Part shown: positions 1-64,000 of the stretch, piece by piece
Position numbering within the stretch: the first letter of the stretch is position 1
How the letters are laid out: every line of letters begins with the position of its first letter
NCBI RefSeq assembly: GCF_902859705.1
Contig: NZ_CADIJO010000024.1
Location: 1-64,000 of the forward strand
DNA: 64,000 nt
Source: Achromobacter deleyi
GTDB lineage: Bacteria; Pseudomonadota; Gammaproteobacteria; Burkholderiales; Burkholderiaceae_B
Direction: 5' to 3'
Notes under the pieces: generated by a model
What the model saw: only the letters and a program-made list of their open reading frames with translations
What the model was told of the DNA's origin: nothing
Databases searched by the model: none
Made by a program: the position numbers and the translations under genes

Positions 1-22
1 CCACGCCGCGCCGCCGCGTCCG

Positions 23-706
23 GTGACGCAGCCGCTGCCGCGCCACTCTGCGGCGGTGGGCGGCCTGACGCCGTTTTCCACCGTGGACTGGCCCGGCACG
101 CTGGCTGCCGTGGTCTTCATCGCCGGCTGCCCCTGGCGCTGCCACTACTGCCACAACCCCGAATTGCAGACCCGCGCCGCGCGCTACGACTGGCGCGACG
201 TGCGCGCCTTCCTGGACAACCGCCAGGGCTTGCTGGACGCCGTGGTGTTCTCGGGCGGCGAACCGCTGAGCGAACCGCGCCTGCCCTCGATGATCCGCGA
301 GGCGCGCCGCATGGGCTTTCGCATCGGCCTGCACACCGCTGGCATCTACCCGCTACGCCTGGCCGACGTGCTGCGCTACCTGGATTGGGTGGGCCTGGAC
401 ATCAAGGCCGACGCGCAAGGCTATGACGACATCACCGGCCGGCGCGACTCGCAACGCCCCGCCCAGGCCTGCCTGACGCAATTGCTGACGGCCGGCGTGG
501 ATTTCGAATGCCGCATCACCTGGCATCCGGACTGGCTGAGCGAAGCCCGGCTGCTGGCCCTGGCCGGCGAACTGGCGCGCCGCGGCGTGAAGCGCTTTGC
601 CGTGCAAAGCGCACGGGCCAGCCCCGACGCGACGCCGGCCTGGCACCTGACCGCCCCGGCGCAGGCCGCATTGCAGGCCCTGTTCGAACAGTTCGCCTAT
701 CGCTGA
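23..706 (+). CDS. nrdG: Anaerobic ribonucleotide reductase activating protein (radical SAM)
   Basis: This is the activase that uses S-adenosylmethionine and a 4Fe-4S cluster to form the glycyl radical on class III ribonucleotide reductase (NrdD). The radical SAM cysteine motif CPWRCHYC lies near residues 36-43, after the typical GGLTPFSTVDWPG opening. The 227-residue length fits the family. The start is a GTG 22 bases into the window; nrdD, its usual partner, would lie upstream and out of view, so a start further upstream cannot be excluded. The stop overlaps the end of the convergent MocR gene by 10 bases. The assignment is firm at family level; the partner is inferred. Confidence 0.87.
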   Translation: MTQPLPRHSAAVGGLTPFSTVDWPGTLAAVVFIAGCPWRCHYCHNPELQTRAARYDWRDVRAFLDNRQGLLDAVVFSGGEPLSEPRLPSMIREARRMGFRIGLHTAGIYPLRLADVLRYLDWVGLDIKADAQGYDDITGRRDSQRPAQACLTQLLTAGVDFECRITWHPDWLSEARLLALAGELARRGVKRFAVQSARASPDATPAWHLTAPAQAALQALFEQFAYR

Positions 707-2136
707 CCCGGGCGCCGCCCGGCCGGCCCCAACTGCGCCGCCAGCGCCGCCTGAAAGCGCGGCGACACCACCGCGCCCACGTTGCAGCGCGACCAGGGCG
801 ACACCGCCGTCGGGTCCACGCTGAACACGCGGCCCGGCGCCATGATGACCTTCTCGGGCATCAGGTCCTGCGCCAGCGTCAGTGAATTTTCCACGCCCGG
901 AAACGCCGCCCACAGATACAGCGAGCTTGTCGGCCGCACGTGCACCTTGGCCCCCAGCGCATCCAGCACCTGCAAGGCGTTGCCCGTGGCGGCCTGCAAA
1001 CGCTGGCGCAGGCGCACCAGGTGGCGTTCGTAGTGGCCTTCGCGCAGCATCACATCGACCATGCGTTCGCAGTATTCCGAACTGCTGACGTGCACCAGCG
1101 CCTTCAGGTCGGCCAGGTCGCTGGCCAGCGCCGCGCCGCAGGCAATGAAACCCACCCGCAGCGCCGCCGAGAACGATTTGGAGAAGCTGCCGATGTAGAC
1201 CGTGCGTTCCAGCTGGTCCAGCGCCGACATGCGCACCGACGAGGTCGGCTTGAAGTCGGCCAGGGGGTCGTTCTCGACCACGATCAGGTTGTAGCGTTCG
1301 GCCAGTTGCAGCAGCTTGTAGGCCTTGGCCGGCGAGATATCCGACCCCGTGGGGTTGTGCGCCAGCGATTGCGTGAAGAACAGCCGCGGCTTCTCGCGCT
1401 GCAGCAAGGCTTCCAGCACGGCCAGGTCCGGGCCGTCCGGCAGGCGCGGCACGCCCAGCATGCGCACCCCCGCCAGCTTCAGCTTGCCGAACAGCGGGTA
1501 ATAGCCCGGATCGTCCACCAGCGCCGCCGCGCCCGGCGGCAGGAAGTAGCGGATCACCAGATCCATGGCCTCGTTGGCGCCGTGCGTCAGCACCAGTTGC
1601 GACGGCGCCGCGCTGATGCCCACGTCGCCCAGCTTGCGCACCAGGCTTTCGCGCAGCGGCGCGTAGCCAAAGCGGCTGCCATAGCGGAACAAGGTGCCCA
1701 GGCCGGTGCGCACCACCTTCTGGTGGTAGCGGTCCATGCGCATGTCGGCCAGCCATTCCACCGGCGGAAAGCCGTCGCCCGCGGCGATGGCATCGGGCTG
1801 CGTCTTCAGCTGTTCGCGCATCAGCCAGACGATGTCCATGGCGCGGCTGAGCTGGCCCGGTTCTTCGTCGGCGGCGCGTTGCGCCGGGCCCGTGTCCAGC
1901 ACATAGAAGCCAGACCCGCGGCGCGGCTCGACCAGCCCGCGCGCCACCAGCATTTCAAACGCCACCACCACCGTGTTCTTGGCGTAGCGGTGCAATTGCG
2001 CCAGCTCGCGCAGCGACGGCAGCTTGTCGCCGGGCCGGTAGACGCCGTCGGCGATCTGGCGCCCGATCAAGCGGGCCAGGCTTTCGGCGATGGGTGCGGC
2101 GCGCGGGGCGCGGCCCAGGGAATTGTCGTCGTCCAC
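697..2136 (-). CDS. MocR-type regulator (GntR wHTH fused to aminotransferase fold)
   Basis: Residues about 15-80 form a GntR-type winged helix ([18 protein letters not shown]). The rest is a type I aminotransferase fold with the PLP-binding lysine in YIGSFSKSF. MocR proteins use bound PLP and a small ligand to switch a neighbouring promoter. The gene diverges from the HMG-CoA reductase operon and probably controls it. I chose the GTG at 2136 (479 residues). A TTG at 2199 would add 21 residues, but it lies inside the inverted repeat at 2198-2227, which is better explained as the operator. The ligand is unknown; mevalonate or a breakdown product is only a guess from context. Confidence 0.85.
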
Positions 2137-2183
2137 GGGGTGGGATTCCAGTCGGGAGAAGGCCGAAATTGGTGCAGTGCAAT

Positions 2184-2227
2184 GGTACTGTTCGTCCAAA
2201 CTGTACCTCTGAATGCCGGTACAGTTT
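2184..2227. promoter_or_regulatory. Three-half-site operator of the divergent MocR/HMG-CoA reductase pair
   Basis: A perfect inverted repeat AAACTGTAC (2198-2206) and GTACAGTTT (2219-2227) is separated by 12 bases. A third copy, GGTACTGTT (2184-2192), pairs with AACTGTACC (2199-2207) with one mismatch. The block sits between the two divergent start codons. MocR regulators typically bind such repeated half-sites. Binding by the 697-2136 product is inferred from position. Confidence 0.7.
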
Positions 2228-2268
2228 ACCTAGAATCTCGCCACCTGATTCTTATATGGAGACATGCC

Positions 2269-3558
<1,290 letters not shown>

Positions 3559-3652
3559 GGGCTGGCATCGGCTGGCGGCCCACCGCCGGCCGCACAAGAA
3601 CAGAGGCGGCGTGGCCCACCTGGCCCGCCGCCCATCCATCAAGGAGACAGAC

Positions 3653-4126
3653 ATGGATAGAGACAGCAAGGCGTCCGCCGGACGCCTGGCCGAAGTATGG
3701 AACGACACCGTCGACCTGCGCCACCTGGCCTGGGCGATCGCCATCGGCATCGGTGTCAGCGTGGCCGGCTTCTATGCCGCCAGCAGCTGGCTGCGCACCC
3801 GCGTGGCCTCGCCCGAGCTGGCCCACGCCTATGCCATGCTGGCGGGCCTGGCCGGCTGCGTACTGGCCGGCGTGATCTGCGCACGCCTGTTCCCGCCCAA
3901 GCGCGAAGTGGTCGAGCACAGCGCCTCGCACGATCCCGCCTGGCGCGCCGAGGTGCTGGCCGAACTGGCCGCGCAACCCGGCGGCCTGGGCACCCTGGCC
4001 GACCTGCCGCCCGCGGTGGTCGAAGAACTGAAAGCACTGGACCTGTACGAACTGTTCGCCGCGCCGGCCCCCGCGCCCGCCGCCCGCAACCTGCCGCAAG
4101 GCGCCGCCAAAGAGGTGCTGGCATGA
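3653..4126 (+). CDS. Small membrane protein, TctB-like subunit of a TTT-type permease
   Basis: The 157-residue protein has two hydrophobic helices (about residues 20-42 and 58-78) and a soluble C-terminal tail. It sits directly before a TctA-like permease, and the two genes overlap by ATGA (4123-4126), so they are translationally coupled. Small two- to four-helix subunits in this position are TctB-like partners of tripartite tricarboxylate-type transporters. Sequence similarity to TctB is not obvious by eye, so the role is inferred from context. AAGGAG precedes the ATG. Confidence 0.6.
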   Translation: MDRDSKASAGRLAEVWNDTVDLRHLAWAIAIGIGVSVAGFYAASSWLRTRVASPELAHAYAMLAGLAGCVLAGVICARLFPPKREVVEHSASHDPAWRAEVLAELAAQPGGLGTLADLPPAVVEELKALDLYELFAAPAPAPAARNLPQGAAKEVLA

Positions 4127-5511
4127 GCGACCCCGCACTGCTTGAACAAATCATGGTGGCCGCGGCCATGGGCCTGTTGGGCGCCGTGGTGTTCGCCGCC
4201 ATCGGCCTGGTGTCCGGCACCGATGAGACCACCACGCTGGCCCCGCTGACGCTGTTGGTCGTGCTGCTGGGCGTGCCGCCTGCCGGCGTCTTCACCTTCT
4301 TCCTGGCCGGCGCCGTCGCCAAGCACATGACCCATGCCGTGCCGACGGCGCTCTTGGGCATACCCGGCGACACCCTGGCCACGCCATTGCTGCAGGACGC
4401 CAACATGCTGCGCAAGCTGGGCGTGCCGCACATTGCGCTGCGCAAGATGGTGTCCGGCGCCATCGTCGCGGCCTTCGTGGCCGTGCCGCTGGCGGTGCTG
4501 TTTGCCGTGCTGCTGGCGCCGTTCGGCGGCGCCATCACCAAATCGGCGCCGTGGATCTTCCTGGCCGCCGCCGTGCTGATCGCCTACTTCTCGGCCGGCC
4601 GCTGGGCTGCCGTGGCGCTGCTGGTGCCTTTCGTGGTGGTGATCGTGGCGCTGCAAAGCCTGACGGCCAAGTACGGCGTCAAACTCAGCATCAGCTACTT
4701 CCTGGGCATTGCCATCGGCCCGCTGATCGCCGACCTGTTCACCGTGATCGCGCCGCAGGGCCGCGCCAAGATGATGCGCGACAAGGTGCGCACGTTCTCG
4801 CTGGCGCCGGACGTGAAGGGCTGGTCGGGTTATTTTCCGAACCCGCTCAAGGTCATGGACCGCATCCAGACCCGCTGGACGCTGGCCACCGCCACGATTT
4901 CCAGCGCCACCTTCGTGTTCAGCCCCGTCGCCATGACCGTGGTGCTGGGCGAACTGGTCGGCTCGCGCATCAAGCACGCCTACCATCGCCTGACCACCGT
5001 GCTCAGCGCGCGCAACGGCGTCACCGAGGCGACCTACATCGCCGAGGCCCTGATTCCGCTGATCGCCTTCGGCCTGCCGCTCAGCCCGGTGGCTGCCGGC
5101 CCCGCCGCGCCGCTGTTCAACGCCCCGCCCCGCTTCACGGTGGATGCGGCCACCGGCGAAACCCACAACCTGCACAACCTGCTGAACCACTGGGAATTCC
5201 TGGGCTACGGCATGCTGGCGGTGTTGCTGGCGGCCGTGGTGTCGTACCCGTTCGCCATGAACTTCGCGCGCCGCGCCGCGCTGTTCGTGTCGCGCAAGGT
5301 CAGCCACGAGGCCATCATTGCCACCTTCGTCGGCCTGATCATCGTGATCAGCGTCTGGGAAGGCCAGTTCCTGGGCCTGCTGGTGATCCTGACCATGGGC
5401 CTGTTCGGCGGCCTCTTGTCGCGCCTGTTCGGCTTTAACACCGGCGTGCAGTTCATGGGCTACTACACCGCCGTGCTGACGGTGCCGGCGCTGGTCAAGC
5501 TGGTGGCGTAA
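4123..5511 (+). CDS. TctA-family large permease subunit
   Basis: The 462-residue polytopic protein shows the TctA-type arrangement: a GLVSGTDETTTLAPL loop in place of the usual GLLPGLGP motif, then a PTALLGIPGD loop corresponding to the family's LLNTPG motif. It has roughly ten or more hydrophobic helices. TctA proteins move carboxylates with a periplasmic TctC binding protein, and none is encoded here. Following the HMG-CoA reductase, a mevalonate or hydroxymethylglutarate substrate is plausible but unproven. It is transcribed with the two genes before it and ends just before a hairpin terminator. Confidence 0.75.
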   Translation: MSDPALLEQIMVAAAMGLLGAVVFAAIGLVSGTDETTTLAPLTLLVVLLGVPPAGVFTFFLAGAVAKHMTHAVPTALLGIPGDTLATPLLQDANMLRKLGVPHIALRKMVSGAIVAAFVAVPLAVLFAVLLAPFGGAITKSAPWIFLAAAVLIAYFSAGRWAAVALLVPFVVVIVALQSLTAKYGVKLSISYFLGIAIGPLIADLFTVIAPQGRAKMMRDKVRTFSLAPDVKGWSGYFPNPLKVMDRIQTRWTLATATISSATFVFSPVAMTVVLGELVGSRIKHAYHRLTTVLSARNGVTEATYIAEALIPLIAFGLPLSPVAAGPAAPLFNAPPRFTVDAATGETHNLHNLLNHWEFLGYGMLAVLLAAVVSYPFAMNFARRAALFVSRKVSHEAIIATFVGLIIVISVWEGQFLGLLVILTMGLFGGLLSRLFGFNTGVQFMGYYTAVLTVPALVKLVA

Positions 5512-5524
5512 CGCGCTGCCGGTC

Positions 5525-5553
5525 CAGGCGGAGCCCGCGCGCTCCGCCTGTTT
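5525..5553 (+). terminator. Hairpin terminator after the HMG-CoA reductase/permease operon
   Basis: A perfect 10-bp stem, CAGGCGGAGC (5525-5534) and GCTCCGCCTG (5541-5550), has a six-base loop and is followed by TTT. It lies 14 bases past the permease stop. The T-run is short, so termination may be partial. Confidence 0.65.
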
Positions 5554-5637
5554 CCCCCGCCCACTTGATCCCGCGCAAAGCGGCGCGTCATGCCTTGCTC
5601 TAGCCTCGGAACCACTGTTCCTATGAAAGGCTTCTTC

Positions 5638-6795
5638 ATGACGTGGTTCCAATCACTCACCCTCGCTGGACGCGAATTGCTGCCCATCGTCCAGGGCGGC
5701 ATGGGCGTGGGCGTGTCCGCCCATCGCCTGGCTGGCGCCGTCGCCAGCCAGAACGCGGTCGGCACCATTGCCAGTGTGGACTTGCGCCATCACCACCCCG
5801 ACCTGGTCGAACAGACCGAGCACTGCCGCGACCGCGAGCGCATCGATGACGCCAACCGCGTCGCGCTGGACCGCGAAGTGCGCGCCGCGCTGGACATGGC
5901 CGAGGGCCGCGGCCTGGTGGCCGTGAACGTCATGAAAGCCGTGCGCGACCATCCCGCCCTGGTGCGCCAGGCCTGCGAAAGCGGCGCCCAGGCCATCGTC
6001 ATGGGCGCCGGCCTGCCGCTGGATCTGCCCGACATGACGGCCGATTACCCCAAGGTCGCGCTGATCCCGATCCTGTCCGAAGCGCGCGGCGTGGCCGCCG
6101 TGCTGAAGAAATGGATGAAAAAGGGCCGCATGGCCGACGCCGTCGTCATCGAACACCCCGGCTACGCGGGCGGCCACCTGGGCGCCGCGCGCCTGGACGA
6201 CATCCACGACGAACGCTTCGAATTCAAGCGCGTGCTGGGCGAATGCCATCAGCTGTTCCATGACCTGCAACTGGGCAGCGACGCACCCCGCCTGATCGTG
6301 GCCGGCGGCGTGGGCAGCCACGAGCAGGTGCGCCACTGGCTGGCCAACGGCGCCGATGCGGTGCAGGTCGGCACCGCCTTTGCCGTCACCCAGGAAGGCG
6401 ACGCGCACGAAAACTTCAAACGCGTGCTGATGCAGGCCGACCCGGCCAAGCTGGCCGAATTCACCAGCGTGGCCGGCCTGCCCGCCCGCGCCGTCGCCAC
6501 GCCGTGGCTGACCCGCTACCTGCGCCAGGAAAAAACGCTGCAGGCCGGCGCCCGCTGCGACCCGCGCCGTTGCAGCCAGCGCATGGACTGCCTGACCCAA
6601 TGCGGCATACGCGACGGCATCTCGCGCTTCGGCCAGTTCTGCATCGACCTGAAGCTGGCCGCCGCCATGCGCGGCGAAGTCAGCCGCGGCCTGTTCTTTC
6701 GCGGCGCGTCCAAGCTGCCGTTCGGCGACGCCATGCGCAGCGTACGGGAATTGATGGATTACCTGCTGAACGGCAGGATGCCGGCCGCGGCATGA
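5638..6795 (+). CDS. Nitronate monooxygenase (2-nitropropane dioxygenase family)
   Basis: This FMN-dependent TIM-barrel enzyme has the GGMGVG flavin loop near residues 20-25, the HPGYAGGH active-site segment around residues 177-184 and the phosphate-binding GGVGS and GADAVQVGTAF strands. Family members oxidise nitronates such as propionate-3-nitronate to carbonyl compounds and nitrite. At 385 residues it is slightly long, because of a cysteine-containing C-terminal stretch (CDPRRCSQRMDCLTQC) that could bind a metal. The ATG at 5638 has AAAGG 7 bases upstream; an in-frame ATG at 5623 is possible. It appears to be a single-gene unit. Confidence 0.8.
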   Translation: MTWFQSLTLAGRELLPIVQGGMGVGVSAHRLAGAVASQNAVGTIASVDLRHHHPDLVEQTEHCRDRERIDDANRVALDREVRAALDMAEGRGLVAVNVMKAVRDHPALVRQACESGAQAIVMGAGLPLDLPDMTADYPKVALIPILSEARGVAAVLKKWMKKGRMADAVVIEHPGYAGGHLGAARLDDIHDERFEFKRVLGECHQLFHDLQLGSDAPRLIVAGGVGSHEQVRHWLANGADAVQVGTAFAVTQEGDAHENFKRVLMQADPAKLAEFTSVAGLPARAVATPWLTRYLRQEKTLQAGARCDPRRCSQRMDCLTQCGIRDGISRFGQFCIDLKLAAAMRGEVSRGLFFRGASKLPFGDAMRSVRELMDYLLNGRMPAAA

Positions 6796-6832
6796 CGGTT
6801 GGCGGGTGCGGCGGACACAGCCGCTGAGGTTT

Positions 6833-6884
6833 CCGTAAATTATTGAACGACGTACAATATTATTCGTCGTCCAATAATTTACGG
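6833..6884. promoter_or_regulatory. Long palindrome upstream of the TetR gene (likely operator)
   Basis: Arms 6833-6852 and 6865-6884 are inverted copies of each other over 20 bases with one mismatch, around a 12-base AT-rich spacer. The left arm and spacer contain a second, smaller palindrome at 6843-6857 of the form TTGnACGnCGTnCAA. The right arm carries an imperfect copy, so two operators may overlap here. The block ends four bases before the TetR start codon, the usual place for autoregulation. Confidence 0.75.
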
Positions 6885-6888
6885 CCCC

Positions 6889-7527
6889 ATGCCCACCTCC
6901 GCCACGCCCGCTCTCTCCGCGCCCGGTCTGCGCGAACGCAAGCGCCAGCAAACGCTGGACCATCTGGCCCAGACCGCCTATCGCCTGTTCGAAACGCTGG
7001 GCTACGACGCGGTCACCATGGAACAGATCGCGGCCCAGGCCGACGTCTCCAAGGGCACGCTGTACAACCACTTTCCGGTCAAGGAAGCGTTGCTGGCGCA
7101 TCGCTTCCATACTGAACTGGCCGCGAGCGCGGCCGAGTTGTTGCCCGCCCTGCGCGCCCAGCCCGATTTCGCGAAACGGCTCAAGCGCGTGCTGCATGCG
7201 TCGGCGCACTGGTCTGAATCGAACCGTGCCTATCTGGGCCCGTACCTGCGGTACCGCCTGTCGACCCTGCGAGCGGATGACGTCACCGAAAAATCGCCAC
7301 GCAGCGGCATGCAGGCGCTGTTCGAAGGGCTGATCGCGCAAGGCCAGGCCGCCGGCCAATTGCGCACGGACCTGTCCGCCGAACGCCTGGCCCACCAGTT
7401 GCAGTTCCTGCACCTAGGCGCCCTGCTGCGATGGCTGGACCTGCCCGGCGCCAGCTTGCGCAAGGAATTCGACGCCCTCTTGTCGCTGTTCGTGCAGGGC
7501 GCCGCCGCGCCCGGGAACGCACCATGA
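6889..7527 (+). CDS. TetR/AcrR-family transcriptional regulator
   Basis: The 212-residue protein has an N-terminal helix-turn-helix at about residues 22-65 (VTMEQIAAQADVSKGTLYNH) and a divergent ligand-binding C-terminus. Its stop overlaps the start of the phosphotransferase-like gene by ATGA (7524-7527), so both come from one message. The palindrome immediately upstream suggests that it represses its own operon and is released by an inducer. The inducer may be the substrate of the downstream enzyme; this is inferred. Confidence 0.88.
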   Translation: MPTSATPALSAPGLRERKRQQTLDHLAQTAYRLFETLGYDAVTMEQIAAQADVSKGTLYNHFPVKEALLAHRFHTELAASAAELLPALRAQPDFAKRLKRVLHASAHWSESNRAYLGPYLRYRLSTLRADDVTEKSPRSGMQALFEGLIAQGQAAGQLRTDLSAERLAHQLQFLHLGALLRWLDLPGASLRKEFDALLSLFVQGAAAPGNAP

Positions 7528-10184
7528 CATCCCAGGCACCCGCTGGCCCGCCCCCTGATTCCACCGCGGCCATGCCCGCACTCGCCCCGTCGCCCGCCGC
7601 CACAGCCGGCGCCGACATCCTGGATTGGGCGGCCGCCCGCCACGCCGGCCCCGCCGTCGTGGGCGGCAAGGGTTGGCAATTGGCGCGCATGGCCGAACTG
7701 GGCGTGCCGGTGCCGCCCGGGTTTGTGCTGTCGGCCCAGGCCGGCGCCGCCCATCGACACGGTGCGCCCGTACCGCAAAGCGTGGCCCAGGGGCTGCGCG
7801 ATGCCCTGCACGCAAGAGGCTGGCTCGACACGCCCTTGGCCCTGCGTTCGTCCGCCCCGCAGGAAGACGGCGCTACAGCTTCATTTGCCGGCATCCACCT
7901 GTCGTGCCTGAACGTGCGTGGCGCGCAGGCCGCCCTTGATGCGCTGCAACGCATCTGGGATTCGGCCTGGACACCGCAGGCCGATGCCTACCGTCAGCGG
8001 CTGGGCCTGAGCAATGATGACCGGCCCATGGCGGTGGTCGTCATGCCGCTGGTGGCCGCCACCGCGTCGGGCATCGCCTTCACCTGCGATCCGCTGACGG
8101 GGCGCCATGACCACATGGTGATCCACGCCAACTGGGGCCTGGGCGAATCGCTGGTCGGCGGCCTGGCCGACGGCGACGAATACCGGCTGCGCGCAGATGC
8201 ATTGACGCTGACGTGGTCGCTGATGGACGCGCTCATCGGCGCCAAGCGCCGAACCACGCAGTCCATCGAAAGCGGCGGCACGCAACAGGTGGACCAGACC
8301 GCAGACCTGGCCGCGCGGGCCGTACTGACGGCCGCACAGATCGACACCTTGGCGGCGCTCGTGCGCGACGCCGCGCGCGCACTGGATTATTCCGCCGCGC
8401 CCTACGATCTGGAATGGGCCTGGGACGGCAGCCGCTTCTGGATCGTGCAGGCCCGCCCCGTCACCGCCCTGGCACGCCACACCTATCCCGGCCTGCAATC
8501 ACAGCCTTCGTACTGGTCCCGCGGCAACACCCGCGAGGTGCTGCCGCAACCCATGTCGGCGCTGGAATGGGACGGCGGCCGCCTCATGGCGCAACGCATG
8601 TTGACCTGCGGATTCGAGCTCAGCGGCTATCCCACGCTGCCGGGCGTGCGGATGGTGGCGATGTTCCAGGGCCGCGCCTACCTGGATGCCTCCGTCCTCC
8701 AGTGGATCGGGCACGACGCGCTGGGCATCGCGCCGCACGCCATGAACGCCATGCTGGGCGGCCCGCAACCCGATATCCAGGTGCCGCGCCCCACCCTGCT
8801 GCAACGGCTGAACCATGGCCTGCGCATGCTGCGCTATCTGCGCCGGGCCGCGCCGCTGCGCCGCCGCGCCAAAGACGATCTGCCGCGCCAGTTCGCCCGC
8901 GCCCAGGCCTGGCTCCACGAAGCGCTGCCCGCCACGCCTGCCGCGCTGGGCGCCAACCTGCACGAACAATTCCTGACCGTGGCCGCGGCCGACGACCTGT
9001 TCTTCCTGCAAGGGTCAGGCGGCGGCGCGCTGTCCAAGTTGCTCGACATCGTGGAACGGGCCCGTCCCGGCGCGGGCCACGCCTTGACTGCCGCGCTGAT
9101 GGCCGGCGGCGAGCCCAGCGTGACCGCGGCGCAAAGCTATGCCTTGATGGCGCTGGCGCAATTGGCATCGCGTGAACCGCAGGCGCTGGCCTGGCTGCGT
9201 GCGCCCGAACGCGACAGCGCTGCCTGGGCCGACCAGTTGCCGCCGGACAGCGCGTTTCGCCGCGCGCTGGCGGATTTCCTGGCGCGCTACGGGCACCGCG
9301 CCGTGTACGAAACCTATATGCGCAACCCGCGCTGGCGCGAGGCGCCCGGCTATGTCCTGGACAGCGTGCTGAACCTGATCGGCACCGATCCCGACGCTCT
9401 GCGCGCCCGTCAGGAACAGGGTGCGCGAGAGGCCTGGCGCCAGGTGCGCGCGGTCTTGCCGTGGTGGCAGCGGCCGCTGGCCGCCAAGCTGCTGGGGGCC
9501 GCCCGAATCGAAGGCGCCCAGCGCGAAGCCGCACGCAGCGTGCTGGTGGCCTACCTGGCGGCGGCGCGGCGCAGCGCGCTGGAACTGGGCGCACGGCTGA
9601 TGACCACCCCCGATGACATCTTTCACCTGACCGCCGAGGAAGTCTTCGCGCTGGCCGATGGCCGCCTGGCGCCCGTCCACGCCGAGCGACGCGCGGCGGA
9701 CCGGCGCGCGCAATTGCATCGGTGGGCCGAGACGCCGGACATTGATGTGATCGTCGAATATGAAAACGCGTCGGCAGCGCAGGCAACCCTGGCCGCCGGC
9801 ACGGCCGTGCACAACGCCGCTGCGCCCGCGGACGCCGACACGTGGCGTGGCACCCCGGTATCTGCCGGCCGGGCCCAAGGCCCGGCCTTCATCGCCCGCG
9901 ACCCGGCCCAGGCGCTGGCCATGCCCGTGGGCGCCATCCTGATCGCGCCATCCACCGACCCCGCCTGGACCCCGCTGTTCCTGCGCGCCGGCGCCGTGGT
10001 GATGGAAGCCGGCGGCTACCTGTCGCACGGCGCCATCGTTGCGCGCGAGTTCGGCGTGCCGGCCCTGGTCAACGTGCAGGGCATCCTGCAGCAGGCGGCA
10101 ACGGGGGACCTATTGGACGTGGATGCCACCCAGGGCGTGGTGCGGCGGCTGCCCGCCGTCCCTAACGCGCCGCCGGCAGATTGA
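7524..10184 (+). CDS. PEP-synthase-like dikinase resembling rifampicin phosphotransferase
   Basis: The 886-residue protein has three parts: an ATP-grasp domain (VVGGKGWQLARM near residue 50, LALRSSAPQEDGATASF, the strand ending FWIVQARPVTAL near 320), a variable central region of about 430 residues, and a C-terminal swivelling domain with the phospho-acceptor histidine at about 835 in GGYLSHGAIVAREFGVP. This order and length match Rph, which transfers the beta-phosphate of ATP to rifampicin. PEP synthases instead carry a C-terminal PEP-binding barrel, absent here. The substrate cannot be read from sequence. It is coupled to a TetR gene, and its last 23 bases overlap the convergent kinase gene. 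Confidence 0.75.
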   Translation: MTSQAPAGPPPDSTAAMPALAPSPAATAGADILDWAAARHAGPAVVGGKGWQLARMAELGVPVPPGFVLSAQAGAAHRHGAPVPQSVAQGLRDALHARGWLDTPLALRSSAPQEDGATASFAGIHLSCLNVRGAQAALDALQRIWDSAWTPQADAYRQRLGLSNDDRPMAVVVMPLVAATASGIAFTCDPLTGRHDHMVIHANWGLGESLVGGLADGDEYRLRADALTLTWSLMDALIGAKRRTTQSIESGGTQQVDQTADLAARAVLTAAQIDTLAALVRDAARALDYSAAPYDLEWAWDGSRFWIVQARPVTALARHTYPGLQSQPSYWSRGNTREVLPQPMSALEWDGGRLMAQRMLTCGFELSGYPTLPGVRMVAMFQGRAYLDASVLQWIGHDALGIAPHAMNAMLGGPQPDIQVPRPTLLQRLNHGLRMLRYLRRAAPLRRRAKDDLPRQFARAQAWLHEALPATPAALGANLHEQFLTVAAADDLFFLQGSGGGALSKLLDIVERARPGAGHALTAALMAGGEPSVTAAQSYALMALAQLASREPQALAWLRAPERDSAAWADQLPPDSAFRRALADFLARYGHRAVYETYMRNPRWREAPGYVLDSVLNLIGTDPDALRARQEQGAREAWRQVRAVLPWWQRPLAAKLLGAARIEGAQREAARSVLVAYLAAARRSALELGARLMTTPDDIFHLTAEEVFALADGRLAPVHAERRAADRRAQLHRWAETPDIDVIVEYENASAAQATLAAGTAVHNAAAPADADTWRGTPVSAGRAQGPAFIARDPAQALAMPVGAILIAPSTDPAWTPLFLRAGAVVMEAGGYLSHGAIVAREFGVPALVNVQGILQQAATGDLLDVDATQGVVRRLPAVPNAPPAD

Positions 10185-11634
10185 ATTCAAACACGGCGCC
10201 CGGTTCGGGCCTTTCCACCAGCCGGATATCGCTGTGGTGCAGCTGCAGGATGCGGTGCACGATCACCAGCCCCAGCCCGCCGCTGTCGCGCGGGCCGTTG
10301 GCCAGCACCGACGCGCGGGTGAACAGACCCGCGCGCAGCGCCTCGGGAATGCCGGCGCCGGTGTCGCTGACCCGCACCTGCACGCCCTCTCGCGCCTGCC
10401 CGAGGCTCAGTTCGATATTGCCGCCCGGTGCGCTATGGCGGATGGCGTTGTCCAGCAGGTTGGTCAGCACGCGCTCGATCATGCCCAGGTCGGCCCGCAC
10501 CGGCGGCAGTTCATGCGCAATCGCCGTGGTCAGCCGTTGCTGGCGCGCCTCGGCGGCCAGCTCGAATTTCTGGATCACGTCCTGCGCCAGCTCGGGCAGC
10601 GAAAAGGTCTCGGGTTCCAGCCGCACCAGGCCGGATTCCAGCCGGGCCAGTTCGAACAGCTCCTGCGCCAGCCGGCCCACCTTGCGGCTTTGCGCCAGCG
10701 CAATGTCCAGATAGCGGCGGCGTTCGGACGCATCCAGCGTGTCGTCCTTCATGCGCAGCGTTTCCAGGTAGCCATGCAGCGACGTCAGCGGCGTGCGCAG
10801 GTCGTGCGAGATATTGGCCACCAGGTCGCGCCGCTGCTGGTCCTGCCGCGTCAGTTCGCGCCATTGTTCTGAAATGCGGCGGCCCATCTGCACGAAACTG
10901 CGGCGCAGCAGCGAAATCTCGTCGCCGCTGGTGTCCGTGGCGTCCGCGGGCTTTTCCAGCGCCGCCAGCGCCCGGCCGTCGTCGCCGTCGAAATCCCGCA
11001 CCGCACGCGTCAGGCCGCGCAAGGGCCGGGTGATCAGCCCGAACGCCGCCAGGCCCGCCACCAGCCCCAGCAGGGCCACCAGCGCAATCGACCACAAGGT
11101 CGTGCGCAGCACCGAGCTGCGCGACACCGCCATGGCCAGCGCATCGTGCGCCTGGCCTTGCAGCACCACGTACACGTAGCCCTTGTCCTGCCCCGCCACC
11201 CGCACCGGCGCGGCCGAAAACACCTTGGCCGTGTCCAGGTGGCGCGGGTCGTCGCCTTCGATGGGCAGCGCCTCGCCGGCCAGGAAACGCCGCACCGGCG
11301 CCAGGTCGACCCGTTCGCGCTTGATCTGTCCCGGCGGCGCTGCGTCGCCCACGATACGGCCGTCGTTGGCCAGCAGATACACCTCGACCGACGGGTTCAC
11401 CGCCATCAGCATGCCAAAGAGCGAGCGCACCGCATCCGGCTTCCAGCCATTGGCATCCATCAATTCGTTGGTGCCGGCAATGTGCTGCGCCAGCCCGCTG
11501 GACAGCCGCTGCACCACTTCCTGCTCGTAGCGCACATTGGCCGAGATCTGGAACCAGGCCGACGCGCCGCAGCACGCCAGCAGCAGCAAGGCGAATACGC
11601 CGGACAGGCGCTGGGTAAGGGTCAGGCGCTTCAT
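10162..11634 (-). CDS. HAMP-containing sensor histidine kinase
   Basis: The 490-residue kinase has a first membrane helix at about 10-28, a periplasmic domain to about 178, a second helix at 180-200, a HAMP linker, a HisKA domain with phospho-histidine 277 in NISHDLRTPL, and a HATPase domain (N-box NLLDNAIRHS, G-box DTGAGIPE). The start overlaps the regulator stop by 4 bases (ATGA), so the pair is one operon. It is divergent from the methionine-sulfoxide repair operon. By analogy with HprSR/msrPQ of E. coli, it may sense oxidants or reactive chlorine and switch that operon; this is inference. Confidence 0.88.
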   Translation of the reverse strand: MKRLTLTQRLSGVFALLLLACCGASAWFQISANVRYEQEVVQRLSSGLAQHIAGTNELMDANGWKPDAVRSLFGMLMAVNPSVEVYLLANDGRIVGDAAPPGQIKRERVDLAPVRRFLAGEALPIEGDDPRHLDTAKVFSAAPVRVAGQDKGYVYVVLQGQAHDALAMAVSRSSVLRTTLWSIALVALLGLVAGLAAFGLITRPLRGLTRAVRDFDGDDGRALAALEKPADATDTSGDEISLLRRSFVQMGRRISEQWRELTRQDQQRRDLVANISHDLRTPLTSLHGYLETLRMKDDTLDASERRRYLDIALAQSRKVGRLAQELFELARLESGLVRLEPETFSLPELAQDVIQKFELAAEARQQRLTTAIAHELPPVRADLGMIERVLTNLLDNAIRHSAPGGNIELSLGQAREGVQVRVSDTGAGIPEALRAGLFTRASVLANGPRDSGGLGLVIVHRILQLHHSDIRLVERPEPGAVFEFNLPAAR

Positions 11635-12362
11635 GAGGCGGATTCCGGTTGCGGCGTGGGGCCGGCCGCGAATTTGTAGCCGCGGCCCCAGACGGTCAGG
11701 ATGCGCTGCGGATTGGACGGGTCGGTCTCGATCTTGGTGCGCAGCCGGTTGATGTGCGTGTTCACGGTGTGCTCGTAGCCTTCGTGCTGGTAGCCCCACA
11801 CCTGGTTCAGCAGATCCAGCCGCGAAAATACCTTGTCCGGATGGCGGGCAAAGAAATGCAGCAGGTCGAATTCACGTGGGGTGAGTTCCAGCCGGCGCTC
11901 GTCCACCGATGCCGTGCGAGCGATCGGGTCGATCGCCACGCCGTGCTGGCGCAGGCTGCCCGCGTCGATGCGGGCGTTGCGTTCCAGCGCGTCGGTGCGG
12001 CGCAGCAGCGCCCGCACCCGCGCCACCAGTTCCAGCATCGAGAACGGCTTGGCCAGGTAGTCGTCGGCGCCCAGTTCCAGCCCCAGGATGCGATGCACCT
12101 CGCTGGAGCGCGCGCTGGTGATGATGATGGGCGTATAGCGCGCCATGGCCCGGGCGCGCTTGCAGATTTCCAGGCCGTCGATGCCCGGCAGCATCAGGTC
12201 CAGCACCAGGGCGTCCCAGTCGCCTTCTTCCAGCCGGCGCATGCCTTCGTTGCCATCGGCGGCGTGCTCGACGGCGTAGCCCTCGTCGCGCAGGTGCAGG
12301 CGCAGCAATTCGGCAATGTGGGCATCGTCTTCGACGATCAGGACGCGGCGGGGCGTATCCAT
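11631..12362 (-). CDS. OmpR-family response regulator
   Basis: The 243-residue protein has a receiver domain with acidic pocket (VEDD, residues 10-13), phospho-acceptor Asp55 (LVLDLMLPG) and the conserved lysine in LAKPFS, followed by a winged-helix output domain (LTPREFDLLHFFA). It is first in the operon with the kinase gene and lies 202 bases from the divergent cytochrome/msr operon. I chose the ATG at 12362, which opens directly on the receiver strand; a TTG at 12401 would add 13 residues. No strong ribosome-binding site separates the options. Confidence 0.88.
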   Translation of the reverse strand: MDTPRRVLIVEDDAHIAELLRLHLRDEGYAVEHAADGNEGMRRLEEGDWDALVLDLMLPGIDGLEICKRARAMARYTPIIITSARSSEVHRILGLELGADDYLAKPFSMLELVARVRALLRRTDALERNARIDAGSLRQHGVAIDPIARTASVDERRLELTPREFDLLHFFARHPDKVFSRLDLLNQVWGYQHEGYEHTVNTHINRLRTKIETDPSNPQRILTVWGRGYKFAAGPTPQPESAS

Positions 12363-12564
12363 AGGCGGGCTCGGGTCGGTGGCGCGGCGGGAGTGCCGCA
12401 AAAACGCCAGCCGCAGGCGCGAAGGCTTGCGGGGGCACCGCTATTGTCGCCAATCCGTGGCGGCCAGTTATCACATTTATTTTAAGTTTGCGTGAGGACT
12501 TGGATATCGACGCCGGGGAAGAATGGCTCCAACGACAACGAACCGCCTCCCCAAGGAGCCCCCC
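12363..12564. promoter_or_regulatory. Divergent promoter region between the two-component system and the msr operon
   Basis: These 202 bases separate the response regulator start from the cytochrome start. The centre (about 12470-12490) is locally AT-rich, ending in TTATTTTAAGTTTG, unlike the surrounding GC-rich DNA. This fits promoters in both directions. I cannot define a response-regulator box with confidence. Confidence 0.4.
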
Positions 12565-13221
12565 ATGGCCGCCAGAAGTGACCGCCCCCACGCCGCCCTA
12601 CCCCCCGGGCTGGCCGCCCAGGCCGCGCCTGCCGGCCCCGGCCCCATCCACCCCGGCTGGCTGCGCGTGACCCACTGGCTGAACGCCCTGGCCGTCGTCA
12701 TCATGGCCACCAGCGGCTGGCGCGTCTACAACGCCGCGCCGTTCTTCGACTTCACCTTTCCCAATGGCATCACCCTGGGCGGGTGGCTGGGCGGCGCCCT
12801 GCAATGGCATTTTGCCGGCATGTGGCTGCTGCTGGCCAATGGCCTGTTGTACCTGGGCCTGAACCTGACCACCGGCCGCCTGGCCCGCAAATTCTTCCCC
12901 GTCGGCCCGCGCGGCGTGCTGGCCGACCTGGGCGCCGCCCTGCGCGGCAAGCTCTCGCATGCCGACCCGCGCCACTACAACCAGGTGCAGCGGCTGGCCT
13001 ACCTGTTCGTCATCGCCGACATCACGGTCCTGATCCTGTCCGGACTGGTGCTGTGGAAGTCGGTGCAGTTCGACACCCTGCGCGCGCTGCTTGGCGGCTA
13101 TGAATTCGCGCGCCGCATCCATTTCTTCGCCATGGCGCTGCTGGTGGCTTTCGTGGCGGTTCACCTGGCCATGGTGGCCCTGGTGCCGCGCAGCCTCATC
13201 GCCATGATCCGCGGTAAATAA
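12565..13221 (+). CDS. b-type cytochrome membrane subunit (b561-like), MsrQ/YedZ1-type partner
   Basis: The 218-residue protein has four or five transmembrane helices with candidate haem histidines in WLRVTHWLN, LQWHFAGMW and RRIHFFAM. Such cytochromes pass quinol electrons to a periplasmic partner. The next gene, 10 bases downstream, encodes a YedY-like molybdenum reductase, so this is probably its electron donor. The ATG at 12565 follows AAGGAG at 12553-12558; an upstream ATG at 12523 has no comparable site. It is the first gene of the five-gene msr operon. Confidence 0.82.
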   Translation: MAARSDRPHAALPPGLAAQAAPAGPGPIHPGWLRVTHWLNALAVVIMATSGWRVYNAAPFFDFTFPNGITLGGWLGGALQWHFAGMWLLLANGLLYLGLNLTTGRLARKFFPVGPRGVLADLGAALRGKLSHADPRHYNQVQRLAYLFVIADITVLILSGLVLWKSVQFDTLRALLGGYEFARRIHFFAMALLVAFVAVHLAMVALVPRSLIAMIRGK

Positions 13222-13231
13222 GGAGCCTCGC

Positions 13232-14023
13232 GTGAGCGCAAAACGACGCCTGTCACTGCTGGGCCTGGACGGCCCCGCCATCCTCAAAGAAGCCGTGAAG
13301 ATCCTGGACAAGCGGGTCGAGGCGCCGTCGCGCCGCGCCTTCCTGCGCAGCAGCCTGACCCTGGGCGGCCTGGCCATGCTGTCCGGCTGTTCGCTGTCCG
13401 ATGACGAGAACGTCGAGAAAGCCCTGACCACCGTGTCGCGCTTCAATGACCGCGTGCAGGGCTGGATCTTCGACCCCAACAAGCTTGCCCCCACCTACCC
13501 CGAATCCATGATCACCCGGCCGTTTCCGTTCAATGCCTACTACGGCATCGACGAGGTGCGGCACGTGGAAGAAGACAGCTTCCGGCTGGAAGTCACCGGC
13601 ATGGTGGCCGACAAGCGCCGCTGGCGCCTGGACGAACTGCGCGCCATGGCCCAGATCGACCAGGTCACGCGCCACATCTGCGTCGAAGGCTGGAGCGCCA
13701 TCGGCAAATGGGGCGGCGTGCCGTTTTCCACCTTTCTCAAGCGTGTCGGGGCCGACCTGACGGCCAAGTACGTCGGCTTCAAGTGCGCCGACGACTACTA
13801 CACCAGCATCGACATGCCCACCGCGTTGCACCCGCAGACCATCCTGGCGCTGACGTACGACGGCAAGACCCTGCCGCCGGAGTACGGCTTTCCCATGAAG
13901 CTGCGGATGCCTACCAAGCTTGGCTACAAGAACCCCAAGCACATCCAGGCGATCTTCGTCACCAACACCTACCCAGGCGGTTACTGGGAGGACCAGGGCT
14001 ACAACTGGTTCGGCGGCAGCTAG
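13232..14023 (+). CDS. Periplasmic molybdopterin oxidoreductase, MsrP/YedY-like
   Basis: The 263-residue sulfite-oxidase-fold protein has the molybdenum ligand Cys150 in RHICVEGWSAIGKWGG. A twin-arginine signal (SRRAFLRSS, residues 33-41) indicates folded export, and LSGC at residues 50-53 looks like a lipobox, so it may be lipid-anchored. MsrP enzymes reduce methionine sulfoxide in periplasmic proteins with electrons from a membrane cytochrome. The start is GTG, with AGGAG 6 bases before it. The cytochrome, a methionine-rich protein, MsrB and MsrA flank it, which supports the repair role. Confidence 0.82.
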   Translation: MSAKRRLSLLGLDGPAILKEAVKILDKRVEAPSRRAFLRSSLTLGGLAMLSGCSLSDDENVEKALTTVSRFNDRVQGWIFDPNKLAPTYPESMITRPFPFNAYYGIDEVRHVEEDSFRLEVTGMVADKRRWRLDELRAMAQIDQVTRHICVEGWSAIGKWGGVPFSTFLKRVGADLTAKYVGFKCADDYYTSIDMPTALHPQTILALTYDGKTLPPEYGFPMKLRMPTKLGYKNPKHIQAIFVTNTYPGGYWEDQGYNWFGGS

Positions 14024-14077
14024 GTGGCTTTTTGCTCTTTTGTTTTTTCATTCAACGACACACCAAAGGAAATCATC

Positions 14078-14434
14078 ATGAAGCAACTCACCACCGCCGC
14101 GTTTGCCGTCTGCCTCGCCTTCGGCGCCGTCGCGGCCCATGCGGCCGACAGCATGAGCAAGGATTCGATGTCCAAGGACGGGATGTCGAACAGCAGCATG
14201 TCCAAGGACGGCATGGCGAAAGACGGCATGGCCAAGGACGGCATGTCCAAGGGCAGCATGAGCAAGGACGGCATGTCGCACGACGGCATGAAGAAGGATT
14301 CCATGGGCAAGGACGGCATGTCGAAGGATTCCATGTCCAAGGATTCCATGTCCAAAGACTCGATGTCCAAGGACGGCATGTCCAAAGGCGGCATGAGCAA
14401 GGATTCCATGGGCAAGGATTCCATGAGCAAGTGA
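14078..14434 (+). CDS. Methionine-rich MXKDX pentapeptide repeat protein, exported
   Basis: The 118-residue protein has a signal peptide of about 22 residues (cleavage after AHA), followed by 19 near-perfect five-residue repeats of the form [S/G]-M-x-K-D, so one residue in five of the mature chain is methionine. This is the MXKDX repeat family. In Azospira suillum a comparable methionine-rich periplasmic peptide (MrpX) is a sacrificial scavenger of hypochlorite, recycled by a YedY-type reductase. The position here between such a reductase and MsrB/MsrA suggests the same role. The 15-base repeats vary mostly at synonymous positions, so the reading frame is under selection. Confidence 0.87.
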   Translation: MKQLTTAAFAVCLAFGAVAAHAADSMSKDSMSKDGMSNSSMSKDGMAKDGMAKDGMSKGSMSKDGMSHDGMKKDSMGKDGMSKDSMSKDSMSKDSMSKDGMSKGGMSKDSMGKDSMSK

Positions 14435-14505
14435 GGACGGGGGCCGGCCCATCCGGGCGCCCCGGCCGCCGGCCCACCCGCCCCTCTCAACACACGGAGC
14501 CCATC

Positions 14506-15006
14506 ATGAGACTGACACGCAGGCATTTCCTCAGCGCAGGTGGCGCCGTTGCCGCCGCCGCCGGCCTGGCGCCCTTGCTGGGCGCCAACCGGGCGCGCGC
14601 GGCGCAAGCCCAGGCCTACCCCTACACGCTGACCGACGCCGAATGGCGCGCCAAGCTGACCGCCGCGCAATACGACGTGCTGCGCCGCGAGGGCACCGAA
14701 CGCCCCTACACCAGCCCGCTGAACGACGAACACCGCGCCGGTACCTTTGCCTGCGCCGGCTGCGCCCAGAAGCTGTTTTCGTCCACCACCAAATTCGACA
14801 GCGGCACCGGCTGGCCCAGCTTCTGGCAGCCGCTGGACCACGCCGTGTCCACGCTGGAAGACCGCAGCTTCGGCATGACCCGCACGGCCGTCAACTGCAT
14901 CAACTGCGGCGGCCACCTGGGCCACGTCTTCGATGACGGCCCCCGCCCCACCGGCCTGCGCTACTGCATGAACGGCGTGGCCATGAGCTTCACCCCGCAG
15001 GCCTGA
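14506..15006 (+). CDS. msrB: Peptide-methionine (R)-S-oxide reductase with Tat signal
   Basis: The 166-residue MsrB reduces the R-epimer of methionine sulfoxide. The zinc cysteines are C83/C86 (CAGC) and C131/C134 (CINC), and the catalytic cysteine is C154 in RYCMNGV. The N-terminus (TRRHFLSAGG, then a hydrophobic run to about residue 33) is a twin-arginine signal, so the enzyme is periplasmic, unlike the common cytosolic MsrB. It lies between the methionine-rich protein gene and msrA in one orientation. Confidence 0.92.
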   Translation: MRLTRRHFLSAGGAVAAAAGLAPLLGANRARAAQAQAYPYTLTDAEWRAKLTAAQYDVLRREGTERPYTSPLNDEHRAGTFACAGCAQKLFSSTTKFDSGTGWPSFWQPLDHAVSTLEDRSFGMTRTAVNCINCGGHLGHVFDDGPRPTGLRYCMNGVAMSFTPQA

Positions 15007-15043
15007 CCCCGGCCCGCGTCTTTTCTGCACAGGAATCCGCATC

Positions 15044-15739
15044 ATGCCTATCCGCCCCCTGCCCCGCGCCCTCTCTGCGGCCCTGCTCGCCACCGCCGGC
15101 CTGTTCGCCGCCAACGCGGCCGGCGCCGCCGAACGCGCCTTCATCATCCCGCCGCCCGCCGTCGACGAGCCGGCCACCGCCGCCCAGGAAAAAGCCGTCA
15201 TCGCGGGCGGGTGCTTCTGGGGCGTGCAGGCCGTGTTCCAGCACGTAAAAGGCGTGACGTCCGCGGTGTCCGGCTATGCCGGCGGCCAGGCTTCCACTGC
15301 CGACTACGACACGGTCAGCGGCGGGCGCAGCGGTCATGCCGAATCCGTCGAAATCACCTATGACCCCAAGCAGGTCAGCTACGGCCAGCTGCTGCAGATC
15401 TATTTCTCGGTGGCGCACGACCCCACCCAGCTGAACCGCCAGGGCCCGGACAGCGGCACGCAGTATCGGTCCACCGTCTTCCCCACCAACGACAGCCAGC
15501 GCAAGGTGGCCGAAGCCTACATCGCGCAGCTGGACAAGGCGGGCGTGTATCCCAAGGCGCTGGCGACCACGGTGGAACCGCTGAAGGGCTTCTATCCGGC
15601 CGAGGGCTATCACCAGGATTACCTGGTACGCCACCCCTACAGCATGTACATCATGGTCAATGACGTACCCAAGGTGGAAAACCTGGCCAAGACCTTTCCG
15701 GCGGCGTATCGGGACAAGCCGGTGCTGGTGAATCCGTAG
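15044..15739 (+). CDS. msrA: Peptide-methionine (S)-S-oxide reductase, exported
   Basis: The 231-residue MsrA reduces the S-epimer of methionine sulfoxide. The catalytic Cys57 is in the invariant GGCFWG motif. Residues 1-28 form a Sec-type signal peptide ending AGA-A, which places the enzyme in the periplasm with MsrB. Last gene of the repair operon, 37 bases after msrB. Stem-loops without a clear T-run follow. Confidence 0.93.
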   Translation: MPIRPLPRALSAALLATAGLFAANAAGAAERAFIIPPPAVDEPATAAQEKAVIAGGCFWGVQAVFQHVKGVTSAVSGYAGGQASTADYDTVSGGRSGHAESVEITYDPKQVSYGQLLQIYFSVAHDPTQLNRQGPDSGTQYRSTVFPTNDSQRKVAEAYIAQLDKAGVYPKALATTVEPLKGFYPAEGYHQDYLVRHPYSMYIMVNDVPKVENLAKTFPAAYRDKPVLVNP

Positions 15740-15808
15740 GACTTGAACGCCGAACCGCCTGGCCCGCCGGCAAGCCGGCTCGCCTGGCGTTCATACCTGA
15801 ATCGCCTG

Positions 15809-15829
15809 GTGGCTGCCCTTGGCAGCCAC
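15809..15829. terminator. Hairpin downstream of msrA
   Basis: GTGGCTGCC (15809-15817) and GGCAGCCAC (15821-15829) form a perfect 9-bp stem with a three-base loop; CGCC and GGCG further out can extend it. A second long-range pairing, TGAACGCC (15744-15751) with GGCGTTCA (15786-15793), lies just before it. There is no T-run, so it may stabilise the message end or assist factor-dependent termination. Confidence 0.4.
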
Positions 15830-16277
15830 TGGCGCTTGTGGACGCCGCTTATTATTTTCAATAATGCAGCACTTTATTATTAACGATTTAAAAATCGCTT
15901 AATAAGCAATTCCTGAAATACCCCATAGCCAGAGAATCAATAATAAATATCACAGCACCTTGACTGCACCTCCAAGACCCTCATCCCGCCCCGTTTTTAT
16001 ACGATGAAATGTATCAATTCACGCCATTTTGATAATGCGGACGGTATCTAAAACCTTGTTTAAAATCAACCGGTTGGTATCCATAACCCGACCCTTAATA
16101 ATACGGATGGTATCCACACACCCCCTACTTTGTATTGCAAAAAAATTAGTATAAATTCCGTCCTTTTTTCGATTCCTCGCAGCGCCAGAGCATTTTGTTT
16201 CGTTATGCAGCACCTTCGTTACATCGACGAAAAATGCCCGGGCGAGATTATCAATCGAAATACAAAGGACTCCAGTT
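15830..16277. other. AT-rich intergenic region upstream of the autotransporter
   Basis: The gap between msrA and the autotransporter is about 540 bases, and its last 450 are strikingly AT-rich for this genome (for example TTATTATTTTCAATAATG near 15850 and repeated ATAATA runs). Such DNA is typical of silenced or horizontally acquired surface genes. A TATAAAT at 16150-16156 could be a -10 element for the autotransporter. The segment 16019-16117 holds the repeat described separately. I see no RNA gene. Confidence 0.6.
16019..16117 (-). repeat. Three 33-bp tandem repeats encoding an 11-residue motif on the minus strand
   Basis: The hexamer GGTATC recurs at 16043, 16076 and 16109, exactly 33 bases apart. 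Read on the minus strand to the TGA at 16019-16021, the three units give VDTIRIIKGRV, MDTNRLILNKV and LDTVRIIKMA. Over the seven codons from DT to K, the outer two units differ at four bases. Three are synonymous third-position changes and one gives Ile/Val. This suggests past selection on a minus-strand peptide. No credible start is visible, as the open frame runs back into the autotransporter signal peptide, so it may be a gene remnant. Alternatively, the repeats may be protein-binding sites upstream of the autotransporter. Confidence 0.5.
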
Positions 16278-19112
16278 TTGACCTCTGGCAAAAACAAATG
16301 GCTAACCGCGACGCTCGCGCTCAGCACAACCTACTGCGGCGGCGCCCTGGCCGCCGACCTGACGGTGGCGCCCGGCAATACCCAGGTATTCGACGGCTCG
16401 GCCAACTTCCCTGGCGGCGTTGACGTCAATGGCGGCACGCTGGTCGTCGGCGGCAATGGCGGCGGCGCCGGCGTGACGCTCAACGGCAACGTCAATGCCG
16501 TGTCGAACGCCACCGTGTCCGGCTTTGGCACGGTCAACGGCAATCTGAATGTGTCGGGCAATTCGCGCGTGGCCCCCGGTTATCCCGTCGGCACGCCCAC
16601 CGGCGTGTCCAACGGCAACCTGGTCGTCAAGGGCGACCTGTCGATGAACAATGCCGTATTCGACTTCGAAACCGGTTATGCCGGCCTGCCCATCACCCAG
16701 CCCGGCACCGGCGACAACATCACCGTTGGCGGCAATGTCGCGCTGAACAACACGACGCTGAACGTCTCGGTCAATACCCTGGGGGTCAACGCCGGCTATT
16801 ACCGCATCCTGTCGTACGGCGGCACCTTGAGCGGCAACGGCCTGACGCTGGGCACCGTCACCGGCGATTCCGTGCCGGCCGCCAACATCCAGTCGCTGAC
16901 CGGCGACAAGCAGATCAACCTGATCCTCGGCCCCAGCACCACCAACCTGTGGAACGGCAACGGCGTGGCATCCGCCACCCGCGCCGGCGGCGGCAACGGC
17001 ACCTGGAGCGCCACCGGCGGCAACTGGAACAGCCCCACCAATGCCACCGGCGCCCTGCCCGATGGCGGCTATGCCATCTTCACCGGCGCGGCCGGCACGG
17101 TCACGGTCGACGGCGGCGCAGGCCCCGTGCGCGTGTCGGGCATCCAGTTCGCCACCGACCGCTACACCGTGCAAGGCGCGCCCATCAACCTGGTCGGCAA
17201 CGGCGGCAACCCGCCCGCCCTCGTCGTGGGCGACGGCACCTATGCATCGGGCCAGTTCGTCGACACCATCCACAACCCGCTGCAGGGCACGCAGGGCTTC
17301 GTCAAGACTGGCCCCGGCTCGCTCATCCTGACCGCCGACAGCAGCGGCCTGTCCGGTCCCATCCTGATCGCCGACGGCGCCCTGGAAATCGATGGCAAGC
17401 TGAACGGCCCCATGGACATCGGCCGCGAAGTCGTGCTGGCCGGCGTCGGCCAGGTCGGCACCACCACGCTGTATCCCACCGCCGTCATCTCGCCGGGCAA
17501 CGATGGCTCGCCCATCGGCACGCTCACCGTCAACGGCAACCTGACCTTCGGCCAGGACACCATCTACCGCGTGCACGCCGACCCCGCCAGCAGCGCCAGC
17601 GACCGTATCCACGTCACCGGCATCGCCTACCTGGACGGCACCGTGGCCCACGTGGGCCCCGACGGCAACTACGCGCCGCGCACCACCTACAACATCCTGA
17701 CCGCGGACGGCGGCATCCAGGGCCGCTTCACCGGCGCCTCCAGCAATTACGCCTTCCTGACCCCCACGCTGAGCTACGACGCGAAGAACGCCTTCATGAC
17801 GCTCACGCGCAATGACGTGCCGATCGGCGACATCGGTAATTCCGGCAACGAAAACGCCGTGGGCGATGCGCTGGACAAGGAAGACCCGCCCGCCAAGGGC
17901 AACGGAAACGGCAACGGCTCGTCGGGCACGGGCGCGGGCACCGGCACCGGCACGGCGGCGAACGGCAACGACGCCGCCTCGGCCGGCAACGGCTCGCCCG
18001 TCATCGGCAGCGGCATCACCTCGCCCAGGAACACCGGCGCCAGCCAGGTCACGACCGCCGTGCTGACCATGACGCCCACCGAAGCGCGATCGGCCCTGAA
18101 GCAGCTGGCGGGCGAAGCCTACGCCAGCACCGCCAGCGTGCTGCAAGGCCAGAGCGACACCGTGCGCACCTTGCCGCTGGATCACCTGCGCGGCAACCTG
18201 GACGCCCCGGCGTTGGCCGGCCAGCCCACCGCCCAATTGGGTTCGCCTTCGTCCGACGCCCTGCCGCAAAGCGGCGCGCACCCGGTCTGGGCGCAAGTCT
18301 TCGGCAACTGGGGCAGCCTGGGCGGCGACGGCAACGCCTCGCGCGTCAGCCAATCGGCCGGCGGCCTGTTCGTGGGCACCGATGCCGCCGTGGGCGGCGG
18401 TTGGCGCCTGGGCGGTGCGGTCGGCTATACCGGCAGCCACAGCTCCGTGTCCGACATCTCGGCGCGCACCGACGTCGACAGCTACACGGCCACGGTATTC
18501 GGCGGCCGCAACTTCCCCGCCGGTCCCGGCCACATCCGCTTCATGGCCGGCGCCGCCTACACCTGGCACGACATCGACACCAAGCGCAACGTCGTGGCCG
18601 GCAGCCTGAACCAGCAGCTCAAATCCTCGTACAACGCCTCGTCCACGCAGGTGTTCACCGAACTGGGCTACCACCTGCCGCTGGGCGATGCCTACAGCAT
18701 CGAACCCTACGCCGGCCTGGCCTGGAACCAGTTGCGCACCCGCGACTTCCAGGAATCGGGCGGATCGGCCGCCCTGCGCGGATCGGGCACCACCGACGAC
18801 GTCACCAGCACCACGCTGGGCCTGCGCGGCGCATGGCAGTTTGAATCGAACCGCGCCCCCGGCCGCATCACCGCGTCGCTGGGCTGGCGCCATGCCATGG
18901 GCGACGTCAAGCCTCGCCAGGACCTCGCCTTCGACGGCGGCAGCACGTTCTCGGTCAGCGGCGCACCGATAGCGCAGAACGCGGCCGTGCTGGGCCTGGG
19001 CGCCGAAATCGCCATCGCCCGCAACACCACCGCGGGCGTTGCGTACGACGCGCAGTTTGGCGGCGGCAACCGGCAGCAGTCGGGCATGTTCAAGCTGGCG
19101 GTGCGTTTCTAA
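16278..19112 (+). CDS. Classical (type Va) autotransporter
   Basis: The 944-residue protein begins with a signal peptide (about 1-27, ending GALAA). Next comes a beta-helical passenger, including an autotransporter-associated beta-strand repeat (GFVKTGPGSLILTADSSG, about residues 337-354). A low-complexity Gly/Asn/Thr linker follows at about 545-575. A linker-helix segment (ARSALKQLAGEAYAS) leads into a C-terminal 12-strand beta-barrel (about 675-944) ending in the outer-membrane phenylalanine (KLAVRF). The start is TTG, supported by AAAGGA 8 bases upstream and correct signal-peptide phasing. No protease triad or RGD motif is evident in the passenger, so adhesion or biofilm roles are guesses. 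Confidence 0.88.
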   Translation: MTSGKNKWLTATLALSTTYCGGALAADLTVAPGNTQVFDGSANFPGGVDVNGGTLVVGGNGGGAGVTLNGNVNAVSNATVSGFGTVNGNLNVSGNSRVAPGYPVGTPTGVSNGNLVVKGDLSMNNAVFDFETGYAGLPITQPGTGDNITVGGNVALNNTTLNVSVNTLGVNAGYYRILSYGGTLSGNGLTLGTVTGDSVPAANIQSLTGDKQINLILGPSTTNLWNGNGVASATRAGGGNGTWSATGGNWNSPTNATGALPDGGYAIFTGAAGTVTVDGGAGPVRVSGIQFATDRYTVQGAPINLVGNGGNPPALVVGDGTYASGQFVDTIHNPLQGTQGFVKTGPGSLILTADSSGLSGPILIADGALEIDGKLNGPMDIGREVVLAGVGQVGTTTLYPTAVISPGNDGSPIGTLTVNGNLTFGQDTIYRVHADPASSASDRIHVTGIAYLDGTVAHVGPDGNYAPRTTYNILTADGGIQGRFTGASSNYAFLTPTLSYDAKNAFMTLTRNDVPIGDIGNSGNENAVGDALDKEDPPAKGNGNGNGSSGTGAGTGTGTAANGNDAASAGNGSPVIGSGITSPRNTGASQVTTAVLTMTPTEARSALKQLAGEAYASTASVLQGQSDTVRTLPLDHLRGNLDAPALAGQPTAQLGSPSSDALPQSGAHPVWAQVFGNWGSLGGDGNASRVSQSAGGLFVGTDAAVGGGWRLGGAVGYTGSHSSVSDISARTDVDSYTATVFGGRNFPAGPGHIRFMAGAAYTWHDIDTKRNVVAGSLNQQLKSSYNASSTQVFTELGYHLPLGDAYSIEPYAGLAWNQLRTRDFQESGGSAALRGSGTTDDVTSTTLGLRGAWQFESNRAPGRITASLGWRHAMGDVKPRQDLAFDGGSTFSVSGAPIAQNAAVLGLGAEIAIARNTTAGVAYDAQFGGGNRQQSGMFKLAVRF

Positions 19113-19200
19113 AGCGCGGCCGTACATGCCTTAAAACCTGGGGCAGTTCGCCGTTCACGCTCGATCTGCCGCCAGCGTTTTTATTCAAGTGGCCGTAAAA

Positions 19201-19230
19201 CCCCCGGCGTCGCAGCCGCGACGCCGGGGG
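19201..19230. terminator. Strong hairpin after the autotransporter
   Basis: CCCCCGGCGTCGC (19201-19213) and GCGACGCCGGGGG (19218-19230) form a perfect 13-bp stem with an AGCC loop. No T-run follows on the plus strand; AAAA precedes it, giving a short T-run on the minus strand. It lies between the autotransporter and the next plus-strand gene. Confidence 0.5.
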
Positions 19231-19294
19231 GCCGCAACATGCGGAATCCCCAATCAGTTGTATTCTTTCGCCCGTTGTCATCATTCGCGAGGGA

Positions 19295-19915
19295 ATGCCC
19301 GTGCATTGCCAAACTTGCGGGGCTGCGTTCCGTGGCCGCGGTCCTCTTTGCGACGAATGCAAAAAGACCTTGTCCGGCTTGTCCAGCCCCAAGCCGTCCC
19401 CGGCGCCGGACGGCGGTTTCAAGGCCGACCAGGATATTCTTGAATCCGGGTATCGCCGACCGCCCTCCAAGGAAGGCGGCTGGAGCCTGCCGCAGCTCGT
19501 GCGCACCAACATCATTCCCATCGCGTTTCGCGGCCACTCGCTCAAGCGCCTGTGGCTGACGGCCATCGGCGCGGCCGGGGTCATCGCCAGCTTGGGTGAG
19601 ATGTTCTATCGCTGGGGCGTCTGGTGGATCTGGCCAATCCTGCCGTTCAGCCTGACGCTGGTGATCGGCTATAACCTGCTGCGCAAACGGTTCTTCACCG
19701 TGGTGGGTTGGTTCAATTTCGAATCCGACAGGCACGGCAGCGTCTACATCACCACGCTCGGCGGCAATTGCCCCGTGTGCAATGGGGAAATCGGGCTGAA
19801 AGATATTGGCCCCAAGCGTGAAACCAAGATCGTCATCCAATGCAAGGCCGACTCGACCCACCGCTGGGGCTTCAATTCCGCCGACCTGGAGGAATTGGAA
19901 CCGCGTGCGTCCTGA
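19295..19915 (+). CDS. Zinc-ribbon membrane protein of unknown function
   Basis: The 206-residue protein opens with a four-cysteine zinc ribbon (CQTC and CDEC, residues 5-26). Two hydrophobic helices follow at about 85-103 and 107-125. A C-terminal domain has a CPVC pair near 163 and a further cysteine. I do not recognise the family beyond zinc ribbon plus membrane helices. The ribbon may bind metal or mediate a protein contact at the inner membrane. It starts the run of small envelope-protein genes that continues to 24818. Confidence 0.65.
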   Translation: MPVHCQTCGAAFRGRGPLCDECKKTLSGLSSPKPSPAPDGGFKADQDILESGYRRPPSKEGGWSLPQLVRTNIIPIAFRGHSLKRLWLTAIGAAGVIASLGEMFYRWGVWWIWPILPFSLTLVIGYNLLRKRFFTVVGWFNFESDRHGSVYITTLGGNCPVCNGEIGLKDIGPKRETKIVIQCKADSTHRWGFNSADLEELEPRAS

Positions 19916-19965
19916 TCGGCCGCCCCCTTCCTTTGCACCTCAACCCGTCAAGGACGCGCGCCCCC

Positions 19966-20370
19966 ATGCACTCCAAGCCGTCATTCTTTGCCCGCTGGGC
20001 GCTTCGCTGCACCGTGATCCTGCCCGCCGTGCTGCTGGCCGCCTGCGCCGCCCCCACCACCTACCGGCAAGACGTGCGCAGCATTCCCGTCAAGGGCACG
20101 CCGCTCACCCCCGATCCGCCGTACGCGCTGGAAAAGCTGGTGCCGCTGCTGTCCATCACCAGCGGCTGCAAGGAAACGCCCAAATCCGTCACGGTGGCCC
20201 TGATCAGCAAGTCCGACGACATCCGTACCAACGCCGCCAAGACCGCGCTCATCTCGGGATCGGCCCGGGAAGCCTGGAATTTCGAAGCCTGCGGCCGCAC
20301 CATTCCGATGTTCATTACGTATACGTTCATGCCCGATGGGCAGACGGCTTATCAATTTGCGGCCAAGTAG
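19966..20370 (+). CDS. Hypothetical lipoprotein
   Basis: The 134-residue protein has a lipoprotein signal with lipobox LLAAC (Cys27) preceded by a basic and hydrophobic N-terminus. The mature part has two cysteines (in SGCKETP and FEACGRT) that could form a disulfide, and ends in YTFMPDGQTAYQFAAK. I do not recognise a named family. Residues after the lipidated cysteine (Ala, Ala) favour outer-membrane sorting. The start is the ATG that places the lipobox correctly. Confidence 0.7.
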   Translation: MHSKPSFFARWALRCTVILPAVLLAACAAPTTYRQDVRSIPVKGTPLTPDPPYALEKLVPLLSITSGCKETPKSVTVALISKSDDIRTNAAKTALISGSAREAWNFEACGRTIPMFITYTFMPDGQTAYQFAAK

Positions 20371-20427
20371 CGGGTGGCCATCGCCAGGCGGCAACGTCAG
20401 CCAGGCACCCCTTGGAGCATCGCAGCA

Positions 20428-20673
20428 ATGGGCATCGAGTACCAGATCAAGTTCGCCGTCCCCGCTGGTTATGATCCGTCCGCGCTGATCAAGAAGCTGC
20501 CGGATGCGATCGAGCGGCCGTCCATGGCGGACATCTACAGCTATGCGCTAGAGCCGGCGGGTTTTTACTTCGTGGACCATCTTGTGAACCCCGCGATTGC
20601 CTCACTGGCCCTTCGCCGGCTCATCGATGAGGCATTGCGCCATGGCGAGCGAGTAGAGATCATCGAGCCTTGA
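20428..20673 (+). CDS. Small hypothetical protein (81 residues)
   Basis: A short soluble alpha/beta protein starting MGIEYQIKFAVP. It has no signal, membrane segment or recognisable motif. The ATG has TTGGAG about 10 bases upstream, and the codon use is like its neighbours. The gene lies between a lipoprotein gene and a cytochrome c gene. Function unknown; some small proteins of this shape are immunity or modulator proteins, but nothing here shows it. Confidence 0.55.
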   Translation: MGIEYQIKFAVPAGYDPSALIKKLPDAIERPSMADIYSYALEPAGFYFVDHLVNPAIASLALRRLIDEALRHGERVEIIEP

Positions 20674-20745
20674 CGGCCCGAGGGCCAGGACACCGTCGCG
20701 TCCGGGGTGCCCTCGACCATTACTCAATTCATATAAAAAGACAAA

Positions 20746-21129
20746 ATGACAGTACGTGCTTTAAGCATCGCCTCACTGGGCGTTGCATTGCTGGCCCAAG
20801 CCGCCCCCGCGTTCGCACAGAACCTCAACGGCAAGAGCCTATTCACGCAGCGATGTGCCATGTGCCACGGGGCAGACATCAAAGGCACCGGCCCGTTGGC
20901 CAAGAAGAGCAACCCGCCTACCCCCGACCTGACCACTGCCGCTTTCAAGAAGCGGCTGCATGACTATCCGGGCGTCATCGTGTCATCGGTGATCCTGCGC
21001 CCGAATGGCGACTTGATCCCCAAGACGTTGAAAGAGAACGGCGTGAAGGTGCCGCCGCACGCCTGGACGGTTCAGGATTTTCGCGATCTGAACAAATACA
21101 TGACGGATGTGATCGCAAAAAGCCGATGA
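20746..21129 (+). CDS. Exported monohaem cytochrome c
   Basis: The 127-residue protein has a signal peptide (cleavage after AFA, residue 24) and one haem-binding motif, C37-A-M-C40-H41. A likely distal methionine lies in the C-terminal helix near KYMTDVI. It resembles class I cytochrome c domains that shuttle electrons in the periplasm. No oxidase or dehydrogenase gene adjoins it, so its partner is unknown. Confidence 0.85.
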   Translation: MTVRALSIASLGVALLAQAAPAFAQNLNGKSLFTQRCAMCHGADIKGTGPLAKKSNPPTPDLTTAAFKKRLHDYPGVIVSSVILRPNGDLIPKTLKENGVKVPPHAWTVQDFRDLNKYMTDVIAKSR

Positions 21130-21314
21130 ATTCGAGCGGCGTGGCGCCGGAAGTTCGGCGATCACGGCCGCTACTTCGGCCAATTCCCTCCCACTGTGTC
21201 AAAACCGCCCTGCTCATCCTGCCCGTGCCGGGAAATCGACGCGGCGTTCAGTTAAAGTGCTGGTGATCCCGCGAACCTTCGGGTTCCCCCATCCCCTCCA
21301 GGAGCAGTACCGCA

Positions 21315-21815
21315 GTGAATGACACCCGCACGCCCGAGTCCGATATCGCCGAAGACCGCAAGGAACAAGAAGCCAGGTTGTGGCGCGATGACGGCTGGAC
21401 CGCTCGGATCATCAAGAACGAAGACGACGACGGCTGGGCCGTGGAGATGACGCTGGACGGCCAGGCCGAACCCGCCCTGGTAGGCCCCTGGACGATGGGC
21501 CGCGACAAGAAGAACCCCAAGCCGATGGACGGCCCCGCCTTCTCCACCCTGGTCAAGACCGCCAACGAAGTGCTGCGCCGCCACGAGCAGCAATTGCACG
21601 CGACGCTGCACAAGAGCGTGAAGATCGACGCCGACGCCGGCCGCCTGACGATCAAGCTGGACATCGTTCCGGACGAAGACGAACCCTATGCCGTGCTGAG
21701 CGCCTACGACGAATTCGGCGAACAGCTGGCCCAGACCCACGTGGCGCCGACCTACAAGCTGAGCGTGCAGCGCGCCTCGGAATGGGTCAGCGGCGGTTTC
21801 CCCAAGCACGGCTGA
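21315..21815 (+). CDS. Hypothetical cytosolic protein (166 residues)
   Basis: An acidic, hydrophilic protein with no signal or membrane segment. It opens NDTRTPESDIAEDRKEQEAR and has a helical stretch (LVKTANEVLRRHEQQLHATL, about 81-100) and beta-rich flanks. The start is GTG with AGGAG 10 bases upstream. I do not recognise the family. Codon use matches the genome, which supports a real gene. Confidence 0.65.
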   Translation: MNDTRTPESDIAEDRKEQEARLWRDDGWTARIIKNEDDDGWAVEMTLDGQAEPALVGPWTMGRDKKNPKPMDGPAFSTLVKTANEVLRRHEQQLHATLHKSVKIDADAGRLTIKLDIVPDEDEPYAVLSAYDEFGEQLAQTHVAPTYKLSVQRASEWVSGGFPKHG

Positions 21816-21890
21816 TACCGCGGGCTGCCGGGCCAACACCGCAGCCCGCTCCCTGTCTTTCCAGTTTCCATCGACGACGAGATCAAGCCC

Positions 21891-22547
21891 ATGACCTTTC
21901 GACCGATATTCCTGGTACTTGCCACACTGACCCTGTCGCCCGCGTTCGCCGCCCCGCCGCCCGCCCAGGGCACGGCCTGGACCCCGCCGGGGGCCACCAC
22001 CTGCAGCTTCTCTGGCTGGACGAACGACGAGAAGCCCGTGGTCCAGGTGCGCGCGGCGCCGTCCGCCCAGGCCAAGGTGCTGGGCACCCTGCCGACGACC
22101 CGCGGTGACGGCCCGGACCCCACCATCGACTACTACAGCGTCACGTTCGATGTGGCCGAGGCGCGCGACGGCTGGCTCAGGATCAAGAACGCCAGCGACG
22201 CCAAGACCGGCAACGATCAAAGCCGGCCGCGGCCCGTGTACCAGGGCGAAGGCTGGATCGAAGCCGGCGACGCGAATATCGCCATCCAGTCGGCGCGCGG
22301 ATACGCCCGCCCGGACGCCGCCAGCCAACGGCTGCTGGACCTGCAGGACAACTGGCTGACCGAACGGGCCAAGGTGCAAGGCATCGTCGCCTGCGATGGC
22401 CAATGGCTGCTGCTGGACTACGAAATACGCAACAGCGACAAGTTCGAAGCACTGGCCCCCAAGGACCGCACGCGCGGACGGGCGTGGTTTCGGGGCATCT
22501 GCGAAATATCGGAAACCACCTGCGATATGCCTTCGGTGGACAAGTAG
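21891..22547 (+). CDS. Exported protein with SH3-like domain
   Basis: The 218-residue protein has a signal peptide (cleavage after AFA, residue 20). A bacterial SH3-like segment follows (VVQVRAAPSAQAKVLGTLP near 49-67, then DGWLRIKN near 92-99 and GEGWIEAGD near 118-126). Such domains bind peptides or cell-wall material. C-terminal cysteines (ICEISETTCD) could form a disulfide. No catalytic domain is attached. Confidence 0.68.
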   Translation: MTFRPIFLVLATLTLSPAFAAPPPAQGTAWTPPGATTCSFSGWTNDEKPVVQVRAAPSAQAKVLGTLPTTRGDGPDPTIDYYSVTFDVAEARDGWLRIKNASDAKTGNDQSRPRPVYQGEGWIEAGDANIAIQSARGYARPDAASQRLLDLQDNWLTERAKVQGIVACDGQWLLLDYEIRNSDKFEALAPKDRTRGRAWFRGICEISETTCDMPSVDK

Positions 22548-22552
22548 CGGCG

Positions 22553-23032
22553 TCAGCCGAACCACGCGGCGGCCTTGCCGCCCGCCAGCACCTGCTCGAA
22601 CAGGGCGTCGAGGCTGACGGCCACCTCGCTGACATCCTCGAACTCCGGTTCGATGCCGTGCACCACCTTGCCTGATTCCCGGTCCAGTGCAAGAAACTCG
22701 TAGTCGCCGTCCACGCTCATGAAGACGGGCAGATACCGCGCCCAGAATGCCTGGATAGACTGCCGATCGGCATCGCTCACCGCCGCTTCAAGACTGATGC
22801 TGCGAAAGGCATCCCAAGCGAAGGCGCTGTCAGTGGCTCCGGCATAGTCGGCGGCACTGAGGAACCAGCGCGTGTCCGCGGCATTGCTCAGCTGCGTGTA
22901 CAGGGCCAGGAACGTCGCGTGCGCAGCAGAACCGGCTGGTGAATGCACAGGAGAGGCTTCAGCCCCCCTGCGCAGCACCATCCAGCCTCGGTCTACCAGG
23001 TAGTCGATAAAGTGTTCATGCCGTGTCGTCAT
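22553..23032 (-). CDS. SMI1/KNR4-like or similar small soluble protein
   Basis: The 159-residue protein contains a pattern like SUKH/SMI1-KNR4 proteins: FLSAADYAG in the middle, FMSVDGDYEFLALDRESGKV near 104-123, and a C-terminal VSLDALFEQVLAG helix. SUKH proteins are often immunity proteins or general binding modules, and no toxin gene is seen beside it. The gene is convergent with the SH3-like protein gene, with five bases between stops. Family placement is by eye and only moderately sure. Confidence 0.6.
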   Translation of the reverse strand: MTTRHEHFIDYLVDRGWMVLRRGAEASPVHSPAGSAAHATFLALYTQLSNAADTRWFLSAADYAGATDSAFAWDAFRSISLEAAVSDADRQSIQAFWARYLPVFMSVDGDYEFLALDRESGKVVHGIEPEFEDVSEVAVSLDALFEQVLAGGKAAAWFG

Positions 23033-23321
23033 CGCTTAAAGCCCCGACTGAATATCGCAATGATCATTTGTCTGCGACGAACGTTGAAACAGCCGCCAGC
23101 ACAACTGCGGCATCGGCGCCGTAGAACCTCGATGCGTTGAAGCAGTTCGCTTCGACTATACGGTATACGGCCGGGCAACCCCCGCTCCGTGGAAAAGGTC
23201 GATGCCAGCTGACACACTCAGACATAGTGGACCTGATCCTGTGGCCACCATTCCCCGTAAACTGCAGGGCGATGATCATCGTGCGAATAGAAGAGTCAGA
23301 CTACGAGCTTGAAAGGACCCC
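23033..23321. other. Intergenic region, no gene seen
   Basis: These 289 bases lie between divergent genes. Base composition is lower in GC than its flanks. It must hold promoters for both genes, but I see no convincing operator, RNA gene or long repeat. Confidence 0.5.
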
Positions 23322-23837
23322 ATGACCCAGCTTCCTCTCGAAGCCATTGCCGCGCTGGAGCGCGGCAAGCTGATCGAAGCCATCAAGATCACCCGTGACC
23401 AGACCGGCATGGACCTGAAGTTGTCCAAGGAAGCGGTCGAACGGTACGCCAATAGCAGCGAGCAAGAGCGCGCTGCAGGCGCCGTCGGCAGCGCAAGCCG
23501 CGGCACGTACGACAGCACCACCGAAACCGGCGCCATGCAGGGCAACAAGCCCACCGTACCGGCCGCCGCGCTGGACGCCCTGGCGCGCGGCCACAAGGTC
23601 GAAGCCGTACGTCTCACGCGCGATGCCACGGGCCTGGGGTTGGCCGACGCCCTCAAGCTGGTCGACGCCCAACTGAACCCTGCCGCCGAAAACGACGTCC
23701 CCTTGTCATCGAACAGGCTGGGCGATCCGATGGCCGAACCCGGCCGGGTGCCGCGCGGCGGCTTCAAATGGCTGCCCATCGCCATCGTCTTGCTGCTGTT
23801 CGCGCTGGCATGGATCACGCTCGGCAAAGGCTTCTGA
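23322..23837 (+). CDS. Tail-anchored protein with two L7/L12-like repeats
   Basis: The 171-residue protein has two copies of a helix-turn-helix-like unit: LEAIAALERGKLIEAIKITR (residues 6-25) and AALDALARGHKVEAVRLTRD (83-102). Both resemble the C-terminal fold of ribosomal protein L7/L12 (G-K-x-x-A-I-K-x-x-R-x-x-T-G-x-x-L-x-x-A). The C-terminus is a single membrane helix (about 147-166), giving a tail-anchored topology with the repeats in the cytosol. The function is unknown. It lies four bases before the next gene and is probably co-transcribed with it. Confidence 0.72.
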   Translation: MTQLPLEAIAALERGKLIEAIKITRDQTGMDLKLSKEAVERYANSSEQERAAGAVGSASRGTYDSTTETGAMQGNKPTVPAAALDALARGHKVEAVRLTRDATGLGLADALKLVDAQLNPAAENDVPLSSNRLGDPMAEPGRVPRGGFKWLPIAIVLLLFALAWITLGKGF

Positions 23838-23840
23838 CAC

Positions 23841-24818
23841 ATGATCGTTCCTGAGTACTGGGCCGAAGGCCGCATCCAGCAGCAGGTGGCCGGCAAGCAA
23901 TACACCGTGCGCCGCTACGGCTGGTCCGACGACAGCGCGATGGCCGCGCAGGCGCATGCCGACCAGCGCACGCGCGAGGCCTTCGACCGCATCGTCAATG
24001 GCGAACCGCTGCAGCGCCGCGAGCGCAAGCTGGCGTACAACGGCGCCGACGGCATGCCGATACGCGAGGAAATCCTCGAACGCCAGGGCGACAGCATCAT
24101 CACCCGCAACGGCTACGGGGCGCGCTGCCTGAACACGCCCAACGTGATGTTCGTTGACGTCGACTTCGAAGACCGGCGCGGCAGCGCGCGCGGGCTGACG
24201 GTAATCGGCGCGGCATTTCTGATGGCCTTCGCGGTGGGCTACGCCACGCACTCGGCGATGGCAGGCCTGGCCACGCTCATGCTGGTAACGGCGTTCGGCT
24301 TCTGGCGCGCTCGCGCCGAGGGGCTGCGCCTGACCGAGGACAAAAGTGATCAGCTGACGGGCCTGCGGGAACGCGTGGATCAGTTCATCCAGCAACGGCC
24401 CGACTGGCACCTGCGGCTGTACCGCACGCCGTCGGGCGCACGCATTCTGGCGATGCACGACGTGCTCGCGCCCGCAGATGCCGGCGTGACCGAGGCTTTC
24501 GAGGCGCTGGGCGCCGACCCGGTCTATGCGCGCATGTGCCGCAACCAGAACTGTTTTCGTGCGCGCCTGAGCGCCAAGCCGTGGCGGGTGGACATCGACG
24601 AACACCTGCCGCGACCAAGCGTCTGGCCGGTGCCGTTCGAGAAGCAGGCCGCCCGCAACGCCTGGGTGGCGCGCTACGAAAAGGCCGCGCAGGGTTTTGC
24701 CGCCTGCCAGTACCTGGGCAGCGTGGGCAACACGCTGAACGTGCACCCGGATGCGCTGGCCGTGCAGGAACTGCACGACGACCGCACCCGCGCCCACAGC
24801 GGGCTTGCGCTGGCCTGA
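23841..24818 (+). CDS. Membrane protein of unknown function (325 residues)
   Basis: A soluble N-terminal region of about 110 residues is followed by two closely spaced membrane helices (roughly 117-135 and 139-157), then a soluble C-terminal domain with a DWHLRLYRTPSGARILAMHD motif. I do not recognise a named family. The short gap from the L7/L12-like gene suggests one operon and perhaps one complex. It is convergent with the dehydrogenase gene, with three bases between stops. Confidence 0.68.
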   Translation: MIVPEYWAEGRIQQQVAGKQYTVRRYGWSDDSAMAAQAHADQRTREAFDRIVNGEPLQRRERKLAYNGADGMPIREEILERQGDSIITRNGYGARCLNTPNVMFVDVDFEDRRGSARGLTVIGAAFLMAFAVGYATHSAMAGLATLMLVTAFGFWRARAEGLRLTEDKSDQLTGLRERVDQFIQQRPDWHLRLYRTPSGARILAMHDVLAPADAGVTEAFEALGADPVYARMCRNQNCFRARLSAKPWRVDIDEHLPRPSVWPVPFEKQAARNAWVARYEKAAQGFAACQYLGSVGNTLNVHPDALAVQELHDDRTRAHSGLALA

Positions 24819-24821
24819 CCG

Positions 24822-25754
24822 CTAGATCGGCGTCACCGCCCCGCTGCCGGAAAAATGCCCGTCGATATTCTGGACAAAGGTGGTGAACTGCGCCTGGATG
24901 GACTCGGGTGACCAGCCAGCCAGGTGCGGCGTCAGGGTCAGGTTGTCCAGGCCGATGAGTTCGGCAGGCGGCTGGGGTTCGCTTTCGTACACGTCGATGC
25001 CCGCGCCGGCGATGGTGCCCGCGGCCAGCGCGGCCGCCAGGGCCTGGGTGTCGACAATGCTGCCGCGGCCCACGTTGACCAGATAACCGTCGGCGCCCAG
25101 GGCCTGCAGTACGTCGGCGTTGATCATGTGGTGCGTGGACGCGCCGCCCGGCGCGGCGCAGACCAGGACATCGCACCACGCCGCCAGCCCCAGCACGCTG
25201 TCGAAGTACTGATGCGGCGAACCCGGCTTGGCCTTGCGGTTGTGGTAAGCCACCGGCATGCTGAAACCCTGGGCGCGCGTGGCGATCTTTTCGCCGATGG
25301 CGCCCATGCCCAGAATGCCCAGCCGCTTGCCCGAGACGTTGCGTGGCGGGGTGATGGCGGTGCGCCATACGCCGTCTCGGCATAGCTGGTCGAGCTTGCG
25401 AAAATCGCGGATGCAGGCGATGACCAGCCCCATGGCATGATCGGCCACGCATTCGTCGTTGGCGCCGCGGCCATTGGTGACGACGATGCCGCGCGCCTTG
25501 GCCGCATCGACATCCACGCGCTCGTGGCCCACGCCCATGCAGGAAACCAGCGCCAAGGCGGGCATGGCTGCGATTTCCTCGGCGGTCAGGCCGATGGTGC
25601 CGATGGTCAGCACCGCCTGGAAGCGCGCGCCGTGCGTGGCGATGGCCGCTTTGCGCTCATCGGCCGACGGGGCATACGTGACGTCGTAGCGCTGCTTCAG
25701 CGCATCCAGGTTGGCGGACACGACGGGGCAGAGAATCAGAAGTGGGATTTTCAT
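24822..25754 (-). CDS. D-isomer-specific 2-hydroxyacid dehydrogenase
   Basis: The 310-residue enzyme has the NAD(P)-binding GMGAIG motif near residue 150 and the catalytic triad Arg (NVGRGS), Glu (DVYESEP) and His (LTPHLAGW). Family members reduce glyoxylate, hydroxypyruvate or other 2-ketoacids. The LILCPVVSANLDAL start and CMGVGHERVD segment fit the glyoxylate/hydroxypyruvate reductase branch, but the substrate is uncertain. The ATG at 25754 gives the usual family length; an ATG 39 bases upstream (25793) is possible. Neither has a strong ribosome-binding site. Confidence 0.85.
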   Translation of the reverse strand: MKIPLLILCPVVSANLDALKQRYDVTYAPSADERKAAIATHGARFQAVLTIGTIGLTAEEIAAMPALALVSCMGVGHERVDVDAAKARGIVVTNGRGANDECVADHAMGLVIACIRDFRKLDQLCRDGVWRTAITPPRNVSGKRLGILGMGAIGEKIATRAQGFSMPVAYHNRKAKPGSPHQYFDSVLGLAAWCDVLVCAAPGGASTHHMINADVLQALGADGYLVNVGRGSIVDTQALAAALAAGTIAGAGIDVYESEPQPPAELIGLDNLTLTPHLAGWSPESIQAQFTTFVQNIDGHFSGSGAVTPI

Positions 25755-25905
25755 GGGGTGAGCGGCAAGGGGCGTGGCCCCTGCCGCGTTCATCTAGGCC
25801 GAAAACGGGATAAGACTATATGCCTATTGCATCGACCTGTCATGACGTCCCCGACGCCGCGCAGGCCCGCCATCGTCTGGCACGGGCAGCGTGGATATCT
25901 GGCGA

Positions 25906-25930
25906 CCTGGGCTCGGGCTCAGAGCCCAGG
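25906..25930 (-). terminator. Hairpin downstream of dps
   Basis: CCTGGGCTC (25906-25914) and GAGCCCAGG (25922-25930) form a perfect 9-bp stem with a seven-base loop, 17 bases beyond the dps stop in the minus direction. There is no T-run, so efficiency is uncertain. Confidence 0.45.
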
Positions 25931-25947
25931 CCTGGCACTCACGCGGC

Positions 25948-26499
25948 TCAATGCCCCGTGGAGTCGCCCTGACGGCTGGCTTCGAACAGGAACCAGGTGC
26001 GCCGTTCGGTCTCGTCGATCCAGTTCTCGATCAGGCTGGAACTGGCGATGTCGCGATGTTCATCGGTGACGTTGTGCGCTTCGCGCAGGGACGCGGCCAG
26101 GGTCTTGTTGTCTTCGCGCAGCTCGGCCAGCATGTCCAGCGGCTGGACGTAATCGGCGTCGTTGTCGGAAATGCGCTGCGACCGCGAAATGTGGCCGATG
26201 GACCGCAGCGTGGTGCCGCCGATCTTGCGGATGCGTTCGGCGATGGGGTCGGTCATGGCAAAGAGCTGGTCGCCCTGCTCGTCCAGCAGCAGGTGGTAAT
26301 CGCGAAAGTGCGGCCCGCTGACGTGCCAATGGAAGTTCTTGGTCTTCAGGTACAGCGCGAACACGTCGGCCAGCACCTGGTTCAGCACCGCGGAGATGTC
26401 GCGGGTGGCGGCGGCAGCCAGATCGGTAGGGGTCGCCAGCGGGCGCTTGCGCAGCGTTTTCGCCGCCTTGGTGGTCTTCTCATTCAGTTTCTTGGCCAT
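25948..26499 (-). CDS. dps: Dps-family DNA-binding ferritin
   Basis: The 183-residue protein stores iron and shields DNA by consuming Fe(II) with hydrogen peroxide. The ferroxidase residues are His57 (NFHWHVSGPHF), Asp84 and Glu88 (MTDPIAERI), with the same 27- and 4-residue spacing as in E. coli Dps. The lysine-rich N-terminus (MAKKLNEKTTKAAKTLRKR) is the usual DNA-binding tail. AGGAG lies 9 bases before the ATG. The 214-base region upstream should hold its promoter; I could not place an OxyR site. Confidence 0.93.
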   Translation of the reverse strand: MAKKLNEKTTKAAKTLRKRPLATPTDLAAAATRDISAVLNQVLADVFALYLKTKNFHWHVSGPHFRDYHLLLDEQGDQLFAMTDPIAERIRKIGGTTLRSIGHISRSQRISDNDADYVQPLDMLAELREDNKTLAASLREAHNVTDEHRDIASSSLIENWIDETERRTWFLFEASRQGDSTGH

Positions 26500-26713
26500 G
26501 AATCGCAGCTCCTGGAAATGATTCGGAAAACTCGCGCGCGGCGCCGATCGATGGCGCCGCGACACCCCAGGGTAATTCCGTATGCGCGCTTTGCCAAATG
26601 GGTGCGCCAAGCTGGCGTCAAGCTGAATGCAAGGCCTGCTTCGCTATGACGGCCGCACTAGTTTTTTCGGACCGTCGCAGACCCGCTCGCGATGAACAAC
26701 GCCACCGGCAAGC

Positions 26714-27379
26714 CTAGCCCTTTCTCACCTCGAACACCCCACCCTGCCCCGAAAACAACGCCACGCCGGCCTCGATACGCGCCTGGACCGACCCCTCTGG
26801 CAGCGGCGGCGTCAGGCCCAGCGCCATCTGGCGCAGCGGCTCGGCAATGACCATGGCCAGCAGCAGGCCGGCGGTCTCGATCGGCTGCTTGATGCGGATC
26901 AAGCCGCGCGCAGCCAGTTTCTCGAACCAGGCGGCAAGCATCGCGGTGCCGCGTTCGATGCCGTTCTTCTGGTAGACATCCAGCAGCGCCTGGCGCGCCG
27001 GAAAGTCGCTGGTGAGCAGGCGGAACATGCCGACGGCATCCGACGACAGCGCGCGATCGGCAATCGCCTGCAGCACGCGGCTCAAGGCGGGCAGCACGTC
27101 GGCAGCAGATGCCACTTCCTGCGCCATGACGGGTTCGAAGGTATCGGTCCAGCCGCGCACCACTTGCGCCACCAGGTCTTCGCGATTGGCGGCAAAGCGG
27201 TAAACGGTTTTCTTGGCCATGCCGGCGCGCTTGGCCACCGCTTCCAGCGTGGCCGCGGCATACCCTTCGTTCAGCAGCAGCCAGGTGGCGGCCTGCAAGG
27301 CGGCGGCATGCAGCTCGGCATCGGGCCGGGCGGGACGGCCGCGCGGACGGAGCGCAGAGGGGGAAGCTAAGGTCGCCAT
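26714..27379 (-). CDS. TetR/AcrR-family regulator
   Basis: The 221-residue protein has the helix-turn-helix at about 45-70 (LEAVAKRAGMAKKTVYRF), followed by an AefR-like C-terminal ligand domain. It diverges from the phloroglucinol-hydrolase-type gene, with a 17-bp palindrome in the shared 167-base gap, so it probably represses that gene and itself. I chose the ATG at 27379; a TTG at 27391 lies 4 bases after an AGGA and adds four residues. Confidence 0.87.
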   Translation of the reverse strand: MATLASPSALRPRGRPARPDAELHAAALQAATWLLLNEGYAAATLEAVAKRAGMAKKTVYRFAANREDLVAQVVRGWTDTFEPVMAQEVASAADVLPALSRVLQAIADRALSSDAVGMFRLLTSDFPARQALLDVYQKNGIERGTAMLAAWFEKLAARGLIRIKQPIETAGLLLAMVIAEPLRQMALGLTPPLPEGSVQARIEAGVALFSGQGGVFEVRKG

Positions 27380-27487
27380 GAGCGGTCGCAAATCCTGGTG
27401 ATCGGCAAAAACGGTTGTCGCAAGGGCGAACGGCGTGGCCGCCTGCCCGATTGATGAACCGCGATCTTACACGGTCCGAATATTTAG

Positions 27488-27504
27488 GAAACGCTTAACG
27501 TTTC
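27488..27504. promoter_or_regulatory. Palindromic operator between TetR and hydrolase genes
   Basis: GAAACG (27488-27493) and CGTTTC (27499-27504) are inverted around CTTAA, making a 17-bp palindrome 43 bases before the hydrolase ATG. The TATTATAGAAT just after it (from about 27508) contains a -10-like element, so a bound repressor would block the hydrolase promoter. Confidence 0.65.
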
Positions 27505-27546
27505 TTTATTATAGAATCGGGTTTCCCAACCCTGAAGAGACCGGTC

Positions 27547-28248
27547 ATGACCACCCCTCACCCCGACGCGGCGCACATCGCCGCCGACCTGGACACGCTG
27601 CTCGACCCTGCCCCGCTGCGCCTGGAAACCGGTATCACCCGGCTGCCGGGCGGCGGGCTGATCGTGGCGGCGCGCACCGATCTGCACGGCTGCAAGGGCC
27701 GCATGCTGGACTGGTGGTTCAAGTTCTTCCAGACGACGCAGCACATCAAGTGGTGGCATCCACAGGACCACGTCGAACATCGGGGTTGGGACGAACACTG
27801 GCGCCGTGGCGAAAGCTACGTGGGCGCGTCGATTCATGCAGTGGAATCGCTGGCGGACCTGCCGCCGGTGGCGGCCAAGCTGAAGTTCCATGCGCCGCAA
27901 GATTGCCTGGATGCGGCCAGGCTGCACGCGGCCACGGCCAATGGCGATGTGTCGGCGGCGGTCTATGCGCGCATCGGCTTTGGCGATGCCATCGAACTCG
28001 ATGCCGAGGGTGACCCGATGGACGGCCAGATGATCCACCTGGCCCGCGACACACCGTTTGGCTGCGTGCTGCGCAGCCGCTTCTACCTGGGCCTGTCCAG
28101 CGCGCGGCCCGAACAGGACGTGCCCGACGTGCTGGGGCTGAACCTGCTACGGCACTGCTATACGGAATTCACATTCCTGTCGCGCTTTCTGCCGTCGATC
28201 TATTACGGCGAGCACGCCAACGACGAGGCCGTGCCCCTGCCCTGGTAG
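27547..28248 (+). CDS. DAPG hydrolase (PhlG)-family zinc hydrolase
   Basis: The 233-residue protein resembles the phloretin hydrolase / 2,4-diacetylphloroglucinol hydrolase family, which cleaves carbon-carbon bonds next to a phenolic ring. The segment DWWFKFFQTTQHIKWWHP (residues 55-72) and the C-terminal HCYTE (His203-x3-Glu207) match the family's zinc-binding pattern. It is shorter than PhlG of Pseudomonas (about 290 residues). The natural substrate is not known. TetR control and a downstream MFS gene suggest inducible breakdown or detoxification of an acylphenol. Confidence 0.75.
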   Translation: MTTPHPDAAHIAADLDTLLDPAPLRLETGITRLPGGGLIVAARTDLHGCKGRMLDWWFKFFQTTQHIKWWHPQDHVEHRGWDEHWRRGESYVGASIHAVESLADLPPVAAKLKFHAPQDCLDAARLHAATANGDVSAAVYARIGFGDAIELDAEGDPMDGQMIHLARDTPFGCVLRSRFYLGLSSARPEQDVPDVLGLNLLRHCYTEFTFLSRFLPSIYYGEHANDEAVPLPW

Positions 28249-28307
28249 GCCTTGCGCCGGAAGGAGTATGCTAGCGCGCTTCATTCCGGCCACACCCCGA
28301 CAACGCT

Positions 28308-29480
28308 ATGCGCGGCAACCCCGACGCCCGGCAAGGCGCTATCGCCCTGCATGGGTTCTACTTCCTGTACTACGGCTTGCAGGGCGTCAGCATTCCGTTC
28401 TTGCCCTTGTGGTTCGCCAGCCGCGGATTGGACCCGGCACTGATCGGCCTGATCGTGGCCACCTCGTTCCTGCCCAAGATCCTGTCGACGCCGGTGGTGG
28501 CGCACGTGGCCGACCAGAGCGGGCGCGCCCATGGCCTGATCGCCGCGGCGCTGGCCGCGTCGCTGCTGCTGTTCATCTGCTATCCCTTCAGCCAGACGCC
28601 GGCCTGGCTGTTCGCCATCACGCTGCTGCTGAACGCGGTGTTTCCCGCGGTGCTGCCGCTGCTGGACCGCATGGCGATCGCCAGCGGCCGCGGCCAGGGC
28701 AATTCGTACACCATCATCCGCGCCTGCGGGTCGCTGGGCTTTGCCATCGTGACCGTGGCGGGCGGCTACCTGATCAAGACGTTCAATGCGGATTGGGTGA
28801 TGTGGCTGTCGATCCTGCTGATCGTGGCCTGCATCGCCTGCGTGCGGCTGCTGCCGCAGGCCGCCCGGCCCAGCGCGGACGACGCCCCCGCCGAACGGGT
28901 GCGGCTGCCGATGCGCGAAATTCTGCGTGACCGGCCGTTGCTGCTGTGCATCGGCGCGGCGTCGCTGGTGCAGGCCAGCAACGGCTTCCTGTATTCGTAT
29001 TCGACGCTGTACTGGACCGACCGGGGCCTGTCGACGGCGCTGATCTCGATGCTGTGGGCCATTGGCGTGGCCAGCGAGGTGCTGTTCTTCTTCCTGGCGC
29101 CCAAGGTGCTGGCGCGGGTGGGTGCGCAGTGGCTGATCCTGGCGTCGGCAGCGATGACGGCGATTCGCTGGGCCGGGCTGTCGGCCACCACGGACCCGGT
29201 GTGGATCGGCGCGCTGCAACTGTTGCAGTGCTTCACGCTGGCGGGCAACAACGCCGCCATCATGTGGTACATCGCGCGGCGCGTGCCGGCCGCCTGCAAG
29301 ACCTCGGCGATTGCGCTGTACGCGCTGCTGTCGGGCGGGGTGTTCATGTTCGGCAGCATCCAGCTGGGCGGGGCGCTGTATCGCAGCTTCGCGCCGGGCG
29401 GCTTCCTGGTGATGGCGCTGTGCGCGGCCTGCGCGATTCCGCTGGTGCTGCTGTCCGAAAAACGGGCGCTGGCGGCTTGA
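28308..29480 (+). CDS. MFS transporter, HcaT-like
   Basis: The 390-residue protein has about twelve membrane helices and the opening FYFLYYGLQGVSIPFLPLW typical of the HcaT/LacY-like MFS branch. HcaT is associated with 3-phenylpropionate uptake in E. coli. It follows the PhlG-type hydrolase by 59 bases and is likely co-transcribed, so an aromatic acid or phenolic product is a reasonable cargo guess. The ATG at 28308 is the only start after an in-frame stop and has no clear ribosome-binding site; a much better AAGGAG-ATG (28261-28270) lies in another frame. Confidence 0.8.
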   Translation: MRGNPDARQGAIALHGFYFLYYGLQGVSIPFLPLWFASRGLDPALIGLIVATSFLPKILSTPVVAHVADQSGRAHGLIAAALAASLLLFICYPFSQTPAWLFAITLLLNAVFPAVLPLLDRMAIASGRGQGNSYTIIRACGSLGFAIVTVAGGYLIKTFNADWVMWLSILLIVACIACVRLLPQAARPSADDAPAERVRLPMREILRDRPLLLCIGAASLVQASNGFLYSYSTLYWTDRGLSTALISMLWAIGVASEVLFFFLAPKVLARVGAQWLILASAAMTAIRWAGLSATTDPVWIGALQLLQCFTLAGNNAAIMWYIARRVPAACKTSAIALYALLSGGVFMFGSIQLGGALYRSFAPGGFLVMALCAACAIPLVLLSEKRALAA

Positions 29481-29488
29481 AGAGAGCC

Positions 29489-29514
29489 GCGCCGGCCTTG
29501 CCCGGCCGCGGCGC
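29489..29514. terminator. Hairpin between convergent MFS and MocR genes
   Basis: GCGCC-GGCC (29489-29497) pairs with GGCC and GGCGC (29504-29514) with a two-base bulge and a six-base loop. It sits in the 59-base gap between two convergent stop codons. There is no strong T-run. Confidence 0.4.
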
Positions 29515-29539
29515 GTGCCAACGCGGCTGAACGCCCGCC

Positions 29540-30931
29540 CTACCCCCGACTCGCGTCCAGCGCCCGCGCCAGGCTGCCGAACACGTGGTCGTCGTTGGAC
29601 TGCGCCACGTTGAACCGCAGGAAACCACCCGCCTCGGGCGAACGGCTGAAGGAATTGCCCGGCGCCAGCACCACGCCGTCGCGCAGGCAAGCCCGCGCGA
29701 CCGTGGGCGCGTCGATGCCGGCGGGCAGCCGGCTCCAGAGAAACATGCCGGCCTTGGGGTAGCTCCAGGGCTCGATGCCCAGCGCGTGCAGGCGCCGCGC
29801 GACCACTTCCATTTCCTCGGCCAGGCGCTGACGCACCCATTCCATGTGCTTGCGGTAGCCGCTGTCGGTCAGGGTGCGGTGCACGACGTCCGCGGCCAGG
29901 CGCCCGCCACCGAAGGTGGTGGCGATTTTCAGGTCGGCCAGGCTTTCGATCCAGTCGGGCTTGGTGGCGATGTAGCCGCAGCGCAGCGAGGCGGACACGG
30001 TCTTGGAAAAGCTGCCGATCTGGATCACGCGCGACAGGCCGTCAAAGGCGGCCAGCCGCGGCGCGGGGCTGTTCTCGAAGTCGGCAAAGATGTCGTCTTC
30101 GACGATGACCAGGCCGGCGCCGTCGGCCACCTTGAGCAGACGGTGGGCCACCAGCGGCGACAACGAGGCCCCGGTGGGGTTGTGCAGGCCGGAATTGGTG
30201 ATGTACAGGCGCGGTGCATGCTCGCGCACGGCCGCTTCGAACAGCCCCACGTCGGGCCCGTGCGGGGTGTAGGGCACGCTGACGACACGGGCCCGGTGGG
30301 CCTTGAGCAAGGCGTGGAAATTGAAATAGCAGGGGTCATCGACCAGCACGGTGTCGCCCGGTTCCAGCAAGAACCGGCAGATCAGGTCGATGGACTGGGT
30401 GCCGGACTCGGTCAGCATGACCTGATCCGGCGCGGCCTCGATGCCGGCGGCGGCCATGCGCCGCGACAGCACCTGGCGCAGGCCCGGATGGCCCAGCGGG
30501 GTGGCGTACTCGGTCAGCGCCACGCTGTCGGCCTTGGCCAGGGCGCGCAAGGCGCGGCGGATACCCGATTCATACATCCACGAGCTGGGCAGCCAGCCGC
30601 AGCCGGGCTTGAGCGCGGCGGGCGCGGTGTCCAGCGACTGGCGCGAGACCCACAGCGGATCGACCTCGCGGTCGAACTTGGGGCCGATCTCGGCCAACGC
30701 CAGGGGCGCCACCGGGCCGGCGACGTAAAAGCCCGATCCCGGCCGCGAGGTGATGGCGCCTTCGGCGGCCAGGCGCTCGTAGGCTTCCACCACGGTCGAC
30801 ACCGACAGCCCCATGGCCGTGGCCTGCGCCCGCACCGATGGCAGCCGGGCGCCGGGCAGCCAGGCCCGCGAGGCGATCTTTGCCTGAACCTGCGCCATCA
30901 CCGTTTCGATCCGCGTGCCGCCGCGTGCCAT
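29540..30931 (-). CDS. MocR-type regulator (GntR wHTH plus aminotransferase fold)
   Basis: The 463-residue protein has an N-terminal winged helix (LPSVRAQATAMGLSVSTVV, about 30-48) and an aminotransferase-like domain with the PLP lysine in IGSFSKTVSASLRCGY. It diverges from an EamA exporter gene, with a 14-bp direct repeat in the gap, so it likely controls that exporter. GGAGG lies 5 bases before the ATG at 30931. A longer frame to 31036 would overlap the repeats and is unlikely. The ligand, perhaps an amino acid or amine exported by the neighbour, is inferred. Confidence 0.87.
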   Translation of the reverse strand: MARGGTRIETVMAQVQAKIASRAWLPGARLPSVRAQATAMGLSVSTVVEAYERLAAEGAITSRPGSGFYVAGPVAPLALAEIGPKFDREVDPLWVSRQSLDTAPAALKPGCGWLPSSWMYESGIRRALRALAKADSVALTEYATPLGHPGLRQVLSRRMAAAGIEAAPDQVMLTESGTQSIDLICRFLLEPGDTVLVDDPCYFNFHALLKAHRARVVSVPYTPHGPDVGLFEAAVREHAPRLYITNSGLHNPTGASLSPLVAHRLLKVADGAGLVIVEDDIFADFENSPAPRLAAFDGLSRVIQIGSFSKTVSASLRCGYIATKPDWIESLADLKIATTFGGGRLAADVVHRTLTDSGYRKHMEWVRQRLAEEMEVVARRLHALGIEPWSYPKAGMFLWSRLPAGIDAPTVARACLRDGVVLAPGNSFSRSPEAGGFLRFNVAQSNDDHVFGSLARALDASRG

Positions 30932-30943
30932 AGGGCCTCCGTT

Positions 30944-30993
30944 TTGTACTGGACTGTATTGCATAACAGTTATTTTGAATTGTACTGGACTGT
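30944..30993. promoter_or_regulatory. Direct-repeat operator of the second MocR gene
   Basis: The 14-mer TTGTACTGGACTGT occurs exactly twice, at 30944-30957 and 30980-30993, with starts 36 bases apart and an AT-rich stretch between (GTATTGCATAACAG...). It lies between the divergent MocR and EamA genes. The GTACTG core also occurs in the operator at 2184-2227 of the other MocR gene. Confidence 0.75.
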
Positions 30994-31047
30994 CTCTGGG
31001 GAAAACCCGGCCGCGGTGCTGAAGTAACGGATTCACCGGAGCGGTTC

Positions 31048-31911
31048 ATGGACAAGGCAACAAGTGGCTGGATCAATGGTTTCATCGGCGTGGCGATCTT
31101 CGCCGGCTCGCTGCCCGCGACGCGGGTGGCCGTGGCCGAGCTGGACCCGACTTTCCTCACCTGCGCCCGCGCCACCATCGCCGCCGTGCTGGGTTGGGCC
31201 CTGTTGCTGCTGCTGCGCCAGCCGCGGCCGCGGCGCGCAGACCTGCCGGCGCTGGCGCTGACGGCGGTGGGCGTGGTGCTGGGCTTTCCGCTGCTGACGG
31301 CGCTGGCGTTGCAGCACGTCACGTCGGCGCATTCGATCGTGTTCCTGGGTCTGTTGCCGCTATCCACCGCGGTGTTCGCGGTACTGCGCGGCGGCGAGCG
31401 CCCTCGCCCGGCCTTCTGGATGTTCTCGGTGGCGGGCGCGGCCTTCGTGGTGGGCTACGCGGTGATGGGCGGGCTGGACGTGTCGCTCAAGGGCGACCTG
31501 CTGATGCTGGCCGCCATCGTGGTCTGCGGCATGGGCTATGCGGAAGGCGCCAAGCTGTCGCGCACGCTGGGCGGCTGGCAGGTGATCAGCTGGGCGCTGG
31601 TGCTGTCGCTGCCCGTGATGCTGCCGCTGGCGCTGTTCACCCTGCCGCCGTCGTTCGCGCACGTCACCGTGGCCGGCTGGATCGGGCTGGCCTATGTGTC
31701 GCTGTTCAGCATGTTGATCGGGTTTGTGTTCTGGTACCGCGGCCTGGCGCAGGGCGGCATTGCGGCGGTGGGCCAGTTGCAGCTGTTCCAGCCCTTCATG
31801 GGGCTGGGCCTGGCGGCGCTGCTGCTGCACGAAAACGTCAGCTGGGCGATGCTGCTGGTGACGCTGGCAGCGGTAGTGTGCGTGGCCGGGGCGAAGAAGT
31901 ACGCCCGCTGA
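31048..31911 (+). CDS. EamA/DMT-family transporter
   Basis: The 287-residue protein has ten predicted helices in two EamA repeats (first near FIGVAIFAGSLPATRVAV, second near LMLAAIVVCGMGYAEGA). Proteins of this type are usually inner-membrane exporters of amino acids or other metabolites. Divergent pairing with a PLP-binding MocR regulator is a frequent arrangement and suggests induction by an amino compound. The ATG has CCGGAG about 9 bases upstream. It is convergent with the YbdD gene. Confidence 0.85.
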   Translation: MDKATSGWINGFIGVAIFAGSLPATRVAVAELDPTFLTCARATIAAVLGWALLLLLRQPRPRRADLPALALTAVGVVLGFPLLTALALQHVTSAHSIVFLGLLPLSTAVFAVLRGGERPRPAFWMFSVAGAAFVVGYAVMGGLDVSLKGDLLMLAAIVVCGMGYAEGAKLSRTLGGWQVISWALVLSLPVMLPLALFTLPPSFAHVTVAGWIGLAYVSLFSMLIGFVFWYRGLAQGGIAAVGQLQLFQPFMGLGLAALLLHENVSWAMLLVTLAAVVCVAGAKKYAR

Positions 31912-31932
31912 GCCACGCCGCCAGTCCCGGGG

Positions 31933-32145
31933 TCAGCAGCACCCGATCCGTTTCTTGCCGCCGTAACGGGCGTCCTGCCGCTCGCGGAAGAACGCTTCGT
32001 ACGTCATGGGCTCTTGATCCGGATGGGTGCGCCGCATGTGTTCGACGTAGGTCTCGTAGTCGGGCACGCCGACCATCAGCCTGAGCGTCTGGCCCAGGTA
32101 GCGGCCGGCGGCGCCGGCCGCCGAGGTCATGTTGGTAAACAGCAT
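31933..32145 (-). CDS. YbdD/YjiX-family small protein
   Basis: The 70-residue protein has the family pattern GQTLRLMVGVPDYETYVEHM and MTYEAFFRERQDARYG, ending in a double cysteine. YbdD/YjiX proteins are encoded directly after CstA/BtsT-type carriers and are needed for, or modulate, transport. It lies 16 bases after cstA in the same direction. GGGAG precedes the ATG at 32145; an internal ATG at 32130 is a weaker option. Confidence 0.9.
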   Translation of the reverse strand: MLFTNMTSAAGAAGRYLGQTLRLMVGVPDYETYVEHMRRTHPDQEPMTYEAFFRERQDARYGGKKRIGCC

Positions 32146-32161
32146 GCGGCGGCTCCCGGGG

Positions 32162-34246
32162 TCAGTCCGCGCCGGCTGCAACGGCCGGCAGGGTTTCGTA
32201 CGGCGTTTCGCGGGCGGTGGGCTTGTTTTCCTCGCGGGCGCGCAGCACCGAACGCACGCCGAACACCACGATGCTGACCACCACGAAGATGAAGATGCCG
32301 CACAGGCCGGCGTTGATGTAGTCATTGAAGACCACGCGCGACATTTCCGACAGCGACTTGGCCGGGGCCAGCACCTTGCCTTCGGCGATGGCGGCGTTGT
32401 ACTTGGCCGCGTGCGCCAGGAAGCTGACCTTGGGGTCGGCATGGAACAGCTTCTGCCAGCCGGCGGTCAGGGTGCACGCCAGCAGCCACAGCGTGGGCAG
32501 CACGGTGACCCAGGCGTAGCGGTCGCGCTTCATCTTGAACAGCACCACGGTGCCCAGCGTCAGCGCAATGGCGGCCAGCATCTGGTTGGCAATGCCGAAC
32601 AGCGGCCACAGCGTGTTGATGCCGCCCAGCGGATCGACCACGCCCTGGTACAGGAAGTAGCCCCATGCCGCCACGCACAGGCCGGTAGCGATCAGGTTGG
32701 CGGGCAAGGACTCGGTGCGCTTGAGCGACGGGGCGAAGGTGCCCAGCAGGTCTTGCAGCATGAAGCGGCCCGCGCGGGTGCCGGCGTCCACGGCGGTCAG
32801 GATGAACAGCGCTTCGAACAGAATGGCGAAGTGATACCAGAACGCCATCATGCCCGGGCCGCCGATCACCTGGTGCAGGATGTGGGCCATGCCCACGGCC
32901 AGCGTCGGTGCGCCGCCGGCACGCGAGATGATGGTGCTTTCACCGACGTCCTTGGCGGTCTGGATCAGGTCGGCCGGGGTCACCACGAAGCCCCAGCTGG
33001 ACACCACCTGGGCCACCTGGTCGGGCGTGGTGCCGATGACGGCGGCCGGGCTGTTCATGGCGTAGTAGATGCCCGGCTCGATCACGCAAGCGGCCACCAG
33101 GGCCATGATGGCCACGAACGATTCCATCAGCATGCCGCCGTAACCGATGTAGCGGGCCTGGGTTTCGTTTTCGATCAGCTTGGGCGTGGTGCCCGACGAG
33201 ATCAGGGCATGGAAGCCCGACACCGCGCCGCAGGCGATGGTGATGAACAGGAACGGGAACAGGTTGCCCGACCACACCGGGCCGGAACCGTCCACGAACT
33301 GCGTCAGCGCCGGCATTTTCAGCTCGGGCGCCACTACCACGATGCCGATGGCCAGGCCGACGATGGTGCCGATCTTCAGGAAGGTCGACAGGTAGTCACG
33401 CGGGGCCAGCAGCAGCCACACCGGCAGCACCGAGGCGATGAAGCCGTAGATGATCAGGATCCAGGTCAGGCCCTTGCCGTCGAAGTCGAACATCGGGCCG
33501 ATGACCGGATGCGCCGCCACGTCCTGGCCGAACGTGATGGCCGCCATCAGGCCGACAAAGCCGATGATGGAGACCTCGCCGATCTTGCCCGGACGGATGT
33601 AGCGCAGGTACACGCCCATGAAGAGCGCGATGGGGATGGTGGCGGCCACCGTGAAGGTGCCCCACGGCGAATGCGTCAGCGCCTTGACCACGATCAGCGC
33701 CAGCACGGCCAGGATGATCACCATGATCATGAAGGCGCCGAACAGCGCGATCACGCCCGGGATCTTGCCCAGCTCGGACTTGACCAGGTCGCCCAGCGAA
33801 CGGCCGTCGCGGCGGGTGGAGATGAAGAGAATGGTGAAGTCCTGCACGGCGCCGGCAAACACCACGCCGGCCAGGATCCACAGCATGCCGGGCAGGTAGC
33901 CCATCTGCGCGGCCAGCACGGGGCCGACCAGGGGGCCGGCGCCGGCGATGGCGGCGAAGTGGTGGCCGAACAGCACGTGCTTGTTGGTGGGCACGTAGTC
34001 CAGGCCGTCGTTGTGCTTCCAGGCCGGCGTCATGCGGGTGGGGTCCAGCTTGAAGACCTTGTTCGCGATGAAGCGGCTGTAATAGCGGTATGCGATCAGA
34101 TACACGCACACGGCGGCGATCACCACCCATAGCGCATTGATGGTCTCACCTCTGGCCAGCGCCACGGTGCCAAGCGCAAACGCGCCCAACACCGCAACCG
34201 CCAGCCAGACCAGGTGCTGACCCAGTCCCTTACTGCTGGTATGCAT
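32162..34246 (-). CDS. cstA: CstA-family carbon starvation / pyruvate symporter
   Basis: The 694-residue polytopic membrane protein has the CstA signatures FGHHFAAIAGAGPLVGPVLA (residues 93-112) and FHALISSGTTPK. Family members import pyruvate (BtsT, CstA of E. coli) or peptides under carbon limitation. The length is typical. GAGGAGA precedes the ATG at 34246. The YbdD partner follows, and a Cache-domain two-component system diverges upstream, which probably senses the same carboxylate and controls this gene. Confidence 0.92.
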   Translation of the reverse strand: MHTSSKGLGQHLVWLAVAVLGAFALGTVALARGETINALWVVIAAVCVYLIAYRYYSRFIANKVFKLDPTRMTPAWKHNDGLDYVPTNKHVLFGHHFAAIAGAGPLVGPVLAAQMGYLPGMLWILAGVVFAGAVQDFTILFISTRRDGRSLGDLVKSELGKIPGVIALFGAFMIMVIILAVLALIVVKALTHSPWGTFTVAATIPIALFMGVYLRYIRPGKIGEVSIIGFVGLMAAITFGQDVAAHPVIGPMFDFDGKGLTWILIIYGFIASVLPVWLLLAPRDYLSTFLKIGTIVGLAIGIVVVAPELKMPALTQFVDGSGPVWSGNLFPFLFITIACGAVSGFHALISSGTTPKLIENETQARYIGYGGMLMESFVAIMALVAACVIEPGIYYAMNSPAAVIGTTPDQVAQVVSSWGFVVTPADLIQTAKDVGESTIISRAGGAPTLAVGMAHILHQVIGGPGMMAFWYHFAILFEALFILTAVDAGTRAGRFMLQDLLGTFAPSLKRTESLPANLIATGLCVAAWGYFLYQGVVDPLGGINTLWPLFGIANQMLAAIALTLGTVVLFKMKRDRYAWVTVLPTLWLLACTLTAGWQKLFHADPKVSFLAHAAKYNAAIAEGKVLAPAKSLSEMSRVVFNDYINAGLCGIFIFVVVSIVVFGVRSVLRAREENKPTARETPYETLPAVAAGAD

Positions 34247-34561
34247 AAGTTCTCCTCGTGCCTGCCGCCATGCTCTTGGCGTGAAACGCTTTTTTCGTCT
34301 CGCGGAAGGCAGACTCATTGTTGTGGGGTGGCGGACACGGCGGTCCGCTCGGCGTCGGGTCGACGCGGGCGTTAGTATTTCGATTTGCCCCACCCGCAAC
34401 AAGCGCGAAACTACGCAAGCGCCCTACGTGGTACTACCGAATGCGGCGCAGCATATTTGCGCCACAATCGTAAAATCGGCGGCTGACCATCCCCTTATTG
34501 CCGGGCCTATTTCCATTGACGCATCGCAACACGTCCGCTCGTCGCTGATACAAATCTCCTC
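34247..34561. promoter_or_regulatory. Divergent cstA / sensor kinase promoter region
   Basis: This 315-base gap holds two clear inverted repeats: GCGGAC-N6-GTCCGC at 34331-34348 and GGCGCA-N7-TGCGCC at 34445-34463. Either could be a binding site for the LuxR-type response regulator encoded at 35977-36633. The stretch 34375-34470 is less GC-rich and probably carries the promoters. No gene is seen. Confidence 0.45.
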
Positions 34562-35980
34562 ATGAAGCTGCGTCTGAAAATCCTGCTGCTGGCCGCCGTG
34601 CCCCTGCTCGTGGCGCTGGCAGCCATCGCCGTGGCCGTCTACGTGCAGGGCCTGCAACTGGCCCAGCGCGAAAAGGAAGTGGTGGAAAGCGCCTGGCTGG
34701 GCAGCAAGGAAAGCGAGCTGCGCCACTACGTCAGCCTGGCCTACAGCGCCATCGCCCCCTTGCAGGAAGCCAGCGACAGCGAGGCCGCCCGCGAGCGCGC
34801 CCTGGCGCTGCTGGCGCAGATGGAATTCGGCCACGACGGCTATTTCTTCGTCTATGACCTGCACGGCAAGAACCTGATGCACCCGCGCCAGCCCGAACTG
34901 GTCGGGCAAGACCTCTGGAACCTGCGCGACACGCGCGGCCAGGCGGTGATCCAGAACCTGCTGACGGCGGCGCGGCGCGGCGGCGCGCAGGGCCAGGCCG
35001 TGCATTACCTGTGGGAAAAGCCGTCGACCCACCAGACCGTCGAAAAGCTCGGTTACGTGGTGGTGCTGGAACGCTGGGGCTGGATGCTGGGCACCGGCAT
35101 CTACCTGGACGACGTGGAACAGACCCTGGCCCACATCGACGCCGCCGCACAGGCCAATATCCGCAACATGTTCGCCTGGGTGGCCGGCATCGCGGCCGTG
35201 TCCATCCTGCTGGTGGCGGCCTGCGGCCTGGCGCTCAATATCAGCGACCACCGCCAGTCCGACGCCAAGCTGCGCCTGATGGCCCAGCAACTGGTGCGCT
35301 CGCAGGAAGACGAGCGCGCCCGCCTGTCGCGCGAGCTGCACGACGGCATCAGCCAGGTGCTGGTGAGCATCAAGCTGTCGCTGGAAGCCGCCCGTGAACG
35401 GCTGCGCCAGGCCCTGGGCGCCGAACCGCGGGCGCTGGCCCATATCGACACGCCGCTGGGCGGCGCGCTGGACCGCCTGAACACGGCGGTGGGCGAGGTG
35501 CGGCGCATTTCGCACAACCTGCGCCCCACGCTGCTGGACGACCTGGGCCTGCCGGCCGCGCTGGAACACCTGGGCCGCGAATTCGCGGGCGCCAGCCAGC
35601 CGGGCGCCGCCCCGCTGGCCGTGCGCCTGGCCACCCAGGGCCGGCCGGTGAAGCTGCCCGACGCCTACGCCACCGCCCTGTTCCGCGTGACCCAGGAAGC
35701 GCTGACCAACGTCATCCGCCACGCCGGGGCGTCGCGCGCCGACCTGACGCTGGCCTATTCCGCCCGCGACCTGCGCCTGACGATCAGCGACGACGGCCGC
35801 GGCTTCGACTACGCCGATGTGCAGCGCGACCCGCGCCGCGGCATCGGCCTGCGCAATATGCGCGAACGCATGACGGCGCTTTCCGGCAGCCTCAGTTTCC
35901 ATACCTCGGACCAAGGCACCACCTTGCAGGCCTGGCTGCCGCTGCCCGCCCCCTCTTCCGAACCGGCCCCTTCTGCATGA
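34562..35980 (+). CDS. Cache-domain sensor histidine kinase (NarL type)
   Basis: The 472-residue kinase has helices at about 7-27 and 202-223 flanking a periplasmic single Cache domain (FGHDGYFFVYDLHGKNLMHP, about 89-108). A HisKA_3 domain with the phospho-histidine in RELHDGISQVL follows, then a HATPase domain (DDGRGFDY). Cache domains of this sort bind small carboxylates. Its stop overlaps the regulator start by ATGA. Being divergent from cstA, it probably senses pyruvate or a related acid; the exact ligand is unknown. Confidence 0.88.
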   Translation: MKLRLKILLLAAVPLLVALAAIAVAVYVQGLQLAQREKEVVESAWLGSKESELRHYVSLAYSAIAPLQEASDSEAARERALALLAQMEFGHDGYFFVYDLHGKNLMHPRQPELVGQDLWNLRDTRGQAVIQNLLTAARRGGAQGQAVHYLWEKPSTHQTVEKLGYVVVLERWGWMLGTGIYLDDVEQTLAHIDAAAQANIRNMFAWVAGIAAVSILLVAACGLALNISDHRQSDAKLRLMAQQLVRSQEDERARLSRELHDGISQVLVSIKLSLEAARERLRQALGAEPRALAHIDTPLGGALDRLNTAVGEVRRISHNLRPTLLDDLGLPAALEHLGREFAGASQPGAAPLAVRLATQGRPVKLPDAYATALFRVTQEALTNVIRHAGASRADLTLAYSARDLRLTISDDGRGFDYADVQRDPRRGIGLRNMRERMTALSGSLSFHTSDQGTTLQAWLPLPAPSSEPAPSA

Positions 35981-36633
35981 CCGACCATCCCGACGCCATC
36001 CGACTCCTGCTGATCGACGACCACCCGCTGGTGCGCGACGGCCTGCGCCTGCGCCTGGAAACCGTGCCACACCTGCGGGTGGTGGGCGAAGCCGGCAACG
36101 CCGCCGCCGTGCTGGCCTTCCTGCAGGCCTGCCTGGCCGAAGACCCGCAAGGCGGCACCCTGCCCCAACTGGCCCTGATGGACCTGAACATGCCCGGCGT
36201 GGGCGGGCTGGAACTGACCGCGCAGCTGCACGAGCGCTATCCGCAGATTGCGGTGCTGGTGCTGTCCATGCACGACAACGCCGAATACATGGTGCAGGCG
36301 GTGCGGGCCGGCGCCCGGGGCTACCTGCTCAAGGACGAGCCGGCGCAGGAAATCATCGCCGCCATCGACACGGTGATGACCGGCCGCAACTATTTCAGCG
36401 CCGCCGTCTCGCTGCGGCTGTCTCAGGCCAGCGCCCCGGCCACCTTGCTGACCCAGCGCGAACGCGACGTGCTGCGCCACATCGCCAGCGGCCATGCCAA
36501 CAAGCAGATCGCCCAGGCGCTGGGGCTGTCGGTGCGCACCGTGGAAACCCATCGGCTGAACATCAAGCGCAAGCTGGGCATCGACGGCCAGGCCGAACTG
36601 GTCAAGTACGCCGTGGAGAACCGCGGCGTGTAG
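35977..36633 (+). CDS. NarL/FixJ-type response regulator
   Basis: The 218-residue protein has a receiver domain (IDDHP, residues 13-17; phospho-acceptor Asp69 in LMDLNMPG) and a C-terminal LuxR helix-turn-helix (LTQRERDVLRHIASGHANKQ, then VRTVETHRLNIKRKLG). It is the cognate partner of the Cache kinase through a 4-base overlap. The likely target is the divergent cstA-ybdD promoter. Confidence 0.9.
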   Translation: MTDHPDAIRLLLIDDHPLVRDGLRLRLETVPHLRVVGEAGNAAAVLAFLQACLAEDPQGGTLPQLALMDLNMPGVGGLELTAQLHERYPQIAVLVLSMHDNAEYMVQAVRAGARGYLLKDEPAQEIIAAIDTVMTGRNYFSAAVSLRLSQASAPATLLTQRERDVLRHIASGHANKQIAQALGLSVRTVETHRLNIKRKLGIDGQAELVKYAVENRGV

Positions 36634-36729
36634 TTTCAGGCGCCTTTCAGGCGAACGGCCCCGGCCCGCGCTGGGGTAGACTTGCGTGTTAATCGCCATC
36701 AGTGGCGCGCAGCCCCAGGAGTCCTCCCC

Positions 36730-37275
36730 ATGTCATTGGAAACACACTACACCGCCATTCTCGAAGCGCTGGGGGAAGATCCGTCCCGCGAAGGGCTGGC
36801 CGACACGCCCGCCCGCGCAGCCAAGGCCATGCGCCACCTGTGCCGCGGCTACGGCCAGAACCTGGACGAAATCGTCAACGGCGCGCTGTTCACGTCCGAC
36901 ACCCGCGAGATCGTGCTGGTCAAGAACATCGAGCTGTATTCGCTCTGTGAACACCACATGCTGCCTTTCATCGGCAAGGCCCACGTGGCCTACCTGCCCA
37001 ATGGCCGCGTGCTGGGCCTGTCCAAGGTGGCGCGCATCGTCGAAATGTATGCCCGCCGCCTGCAGATCCAGGAAAACCTCAGCCGCCAGGTGGCCGAGGC
37101 CGTGCAGTCGGTCACCGGCGCCGCCGGCGTGGCCGTGGTGATCGAAGCCCAGCACATGTGCATGATGATGCGCGGCGTCGAAAAGCAGAATTCGTCCATG
37201 GTCACGTCGGTGATGCTGGGCGAATTCCACGAAAACCCCTCGACCCGGGCAGAATTCCTCAGCCTGATTCGCTAA
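36730..37275 (+). CDS. folE: GTP cyclohydrolase I
   Basis: The 181-residue enzyme converts GTP to 7,8-dihydroneopterin triphosphate, the first step of folate synthesis. The zinc ligands are Cys73 and a histidine in CEHH, plus the cysteine in [10 protein letters not shown]. The segment [12 protein letters not shown] is a family signature. AGGAG lies about 7 bases before the ATG. Single-gene unit with its own strong hairpin terminator. Confidence 0.95.
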
Positions 37276-37292
37276 ATCAGACGGATTCCCCC

Positions 37293-37331
37293 AAACGGGC
37301 GGCCGGACCCTCTTGGTCCCGCCGCCCGTTT
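37293..37331 (+). terminator. Terminator of folE
   Basis: AAACGGGCGGC (37293-37303) pairs with GCCGCCCGTTT (37321-37331), and inside it GGACC pairs with GGTCC around a CTCTT loop, with one C-C mismatch. The stem ends in AAA/TTT, as in intrinsic terminators, 18 bases past the stop codon. Confidence 0.75.
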
Positions 37332-37495
37332 GCTTTGCGTCGTCCGCCAGATGGGGGATTCCCTCACATTGGCACCTATCGAACAGAGCATCTGGTCCTA
37401 GCGTTCCGATCCCATCCGGGCAAACTGGCGTCACAGGCCGCACCGGCACAAGCCGGTCGCGTCGGGGCGCGGCCCATCCTCAATCGGAGATCATC

Positions 37496-38524
37496 ATGAA
37501 CGCGATGTACCGCCTCATCCGCCGCTGTCTCCTTGCCGGCCTGGCCGCCGCGCTGCTGGGCGCACCCGCCTATGCCCAGACCCGCTTGACCGTCGGTTAC
37601 CAACTGATCGTCGGCCCGTTCCTGACCGCCATCGCCGACGGCAGTTTCGACAAGGCCCTGAAAGACGCCGGCTACCAGGTCGACTGGCGCCAGTTCACCT
37701 CGGGCGGCGACATTTCCACCGCGCTGGCCTCCGGCAACGTGCCGGTGGGCGTATTGGGGTCCACCGGCATCACGTCCGCCGCCACCCGCGGCGTGGACAT
37801 GGAACTGTTCTGGATCCTGGACAACATCGGCAAATCGGAAGCCCTGGTGGCGCGCAACGGCTCGGGCATCAACAGCACCGCCGACCTGAAGGGCAAGCGC
37901 GTCGCCACGCCGTTCGTGTCGACCTCGCACTTTCACCTGCTGGTGGGCCTGGAGCAGGTCTGGAAGATCAGCCCGCGCGACGTGCGCATCCTGAACATGC
38001 AGCCGCCGCAGATCGTGGCCGCCTGGCAGCGCGGCGACATCGACGCCGCCTACGTCTGGCCGCCTGCCCTGACCGAAATCGAAAAGACCGGCAAGGTCAT
38101 TGCCGATTCCGAGGCCATCGGCCGCGCCAGCGTGCCGACTTTCGACGGCCTGGTGGTGGACCGCGCCTGGGCCGCCAAGAACCCGAAGTTCATGGCCGCC
38201 TTCACCGGCGTGCTGGCCAAGTCGTACGCCGACTACCGCGCCAACAGCGCCGCCTGGACAGCCGACTCGGCGCCGGTGAAAAGCATCGTCAAGCTCATCG
38301 GCGGCAAGCCCGACGACGTGGCCTCGGCCTTGAAGCTGCTGACCTTCCCCACCGCCCAGGAACAGGCGTCCAATGAATGGCTGGGCGGCGGCAAAGAGGC
38401 CGGCGCCGCGCGCGCCTTCACGGCCAGCGCCAAGTTCCTGAAAGACCAGAAGCAGATCGACCGTGCCCTGGACGACTACAGCAGCCACGTCACGGACCAG
38501 TACGCCAAGGCGGCCGTCAAATAG
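37496..38524 (+). CDS. tauA: Taurine ABC transporter, periplasmic binding protein
   Basis: The 342-residue protein has a signal peptide (cleavage after AYA, about residue 27), then the TauA/SsuA-type fold: [32 protein letters not shown] and [18 protein letters not shown]. It captures taurine for TauBC. The following tauBC genes, a TauR-type regulator and the tauX/tauY pair nearby support taurine over other sulfonates. A stable hairpin separates it from tauB, a common way to make more binding protein than transporter. Confidence 0.88.
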
Positions 38525-38539
38525 CCGCCAAGGCCCACC

Positions 38540-38561
38540 GGGCGCGCCGGCAGGCGCGCCC
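38540..38561 (+). promoter_or_regulatory. Intercistronic stem-loop between tauA and tauB
   Basis: GGGCGCGCC (38540-38548) and GGCGCGCCC (38553-38561) form a perfect 9-bp stem with a GGCA loop, extendable by CC/GG with a bulge. There is no T-run. Placed just after the binding-protein gene, it likely protects the upstream message or attenuates read-through. Confidence 0.6.
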
Positions 38562-38606
38562 CGGCGCCCGCCTCGCCGCGGATGCCGCAATAACCGGGGA
38601 GCCTGT

Positions 38607-39443
38607 ATGTCCCACGCCACCACCCCCGCCGCGCAAGCCCTGCGCGCGGACCATGTCAGCGTCACCTACCCCGGGCTGCACGACAGCGGCCCGGTGATTG
38701 CGTTGCAAGACGTCAACCTGACCATCGAGCCCGGCGAATTCGTCGTGGCGCTGGGCGCGTCCGGTTGCGGCAAGACCACCCTGCTCAGCCTGTTGGCCGG
38801 ATTTCTGTCGCCCACCGACGGCGAGATCACGCTGGGCGGGCGGCCCATCACCGGCCCCGGCGCCGACCGCGGCGTGGTGTTCCAGAAGCACGCCCTGCTG
38901 CCCTGGCTGAATGTGCTGGAAAACACCGAGTTCGGCCTGAAGCTGCAGGGCGTGGACCGCGAAACGCGCCGCGCCCGCGCCCGCCGCAACCTCGAACTGG
39001 TGGGCCTGCAGGATTTTCACCGCCACATGATCTACCAGCTTTCCGGCGGCATGCAGCAGCGCGTGGGCATCGCCCGGGCGCTGACCTGCGACCCCGCCAT
39101 GCTGCTGATGGACGAGCCCATGGCGGCGCTGGACGCACTGACCCGCGAGACCATCCAGGAGCTGCTGCTCGATATCTGGCGCCAGACCGGCAAGATGTTC
39201 TTCTTCATTACCCATAGCGTGGAAGAGGCGCTGTTCCTGGGGTCGCGGCTGATCGTGATGTCGCCGCGCCCGGGACGCATCACCCACACCTTCAAGCCGG
39301 ACTTCAACCGGCGCTACCTGGAGACGCGCGATGGACGCGGCATCAAATCAAGTCCCGACTTCATCGCCATGCGCGAACAAGTCCTTGGCATCATCTACGG
39401 CGACGAACTTGCCGCCTCCGCCCCGCAGGCCGTCCATGCCTAG
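38607..39443 (+). CDS. tauB: Taurine ABC transporter, ATP-binding protein
   Basis: The 278-residue ATPase has Walker [10 protein letters not shown] (about 51-59), Q-loop [12 protein letters not shown], signature [15 protein letters not shown] and Walker [13 protein letters not shown]. This form is typical of the TauB/SsuB group. It ends 8 bases inside the start of tauC, so the two are translationally coupled. Confidence 0.9.
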
Positions 39444-40263
39444 CCGCTTTTCGGGGCATCAGCCGGCCACGCCGGGCAAGGTCTATGGCGCGCCGGGAGC
39501 CGGCTACAGCGGCCACATCAGCCTGTTGACCAGCATCGCGCTGCTGGCGCTGTGGTTCCTGGCCACCAACGCGGGCTGGGTCAAGCCGCTGTTCCTGCCG
39601 TCGCCTCAGGCGGTGTACGGCAAATTCGTGTCCGCCATGACCGACGGCGTGGCCAACTCGACCCTGGCCGAGCACGCGCTGGCCAGCCTGACGCGGGTGT
39701 TCTCGGCGTTTTTCCTGGCCTGCGCCACCGCCATACCGGTCGGCATCCTGATGGGCGTGAACCGCTACGCCCGTGGCATCTTCGACCCGCCCATCGAGTT
39801 CTACCGCCCCCTGCCGCCCCTGGCCTACCTGCCGCTCATCATCATCTGGTTCGGCATCGGCGAATTCCCCAAGATCCTCTTGATCTACCTGGCCATCTTC
39901 GCGCCCATGGCGATTGCGGCACGGGCCGGGGTGCGGTCCGTGTCCATCGAGCAGATCCACGCCGCCTACGCCATGGGCGGCTCGCGGATGCAGATCGTCT
40001 GGCACGTGATCCTGAAAGCGGCAATGCCCGAGATCTTCACCGGCATGCGCATCGGCATCGGGGTGGGCTGGACCACGCTGGTGGCCGCCGAAATGGTGGC
40101 CGCCGACCGCGGGCTGGGCTTCATGGTGCTGAACGCCGCGCAGTTCCTGGCCAGCGACACCGTCATCATGGGCATCATCGTGATCGGCGTGTTCGCCTTC
40201 GCCTTCGACCTGCTGGTGCGCTACCTGGAGAAATTCGCGATTCCCTGGAAGGGACGCATCTGA
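39436..40263 (+). CDS. tauC: Taurine ABC transporter, permease
   Basis: The 275-residue inner-membrane protein has about six helices and the EAA loop for contact with the ATPase ([20 protein letters not shown], about 174-193). The family pattern [22 protein letters not shown] matches TauC/SsuC. The start lies inside the end of tauB. Confidence 0.9.
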
Positions 40264-40294
40264 AAGGAGGGTCTCGTTCCATTTTCTGGCCGAT

Positions 40295-40321
40295 GCGTCA
40301 TCCATTTGTCATCCATGACGC
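40295..40321. promoter_or_regulatory. Repeat element upstream of tauR
   Basis: The nonamer GTCATCCAT is repeated directly at 40297-40305 and 40308-40316, 11 bases (one helical turn) apart. The same segment forms an inverted repeat GCGTCAT (40295-40301) and ATGACGC (40315-40321). It lies in the 182-base gap between tauC and tauR, fitting a MocR-type autoregulatory site. I did not find a clear copy before tauA. Confidence 0.6.
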
Positions 40322-40445
40322 GTCGGCAGGGCATTCCCGCATTCCGTCCCCCCATCCGCTCCTCTATTCTGGGACTCAGCCCCCCGCCCCGCCGCGCGCC
40401 TCGCGCCGGCACGGCCGGGGCGCGTCGCCACTACAAGGAGCCGCC

Positions 40446-41969
40446 ATGTCCAGCCAGGCCTCGATGCTCAAGCCTGTGTTGCGGGAACGCCTGTTCGAAC
40501 GCGAAAGCGCGCCCAATCTCAGCCTGCAGGGCCGGGTCCGGCAGATGCTGGTGTCGGCCATTCTCAGCGGCCATCTGCCGCCGGGCGCGCCGGTGCCGTC
40601 CAGCCGCTATCTGGCCGACCAGTTGCGCATCGCCCGCAACACCGTCGTGTTCGCCTACCAGCAGCTGGTCAGCGAGGGCTACCTGGAATCGCGCGAGCGC
40701 AGCGGCCACTTCGTCAGCGCCGACGTGCTGCAAGGGCGCGCCGCGCAGCACGCGGACCCCTGCGCCTCGAACGTGGCGGCCGACGCCGTCTGCTGGGACG
40801 AGCGGCTGCGGTTTCGCCCGACCCGCCAGCGCAACATCGTCAAGCCGCAAGACTGGCAGAAGCAACCCTACCCCTTTGTCTACGGCCAGTTCGACCAGGA
40901 CCTGTTTCCCACCGCCGAATGGCGCGAATGCTGTATCAAGGCCCTGTCGGTGCTGGACATCCGCAGCTGGGCGCCCGACCTGATCACCCACGACGACCCC
41001 GCGCTGATCGAGCAGATCCGCACCCAGGTGCTGCCGCGCCGCGGCGTGTGGGCCGACGCCGAGGAAATCGTCATCACCGTGGGCGCGCAGCACGCGCTGT
41101 ATCTGCTGGCCGACCTGCTGGTCAACGAAGACACGGTGGTCGGCATGGAAGATCCGGGCTACCCCGATGCGCGCAACATCTTCGCCAGCCACACCCGCCA
41201 CCTGCTACCGCTGCCGGTAGATGGCCAGGGCCTGTGCACCGGCACGCACCTATTGGGCTGCGACTACATTTTCGTGACGCCGGGCCACCAATGCCCCACC
41301 ACCGTCACGCTGTCGGCCGCGCGCCGCGACAACCTGCTGACGCTGGCCCGCCAGGCCGACAGCCTGATCATCGAAGACGACTTCGAAAGCGAAAGCCGCT
41401 GGGGCGAAGGCGCGATCCCGGCGCTGAAAAGCCAGGACCGCGACGGCCGCGTGATCTACGTGGGCAGCCTGGCCAAATCGTTCGCGCCGGGCCTGCGCAT
41501 CGGCTACATCGTCGCCCCGCGCGAACTGGCCGCCGAGCTGCGCGCCCTGCGCCGCCTGATGCTGCGCCATCCGTCGGCCTACATCCAGCGTGCGTTCTCG
41601 CTGTTCATCTCACTGGGGCATCACCATTCGCTGCTGCGCCGGCAATCGCAGGCCTACCAGCAGCGCGGCGCCGAATTGACCGCGGCGCTGGCGCGCTGGC
41701 TGCCCGACTTCACGGCGGTGCCCATCACCGGTTCATCATCGTGCTGGCTGCAGGGGCCGGCGTGGCTGGACGCCACCGAACTGTCGCAGGCGGCGCTGGC
41801 CGAGGGCGTCGTGGTCGAGCCAGGCAATGTGTTCTTCATGGACGGCGCCAACGCCCCGCGCAATTTCCTGCGGGTGGGGTTCACGTCGATCCGCGCCGAG
41901 CACATCGGGCCCGGGATTGAAAAGCTGGCGCAGGTGGTGCGCCGCTACCGCCTGCGGGCAGCGGCCTGA
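40446..41969 (+). CDS. tauR: MocR-type regulator, likely TauR
   Basis: The 507-residue protein has a GntR winged helix at about 28-92 (VPSSRYLADQLRIARNTVV) and an aminotransferase domain with the PLP lysine in VGSLAKSFAPGLRIGY. TauR of Rhodobacter capsulatus is a MocR protein that activates taurine genes in response to taurine. The position after tauABC and opposite tauXY fits this role. Symbol assigned from context plus family, not from a close sequence match. Confidence 0.8.
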   Translation: MSSQASMLKPVLRERLFERESAPNLSLQGRVRQMLVSAILSGHLPPGAPVPSSRYLADQLRIARNTVVFAYQQLVSEGYLESRERSGHFVSADVLQGRAAQHADPCASNVAADAVCWDERLRFRPTRQRNIVKPQDWQKQPYPFVYGQFDQDLFPTAEWRECCIKALSVLDIRSWAPDLITHDDPALIEQIRTQVLPRRGVWADAEEIVITVGAQHALYLLADLLVNEDTVVGMEDPGYPDARNIFASHTRHLLPLPVDGQGLCTGTHLLGCDYIFVTPGHQCPTTVTLSAARRDNLLTLARQADSLIIEDDFESESRWGEGAIPALKSQDRDGRVIYVGSLAKSFAPGLRIGYIVAPRELAAELRALRRLMLRHPSAYIQRAFSLFISLGHHHSLLRRQSQAYQQRGAELTAALARWLPDFTAVPITGSSSCWLQGPAWLDATELSQAALAEGVVVEPGNVFFMDGANAPRNFLRVGFTSIRAEHIGPGIEKLAQVVRRYRLRAAA

Positions 41970-42000
41970 CGGCGCCATCGGGGCAAACGCCCGGCGCCGT
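41969..42000. terminator. Hairpin between convergent tauR and tauY
   Basis: ACGGCGCC (41969-41976) pairs with GGCGCCGT (41993-42000). Inside, GGGC (41981-41984) pairs with GCCC (41989-41992) around AAAC, leaving a four-base bulge. It starts on the last base of the tauR stop codon and can serve both strands; AAAAAC follows shortly after on the plus strand. Confidence 0.55.
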
Positions 42001-42030
42001 CCGCGAAAAACGGCGCCATCCCGCCTGGCA

Positions 42031-43437
42031 TCAGAGGATTTCGTCACGCAGGTAGTACCAGCGGTACAGCAGCGCCTGCCCCAGCCGGCGGAACGGCGCG
42101 AACAGGTGTCCGGGCAGCGGCGAGTCGTAGATGGGCAAGTCCCAGGCCACGCCGTCCTGCCCCATCATGCGCTGCGCCAAGCGGCGCCCGGCGTGGGCCG
42201 AGAACGCCACGCCGTTGCCGCCGTAGCCAAAGGCGTAGTACACCCGCTGCGCCGGATCGGGCTGTGTGATGCGCGGCATCATGTCGTGGCTGACGTCCAC
42301 CCAGCCCCACCAGGAATAGTCCACCTCGACCCCACGCAACGACGGGAACTTGCGCGCCAGGCCGTTGCGCAGCAGCGCCAGGTGGCGCGGGTGCTGCGCA
42401 TCGGCGCCGCGCAGCGCGCTGCGGCTGCCGATCTGCATGCGGCCATCCGGCAGCAGGCGGTAGTAGAAGCGCAGCGTGCGCGTGTCGGTGATGAACACCG
42501 TGCTTTTCAGACCGGCGCGCTCGCGTTCGTCGGGCGTCAGCACCCTTGTGACCATGGAATTGGACAGCACCGGCATGATGCGGTTGTCCAGCAGGCCGTT
42601 GACCCCCTGCGCGGTGTAGCCGCCGGTGGCGAAGGCCACTCGCCTGGCGCGCACCGTGCCGCCCGGCGTCTGCAGGCGATAGCCGCCGGCCTCTTCGGTC
42701 CAGCCCAGCACGGGGCTGCCCGGATGGATGCGCACACCCAGCGCGCGGGCCTGGCGCATGTAGCCGTAGGCCAGCTTCAGCGGATGCACGCCCACGCCGT
42801 CCGGCTCGTGCATGGCGCCCACGGCCTCGTGGTCGTCGACATAGCGCTCGCGCAGCGCGGCCTTGTCCAGCATGCGCGTGTCGTAGCCGAACTGCTCGCG
42901 CATGACGCGGGCCTCGTTGCGCAGGAACGCCATCTTCTTTTCGCGGTGGGCGGTGTACAGGTGGCCGCCGGGCTGGGCGTCGCACTCGACCTGGTCCACC
43001 AGGCTTTTCCAGTACTCGAAGCCCTCGCGGATCTCGGCGTCCAGCCGGCGCGCGGTGGGCAGGCCCCAGCGTTCGATCCATTGCGACCGGTACAGTCGCC
43101 CCGATGCGTTCTGGCCCTGCCCGCCATTGCGGCTGGTGCAGCCCCACACCGCGCGGTTGGCCTCCAGCACCACGGCTTTCACGCCGTAGTCGCGCGCCAG
43201 CGCCAACGCGGCGGACAGGCCGGTGAAGCCCGACCCGACGATCACCACGTCGGCATCGATGTCGCCCTGCACCGGCCCGTCGTCGGCCGGCGGCGGCCCG
43301 GCCGTGGCGACCCAGTAGGTCGGCGCGTAATCCTGCCCGCGCCCCGGCGGCGAGACCAGCGGATCGTAGGTGGGGTTGTAGGCGCTGGCGGCGGGGCTGG
43401 CGGCGTCCGGGGGATCGAAAGGCATAGCGGTATCCAT
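42031..43437 (-). CDS. tauY: FAD-dependent oxidoreductase, probable taurine dehydrogenase large subunit
   Basis: The 468-residue DAO-family flavoprotein has the FAD-binding motif VVIVGSGFTGLSAALALA (about 64-81) and the GYGGNGVAFSAHAGRRLA motif near the C-terminus. Taurine dehydrogenase TauXY oxidatively deaminates taurine to sulfoacetaldehyde, passing electrons to a cytochrome. Its large subunit is of this family and its small subunit is an NTF2-like protein, as encoded by the adjacent gene. By sequence alone it could be another amine oxidase, such as a glutamylputrescine oxidase. An internal ATG 12 bases in is an alternative start. Confidence 0.72.
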   Translation of the reverse strand: MDTAMPFDPPDAASPAASAYNPTYDPLVSPPGRGQDYAPTYWVATAGPPPADDGPVQGDIDADVVIVGSGFTGLSAALALARDYGVKAVVLEANRAVWGCTSRNGGQGQNASGRLYRSQWIERWGLPTARRLDAEIREGFEYWKSLVDQVECDAQPGGHLYTAHREKKMAFLRNEARVMREQFGYDTRMLDKAALRERYVDDHEAVGAMHEPDGVGVHPLKLAYGYMRQARALGVRIHPGSPVLGWTEEAGGYRLQTPGGTVRARRVAFATGGYTAQGVNGLLDNRIMPVLSNSMVTRVLTPDERERAGLKSTVFITDTRTLRFYYRLLPDGRMQIGSRSALRGADAQHPRHLALLRNGLARKFPSLRGVEVDYSWWGWVDVSHDMMPRITQPDPAQRVYYAFGYGGNGVAFSAHAGRRLAQRMMGQDGVAWDLPIYDSPLPGHLFAPFRRLGQALLYRWYYLRDEIL

Positions 43438-43500
43438 GCGGCGGGGTCCGGTAGCGGTGAGCGGGGTCGGGGCGCGATGGCGGCCGTGGGAATCGACAGG

Positions 43501-43893
43501 TCAGCCGCGCGCCGGCAAGGCCGGGCGCTGCTTGCGGAACGCGTTCTTGACGCGGATCTTGCCGCCCTGGAAGGTGAAGACGTCGACCATGTCGGCCTCG
43601 ATGCGCGAGCCGTCGGCGGCGGTGCCGGTGAAGGTGGATTCCGATACGCCCCGGTCTCCCGCCACCCAGTGGCGGCCGTTGTTCCATTGCGCGTCCGGGA
43701 AATTCTTCCAGGCCGCTTCGAACGCCGTGCGCACCGCCTCGCAGCCGGCGTGGCGGGCGCCCCAGCGCTCGGGACCACCCACGGTTTCAAAGACGCAGTC
43801 GTCGCTCATGAAAGACATCAAGGCATCGATATCGTGGCGATTCCACGCGGCTGCGAACTCGGCCAGCATGTCCACGGTGACGGTCTGGTGCAT
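43501..43893 (-). CDS. tauX: NTF2-like protein, probable taurine dehydrogenase small subunit
   Basis: The 130-residue protein has the NTF2/SnoaL pattern: an N-terminal helix (LAEFAAAWNRHDIDALMSFM), then DDCVFETVGGPERWGARHAG and a C-terminal strand VDVFTFQGGKIRVKNAFRK. TauX, the small subunit of taurine dehydrogenase, belongs to this fold. It lies 63 bases before the FAD subunit gene in the same direction, and the taurine transporter genes are nearby, which supports the call. Alone, an NTF2-like protein would be uninformative. Confidence 0.68.
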   Translation of the reverse strand: MHQTVTVDMLAEFAAAWNRHDIDALMSFMSDDCVFETVGGPERWGARHAGCEAVRTAFEAAWKNFPDAQWNNGRHWVAGDRGVSESTFTGTAADGSRIEADMVDVFTFQGGKIRVKNAFRKQRPALPARG

Positions 43894-44059
43894 TGCCTAC
43901 CCTCCTGAATCCGCGGGCGCGACATGCGCCCGCGTGCCAAGCCCAAGGTACGCGCGGGGTCTGGCAGGGTCTAGAACCAGACGCGGCCAATCGCTTGCAC
44001 CAGACGGCGGTGATGGCGCGGCGGCACGCGGCCAGCTCGGCCTGCTTCGCGCGCGCCCG

Positions 44060-45028
44060 TCACACCGCAGCCGCCGAAAGATGCGCGGCCACCTCGCCGC
44101 CGCCGCCCCCATCGCGCAGCCCGATGAACACCAGCGCCGGCCGTTCGATCTCGGCCGGGCGCTGCGCCTGCGTGTCAAAGCGCACCCGGCGCCCCGCCAG
44201 TTGCACCAGCACCCAGCCATGGCGCTCGGTACGCACCCAGCCCTTGGCGCGCAGCCAATGCCGGGGCAATTGCCGCAGGCTGCTGGCCAGCCGGTCGGCA
44301 TGCAACAGGTCTGGCGCCTGCCACAGCCAGCTTTGAAAGGGATGCGCGGGGTCGTCATCGGGGCGGGGGCCGTCATCGTGGTGATGCGACGCGTCGTGTC
44401 CGTGCGGGCCACAGTCGGCATGGGTGCAAGCATCATGGGTACAGCCAATGGCCCCCAGCGCGCTCAGATCGACCCGCCCTTCCCGCGCGGCCACGATCGG
44501 CGCGCCGCCCGATTGCTCGCCCAGCCAGGCCCGCAGCGCCGCTGTCTCGCCCGGCGCCACCAGGTCGGTCTTGTTCAGCACCAGCAGGTCAGCCGCGCGC
44601 AACTGCCGCAACACGGTGTCGGCCAGCAGCGGATCGGCGGCGGTCTCGCGGATGGCGCCTGCATCCACCAGCACCACCACGCCTTCCAGCTGCAAGAGCG
44701 GGTCCGCCATGCCGACCTGCGCGATCCGGCCCGGATCGGACACGCCGCTGGCTTCGATGACGATCCACTGCGGCGCCGGCTGCAAGGCCAGCACCCGCGC
44801 CAGCGCCTCGTCCAGCCCGCCTGCCATCGAACAGCAGACGCAGCCGTTGGCCAGCCGGATCACGTTGTCGGCGCGCTGGGCGACCAGGCCCGCGTCGATA
44901 TCGATCGGCCCGAAATCATTGACCAGCACCGCCGCCCGGCGCGGGCTGCCGGTCAGCACATGGTTCAACAACGTCGTCTTGCCCGCGCCCAGGAAACCGC
45001 CCACCACCGTCAGCGCAATGCGCGCCAT
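44060..45028 (-). CDS. COG0523 (CobW/Zn metallochaperone-type) GTPase
   Basis: The 322-residue G3E GTPase has Walker A GGFLGAGKTT (residues 10-19), the metal-binding CxCC motif at Cys63/65/66 (NGCVCC), the NKTD guanine motif and a His-rich loop (DASHHHDDGPRPDDD). A CobW C-terminal domain follows. COG0523 proteins deliver zinc, cobalt or other metals to client enzymes. It starts one base after the amidohydrolase stop, so that metal-dependent enzyme is a likely client. No cobalamin or nitrile hydratase genes are near. Confidence 0.85.
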   Translation of the reverse strand: MARIALTVVGGFLGAGKTTLLNHVLTGSPRRAAVLVNDFGPIDIDAGLVAQRADNVIRLANGCVCCSMAGGLDEALARVLALQPAPQWIVIEASGVSDPGRIAQVGMADPLLQLEGVVVLVDAGAIRETAADPLLADTVLRQLRAADLLVLNKTDLVAPGETAALRAWLGEQSGGAPIVAAREGRVDLSALGAIGCTHDACTHADCGPHGHDASHHHDDGPRPDDDPAHPFQSWLWQAPDLLHADRLASSLRQLPRHWLRAKGWVRTERHGWVLVQLAGRRVRFDTQAQRPAEIERPALVFIGLRDGGGGGEVAAHLSAAAV

Positions 45029-45029
45029 G

Positions 45030-46682
45030 TCAGGCTCCCTGACGCGCCAGGGGCCGGCCGCCGACCATCGTGCCCAGCACGGCAATGTCCTTCAGGCTTT
45101 CGGGCGGCACGGTCAGGGGATCGTCCTGCAACACGCAGAAGTCGGCCTGTTTGCCCACTTCGATGGACCCGACCAGATGATCCAGGTGCAGCGTGTAGGC
45201 GGCGCCCAGCGTAATGGCGTGCAATGCCGCATCGACGCTGATGCGTTCGGATTCGCCCAGCACGCGGCCCGACGCGGTCTGGCGATTGACGGCGCACCAG
45301 GCGGTGAACAGCGGCCCGAGCGGCGTGATGGGCGCATCGGAATGGATGCCGAACGGCACCCCGGCGCGCATCGCCGACGCGCAGGCATCCATACGATTGG
45401 CGCGGTCCGGGCCCATGGTCAGCGCGTGGTGGGCGTCGCCCCAGTAGAAGATGTGATTGGCGAACAGGTTGACGCACAGCCCCAGGCTGGCCATGCGCCG
45501 GAACTGCGCGGCGTCCGCCATCTGGCAGTGCTGCAAGGTGTGGCGGTGATCCGGCCGCGGGCTGCGGCGCAGCGCGCGGTCGATGGCGTCGATGGCGCGT
45601 TCGGTGGCCTCGTCGCCATTGGTGTGGATGTGCAGCTGCACGCCGGCATCGTGATAGGCCTGCACCAGCGCATCCAGCTCGGCCGGCGCGATCACCCAGA
45701 TGCCGTTGGCCGCACCGTTGTAGTAGCCCGGCCAGCGCAGCCGCGCCGTGAAGCCCTGGATGGACCCGTCCACCACCAGCTTGACCATGCCCAGGTGCAG
45801 CTTGCCGTGGTTCAGGCGGCGCGCGGTTTCCAGCCGCGCCAGGCAGGCCGCCGGGTCGCCCGCGAAGGCCAGCGCCGATGCCGCCGGCACGATCCGCACC
45901 GGATAATCCGGCTCGGCCGTGACCCGCGCCAGGGTGGCCAGGCCGTCGTCGCCCAGTTCGTTGACCAGGTCGGTGGCGGTGGTCACGCCGGCCCATTGCG
46001 CCACCTGGCCGAACAGCCGCAGGCCGTCTTCCGACAAGCCCACCGTGCGGAACGGGCTGCCGATCAGGCGCATCACCGGGAACATGGCGGCGAACTCGCA
46101 CAGTTCGCCGTTGGGGGTGCCGTCGTCGAACCGGCTGATGCCTTCGATATCGGTATCGCGGTCAATGCCGGCCCGTGCCAGCATCGGCGTGTTCACGTTC
46201 ATCAGGTGCATGCTGGCGTGCATCACCACCACCGGCCGTTCGGCCGACACGGCGTCCAGGTCGCGCACGCTCATGCGCTGGCCGCCGAAGAAGATCGGGT
46301 CAAAGCCCCAGCCGATCAGGGTTTCGCCCTTGGCCAGGCCCTGGCCGAATTCGCGCAGGCGGGCCGCCACGGCATCGAAACTCTTCAGGCCCGGCCACAG
46401 GCGGCCGTCCGGCCCGCGGCGGTCGTAGAAGCCCACATAGGCGAACTTCCACATGCCGCCTTCAGGCAGATGGCAATGCCCTTCCACCAGCCCCGGCATC
46501 AGCACCTGGCCGGCGTAGCGCTCGTCCAGGTCGGCCGGCCCCCAGCCTGTCAGGTCATCCAGGCTGCCCACGCCCAGAATGCGGCCCTCGCGCACCGCCA
46601 CGTGCGTGGCGCGCGGCTGGGCCGGATTCATGGTCAGGATGCTGCGGGCGGAATAGATCGTGGTGCGGGGGGCAACGGACAT
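45030..46682 (-). CDS. Metal-dependent amidohydrolase (YtcJ-like)
   Basis: The 550-residue protein is of the amidohydrolase superfamily, YtcJ/Amidohydro_3 type. Metal-site histidines appear in LMPGLVEGHCHLPEGG (about 62-77), LHIHTNGDEAT, HTLQHCQM and FGIHSDAPITPLG, and the C-terminal beta-sandwich has GSIEVGKQADFCVL. No signal peptide is seen, so it is cytosolic. These enzymes hydrolyse amide or ester bonds; the substrate is unknown. It lies directly downstream of a five-gene oligopeptide-type importer and within a taurine locus, so an imported amide conjugate is a plausible substrate. Confidence 0.82.
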   Translation of the reverse strand: MSVAPRTTIYSARSILTMNPAQPRATHVAVREGRILGVGSLDDLTGWGPADLDERYAGQVLMPGLVEGHCHLPEGGMWKFAYVGFYDRRGPDGRLWPGLKSFDAVAARLREFGQGLAKGETLIGWGFDPIFFGGQRMSVRDLDAVSAERPVVVMHASMHLMNVNTPMLARAGIDRDTDIEGISRFDDGTPNGELCEFAAMFPVMRLIGSPFRTVGLSEDGLRLFGQVAQWAGVTTATDLVNELGDDGLATLARVTAEPDYPVRIVPAASALAFAGDPAACLARLETARRLNHGKLHLGMVKLVVDGSIQGFTARLRWPGYYNGAANGIWVIAPAELDALVQAYHDAGVQLHIHTNGDEATERAIDAIDRALRRSPRPDHRHTLQHCQMADAAQFRRMASLGLCVNLFANHIFYWGDAHHALTMGPDRANRMDACASAMRAGVPFGIHSDAPITPLGPLFTAWCAVNRQTASGRVLGESERISVDAALHAITLGAAYTLHLDHLVGSIEVGKQADFCVLQDDPLTVPPESLKDIAVLGTMVGGRPLARQGA

Positions 46683-46707
46683 CGGGACTCCTTCGGTTGG
46701 GGCGGCG

Positions 46708-47715
46708 TCACGCCTGCAGCGGCGAGACGGCGGCGCCGTGACGGGATTCGACGAAATGGCAGGCCACGTGGTGGCCGGGCGCGGCCTCGCGCAGCGGCGG
46801 CTCCTGGGCGGCGCACAACGGCTGCGCCACCGGGCAGCGCCCCGCGAAACGGCAGCCGGGCGGCGGGTTCACCGGGCTGGGCGGATCACCCGTCAGACGT
46901 ACCCGGCGCGCTGCCGCATCGCGCCCGCCCTTCACCGTGGGCACGGCCGACATCAAGGCCACGCTGTACGGGTGCAGCGGCCGCGAAAAGAACGCCTGCC
47001 GCGTGGCCCGCTCGATGATCTTGCCCAGGTACATCACGGCGATGTCGTCGCAGACGTGTTCCACCACCGCCATGTCGTGCGAGATGAACAGGAACGACTG
47101 CGACTGCTCGCGCTGGATGCGCCGCAACAGATTCAGAATCTGCGCACGAATGGCGATGTCCAGCGCCGATACCGGCTCGTCGCACACGATCAGGTCCGGC
47201 GCGCTGGCCAGCGCCCGCGCGATGTTCAGCCGCTGGCGCTGGCCGCCCGAGAACTGGTGCGGATACAGCTGGCGCTGCTCGGGCCGCAGACCGACCAGTT
47301 CGAACATCAGCGCCACGCGCGCCTCGCGGCCGCCGGGCGGGTCGATGTGCATCAGGTCCAGCGGCGCACGCACGATGTCGCCGGCGCGCTGGCGCGGATT
47401 CAACGACGAATACGGGTCCTGGAACACCAGTTGCAGACGCCGCCGCATGCGCCGCAGCGCCGTACCGCGCAGGGCCGTCAGGTCGGTGCCGTCGAATTCG
47501 ATGCGCCCGCCGGTGGGGTCTGCCAGCCGCAGCACCGACAGCGCCGTGGTGGTCTTGCCCGACCCCGATTCGCCCACGATCGCCAGCGTGCGGCCGCGCG
47601 CGAGATCGAACGACACGCCGTCCACCGCGCGCACCACGGCCTGGCCGCCGATGGGAAAGTGCACGGCCAGGTCGCGCACCGACAGCAAGGGGGAAGATTG
47701 CGGCTGCGCGGTCAT
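46708..47715 (-). CDS. Oligopeptide-type ABC transporter ATPase (DppF-like)
   Basis: The 335-residue ATPase has Walker A GESGSGKTT, Q-loop FQDPYSSLNPRQR, signature FSGGQRQRLNIARAL and Walker B IVCDEPVSALD. The C-terminal oligopeptide extension contains the cysteine cluster GCRFAGRCPVAQPLC, which in DppD/DppF proteins can hold a 4Fe-4S cluster. The start overlaps the DppD-like stop by ATGA. Fifth and last transporter gene. Confidence 0.88.
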   Translation of the reverse strand: MTAQPQSSPLLSVRDLAVHFPIGGQAVVRAVDGVSFDLARGRTLAIVGESGSGKTTTALSVLRLADPTGGRIEFDGTDLTALRGTALRRMRRRLQLVFQDPYSSLNPRQRAGDIVRAPLDLMHIDPPGGREARVALMFELVGLRPEQRQLYPHQFSGGQRQRLNIARALASAPDLIVCDEPVSALDIAIRAQILNLLRRIQREQSQSFLFISHDMAVVEHVCDDIAVMYLGKIIERATRQAFFSRPLHPYSVALMSAVPTVKGGRDAAARRVRLTGDPPSPVNPPPGCRFAGRCPVAQPLCAAQEPPLREAAPGHHVACHFVESRHGAAVSPLQA

Positions 47716-48710
47716 GCGGCCTCCGGATAGAGCCAACAGGCCACCGCATGGCCGTCGCCCACGGCGGCCATGGGCGGAAATTCATTGCGGCAACGCGCCA
47801 GCGCGCGATTGCAGCGGTCCTGGAAGGGGCAGCCTTCGCCGCGCTCCCACACCGACGGCACCACGCCGGGAATCTCCGGCAGGTCGGGCCGGTGCGCGCT
47901 GGGCGTGCGATCCAGTTCGGGCAGGCAGGCGATCAGCCCCTGCGTATACGGGTGGCGCGGCTGCGCCAGGATCTGGCCCACGTCGCCCTGCTCCACCACC
48001 CGCCCGCCATACATCACCGCCACCCGGTCGGCCATCTCGGACACCGCGCCCATGTCGTGCGTGATCATCAGCACCGCGGTGCCCCGGCGCGCCTGCTGTT
48101 CGCGCAGCAGGTCGAAGATCTGCGCCTGCACGGTGACGTCCAGCGCGGTGGTGGGTTCGTCGGCGATCAGCACTTCGGGATCGCAAGCCAGGGCGATGGC
48201 GATCATCACCCGTTGCCGCATGCCGCCGGACAGCTGGTGCGGGTAGTCGTCCACCCGTCGCTCCGGCAAAGGAATGCCTACCGACCGCAGCATGCCGATG
48301 GCGCGTTCGCGTGCCTCGGTCTTGCCCAGCCCCTGGTGCTGGCGCAGCGGCTCGGCGATCTGGTCGCCCACCGTGTAGACGGGGTTCAGCGCCGTCATCG
48401 GTTCCTGGAAGATCATCGAGATATCGTTCCCCCGCACCCGCCGCATGGCCTCGTCGCCATACGAGGCCAGGTCGGCGCCGCGCAGCCGCACGTGGCCGGC
48501 GCCAATGCGCGCCAGCGGCGGAATCAGCCGCATGATGGCCAGCGCCGTCATGCTCTTGCCGCAACCGGATTCGCCCACCAGGCACAGCGTTTCGCCGGGC
48601 CGCAGGTCGAAGCTGACGCCGCTGAGCACTTCGGCGGTGCGGCCGCGGGTGCGAAATTCCAGGCTCAGGCCGTCCACTTGCAGCACGGGCAGTTGATCGG
48701 CGGCGTTCAT
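47712..48710 (-). CDS. Oligopeptide-type ABC transporter ATPase (DppD-like)
   Basis: The 332-residue ATPase has Walker [11 protein letters not shown]-loop [14 protein letters not shown], signature [15 protein letters not shown] and Walker [12 protein letters not shown]. The C-terminus again has the cysteine pattern [15 protein letters not shown]. It overlaps both neighbours by 4 bases, showing tight translational coupling through the transporter genes. Confidence 0.88.
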
Positions 48711-49612
48711 GCGCGCCCCCGCGAATTCGGATTGAGCGCGTCGTTCAGGCCGTCGCCGATCAGGCTGACTGCCAGCACCGTCACGAAGATGGCCGCGCCC
48801 GGCAGCGTCACCGCCCACCAGGCCGCCAGGATGTATGGCCGGTTGCTGCCGATCATCAGGCCCCAGCTCATGACGTTGGGGTCGCCCAGCCCCAGGAACG
48901 ACAGGCCGGCCTCGAACAGGATCGCGGTGCCGATGGCCAGCGTGGCCGATACGATCAGCGGCGCCAGCGCGTTGGGCAGAATCACGCGCCAGATGATGCG
49001 TGCGTTGCTGGCGCCGATCACCCTTTCGGCCAGCACGTATTCGCGCCGCTTGAGCCGCAGGAATTCGCCGCGCGCCAAGCGCGCGGTGCCGGTCCAGCTG
49101 ACCACGCCGATGGCCACCGCGATGGTCGCCAGCGATGGGCTGAACAGGGTCACCAGCACCATGGCGAACAGCAGCGCCGGCAGCACCTGGAAGAATTCCG
49201 TGATGCGCATCAGCGTTTCATCGACCCAGCCGCCGTAGTAGCCGGCCAGCGCGCCGACCGTCACGCCGATGGCCATGGACAGCACCGCCGCCACCACGCC
49301 GACCAGCAAGGTGGCGCGGCCGCCATAGACCATGCCGGTCAGCACGTCGCGGCCCAGGTAGTCGGACCCCAGCCACAGCTCGCCGCCGGGCGGGTCCATG
49401 GGCGCGCTGACGATCTCGAACGGGTCCGCCTGCATCAGCGCCGGGCCGAACAGCGTCACCGCCAGAATGACGGCCAACAGCAGCACGCCGAGCATGGCGC
49501 CCGGATTGCGCGCGAATACCCGCAGCGCTTCGTACGAGGGCCGCGCCGGCGCCTTGCGCGGCGCGGTGGCCAAGGTGGCGCTGGCGGGGACGGCAACAGG
49601 GGCTTGGCTCAT
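48707..49612 (-). CDS. Oligopeptide-type ABC transporter permease (DppC-like)
   Basis: The 301-residue permease has a cytosolic N-terminal tail, about six helices, the GSDYLGRDVLTGMVYGGR segment typical of DppC/OppC, and an EAA loop (EYVLAERVIGASNARIIWRV). It overlaps the DppD-like gene at one end and the DppB-like gene at the other by ATGA. Confidence 0.88.
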   Translation of the reverse strand: MSQAPVAVPASATLATAPRKAPARPSYEALRVFARNPGAMLGVLLLAVILAVTLFGPALMQADPFEIVSAPMDPPGGELWLGSDYLGRDVLTGMVYGGRATLLVGVVAAVLSMAIGVTVGALAGYYGGWVDETLMRITEFFQVLPALLFAMVLVTLFSPSLATIAVAIGVVSWTGTARLARGEFLRLKRREYVLAERVIGASNARIIWRVILPNALAPLIVSATLAIGTAILFEAGLSFLGLGDPNVMSWGLMIGSNRPYILAAWWAVTLPGAAIFVTVLAVSLIGDGLNDALNPNSRGRA

Positions 49613-50577
49613 GAGGTTTTGATCCTGGGGTCGATCAGCCGGTAGGCCAGGTCGGTCAGCTGGTTCATCACCACCACCAGCAACGAGGCAAAGAGCAGGA
49701 TGCCGAGCAAGGTCGGATAGTCGCGCCGCAGCACGGAATCGAAGGCCAGGCGGCCCAGTCCGGGCCAGTTGAAAACCGTTTCCACGAGAATGGCGCCGGC
49801 CAGCACGTTGCCGAACTGCAGCCCCAGCATGGTCACCACCGGCAGCACGCCGTTGCGCAGCGCGTGCTTGTACAGCACCGTGCGCTCGGGCAGCCCCTTG
49901 GCGCGGGCCGTGCGGATGTAGTCGGCCGACAGCGCATCCATCACGCTGGCGCGCGCCAGCCGGCTGTATTGCGCCAGGTACACGAAGGCCAGCGTGAAGG
50001 CCGGCAGCACCAGGTGGTGCAGCACGTCCAGCGCGCCGGCCCAGCCGCCATCGGGCCCGCCCGCCGAGCGCATGTCGGACACCGGAAACCACGGCAGCGC
50101 CGACGCGAACAGAATGATGAGGATGATCCCCGTCCAGAACACCGGCGCCGAATAACCCACGATGGACAGCAGCGTGATGCCCTGCGACAACGGCCCGTTG
50201 GGCTTGCGCGCGGCCAGCGTGCCCAGCAGCGTGCCCGCCACGAACGCGCTGGCCACCGACGTCACCACCAGCAGCAGCGTGGCCGGCACGCGTTCCCAGA
50301 TCAGCTGGGCCACCGGCAGGTTGAAAAAATAGGAATAGCCCAGGTCGCCCCGCACGACATGCGACAGGTACAGGCCCAGTTGTGCCAGGAAGGGCCGGTC
50401 CAGCCCGTACTGGGTGCGCAGCTGGGCGCGCAGTTCCTCGCTGATGCCGCCCATGGACCCGGCGATGGTTTCCACCGGATCGCCCGGCGAAATGTGGATC
50501 AACAGGAAGTTCAGCGTCACCACCGCCAGCAACAGCAGCACGGCATAGGCGAGCCGACGCGAGAGATATCGCAGCAT
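49609..50577 (-). CDS. Oligopeptide-type ABC transporter permease (DppB-like)
   Basis: The 322-residue permease has the N-terminal LRYLSRRLAYAVLLLLAV helix, the LIHISPGDPVE loop characteristic of DppB/OppB and the EAA-like region DYIRTARAKGLPERTVLYKH. It starts 11 bases after the binding-protein stop. Confidence 0.88.
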   Translation of the reverse strand: MLRYLSRRLAYAVLLLLAVVTLNFLLIHISPGDPVETIAGSMGGISEELRAQLRTQYGLDRPFLAQLGLYLSHVVRGDLGYSYFFNLPVAQLIWERVPATLLLVVTSVASAFVAGTLLGTLAARKPNGPLSQGITLLSIVGYSAPVFWTGIILIILFASALPWFPVSDMRSAGGPDGGWAGALDVLHHLVLPAFTLAFVYLAQYSRLARASVMDALSADYIRTARAKGLPERTVLYKHALRNGVLPVVTMLGLQFGNVLAGAILVETVFNWPGLGRLAFDSVLRRDYPTLLGILLFASLLVVVMNQLTDLAYRLIDPRIKTS

Positions 50578-50588
50578 GTCGGCTCCCG

Positions 50589-52166
50589 CTATTGCAGATA
50601 GGTGTCGTCCAGCGGCGACAGCACGCCCCAGATACCTTCGGGCAGGCCATGCACCTTCTTGGACGACAGCGTGTGATACGGAATGACGGTGAGGAAGTCG
50701 ATCGGCAGGTCTGCGGTGACCTGTTGCTGGAACTCGGCGTACAGCGCACGGCGCTTGGCCTCGTCGGTTTCGGTGCCGGCCTGCGCCAGCACGGCGTCGA
50801 CCTTGGCATTCTTGTACGACTGCGTGTTGGTCCAGATGATGTCGCGGATATTGCTGGACAGGTAGGTACGGTGCACGCCGATCACCGGGTCACCCCAGTT
50901 GAAGACGATGTCGGTGGTCATGTCGAAGTCATGGCTGGCGATGCGCTTGGCCCAGGTCGGAAAATCCGGCGACGCACGCACCTGTACGGTCACGCCCACC
51001 TTCTTCAACTGGCTGCGCAGGTATTCGGCCACGTTCTTGCCCTGCACATCGCTGCCCGGCATGTAGTCCACCGTCAGCGACAGGCGTTCGCCCTTGCCGT
51101 CTTTCTTGAAGCCGGCCTCGTCCAGCAGCTGCTCGGCCTTTTTCGGGTCCAGCGGATACTTCTTCAGGTCCTGCGTGGCGAACGGGCTGGAGGCCACGAT
51201 CGGGCCGTCCGCCGGCTTGGCGAAGCCGGCGTTCAGGGCCTTGGTGATGAAGTTCTTGTCGATGGCGTAGGCAATGGCCTGCCGCACCCGCACGTCGTCC
51301 AGCGGCTTGCGCGCGGTGTTGAACGCCAGCCAGCTGAGCGCGCCGATGCCTTCGTAGCCGCGGCTGCTCATCGTGATGCCGGGGTTGTCCTTGGCGCGCC
51401 GCAAAATGGTGGGTTCGGACATGAACGGCAACGCGCCGACCTCGCCGCGTTCCAGCCCGATCAGCAGGTTGGTGGCGTCGGGGTTGATCTTGACCACCAC
51501 GCGATCCAGGTAGGGCTTGCCGGGCAGGAAGAACTTGTCGAAGCGCTCCAGCACGATCTCCTGCCCGGGCTTGAATTCCTTCAGCTTGAACGGGCCCGAC
51601 CCGACCACGTCGGCGGAATTGCGCGGATGGTTCTTCAGGTCCTGCCCATCGCCATAGATGTGCTTGGGCAGCACCGGCATCAGGGCCGGCGACAGCGCCA
51701 GCAGAATCGCCGGGTGCGGCTGGCTCATGCGCAGCACGGCCGTGTAGGGGTCGGGCGTGTCCACGCTTTCGACGGGCGCGAACATGCTCTGGAACGGATG
51801 GTTCTGCTTGACCGCCATGACCGAAAACGCCACGTCCGCGGACGTCACCGGCTGGCCGTCATGGAACACCGCGTCGTGGCGCAGGTGCAGCGTCAGCGAC
51901 TTGGCATCGGGCGCCAGTTCCCACGACTGCGCCAGGTAGGGCTGCGGCTTCCAGTCGGCGTCGTAGCGCAAGGGGCTGGCGAACAGCTGGGCGCTGGGCA
52001 GCGCGGTGGCGATGCCCGATTGCACCGCGCCATTCAAATGCCGCGGCACCTGCGTCGAGCCGATGACCAACGTGCCGCCCGGCTTGGGCGCATCGGCGGC
52101 CTGTGCGCCGGACAGCAACGCCAGTGCCGTCATGACCGTGGCCAAACCCCATCGTGCGCTGCGCAT
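50589..52166 (-). CDS. Periplasmic substrate-binding protein, family 5 (oligopeptide type)
   Basis: The 525-residue SBP_bac_5 protein has a signal peptide (cleavage after AQA, residue 23) and the family patterns LAQSWELAPDAKSLTLHLRH, VVGSGPFKLKEF and ARKPLDDVRVRQAIAYAIDK. This fold binds di- and oligopeptides, nickel chelates, glutathione, opines and other conjugates, so the cargo cannot be read from sequence. First gene of the transporter; 127 bases separate it from pta upstream, so it may have its own promoter. Confidence 0.88.
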   Translation of the reverse strand: MRSARWGLATVMTALALLSGAQAADAPKPGGTLVIGSTQVPRHLNGAVQSGIATALPSAQLFASPLRYDADWKPQPYLAQSWELAPDAKSLTLHLRHDAVFHDGQPVTSADVAFSVMAVKQNHPFQSMFAPVESVDTPDPYTAVLRMSQPHPAILLALSPALMPVLPKHIYGDGQDLKNHPRNSADVVGSGPFKLKEFKPGQEIVLERFDKFFLPGKPYLDRVVVKINPDATNLLIGLERGEVGALPFMSEPTILRRAKDNPGITMSSRGYEGIGALSWLAFNTARKPLDDVRVRQAIAYAIDKNFITKALNAGFAKPADGPIVASSPFATQDLKKYPLDPKKAEQLLDEAGFKKDGKGERLSLTVDYMPGSDVQGKNVAEYLRSQLKKVGVTVQVRASPDFPTWAKRIASHDFDMTTDIVFNWGDPVIGVHRTYLSSNIRDIIWTNTQSYKNAKVDAVLAQAGTETDEAKRRALYAEFQQQVTADLPIDFLTVIPYHTLSSKKVHGLPEGIWGVLSPLDDTYLQ

Positions 52167-52293
52167 CTTTCACCCCCTGGTTTTGAGCTGGCCGTTAAGA
52201 AGCGGCCTTGGCGTTAGCCTAGTCAACCCCAGGGCCTGCCCTTAGTACCAAACCGGTGGACTCGTTGGTGCCAGGCGCAGGCCGGCGCCGCCC

Positions 52294-53214
52294 TCACCCC
52301 GCCAGCGCGCGGGCATGCAGCACGGCCACCGCGCAGCTGTTGACGCGGGCCTCGACCGAATCCGAGCGGCTGGTCAGCAGCACCGGCACGCGCGTGCCCA
52401 GCACCAGCCCGGCCGTGCCGGCGCCTGCCAGCCAGGTCAGTTCCTTGTAGAGCATGTTGCCAGCCTCGATGTCGGGCACCAGCAGGATGTCGGCATCGCC
52501 CGCCACCGGCGACACGATGCCCTTCTGCTCGGCCGCCAGCCGCGATATGGCGTTGTCGAACGCCAAGGGGCCGTCGATCTCGCCGCCGCGAATCTGCTGG
52601 CGATCGGCCATCTTGGACAGCGCCGCCGCATCCAGCGTGGCGGGCATGGCGGGGTTGACGGATTCGGTGGCGCACAGCACCGCCACCTTGGGCCGCGCCA
52701 CGCCCAGGGCGCGCGCCAGGTCGATGGCGTTCTGGGCGATGTCGGCCTTTTCTGCCAGCGTGGGCGCGATGTTGACGGCGGCATCCGTCAGGATGAAAAG
52801 CTTGGCGTACGCCGCCACCGACATGACAAAGGCATGGCTGATGCGCCGGCCGGTGCGCAGGCCGGACTCGCGTGCCACCACCGCCGACATGAAGTGGTCG
52901 GTGTGCAGGCTGCCCTTCATCAACATGCCCGCCTTGCCGTCGCGCGCCAGGGCCGCCGCCACTGCGGCAGCCTGGCGTTCGTCATCAGGCGTATCGATGA
53001 TTTCCAGCGAGCCGGCGCGCAGGCCCATGTCGGCCATCAGCGCGGCCAGCCGGGCCGCCGGCCCGACCAGCAACGGCTCGATGTAGCCGGCGTCTTGCGC
53101 CTGCACCGCCGCGCCCAGGCTGGCCGCGCACAGCGGATAGGCCACCGCCGTGCGCACCCGCCCGGCCGACAGCGCCGCGGCCCGCAGCGGCTCGAACAAG
53201 CGGTCGGCGGCCAT
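52294..53214 (-). CDS. pta: Phosphate acetyltransferase (short, taurine-pathway type)
   Basis: The 306-residue phosphate acetyl/butyryltransferase-family protein converts acetyl phosphate, the product of Xsc, to acetyl-CoA. Family patterns include MLMKGSLHTDHFMSAVV, FILTDAAVNIAPTL and LVPDIEAGNMLYKEL. It is the short form without the DRTGG regulatory domain, as found beside xsc in sulfonate-degrading bacteria. It lies 3 bases after xsc. Confidence 0.88.
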   Translation of the reverse strand: MAADRLFEPLRAAALSAGRVRTAVAYPLCAASLGAAVQAQDAGYIEPLLVGPAARLAALMADMGLRAGSLEIIDTPDDERQAAAVAAALARDGKAGMLMKGSLHTDHFMSAVVARESGLRTGRRISHAFVMSVAAYAKLFILTDAAVNIAPTLAEKADIAQNAIDLARALGVARPKVAVLCATESVNPAMPATLDAAALSKMADRQQIRGGEIDGPLAFDNAISRLAAEQKGIVSPVAGDADILLVPDIEAGNMLYKELTWLAGAGTAGLVLGTRVPVLLTSRSDSVEARVNSCAVAVLHARALAG

Positions 53215-53217
53215 GGT

Positions 53218-55029
53218 CTAGCCGCGCACCGGATCGATCGACAGCGGCACCTCGCCCGGCTGGAACGGCTGGTTGACGTAGCGCTTGTACTTGTCCAGCA
53301 AGCGCAGCGGCTGCTTGAGCGCGTCGCGGCGGAACGGGTCGCCCAGTTCCTGGCTGACCATCATTTCCAGCACCGTGGTCTTGCCTTCGGACTGCGCCTT
53401 GCAGGCCGCCTGCAAGGCCGCCCCCACCTGGTCCGAGTGTTCGACGCGGATGCCCTCGGCGCCCATGGCGCGGGCCAGTTCGGCGAAGTTGGGGTTCAAG
53501 AGGTTGCTGCCGACGAAGCGGCGGCCGTAGAAGTCCACCTGGTTCTTCTTTTCGGCGCCCCACTGGCCGTTGTGAAACACCACCGCGGTGACCGGAATGC
53601 GCTCGCGCACGCAGGTCAGCAGTTCCTGGAAGCTCATGCACCAGGCGCCGTCGCCCACGTACGCCACCGCCGGACGGTCGGGCCGGCCCAGCTTGGCGCC
53701 GATCAGCGCGGGCAAGGCGTAGCCGCAATTGCCGAAGCTCATGGCGGCCAGCATGGAATTGGGCTCGTCAAAGCGCAGGTAGCTGTTGGACACCGAGCAG
53801 ATGTTGCCGATGTCGGTGGACACCATGGCGTGCTTGGGCATGGCGCGTTCCAGCTCGCGCAGCATGCGGCGCGGATGCATGCGGCCGCCTCCATGCTCGA
53901 TGATGTCCAGGCTCCAGTCGTCGCGTTCGTGCGACCACTCGTCCAGTTCCTTTTCCCAGGCGTTCTTCTGGCTGTTTATCTGGTCGCGACGCGCCTCGCG
54001 GGTGGCCTTGCAGGCCACGTCGCGCGCCTGCAGCTTGGCCGCCAGCGCGGCCGCGGCCGGCTTGGCGTCGCCGCAGATGCCCACCGACACCGGCCGCACC
54101 AGGCCCAGCATGCGGTGGTCGGCATCGACCTGGATGATGCGCGCGCCCTGCGGCCAATAGTCCAGCCCGTGCTGCGGCAAGGTGCCGAAGGGCCCCAGGC
54201 GCGTGCCCAGCGCCAGCACCACGTCGGCCTGCGACAGGAGCTTCATGCCGGCCTTGGACCCCTGGTAGCCCAGCGGACCGCACCACAGCGGATGGCTGGC
54301 CGGGAAGGCGTCGTTGTGCAGGTAGCTGGTGACCACCGGTGCGCCCAGCAGTTCAGCCAGCGCCACGCATTCGGCCTGGCCGTCCGAGAACAGCACGCCC
54401 CCGCCGGCCACGATGACCGGGAACTTGGCCCCGGCCAACAGGCGCGCCGCGGCTTCCAGGTCTTCTTCCGAGCCGGGGCCGCGGCGGATGCGGCGCGGCT
54501 CGGGAATGGCCACGTCGATCTCGCCGTAGAAGTAATCGCGCGGAATGTTCAGCTGCGTGGGGCCGCGTTCGGCCAGCGCGTTGTCGAAGGCCTTGGCGGT
54601 GAACTCGGCCATGCGGTCGGGGCGGTTCACGTGGGCCTGGTACTTGGTGATGCGCGAAAAGATCGGCAGCTGCTCGGTTTCCTGGAAGCCGCCCAGGCCC
54701 ATGCCTGAGGTGCCGGTCTCGGGCGTGATTGCCACCACCGGGCTGTGGGCCCAGTAGGCCGCGGCCACGCCGGTGACGAAATTGGTGATGCCCGGCCCGT
54801 TCTGCGCGATGCAGACGCCGTGGCGGCCGGTCACGCGGGAATAGCCGTCGGCCATGTGCGCGGCGCCCTGCTCGTGCACCGTGGGCACGAAGCGGATGCC
54901 GGCCGCGGGAAACAGGTCCAGCGCGTCCATGAAGGCCGAGCCGACGATGCCGAAAACGTCCTTGACGCCCTGCGCCACCAGCGTTTCGACGAACGCCTCG
55001 CTGGGGGTCATGTGTTGCTTGCTGCTCAT
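53218..55029 (-). CDS. xsc: Sulfoacetaldehyde acetyltransferase
   Basis: The 603-residue ThDP enzyme cleaves sulfoacetaldehyde with phosphate to acetyl phosphate and sulfite. It has the ThDP activator glutamate in VHEQGAAHMADGY (about 47-59) and the metal-binding GDGAWCMSFQEL-x-N motif near 460-490. Acetolactate-synthase-like proteins share this fold. The pta gene 3 bases downstream and the taurine genes nearby make Xsc the strong choice. AGGAG precedes the ATG at 55029. The sulfite formed would need a dehydrogenase or exporter not seen here. Confidence 0.9.
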   Translation of the reverse strand: MSSKQHMTPSEAFVETLVAQGVKDVFGIVGSAFMDALDLFPAAGIRFVPTVHEQGAAHMADGYSRVTGRHGVCIAQNGPGITNFVTGVAAAYWAHSPVVAITPETGTSGMGLGGFQETEQLPIFSRITKYQAHVNRPDRMAEFTAKAFDNALAERGPTQLNIPRDYFYGEIDVAIPEPRRIRRGPGSEEDLEAAARLLAGAKFPVIVAGGGVLFSDGQAECVALAELLGAPVVTSYLHNDAFPASHPLWCGPLGYQGSKAGMKLLSQADVVLALGTRLGPFGTLPQHGLDYWPQGARIIQVDADHRMLGLVRPVSVGICGDAKPAAAALAAKLQARDVACKATREARRDQINSQKNAWEKELDEWSHERDDWSLDIIEHGGGRMHPRRMLRELERAMPKHAMVSTDIGNICSVSNSYLRFDEPNSMLAAMSFGNCGYALPALIGAKLGRPDRPAVAYVGDGAWCMSFQELLTCVRERIPVTAVVFHNGQWGAEKKNQVDFYGRRFVGSNLLNPNFAELARAMGAEGIRVEHSDQVGAALQAACKAQSEGKTTVLEMMVSQELGDPFRRDALKQPLRLLDKYKRYVNQPFQPGEVPLSIDPVRG

Positions 55030-55174
55030 GGTCTCTCTCCTGGCGGGCCGGCGCGGCTTGGATTGCATATTGGCCGGTGTGAACCGATACTGCAGCACAA
55101 GCATGCGTTTTCCCACCCCGCTGCGTTCCGTTTTCTGCAGAATCTGCACACAACGGGCGCCCTTTCGCCAAATC

Positions 55175-55187
55175 TTCAAATATTGAA
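55175..55187. promoter_or_regulatory. Palindrome overlapping the IclR gene start region
   Basis: TTCAA (55175-55179) and TTGAA (55183-55187) are inverted around ATA, two bases before the IclR start codon and 146 bases from the xsc start. It overlaps the ribosome-binding region, a good place for autorepression by the IclR product. Confidence 0.5.
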
Positions 55188-55189
55188 AG

Positions 55190-56008
55190 ATGAAAGACGA
55201 ATCCTCCGCGGCGCTGCGCGCGCTGACTTTGCTGGAACAGGTGGCCCGCTCGGAAACCCCCGTGTCGCTGGCGGCGCTGACCGAGGCCACCGGGCTGCCC
55301 AAGCCGTCGGTGCTGCGCATCCTGTCGCGCCTGGTCGATGCCGGCATGCTGCTGCGCGAACCGGCCGGCAAAAGCTATATCAGCGGCCCGCGCCTGTCGG
55401 CGTTGGCGCGCGACACCCTGCTCAATTCACCGCTGCGCGCCGAACGCCACCGCATCCTGGACAGCCTGGTCGACGAGATCGGCGAGACCTGCAACTGCAC
55501 CATGCTGGACGGCGACGAGGTGATCTACCTGGATCGTGTCGAAACCGCCTGGCCGCTGCGGGTCAACCTGCAACCCGGTTCGCGCGTGCCGCTGCATTGC
55601 AGCGCCAGCGGCAAGCTGTTCCTGGCGCACATGCGGCGCGAGGCCCGCGCACGCCTCCTGGCCGCGGCGCCGCTGCCGCGCTATACGCCCAACACGCTGT
55701 GCGAGGCCGCCGCGCTGGAACACGAGCTGCAGGCGATTCGCAAGGAAGGCGCCAGTTTCGACCGCGAGGAATTCCTGTTGGGCATCGTCTGCATGGCGGT
55801 GCCCATCATGCAGGGCCGGCGCGCCATTGCGGCGGTGGCGCTGCACGCGCCGGTGGCCCGGCTGTCGATCGACGGCGCCCGCGCCTGGCTGCCGCGCATG
55901 CAGGAGGCCGCCCGGGCCCTGGCGGGCACCTATGAGGCCCCCACGCAGGAAACGGAGCCGGCGACGGACCCGGCAATGGCCCCTGAGACAGACCCGGCGA
56001 CGGACTAG
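55190..56008 (+). CDS. IclR-family transcriptional regulator
   Basis: The 272-residue protein has a winged helix at about 6-65 (LAALTEATGLPKPSVLRILS) and an IclR effector domain (VPLHCSASGKLFLAHM; EFLLGIVCMAVPIM). It diverges from xsc-pta and is the likely regulator of that operon, sensing a sulfonate or acetyl-CoA precursor; the ligand is unknown. The C-terminus carries a low-complexity tail with repeated ATDPA units (about 253-272) that is not part of the family fold. Confidence 0.87.
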   Translation: MKDESSAALRALTLLEQVARSETPVSLAALTEATGLPKPSVLRILSRLVDAGMLLREPAGKSYISGPRLSALARDTLLNSPLRAERHRILDSLVDEIGETCNCTMLDGDEVIYLDRVETAWPLRVNLQPGSRVPLHCSASGKLFLAHMRREARARLLAAAPLPRYTPNTLCEAAALEHELQAIRKEGASFDREEFLLGIVCMAVPIMQGRRAIAAVALHAPVARLSIDGARAWLPRMQEAARALAGTYEAPTQETEPATDPAMAPETDPATD

Positions 56009-56112
56009 GCGCCAGGCACGGCCGCCAGACGGGCCTGGCGGGCACTTTCCAGGCGCCCAGGGCTTACACTGTCGGCCAAATCCGCTTTTTTCGCAGTTTC
56101 TGCGACCCTACT

Positions 56113-57501
56113 GTGACCCACACGCCTTTTACCTCCCTGCCCCTGCTCCCCGCCCTGCTCGAGAACCTGCAAAGCCTGGGGTTCGAGAACATGACGCCGA
56201 TCCAGGCGCAAAGCCTGCCGCTCATCCTGGAAGGCCGCGACATCATCGCGCAGGCCAAGACCGGCAGCGGCAAGACCGCGGCGTTCGGCCTGGGCGTGCT
56301 GCAAAAGCTGGACACCAACCGCCTGACGCCCCAGGCGCTGCTGGTGTGCCCCACCCGTGAACTGGCCGACCAGGTCGCGCAGGAACTGCGCCGGCTGGCC
56401 CGCCAGATCGCCAACGTCAAGATCCTGACCCTGTGCGGCGGCGCCGCGGCGCGCCCGCAGGCCGAATCGCTGGCGCGCGGCGCCCACCTGGTGGTCGGCA
56501 CGCCCGGCCGCATCCAGGACCACCTGGAACGCGGCAGCCTGGATCTCTCGGGCCTGACGACGCTGGTGCTGGACGAAGCCGACCGCATGGTCGACATGGG
56601 CTTCTACGACGATATCGTCGCCATCGCCTCGCATTGCCCCACCAAGCGCCAGACGCTGCTGTTCTCGGCCACCTACCCCGACAACATCAAGAAGCTCAGC
56701 GCACGCTTCCTGCGCAACCCGGCCGAAGTGAAGGTCGAGGCGCAGCACGATGCCAGCCGCATCGAACAGATCTTCTACGAAATCGATCCGGCCGACCGCC
56801 TGGACGCCGTGGCCACGCTGCTGGCGCATTTCCGCCCGGTATCTACCCTGGCCTTCTGCAACACCAAGGTGCGCAGCCACGACCTGGTCGAACGCCTGCA
56901 GGCCGAAGGCATCAGCGCCCAGGCCCTGAATGGCGACCTGGAACAGCGCGAACGCGATGAAATCCTGATCCAGTTCGCCAACCAGAGCTGCGCCGTGCTG
57001 GTGGCCACCGACGTGGCCGCGCGCGGGCTGGACATCCAGAACCTGGGCGCCGTCATCAACGTCGACGTCACCAAGGACACCGAAGTCCACGTGCACCGCA
57101 TCGGCCGCAGCGGCCGCGGCGAACAGAAAGGCCTGGCGCTGAGCCTGTGCTCGCCCGACGAAATGCGCTGGGCCAACCTGATCGAGCAATACCAGGGTTC
57201 GCCCCTGACCTGGGGCGACATCAAGTCGCTGCGCGCCAAGGCCGACCGCCCCCTGCGCGCGCCCATGGTCACGCTGTGCATCCAGGGCGGCAAGAAAGAC
57301 AAGCTGCGCCCCGGCGACCTGCTGGGCGCCCTGACCGGCGACGGCGGCCTGACGTTCGAACAGGTCGGCAAGATCAACATCACCGAATTCAATTCCTACG
57401 TCGCGCTGGACCGCAAGATCGCCAAGCAGGTGTTTTCGCGTATCTCCAACAGCAACATCAAGGGCCGGCGCTTTCGCATGCGCTACCTTGAGGAATTCTG
57501 A
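56113..57501 (+). CDS. dbpA: ATP-dependent RNA helicase DbpA
   Basis: The 462-residue DEAD-box helicase has the Q motif (NMTPIQAQSLP), Walker A AKTGSGKT, DEAD in LVLDEADRMVDMGF, SAT, and HRIGRSGR. The C-terminal domain (DLLGALTGDGGLTFEQVGKI, then VFSRISNSNIKGRRFR) is the DbpA RNA-recognition domain that binds 23S rRNA hairpin 92, giving a role in large-subunit assembly. The start is GTG. A short palindrome (57527-57540) follows the gene. Confidence 0.92.
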   Translation: MTHTPFTSLPLLPALLENLQSLGFENMTPIQAQSLPLILEGRDIIAQAKTGSGKTAAFGLGVLQKLDTNRLTPQALLVCPTRELADQVAQELRRLARQIANVKILTLCGGAAARPQAESLARGAHLVVGTPGRIQDHLERGSLDLSGLTTLVLDEADRMVDMGFYDDIVAIASHCPTKRQTLLFSATYPDNIKKLSARFLRNPAEVKVEAQHDASRIEQIFYEIDPADRLDAVATLLAHFRPVSTLAFCNTKVRSHDLVERLQAEGISAQALNGDLEQRERDEILIQFANQSCAVLVATDVAARGLDIQNLGAVINVDVTKDTEVHVHRIGRSGRGEQKGLALSLCSPDEMRWANLIEQYQGSPLTWGDIKSLRAKADRPLRAPMVTLCIQGGKKDKLRPGDLLGALTGDGGLTFEQVGKINITEFNSYVALDRKIAKQVFSRISNSNIKGRRFRMRYLEEF

Positions 57502-57682
57502 GCGCCCCGGCGACCCGTCGGCCGGTCCCCGTTAACGGGGTCAAAAGCTTGATGGTTTTGCTCGGGATTTGCCATAATGGCCCCGCCCGGCGCTCCAAGC
57601 GGCGCCGGGCGCGGAACCAAAGGCTCGCCATGCGCTCCAATCCGCGCATCGCCCCCCTTAACCATCACAAGAGAAACTCACC

Positions 57683-58090
57683 ATGATCAAATCCGACGAC
57701 ACCGGCAAGCTGATCCTGCGCCTGACCCTCGGCATTCTGATTCTGCTCCATGGCTTGTTCAAGATCACCGGCGGCGGCGTCGGCGGCATCGGCGGCATGC
57801 TGTCCTCGCACGGCTTGCCCGGCTTTCTGGCCTACGGCGTCTACATCGGCGAAATCCTCGCGCCGGTACTGCTCATAGTCGGTATCTACACCCGCCTGGG
57901 CGGCCTGATCATCGCCATCAACATGGTCGTGGCCATTTTGCTGGCGCACACCGGCCAACTGTCCAGCCTGACCAACAACGGCGGCTGGGCGCTGGAACTG
58001 CAAGGCATGTTCCTGTTCACGGCCCTGGCCATCGCCTTCATGGGTGCAGGCCGCTTCAGCCTGGCCGGCACCGGCGGCCGCTGGAACTGA
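57683..58090 (+). CDS. DoxX-family membrane protein
   Basis: The 135-residue protein has four membrane helices and the DoxX pattern LRLTLGILILLHGLFKI (11-27) and YIGEILAPVLLIVGI. DoxX proteins are linked to redox balance and membrane oxidoreductases in several bacteria, but the activity is unsettled. AGAGAAACTCACC precedes the ATG. Single gene with its own strong terminator. Confidence 0.87.
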   Translation: MIKSDDTGKLILRLTLGILILLHGLFKITGGGVGGIGGMLSSHGLPGFLAYGVYIGEILAPVLLIVGIYTRLGGLIIAINMVVAILLAHTGQLSSLTNNGGWALELQGMFLFTALAIAFMGAGRFSLAGTGGRWN

Positions 58091-58117
58091 TCCGGCAGCA
58101 CAACTTGCGCCAACCTG

Positions 58118-58146
58118 AAAGGCCGCTGTCACAAGCGGCCTTTTTT
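58118..58146 (+). terminator. Intrinsic terminator after the DoxX gene
   Basis: AAAGGCCGCT (58118-58127) and AGCGGCCTTT (58134-58143) form a perfect 10-bp stem with a six-base loop, and the T-run continues to 58146. It is the clearest intrinsic terminator in the window. Confidence 0.9.
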
Positions 58147-58326
58147 CATGCGCGAACGGCACAAATGCTACGAACGACATCAACGGTCACGCCGGCGCAA
58201 ACATCCGTCACTTGAAAGCTGTTTCGGATCCATTACAGAGCCGAACTCGCCACGCCAGGCGTGGCCTAATCCCTACGAGCCCATTGAACGCGTGGTGCAC
58301 GCCCGGCGCTCGGCAGGAGATTCCAA

Positions 58327-58470
58327 ATGAAGAAGACCGTGTTGTTGATGCTGGCCATGGCCAGTGCATTGTCGGGCTGCGTGGTGGTGCCGGCGCGTCC
58401 GGCTTATTACCGTCCCGCGCCCGCTTATTACTACTACCCCGCCCCGCATTACTACTATCACGGCTATTGA
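58327..58470 (+). CDS. Tiny Tyr/Pro-rich lipoprotein (47 residues)
   Basis: A 47-residue open frame starting MKKTVLLMLAMASALSGC. It has a lipoprotein signal with lipobox LSGC (Cys18), leaving a 30-residue mature peptide rich in tyrosine, proline and histidine (APAYYYYPAPHYYYHGY). AGGAGA lies about 6 bases upstream of the ATG. It lies 30 bases before the YXWGXW protein gene, which has similar aromatic-rich composition, so they are probably one operon. Function unknown; it may be an outer-membrane or envelope structural peptide. Confidence 0.75.
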   Translation: MKKTVLLMLAMASALSGCVVVPARPAYYRPAPAYYYYPAPHYYYHGY

Positions 58471-58500
58471 TCCACGCGCCCGCCGCGTAAAGGAAACGCC

Positions 58501-59751
58501 ATGAACGCCCACGCCAGGATTCTTCCGCTACGCCCGCTGGCCGCCGCCGTCCTGCTGGCGGTCAGTGCCGGCGCTATGGCCCAGACCTATGCGCCGCCGC
58601 CCCCACCGGCGGCGCCCGCCTACGACAACGGCGATCCCGCCAACGCCAACCTGGCGCCCGTGGACCGCAGCCCGCAGCCCCCGCCGCCCCTGCCCGTCTA
58701 TGAACAGCCGCCCGCCCCCGGCGACGGCTACATGTGGGTGCCGGGCTACTGGAGCCTGAACCGCCTGGGCTACTTCTGGGTGCCCGGCGCGTGGGTGCTG
58801 GCGCCCTACACCGGCGCATTGTGGACGCCTGGTTACTGGGGTTTTGTCGACGGCATCTATCTCTGGCATGGCGGCTACTGGGGCCCGCACATCGGCTTCT
58901 ATGGCGGCGTGAACTACGGTTTCGGTTATATCGGCATCGGCTTCGTCGGCGGCTACTGGGACCACGACCGCTTCTTCTACAACCGCGCCGTGACCAACGT
59001 GAACGTCACGCGCGTCACCAACGTCTACAACCACACGGTGGTGGTCAACAACATCGACAACCGCCGCATCAGCTACAACGGCGGGCCGGCCGGCATCCAG
59101 CGCCAGGCCGATCCGCGCGAAGTCGCGGCGCGCAACGAACAGCATCGTCCGCCCACCGACATGCAGCGCGGCTTCGCCCGCCAGGCCGCAGGCAACCGGG
59201 CGCAATTCTTCGACCATAACCAGGGCCGTCCGGCCCAGGCGTTCGTCGAACATGCGCCGGAACGCGGCGGGCCGGGGCAAGGACCGCGGCCGGGTGGTGC
59301 GCCAGGCAATGGGCCGGGCGCGGGTCCGGCCAACGGACCGAACGCCGGCGGGCCTGGCGGTCGCCCAGAGATGAATCGCGGCGGCCCTGGCGATCGCCCC
59401 GAGATGAACCGCGGCGGCCCTGGCGGCATGTCGCCGGGCCAGGCGCGCCCTGGGCCGCAGGGGCAGCCACCGCAGCAACCGGCCGCGCAACGCCCACCGC
59501 AAGCGCAACCCCAGGCCCAGCCGCCGCAAGCGCGACCGCCGCAGGCACAGCGCCCCACGCCCGCGCCCGACAACCTGGCGCAGGCGGCCGCGCGTGAACG
59601 CCATGCCGCGCCCCAGAATCGGCCGCAAAGCCCACCGCAGGCGCGGCCCGAAGGCAATCCGCAGCATGGCGGCGGCAACCGGCCGCAAGGCGGCCATGAA
59701 CCGCAGCACGGCGGCGAACGGCCGGCCCCTCACGAACGCGGCCGCGACTGA
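58501..59751 (+). CDS. YXWGXW-repeat exported protein
   Basis: The 416-residue protein has a signal peptide (cleavage after AMA, residue 27) and a proline-rich stretch. An aromatic repeat domain follows (MWVPGYWSLN, FWVPGAWVL, LWTPGYWGF, LWHGGYWGP; about 76-135). The last 150 residues are a long Pro/Gln/Gly/Arg-rich disordered tail. YXWGXW/WxxGxW repeat proteins are common in beta-proteobacterial envelopes; the function is not established. The tail is low-complexity and varies in length within such families. Confidence 0.82.
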   Translation: MNAHARILPLRPLAAAVLLAVSAGAMAQTYAPPPPPAAPAYDNGDPANANLAPVDRSPQPPPPLPVYEQPPAPGDGYMWVPGYWSLNRLGYFWVPGAWVLAPYTGALWTPGYWGFVDGIYLWHGGYWGPHIGFYGGVNYGFGYIGIGFVGGYWDHDRFFYNRAVTNVNVTRVTNVYNHTVVVNNIDNRRISYNGGPAGIQRQADPREVAARNEQHRPPTDMQRGFARQAAGNRAQFFDHNQGRPAQAFVEHAPERGGPGQGPRPGGAPGNGPGAGPANGPNAGGPGGRPEMNRGGPGDRPEMNRGGPGGMSPGQARPGPQGQPPQQPAAQRPPQAQPQAQPPQARPPQAQRPTPAPDNLAQAAARERHAAPQNRPQSPPQARPEGNPQHGGGNRPQGGHEPQHGGERPAPHERGRD

Positions 59752-59850
59752 ATTTTCGCTGACTGAAGCCGGACTGGATTCCCATCGCCGGCGGGGCTAC
59801 AGTGCAAGAACCGACGCAGCCCCGCCGCGCACCGATTTCCGGAGACTCTC

Positions 59851-60390
59851 ATGAAGCGCCTTGCCCCCCTGTTCCTCGCCTGCGGCCTGTTGGCCGGCAC
59901 CGCCGCCCAGGCGGCTCTCAATGTCGGCGCGCCCGCGCCCGACTTCAGCACCCAGGCCTCGCTCGGCGGCAATGTGTTCACCTTCAAGCTTGCCGAAGCC
60001 CTCAAGCAAGGCCCCGTGGTGCTGTATTTCTACCCCGCCGCGTTCAGCAAGGGCTGCACCATCGAGGCGCATGATTTCGCCGAAGCCACCGACGAATACA
60101 AGTCGCTGGGCGCCACCGTCATCGGCGTCTCGGCCGACGACATCGATACCCTGAACAAGTTTTCGGTCAGCGAATGCCGCAGCAAGTTCGCGGTGGCCGC
60201 CGACGGCGACGGCAAGATCATGAAGGCTTACGACGCCGTGCTGGATGCCCGCCCCGAGCGCGCCCAGCGCACGTCCTACGTGATCTCGCCCGACGGCAAG
60301 ATCCTGTACGAATACACCAACATGAATCCCGAGGCACACGTGGCGAACACGATGCGCGCACTGCGGGAATGGAAGGCGGCCAAGAAATAA
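59851..60390 (+). CDS. Exported BCP/Prx-type peroxiredoxin
   Basis: The 179-residue thioredoxin-fold peroxidase has the peroxidatic Cys69 in YPAAFSKGCTIEAHDF (positions 61-76) and a candidate resolving cysteine in SVSECRSKF. Residues 1-21 form a signal peptide (ending AAQA), so it acts outside the cytosol, unlike typical BCP. It would need a periplasmic reductant. It is followed by a hairpin terminator. Confidence 0.87.
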   Translation: MKRLAPLFLACGLLAGTAAQAALNVGAPAPDFSTQASLGGNVFTFKLAEALKQGPVVLYFYPAAFSKGCTIEAHDFAEATDEYKSLGATVIGVSADDIDTLNKFSVSECRSKFAVAADGDGKIMKAYDAVLDARPERAQRTSYVISPDGKILYEYTNMNPEAHVANTMRALREWKAAKK

Positions 60391-60426
60391 GCCGAACAGG
60401 AGACGGACCGAATCCGGACCATGACA

Positions 60427-60446
60427 AAGGGGGCTCACGCCCCCTT
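60427..60446. terminator. Hairpin between convergent peroxiredoxin and CoA-transferase genes
   Basis: AAGGGGGC (60427-60434) and GCCCCCTT (60439-60446) form an 8-bp stem with a TCAC loop, followed by GTTCATT. It lies in the gap between two convergent stop codons. Confidence 0.65.
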
Positions 60447-60477
60447 GTTCATTCATCCACCGTCTTGCGCGTTCCGG

Positions 60478-61926
60478 TCAGTTGAACGGCCACACCGTAG
60501 GATGCGTGCCCGGGGGGCAGGACGGCCGGGTCCAGCGCGCAGGCGTTTCGGAAAACTGCGCCGCGTGGCGCACCGCCACCAGCTCGCCAAAGCCGGACGG
60601 CGTAGTTTCCAGCAAGCCATTGAAGCCGGGCATCGGACAGTCCAGGCCGCCCTCGACGCGGCCCAGCGTACGCAGCCAGTGCGCGGTCTGGGCCAGCGAT
60701 ACCTTCACGTGCCAGCTGCCGCCTTCGGTGGCCTGCCGCGCCAGCGCCACCTGGGCGCCAAACGCCATCAGATAGCCAGACGCGTGGTCCAGGATCTGCA
60801 TGGGCAGCGGCTTGGGCGCATCCTGGCCGGCGGCCTGCGCTTCGGCGTGGTTGAACCCCGCCGCCGTCTGCACCAGCGAATCGAAGCCGCGGCGGCTGGC
60901 CCACGGGCCTACCGGGCCGTAAGCCGACAGCGACACGTAGACGATGCCGGGGCGGATGCGGGCAACATCCTGCGGACCGAAGCCCAGCGCGGCCATGCCG
61001 CCCGGGCGGTAGCCCTGCACGAAGATATGGGCGCTGCGCAGCAGGTTGCCCAGCGCGATGCGGCCATCGGCCGTGTCCAGATCGGCCAGCACCGACAGCT
61101 TGCCGCGGCTGGTGTCGATGAGGTTGTCGATGTTGGGCAGGTTGGGCGAATTCACCAGCATCACGTCGGCGCCGTAGGCTGCCAGCGCGCGACCGCAGAC
61201 CGGGCCGGCGATGATGCGGGTCAGGTCCAGCACGCGGATGTCCTGCAGCGGACGGGCGTCCTGGCCGTACTTGGGCAATGGCCGGGGGTCGGCATCGCCG
61301 ATGCGCTCGATGGTCAGAAGGGGCTGCGCGGCAATGGCCTGGCCCTGCGGATGGCGGTCCCATTCGTCGAAGCTGCGCATGGCGGTGACCACCAGGCCGG
61401 CGTCGGCCGCCACTTGTTCGAAATCCTGCGCACGCCAGCGGCCCAGCGCCTGCTCGACGGCGGCGCGCGTGGCGCCGTCGCCGGTGGGACAGCCCAGCAG
61501 CGCCAGGGCGCCGTCGCGATGGTGCGCGAAATTGGCGTGGATGCGGACCCAGCCGCCGTCGCCGCAGCGGTAGACGCCGGTGATGGGATCGCGCGGGTCA
61601 ACCGTCGCGCCGTCCACCGTGAAATGGCTGCGGCATTCCTGCGCCGCGTGCAGCATGTCCACGGCGACCTGCTGGCGGGCGCCGCCCCGCAATTGCCAGA
61701 TTTCCGCCGCCGCCAGCGCCGCCGCGGCGATGCTGGCCTGCGCCGCGGTGCCCACCGCGAAAGACGAGGGCAACACCGGTTCCGCGCCGCTCAGCACCAC
61801 ATGCTCGAGCGACTCGTCGGGCAGATCGAACGAGCGCCAGAGGTGTTGCAAGACATCGCGGGAGGTCTTGCTGGCGGGGGTGCGTCCTTTGAGAAAGGAC
61901 GGGCGGAAATCCATCAGGTGTCCCAT
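60478..61926 (-). CDS. CaiB/BaiF (family III) CoA transferase with rearranged halves
   Basis: The 482-residue protein carries the normal N-terminal CaiB motif (RVLDLTRIIAGPVCGRALAA) only at residue 231, followed by the large-domain part (RRGFDSLVQTAAGFN, then LDHASGYLMAFGAQVAL). Residues 50-220 instead look like the C-terminal half of a CaiB protein (ASIAAAALAAAEI...QQVAVDML, GGWVRIHANF, RAQDFEQVAADAGLVV). The order is therefore C-half then N-half, as in a permuted or fused double protein. Family III enzymes move CoA between acids; donor and acceptor are unknown. The ATG at 61926 is chosen; 61914 is also possible. Confidence 0.8.
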   Translation of the reverse strand: MGHLMDFRPSFLKGRTPASKTSRDVLQHLWRSFDLPDESLEHVVLSGAEPVLPSSFAVGTAAQASIAAAALAAAEIWQLRGGARQQVAVDMLHAAQECRSHFTVDGATVDPRDPITGVYRCGDGGWVRIHANFAHHRDGALALLGCPTGDGATRAAVEQALGRWRAQDFEQVAADAGLVVTAMRSFDEWDRHPQGQAIAAQPLLTIERIGDADPRPLPKYGQDARPLQDIRVLDLTRIIAGPVCGRALAAYGADVMLVNSPNLPNIDNLIDTSRGKLSVLADLDTADGRIALGNLLRSAHIFVQGYRPGGMAALGFGPQDVARIRPGIVYVSLSAYGPVGPWASRRGFDSLVQTAAGFNHAEAQAAGQDAPKPLPMQILDHASGYLMAFGAQVALARQATEGGSWHVKVSLAQTAHWLRTLGRVEGGLDCPMPGFNGLLETTPSGFGELVAVRHAAQFSETPARWTRPSCPPGTHPTVWPFN

Positions 61927-62240
61927 ATTTATTCATCTTGCTTTTGGCGTTAAGTGAATTACATGGCGGCCCCGCCAGCCGCGTCAATACAGGGAAAGCG
62001 CCAGCGTGTTTCATGGTTTGACCGCCGCGCGCGCCGTCTTCACGGGGCAACGGCCCCGGGCCGCGGGTCCGCCGGCAGGCCCGGCGCCGCACACATTGGT
62101 CACATCTACTCGTAGTTTTTACACGGCGTGGCATCGTTGTCCGGCGCAGGCAAGCCGCGGCGCAGCCCCCGGCCCAAGATAGAATGCCTGCCTTGCCGCT
62201 CGCCGCCCGGCGCGCGCGTTTTCCAGACCGACCGCCCGTC
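61927..62240. promoter_or_regulatory. Divergent region between CoA transferase and photolyase genes
   Basis: This 314-base gap starts less GC-rich next to the CoA-transferase start, becomes very GC-rich at 62020-62090, and then has a lower-GC patch (CATCTACTCGTAGTTTTTAC, around 62103-62122) that may carry the photolyase promoter. I see no RNA gene, no clear operator and no small open frame of note. Confidence 0.4.
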
Positions 62241-63659
62241 ATGAATACGCTGATCTGGCTGCGCACCGACCTGCGCCTGCACGACAACCCCGCCCTGGCC
62301 GCCGCTGCGGCCAATGGCACGGCCACCGCCCTGTTCATCACGGCCCCCGGCCAGTGGCGCCTGCACGGCGAAGCGCCTGCCAAGGTCGATTTCTGGCTGC
62401 GCAACCTGCGCGAACTGTCGCAGGACCTGGCCCGCCTGGGCATCCCCCTGAAGCTGCTGACCGTGGACACCTGGGACCAGGTGCCCGATGCGCTCGTGGC
62501 CTTCTGCGCCGACCATGCGATCGAGCAAGTGCACGCCAACACGGAATGGGCGGTCAACGAACGCCGCCGCGACGACACGGTGTCCTGGCGCCTGGCCGAG
62601 GCCGGGGTGGACTGGACGCTGCACCACGGGGCAACGCTGCTCAAGCCGGGCACGGTGCTGACCGGCAAGGGCGACACCTACCGCGTCTACACCCCCTATG
62701 CCCGCGCCTGCCGCGAGCGCCTGCGCACCGCCCCCTTGCGCGCCATTGCCGCGCCCAAGGCGCAGACGGCGCCGGCCTGGGGCCCGGACCCCTTGCCCGC
62801 TGCCTTCGACGGCTACGGCCCCGCCAGCGAGGCCATCCGCGCGCTGTGGCCCGCCGGGGAAAGCGCGGCCGGCGACCGGCTGGACGCCTTTGCCGACGGC
62901 GTCATCGACGCCTATCGCGACGAACGGGATTTTCCCAGCCTGCCCGCCACCAGTTGCCTGTCGCCCTACCTGGCGGCCGGCGTGCTGTCGCCGGGCCAGG
63001 CGCTGCGGGCCGCGCAGGCCGCCAACCACGGCGAACTGGAAAGCGGCAATGTCGGCGCCGCCACCTGGATCAACGAGCTGCTGTGGCGCGAGTTCTACCA
63101 GCACCTGCTGGCCGCCTGCCCCGCGCTGTCCATGCACCAGCCCATGAAGCCCGAGACCGCCGCCGTGCCGTGGCGCGACGCGCCCGATGACCTGGCGGCC
63201 TGGCAACAAGGCCGCACCGGCCTGCCCATCGTCGATGCCGCCATGCGCCAGCTGCTGGCGCTGGGCTGGATGCACAACCGCCTGCGCATGGTCACGGCGA
63301 TGTTCCTGTCCAAGAACCTGCTGATCGACTGGCGCCTGGGCGAAGCCTGGTTCATGGCACACCTGGTAGACGGCGACCTGGCCGCCAACAACGGCGGCTG
63401 GCAATGGAGCGCGTCCACCGGCGCCGATTCGGTGCCCTACTTCCGCGTCTTCAATCCGCTGTCGCAGTCGCGCAAGTTCGATCCGCGCGGCGTGTTCCTG
63501 CGCGAATGGCTGCCCGAGCTGGCGCACCTGGACGACTCGGCGATCCACGACCCCAGCCCCATGGAACGCGCGGCGGCGGGCTACCCGCTGCCCATCGTCG
63601 ACCTGGCGCAAAGCCGCCTGCGCGCGCTGGAGGCCTTCGGCAACCTGCCCAAGGCATAG
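62241..63659 (+). CDS. phrB: Deoxyribodipyrimidine photolyase
   Basis: The 472-residue flavoenzyme repairs cyclobutane pyrimidine dimers with blue light. It has an N-terminal antenna-binding domain (LIWLRTDLRLHDNPAL) and a C-terminal FAD domain with WINELLWREFYQHLL, GRTGLPIVDAAMRQL, WMHNRLRMVTAMFLSKNLL and NNGGWQWSASTG. The spacing and motifs match class I CPD photolyases rather than cryptochromes. The ATG at 62241 opens on the first strand of the antenna domain. Confidence 0.94.
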   Translation: MNTLIWLRTDLRLHDNPALAAAAANGTATALFITAPGQWRLHGEAPAKVDFWLRNLRELSQDLARLGIPLKLLTVDTWDQVPDALVAFCADHAIEQVHANTEWAVNERRRDDTVSWRLAEAGVDWTLHHGATLLKPGTVLTGKGDTYRVYTPYARACRERLRTAPLRAIAAPKAQTAPAWGPDPLPAAFDGYGPASEAIRALWPAGESAAGDRLDAFADGVIDAYRDERDFPSLPATSCLSPYLAAGVLSPGQALRAAQAANHGELESGNVGAATWINELLWREFYQHLLAACPALSMHQPMKPETAAVPWRDAPDDLAAWQQGRTGLPIVDAAMRQLLALGWMHNRLRMVTAMFLSKNLLIDWRLGEAWFMAHLVDGDLAANNGGWQWSASTGADSVPYFRVFNPLSQSRKFDPRGVFLREWLPELAHLDDSAIHDPSPMERAAAGYPLPIVDLAQSRLRALEAFGNLPKA

Positions 63660-63763
63660 CCCCGCACATCACCGCGCCCATCCCCGCGCGAACCAAAGCC
63701 GTCCATCACAGCACGGCTTGGGTTCGCCGCCCACATTTACCTTTCGCATAATTTCCAAATATC

Positions 63764-63777
63764 TTGATGTAGATCAA
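63764..63777. promoter_or_regulatory. FNR/Anr box upstream of the Aer-like gene
   Basis: TTGATGTAGATCAA matches the FNR/Anr consensus TTGAT-N4-ATCAA at every fixed position. It lies 69 bases before the start of the receptor gene and 104 bases after the photolyase stop, a spacing that allows activation under low oxygen. Confidence 0.82.
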
Positions 63778-63846
63778 CCCGGCCATACCGTCCGTCCCGG
63801 ATCATCCGGCAGCACCTCGCCACGCCCATCACAGGACGACAGACGC

Positions 63847-64000
63847 ATGCGCAACAACCAGCCGGTCTACGACAAGGAATACACGCTGCACGACGAGCAG
63901 TACTTGATTTCGCGCACCGACTCGCGCGGACGCATCATCTACGCCAATCCGGCGTTCGTCGAAGTCAGCGGCTTTTCACGCGATGAACTGGTGGGCGCGG
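63847..64000 (+). CDS. aer: Aer-like PAS-domain chemoreceptor, truncated by window end
   Basis: Only the first 51 codons are in the window. The peptide (MRNNQPVYDKEYTLHDEQYL, then IYANPAFVEVSGFSRDELVG) matches the N-terminal PAS domain of Aer-type aerotaxis receptors, which bind FAD and report redox state to the chemotaxis machinery. The rest of the gene, including the expected signalling domain, is out of view, so another PAS-containing protein is possible. A perfect FNR box upstream supports an oxygen-related role. Confidence 0.75.
   Translation, partial: MRNNQPVYDKEYTLHDEQYLISRTDSRGRIIYANPAFVEVSGFSRDELVGA

Follow-up and report, generated by a model that had tools for sequence, protein, structure and literature searches.

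At the virulence promoters of Bordetella, dimers of the response regulator BvgA are stacked upstream of autotransporter and adhesin promoters, the BvgA heptad being TTTCCTA and the period of the array about 22 bp. For regulators of the Lrp/AsnC family, a separation of two or three helical turns between sites, together with wrapping of the DNA, is described (PMC2995911, PMC10201364). In the CytR/CRP operator cassettes, the spacers between half-sites tend to whole numbers of helical turns, three at most, and the paper states that a spacing of two or three turns had been demonstrated as possible but had yet to be observed in nature (PMC3454398).

The DNA analyzed here, which we refer to as the window, is a stretch of 64,000 nucleotides from Achromobacter deleyi (assembly GCF_902859705.1, contig NZ_CADIJO010000024.1, positions 1 to 64,000). 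Achromobacter includes opportunistic pathogens. An array of short sites lies in a 538-bp A/T-rich gap between the genes for a peptide methionine sulfoxide reductase and an autotransporter, with the following features.

15044-15739, same strand as the autotransporter gene: peptide methionine sulfoxide reductase gene (PF01625)
16006..16016, plus strand: degenerate fourth unit with 7 of the 11 core bases, exactly 33 bp beyond the site at 106 bp
16039..16049, plus strand: array site GGACGGTATCT, 106 bp upstream of the -10-like element
16072..16082, plus strand: array site GGTTGGTATCC, 73 bp upstream of the -10-like element
16105..16115, plus strand: array site GGATGGTATCC, the exact core, 40 bp upstream of the -10-like element
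16150..16155, plus strand: -10-like TATAAA in the conserved block TGGTATAAATTGCGTCCTTTTTT, predicted from conservation
16160..16166, plus strand: GTCCTTT, close to the predicted transcript start and complementary to the Shine-Dalgarno-like AAAGGAC; a tentative assignment
16264..16270, plus strand: Shine-Dalgarno-like AAAGGAC
16278..19112, plus strand: autotransporter gene, 944 aa, TTG start, beta-barrel PF03797 at residues 670-924

A search for solved structures resembling residues 1-669 of the autotransporter returned none at E up to 0.01. Elsewhere in the window, another 33-bp tandem repeat was observed at 59346-59426 (2.5 copies, 89% matches), with a G+C-rich unit unlike that of the array, and a pentapeptide MXKDX repeat protein (TIGR02953) is encoded by a 15-bp tandem repeat array at 14024-14434.

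The preliminary description of this DNA had reported GGTATC at a strict 33-bp period and minus-strand units beginning D-T-x-R, with three of the four base differences between the outer units at third codon positions. These observations hold: GGTATC occurs at 16043, 16076 and 16109 with a period of exactly 33 bp, the minus strand of the outer units encodes D-T-V-R-I-I-K in one and D-T-I-R-I-I-K in the other, and the third-position differences follow directly from the sequence. An additional weaker unit, TGTATC at 16010, lies one period upstream and was absent from that description; in several relatives, a GTATCAAT-like stretch is found about where this degenerate fourth unit sits. The three main units have 17-21 of 33 bases in common. 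When Tandem Repeats Finder was run on the window, the 33-bp array was absent from its output, probably because the spacers differ. A 6-mer at three equal spacings, whatever its sequence, appeared in 12 of 2000 dinucleotide shuffles of 15740-16277, so that within a single genome the 33-bp pattern is suggestive only. Comparison with relatives was the decisive test, and it confirmed that the repeat is real and beyond chance.

This comparison covers 48 loci, from 42 Achromobacter genomes and six genomes of a sister genus, g9. Thirty loci were found by DNA similarity to the window, eight by paired patterns (G003, G014, G023, G024, G032, G035, G037, G102) and ten by protein search (G001, G005, G015, G027, G042 and G103-G107), the first five of these ten also having paired sites. 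The set leaves out G215 and G216, where the array is absent, and G033, where the contig begins at the gene. Some counts below refer to 39 loci, which include L183, a duplicate of G025 (L037) that is outside the 48-locus counts; L180, a duplicate of G004, was left out of the counts.

Distances were taken from each core to the conserved -10-like block with the consensus TGGTATAAATTGCGTCCTTTTTT. Among the core matches with at most two mismatches and at most 200 bp upstream, 146 of 147 lie within 2 bp of slots at 39, 72, 105, 138 and 171 bp, and every one of the 48 loci has at least one core on this lattice. One core in G105 is off the lattice, at 125 bp. The five slots are occupied in 36, 35, 41, 15 and 19 of the 48 loci, respectively. 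Within the same 200 bp of the 48 loci, the reversed core and the complemented core gave no match, the reverse complement gave three against 147, and 298 shuffled cores gave a mean of 0.6 matches (maximum 10), with at most one on the lattice. An empty slot leaves the register of the remaining sites unshifted, as at the 66-bp gaps in L023, L033 and L038. Slot 72 is empty in five of the six g9 genomes; in g9 loci L227-L231, an A/T-rich stretch was observed between two remaining sites 64-66 bp apart, TCTACAT-like in four of them and TTTAATAC in one. Three turns of B-DNA take up approximately 33 bp, and the period being this close to three turns, the sites lie on nearly one face of the helix. The spacing is thus near whole helical turns, as in a phased operator array, and is locked to a promoter that is itself predicted from conservation.

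In 128 array sites aligned from the 39 loci, each position of the 11-bp core GGATGGTATCC carries 0.87-2.19 bits and the flanks at most 0.55. Core identity at slots 39, 72 and 105 is 0.91-0.92, a figure inflated by the selection of sites with at most two mismatches, versus 0.34-0.52 for the flanking 11 bp on each side, which is free of this inflation; a specific core is thus repeated between freely varying spacers, as a phased array would have it. The core can be read as GGAT-GGT-ATCC, nearly a dyad (GGAT-N3-ATCC), and the array sites, which were looked for in a single orientation, share that orientation and usually follow an A/T-rich stretch. The central GGT is conserved as much as the GGAT and ATCC arms, suggesting that recognition may not be purely symmetric. 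Core positions 0 and 10 covary, with A..T in 10 of 147 sites when about 4 would be expected under independence; this is a weak test of a dyad because the loci are related, and it lends weak support to dyad recognition by the two arms.

The array is tied to one gene. Searching with the gap as DNA gave a match in 36 of the 43 Achromobacter genomes, mostly within 16008-16170, i.e., the array and the promoter, with few matches elsewhere in the gap or the genome, and the same autotransporter was found at 29 of 29 loci from other genomes, 82-93% identical over the part compared. The paired pattern TGGTATC-N24..28-TGGTATC occurs in 41 of these 43 genomes at 64 places (3 matches for the backwards control), and all 64 are at this autotransporter gene. 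It is absent in G025 because the middle site is degenerate, leaving two good sites 66 bp apart, and in G033 because the contig begins at the gene. A search of 268 family genomes found the passenger half of the autotransporter in 43/43 Achromobacter, 6/6 g9 and 2/2 of a third genus, g38, with one further weak match in G110; the g9 genomes G103-G107, found by protein alone, each carry one or more exact cores at lattice positions. In G215 and G216 (g38), the array is absent from the stretch examined beside the orthologue, showing that the gene can do without it.

A stricter pair pattern, which misses the arrays of the window and of G103-G107, matched 27 of the 268 family genomes (25 Achromobacter, G102 and G216), the match in G216 being at another place than its orthologue. 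A pattern search of the named collection returned 49 stretches, 4 from Achromobacter and 45 spread across many phyla, the latter taken as background from the estimated expected number. A relaxed single-site pattern matched 51 places in 33 of the 43 genomes, 40 at this gene and 11 elsewhere, and among these 11 nearly the same matched string recurred in G001 and G005 only. The genome of the window contains two exact copies of the core and 60 with one mismatch, versus 12 for the backwards control. Of these one-mismatch copies, 38 differ at the seventh or eighth base, as array sites hardly ever do, and look like background; the other exact core, at C2:48436, has G+C-rich surroundings that were judged by eye to be coding. 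Isolated single sites elsewhere in this genome are possible.

Around the gene, no gene family apart from the autotransporter itself is shared by more than 9 of 30 genomes (11-20 kb each; ORFs of at least 90 aa). The array therefore accompanies the gene rather than a chromosomal place, and its regulator is most likely encoded elsewhere. Among related species, gene and array occur in many different neighborhoods, as if moving together. A related autotransporter copy lies just upstream in G034, G035 and G036, and G003, G014, G032 and G037 have a response-regulator-like gene upstream (tblastn and translations).

With the site, its lattice, its link to the gene and its conservation demonstrated, we consider it very probable that this is a helically phased operator array for one trans-acting transcription factor controlling the autotransporter promoter. 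Spaced sites for an autotransporter regulator had been one of the options in the preliminary description, and the comparison strongly supports that option, with 146 of 147 cores on the lattice and 64 of 64 paired places at the gene. The regulator would occupy the 11-bp cores in a line along one face of the DNA, the lattice of three turns would align the bound proteins so that neighbors touch and cooperate, and the aligned proteins could then contact RNA polymerase at the promoter, where the -10 is fair and the -35 poor. Protein binding at the sites, as well as cooperative binding between them, is what the pattern of conservation leads us to infer, and the regulator is probably dimeric and cooperative.

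The TATAAA at 16150..16155 has no good -35 and was not among the matches of a promoter scan; a sigma-70-like match of the scan at 16074-16102, inside the array, was set aside, 0.9 such matches being expected by chance. The nearest site is centered about 40 bp upstream of the -10, which would correspond to about -52 for a transcription start some 12 bp beyond the first base of the -10. This position, together with the weak -35, favors an activator, which we regard as the likely mode of action; repression, or a combination of both, would be a secondary possibility. Six Achromobacter loci (L181, L182, L185, L186, L188 and L237) have the two distal slots only, at up to two mismatches, and fit poorly to a simple contact-activation model.

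A bolder form of the operator reading can be put forward only tentatively, and we would sooner bet against it: a dedicated regulator with a single target might build a nucleoprotein fiber of three turns per unit over one promoter, with slots lost and regained on a fixed lattice, following a relocating gene, and the binding protein might come from a family in which such behavior is not yet known.

Among the alternatives to a polymerase-contacting regulator, the one that survives best is that a nucleoid-associated or anti-silencing protein would occupy the sites and remodel or wrap A/T-rich DNA silenced by an H-NS-like protein, without contacting RNA polymerase. The G+C content of 26-47% in 100-bp windows over 15850-16299, with most surrounding windows at 54-71%, is consistent with it, as are the A/T-leaning columns 5′ of each core in the 128-site alignment, the extension of the lattice to 171 bp upstream and the six loci with distal slots only. 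However, an 11-bp core in which several positions carry about 2 bits is sharper than expected of general nucleoid proteins, and one paired-site target per genome is too specific for them, and we regard this alternative as improbable.

The array could also act at the RNA level, its motifs being repeated along a transcript that starts at a more distant upstream promoter. A short conserved motif in a single orientation would suit this alternative, as would the partial conservation of the downstream leader. However, the distances from site to -10 vary by at most 2 bp around the slots, suggesting a link to the promoter, although the leader, too, hardly varies in length (126-134 bp in 47 of the 48 loci), and no Rfam family matched at E up to 1 over 15500-16600, so that a known RNA family was rejected as well. 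We hold action in RNA to be very improbable.

The leader itself may have a function of its own. The predicted 5′ end and the Shine-Dalgarno site of the same locus would form a duplex with a mean energy of -13.2 kcal/mol over the 48 loci, versus -11.3 kcal/mol for ends and sites taken from different loci and -7.2 kcal/mol with shuffled sites, 3.8% of shuffles reaching the mean. The 5′ end is CCTCC in 12 loci, all 12 of which have a GGAGG Shine-Dalgarno, and CGTCC in 28, which have AGGAY in 21, GGAGG in 3 and another sequence in 4; 8 loci have another 5′ end. In these duplex counts, the end of L229 was set 15 bases too far downstream, which was corrected for the leader alignment only. As placed, 47 of the 48 loci start the gene with TTG, and so does L229 once corrected by eye. 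RNAalifold predicted no consensus pairs on the 48 leaders. A translation-blocking leader at the autotransporter gene is a possibility that the complementarity raises.

The weakest alternatives are the two peptide readings of the preliminary description, namely that a minus-strand repeat-peptide gene has decayed here or that a short peptide is still made. In their favor, the window has a 102-aa open minus frame, three differences between the outer units are at third positions, 28 of 39 loci have some minus frame open across the array, which is easy for such short stretches, and over the seven D-T-x-R-x-x-K codons position 3 shows slightly more variation than the other two (0.324 vs. 0.266 and 0.290), the four codons outside the core varying freely. 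However, the reading frame is mostly not kept across relatives: one minus frame is open throughout the array in 6 of 39 loci, and the spacing from site to site varies between 32 and 35 bp (66 across an empty slot), so that of 88 consecutive site pairs only 58 preserve the frame, and 33 do so with no stop codon. For the three codons inside the core, the variability on the minus strand is 0.007 at position 3 and 0.023 and 0.063 at positions 1 and 2, which is the reverse of a coding pattern, and the 102-aa frame had no match in Pfam or NCBIfam. Neither the decayed gene nor the surviving peptide is borne out by the frame test, nor by the third position being the least variable inside the core, and we give a peptide gene in either form practically no credence. 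A coding-like pattern in a single genome can disappear once relatives are compared.

Titles and abstract openings, in literature that covers only a minority of subscription journals, included nothing pointing to this promoter among papers on Achromobacter autotransporter or adhesin promoters, none on a Bordetella autotransporter with tandem binding sites, and none on the subject for the core string GGATGGTATCC. For the study of how this surface protein is controlled, an 11-bp core on a 33-bp lattice offers a precise, testable handle, and the passenger half of the protein occurs in each of the 43 Achromobacter genomes examined. So sharp an operator, with a single paired-site target in each genome, is unusual and should make it possible to isolate the regulator directly.

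Compared with the described systems, the putative operator array shares some properties with each and differs from each in others. First, BvgA-type arrays have the same position upstream of an autotransporter promoter, whereas their period is about 22 bp rather than 33 bp; the heptad TTTCCTA, with at most one mismatch, has no match in 15740-16277 (61 one-mismatch matches in the window), and a BvgA-regulated promoter was rejected. Second, the CytR/CRP cassettes likewise tend to space their half-sites by a whole number of helical turns, whereas their motif is another one and they use mixed factors. Third, Lrp/AsnC operators similarly have several semi-palindromic sites on one helix face, and since spacing of this kind and wrapping are described for them, they are a fitting model for the array. 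The GGAT-N3-ATCC sites at 33 bp do resemble semi-palindromes two or three turns apart, a resemblance that is not diagnostic of the family and depends on a weakly supported dyad, and the neighborhood comparison of 30 genomes found no Lrp gene tied to the array locus; an Lrp/AsnC-type protein is only a candidate for the regulator. In contrast to the sharp core of the array, natural Lrp/AsnC sites are described in a review as quite degenerated. Phased operator arrays are a known kind of element, of which the array at this autotransporter gene would be a new example.
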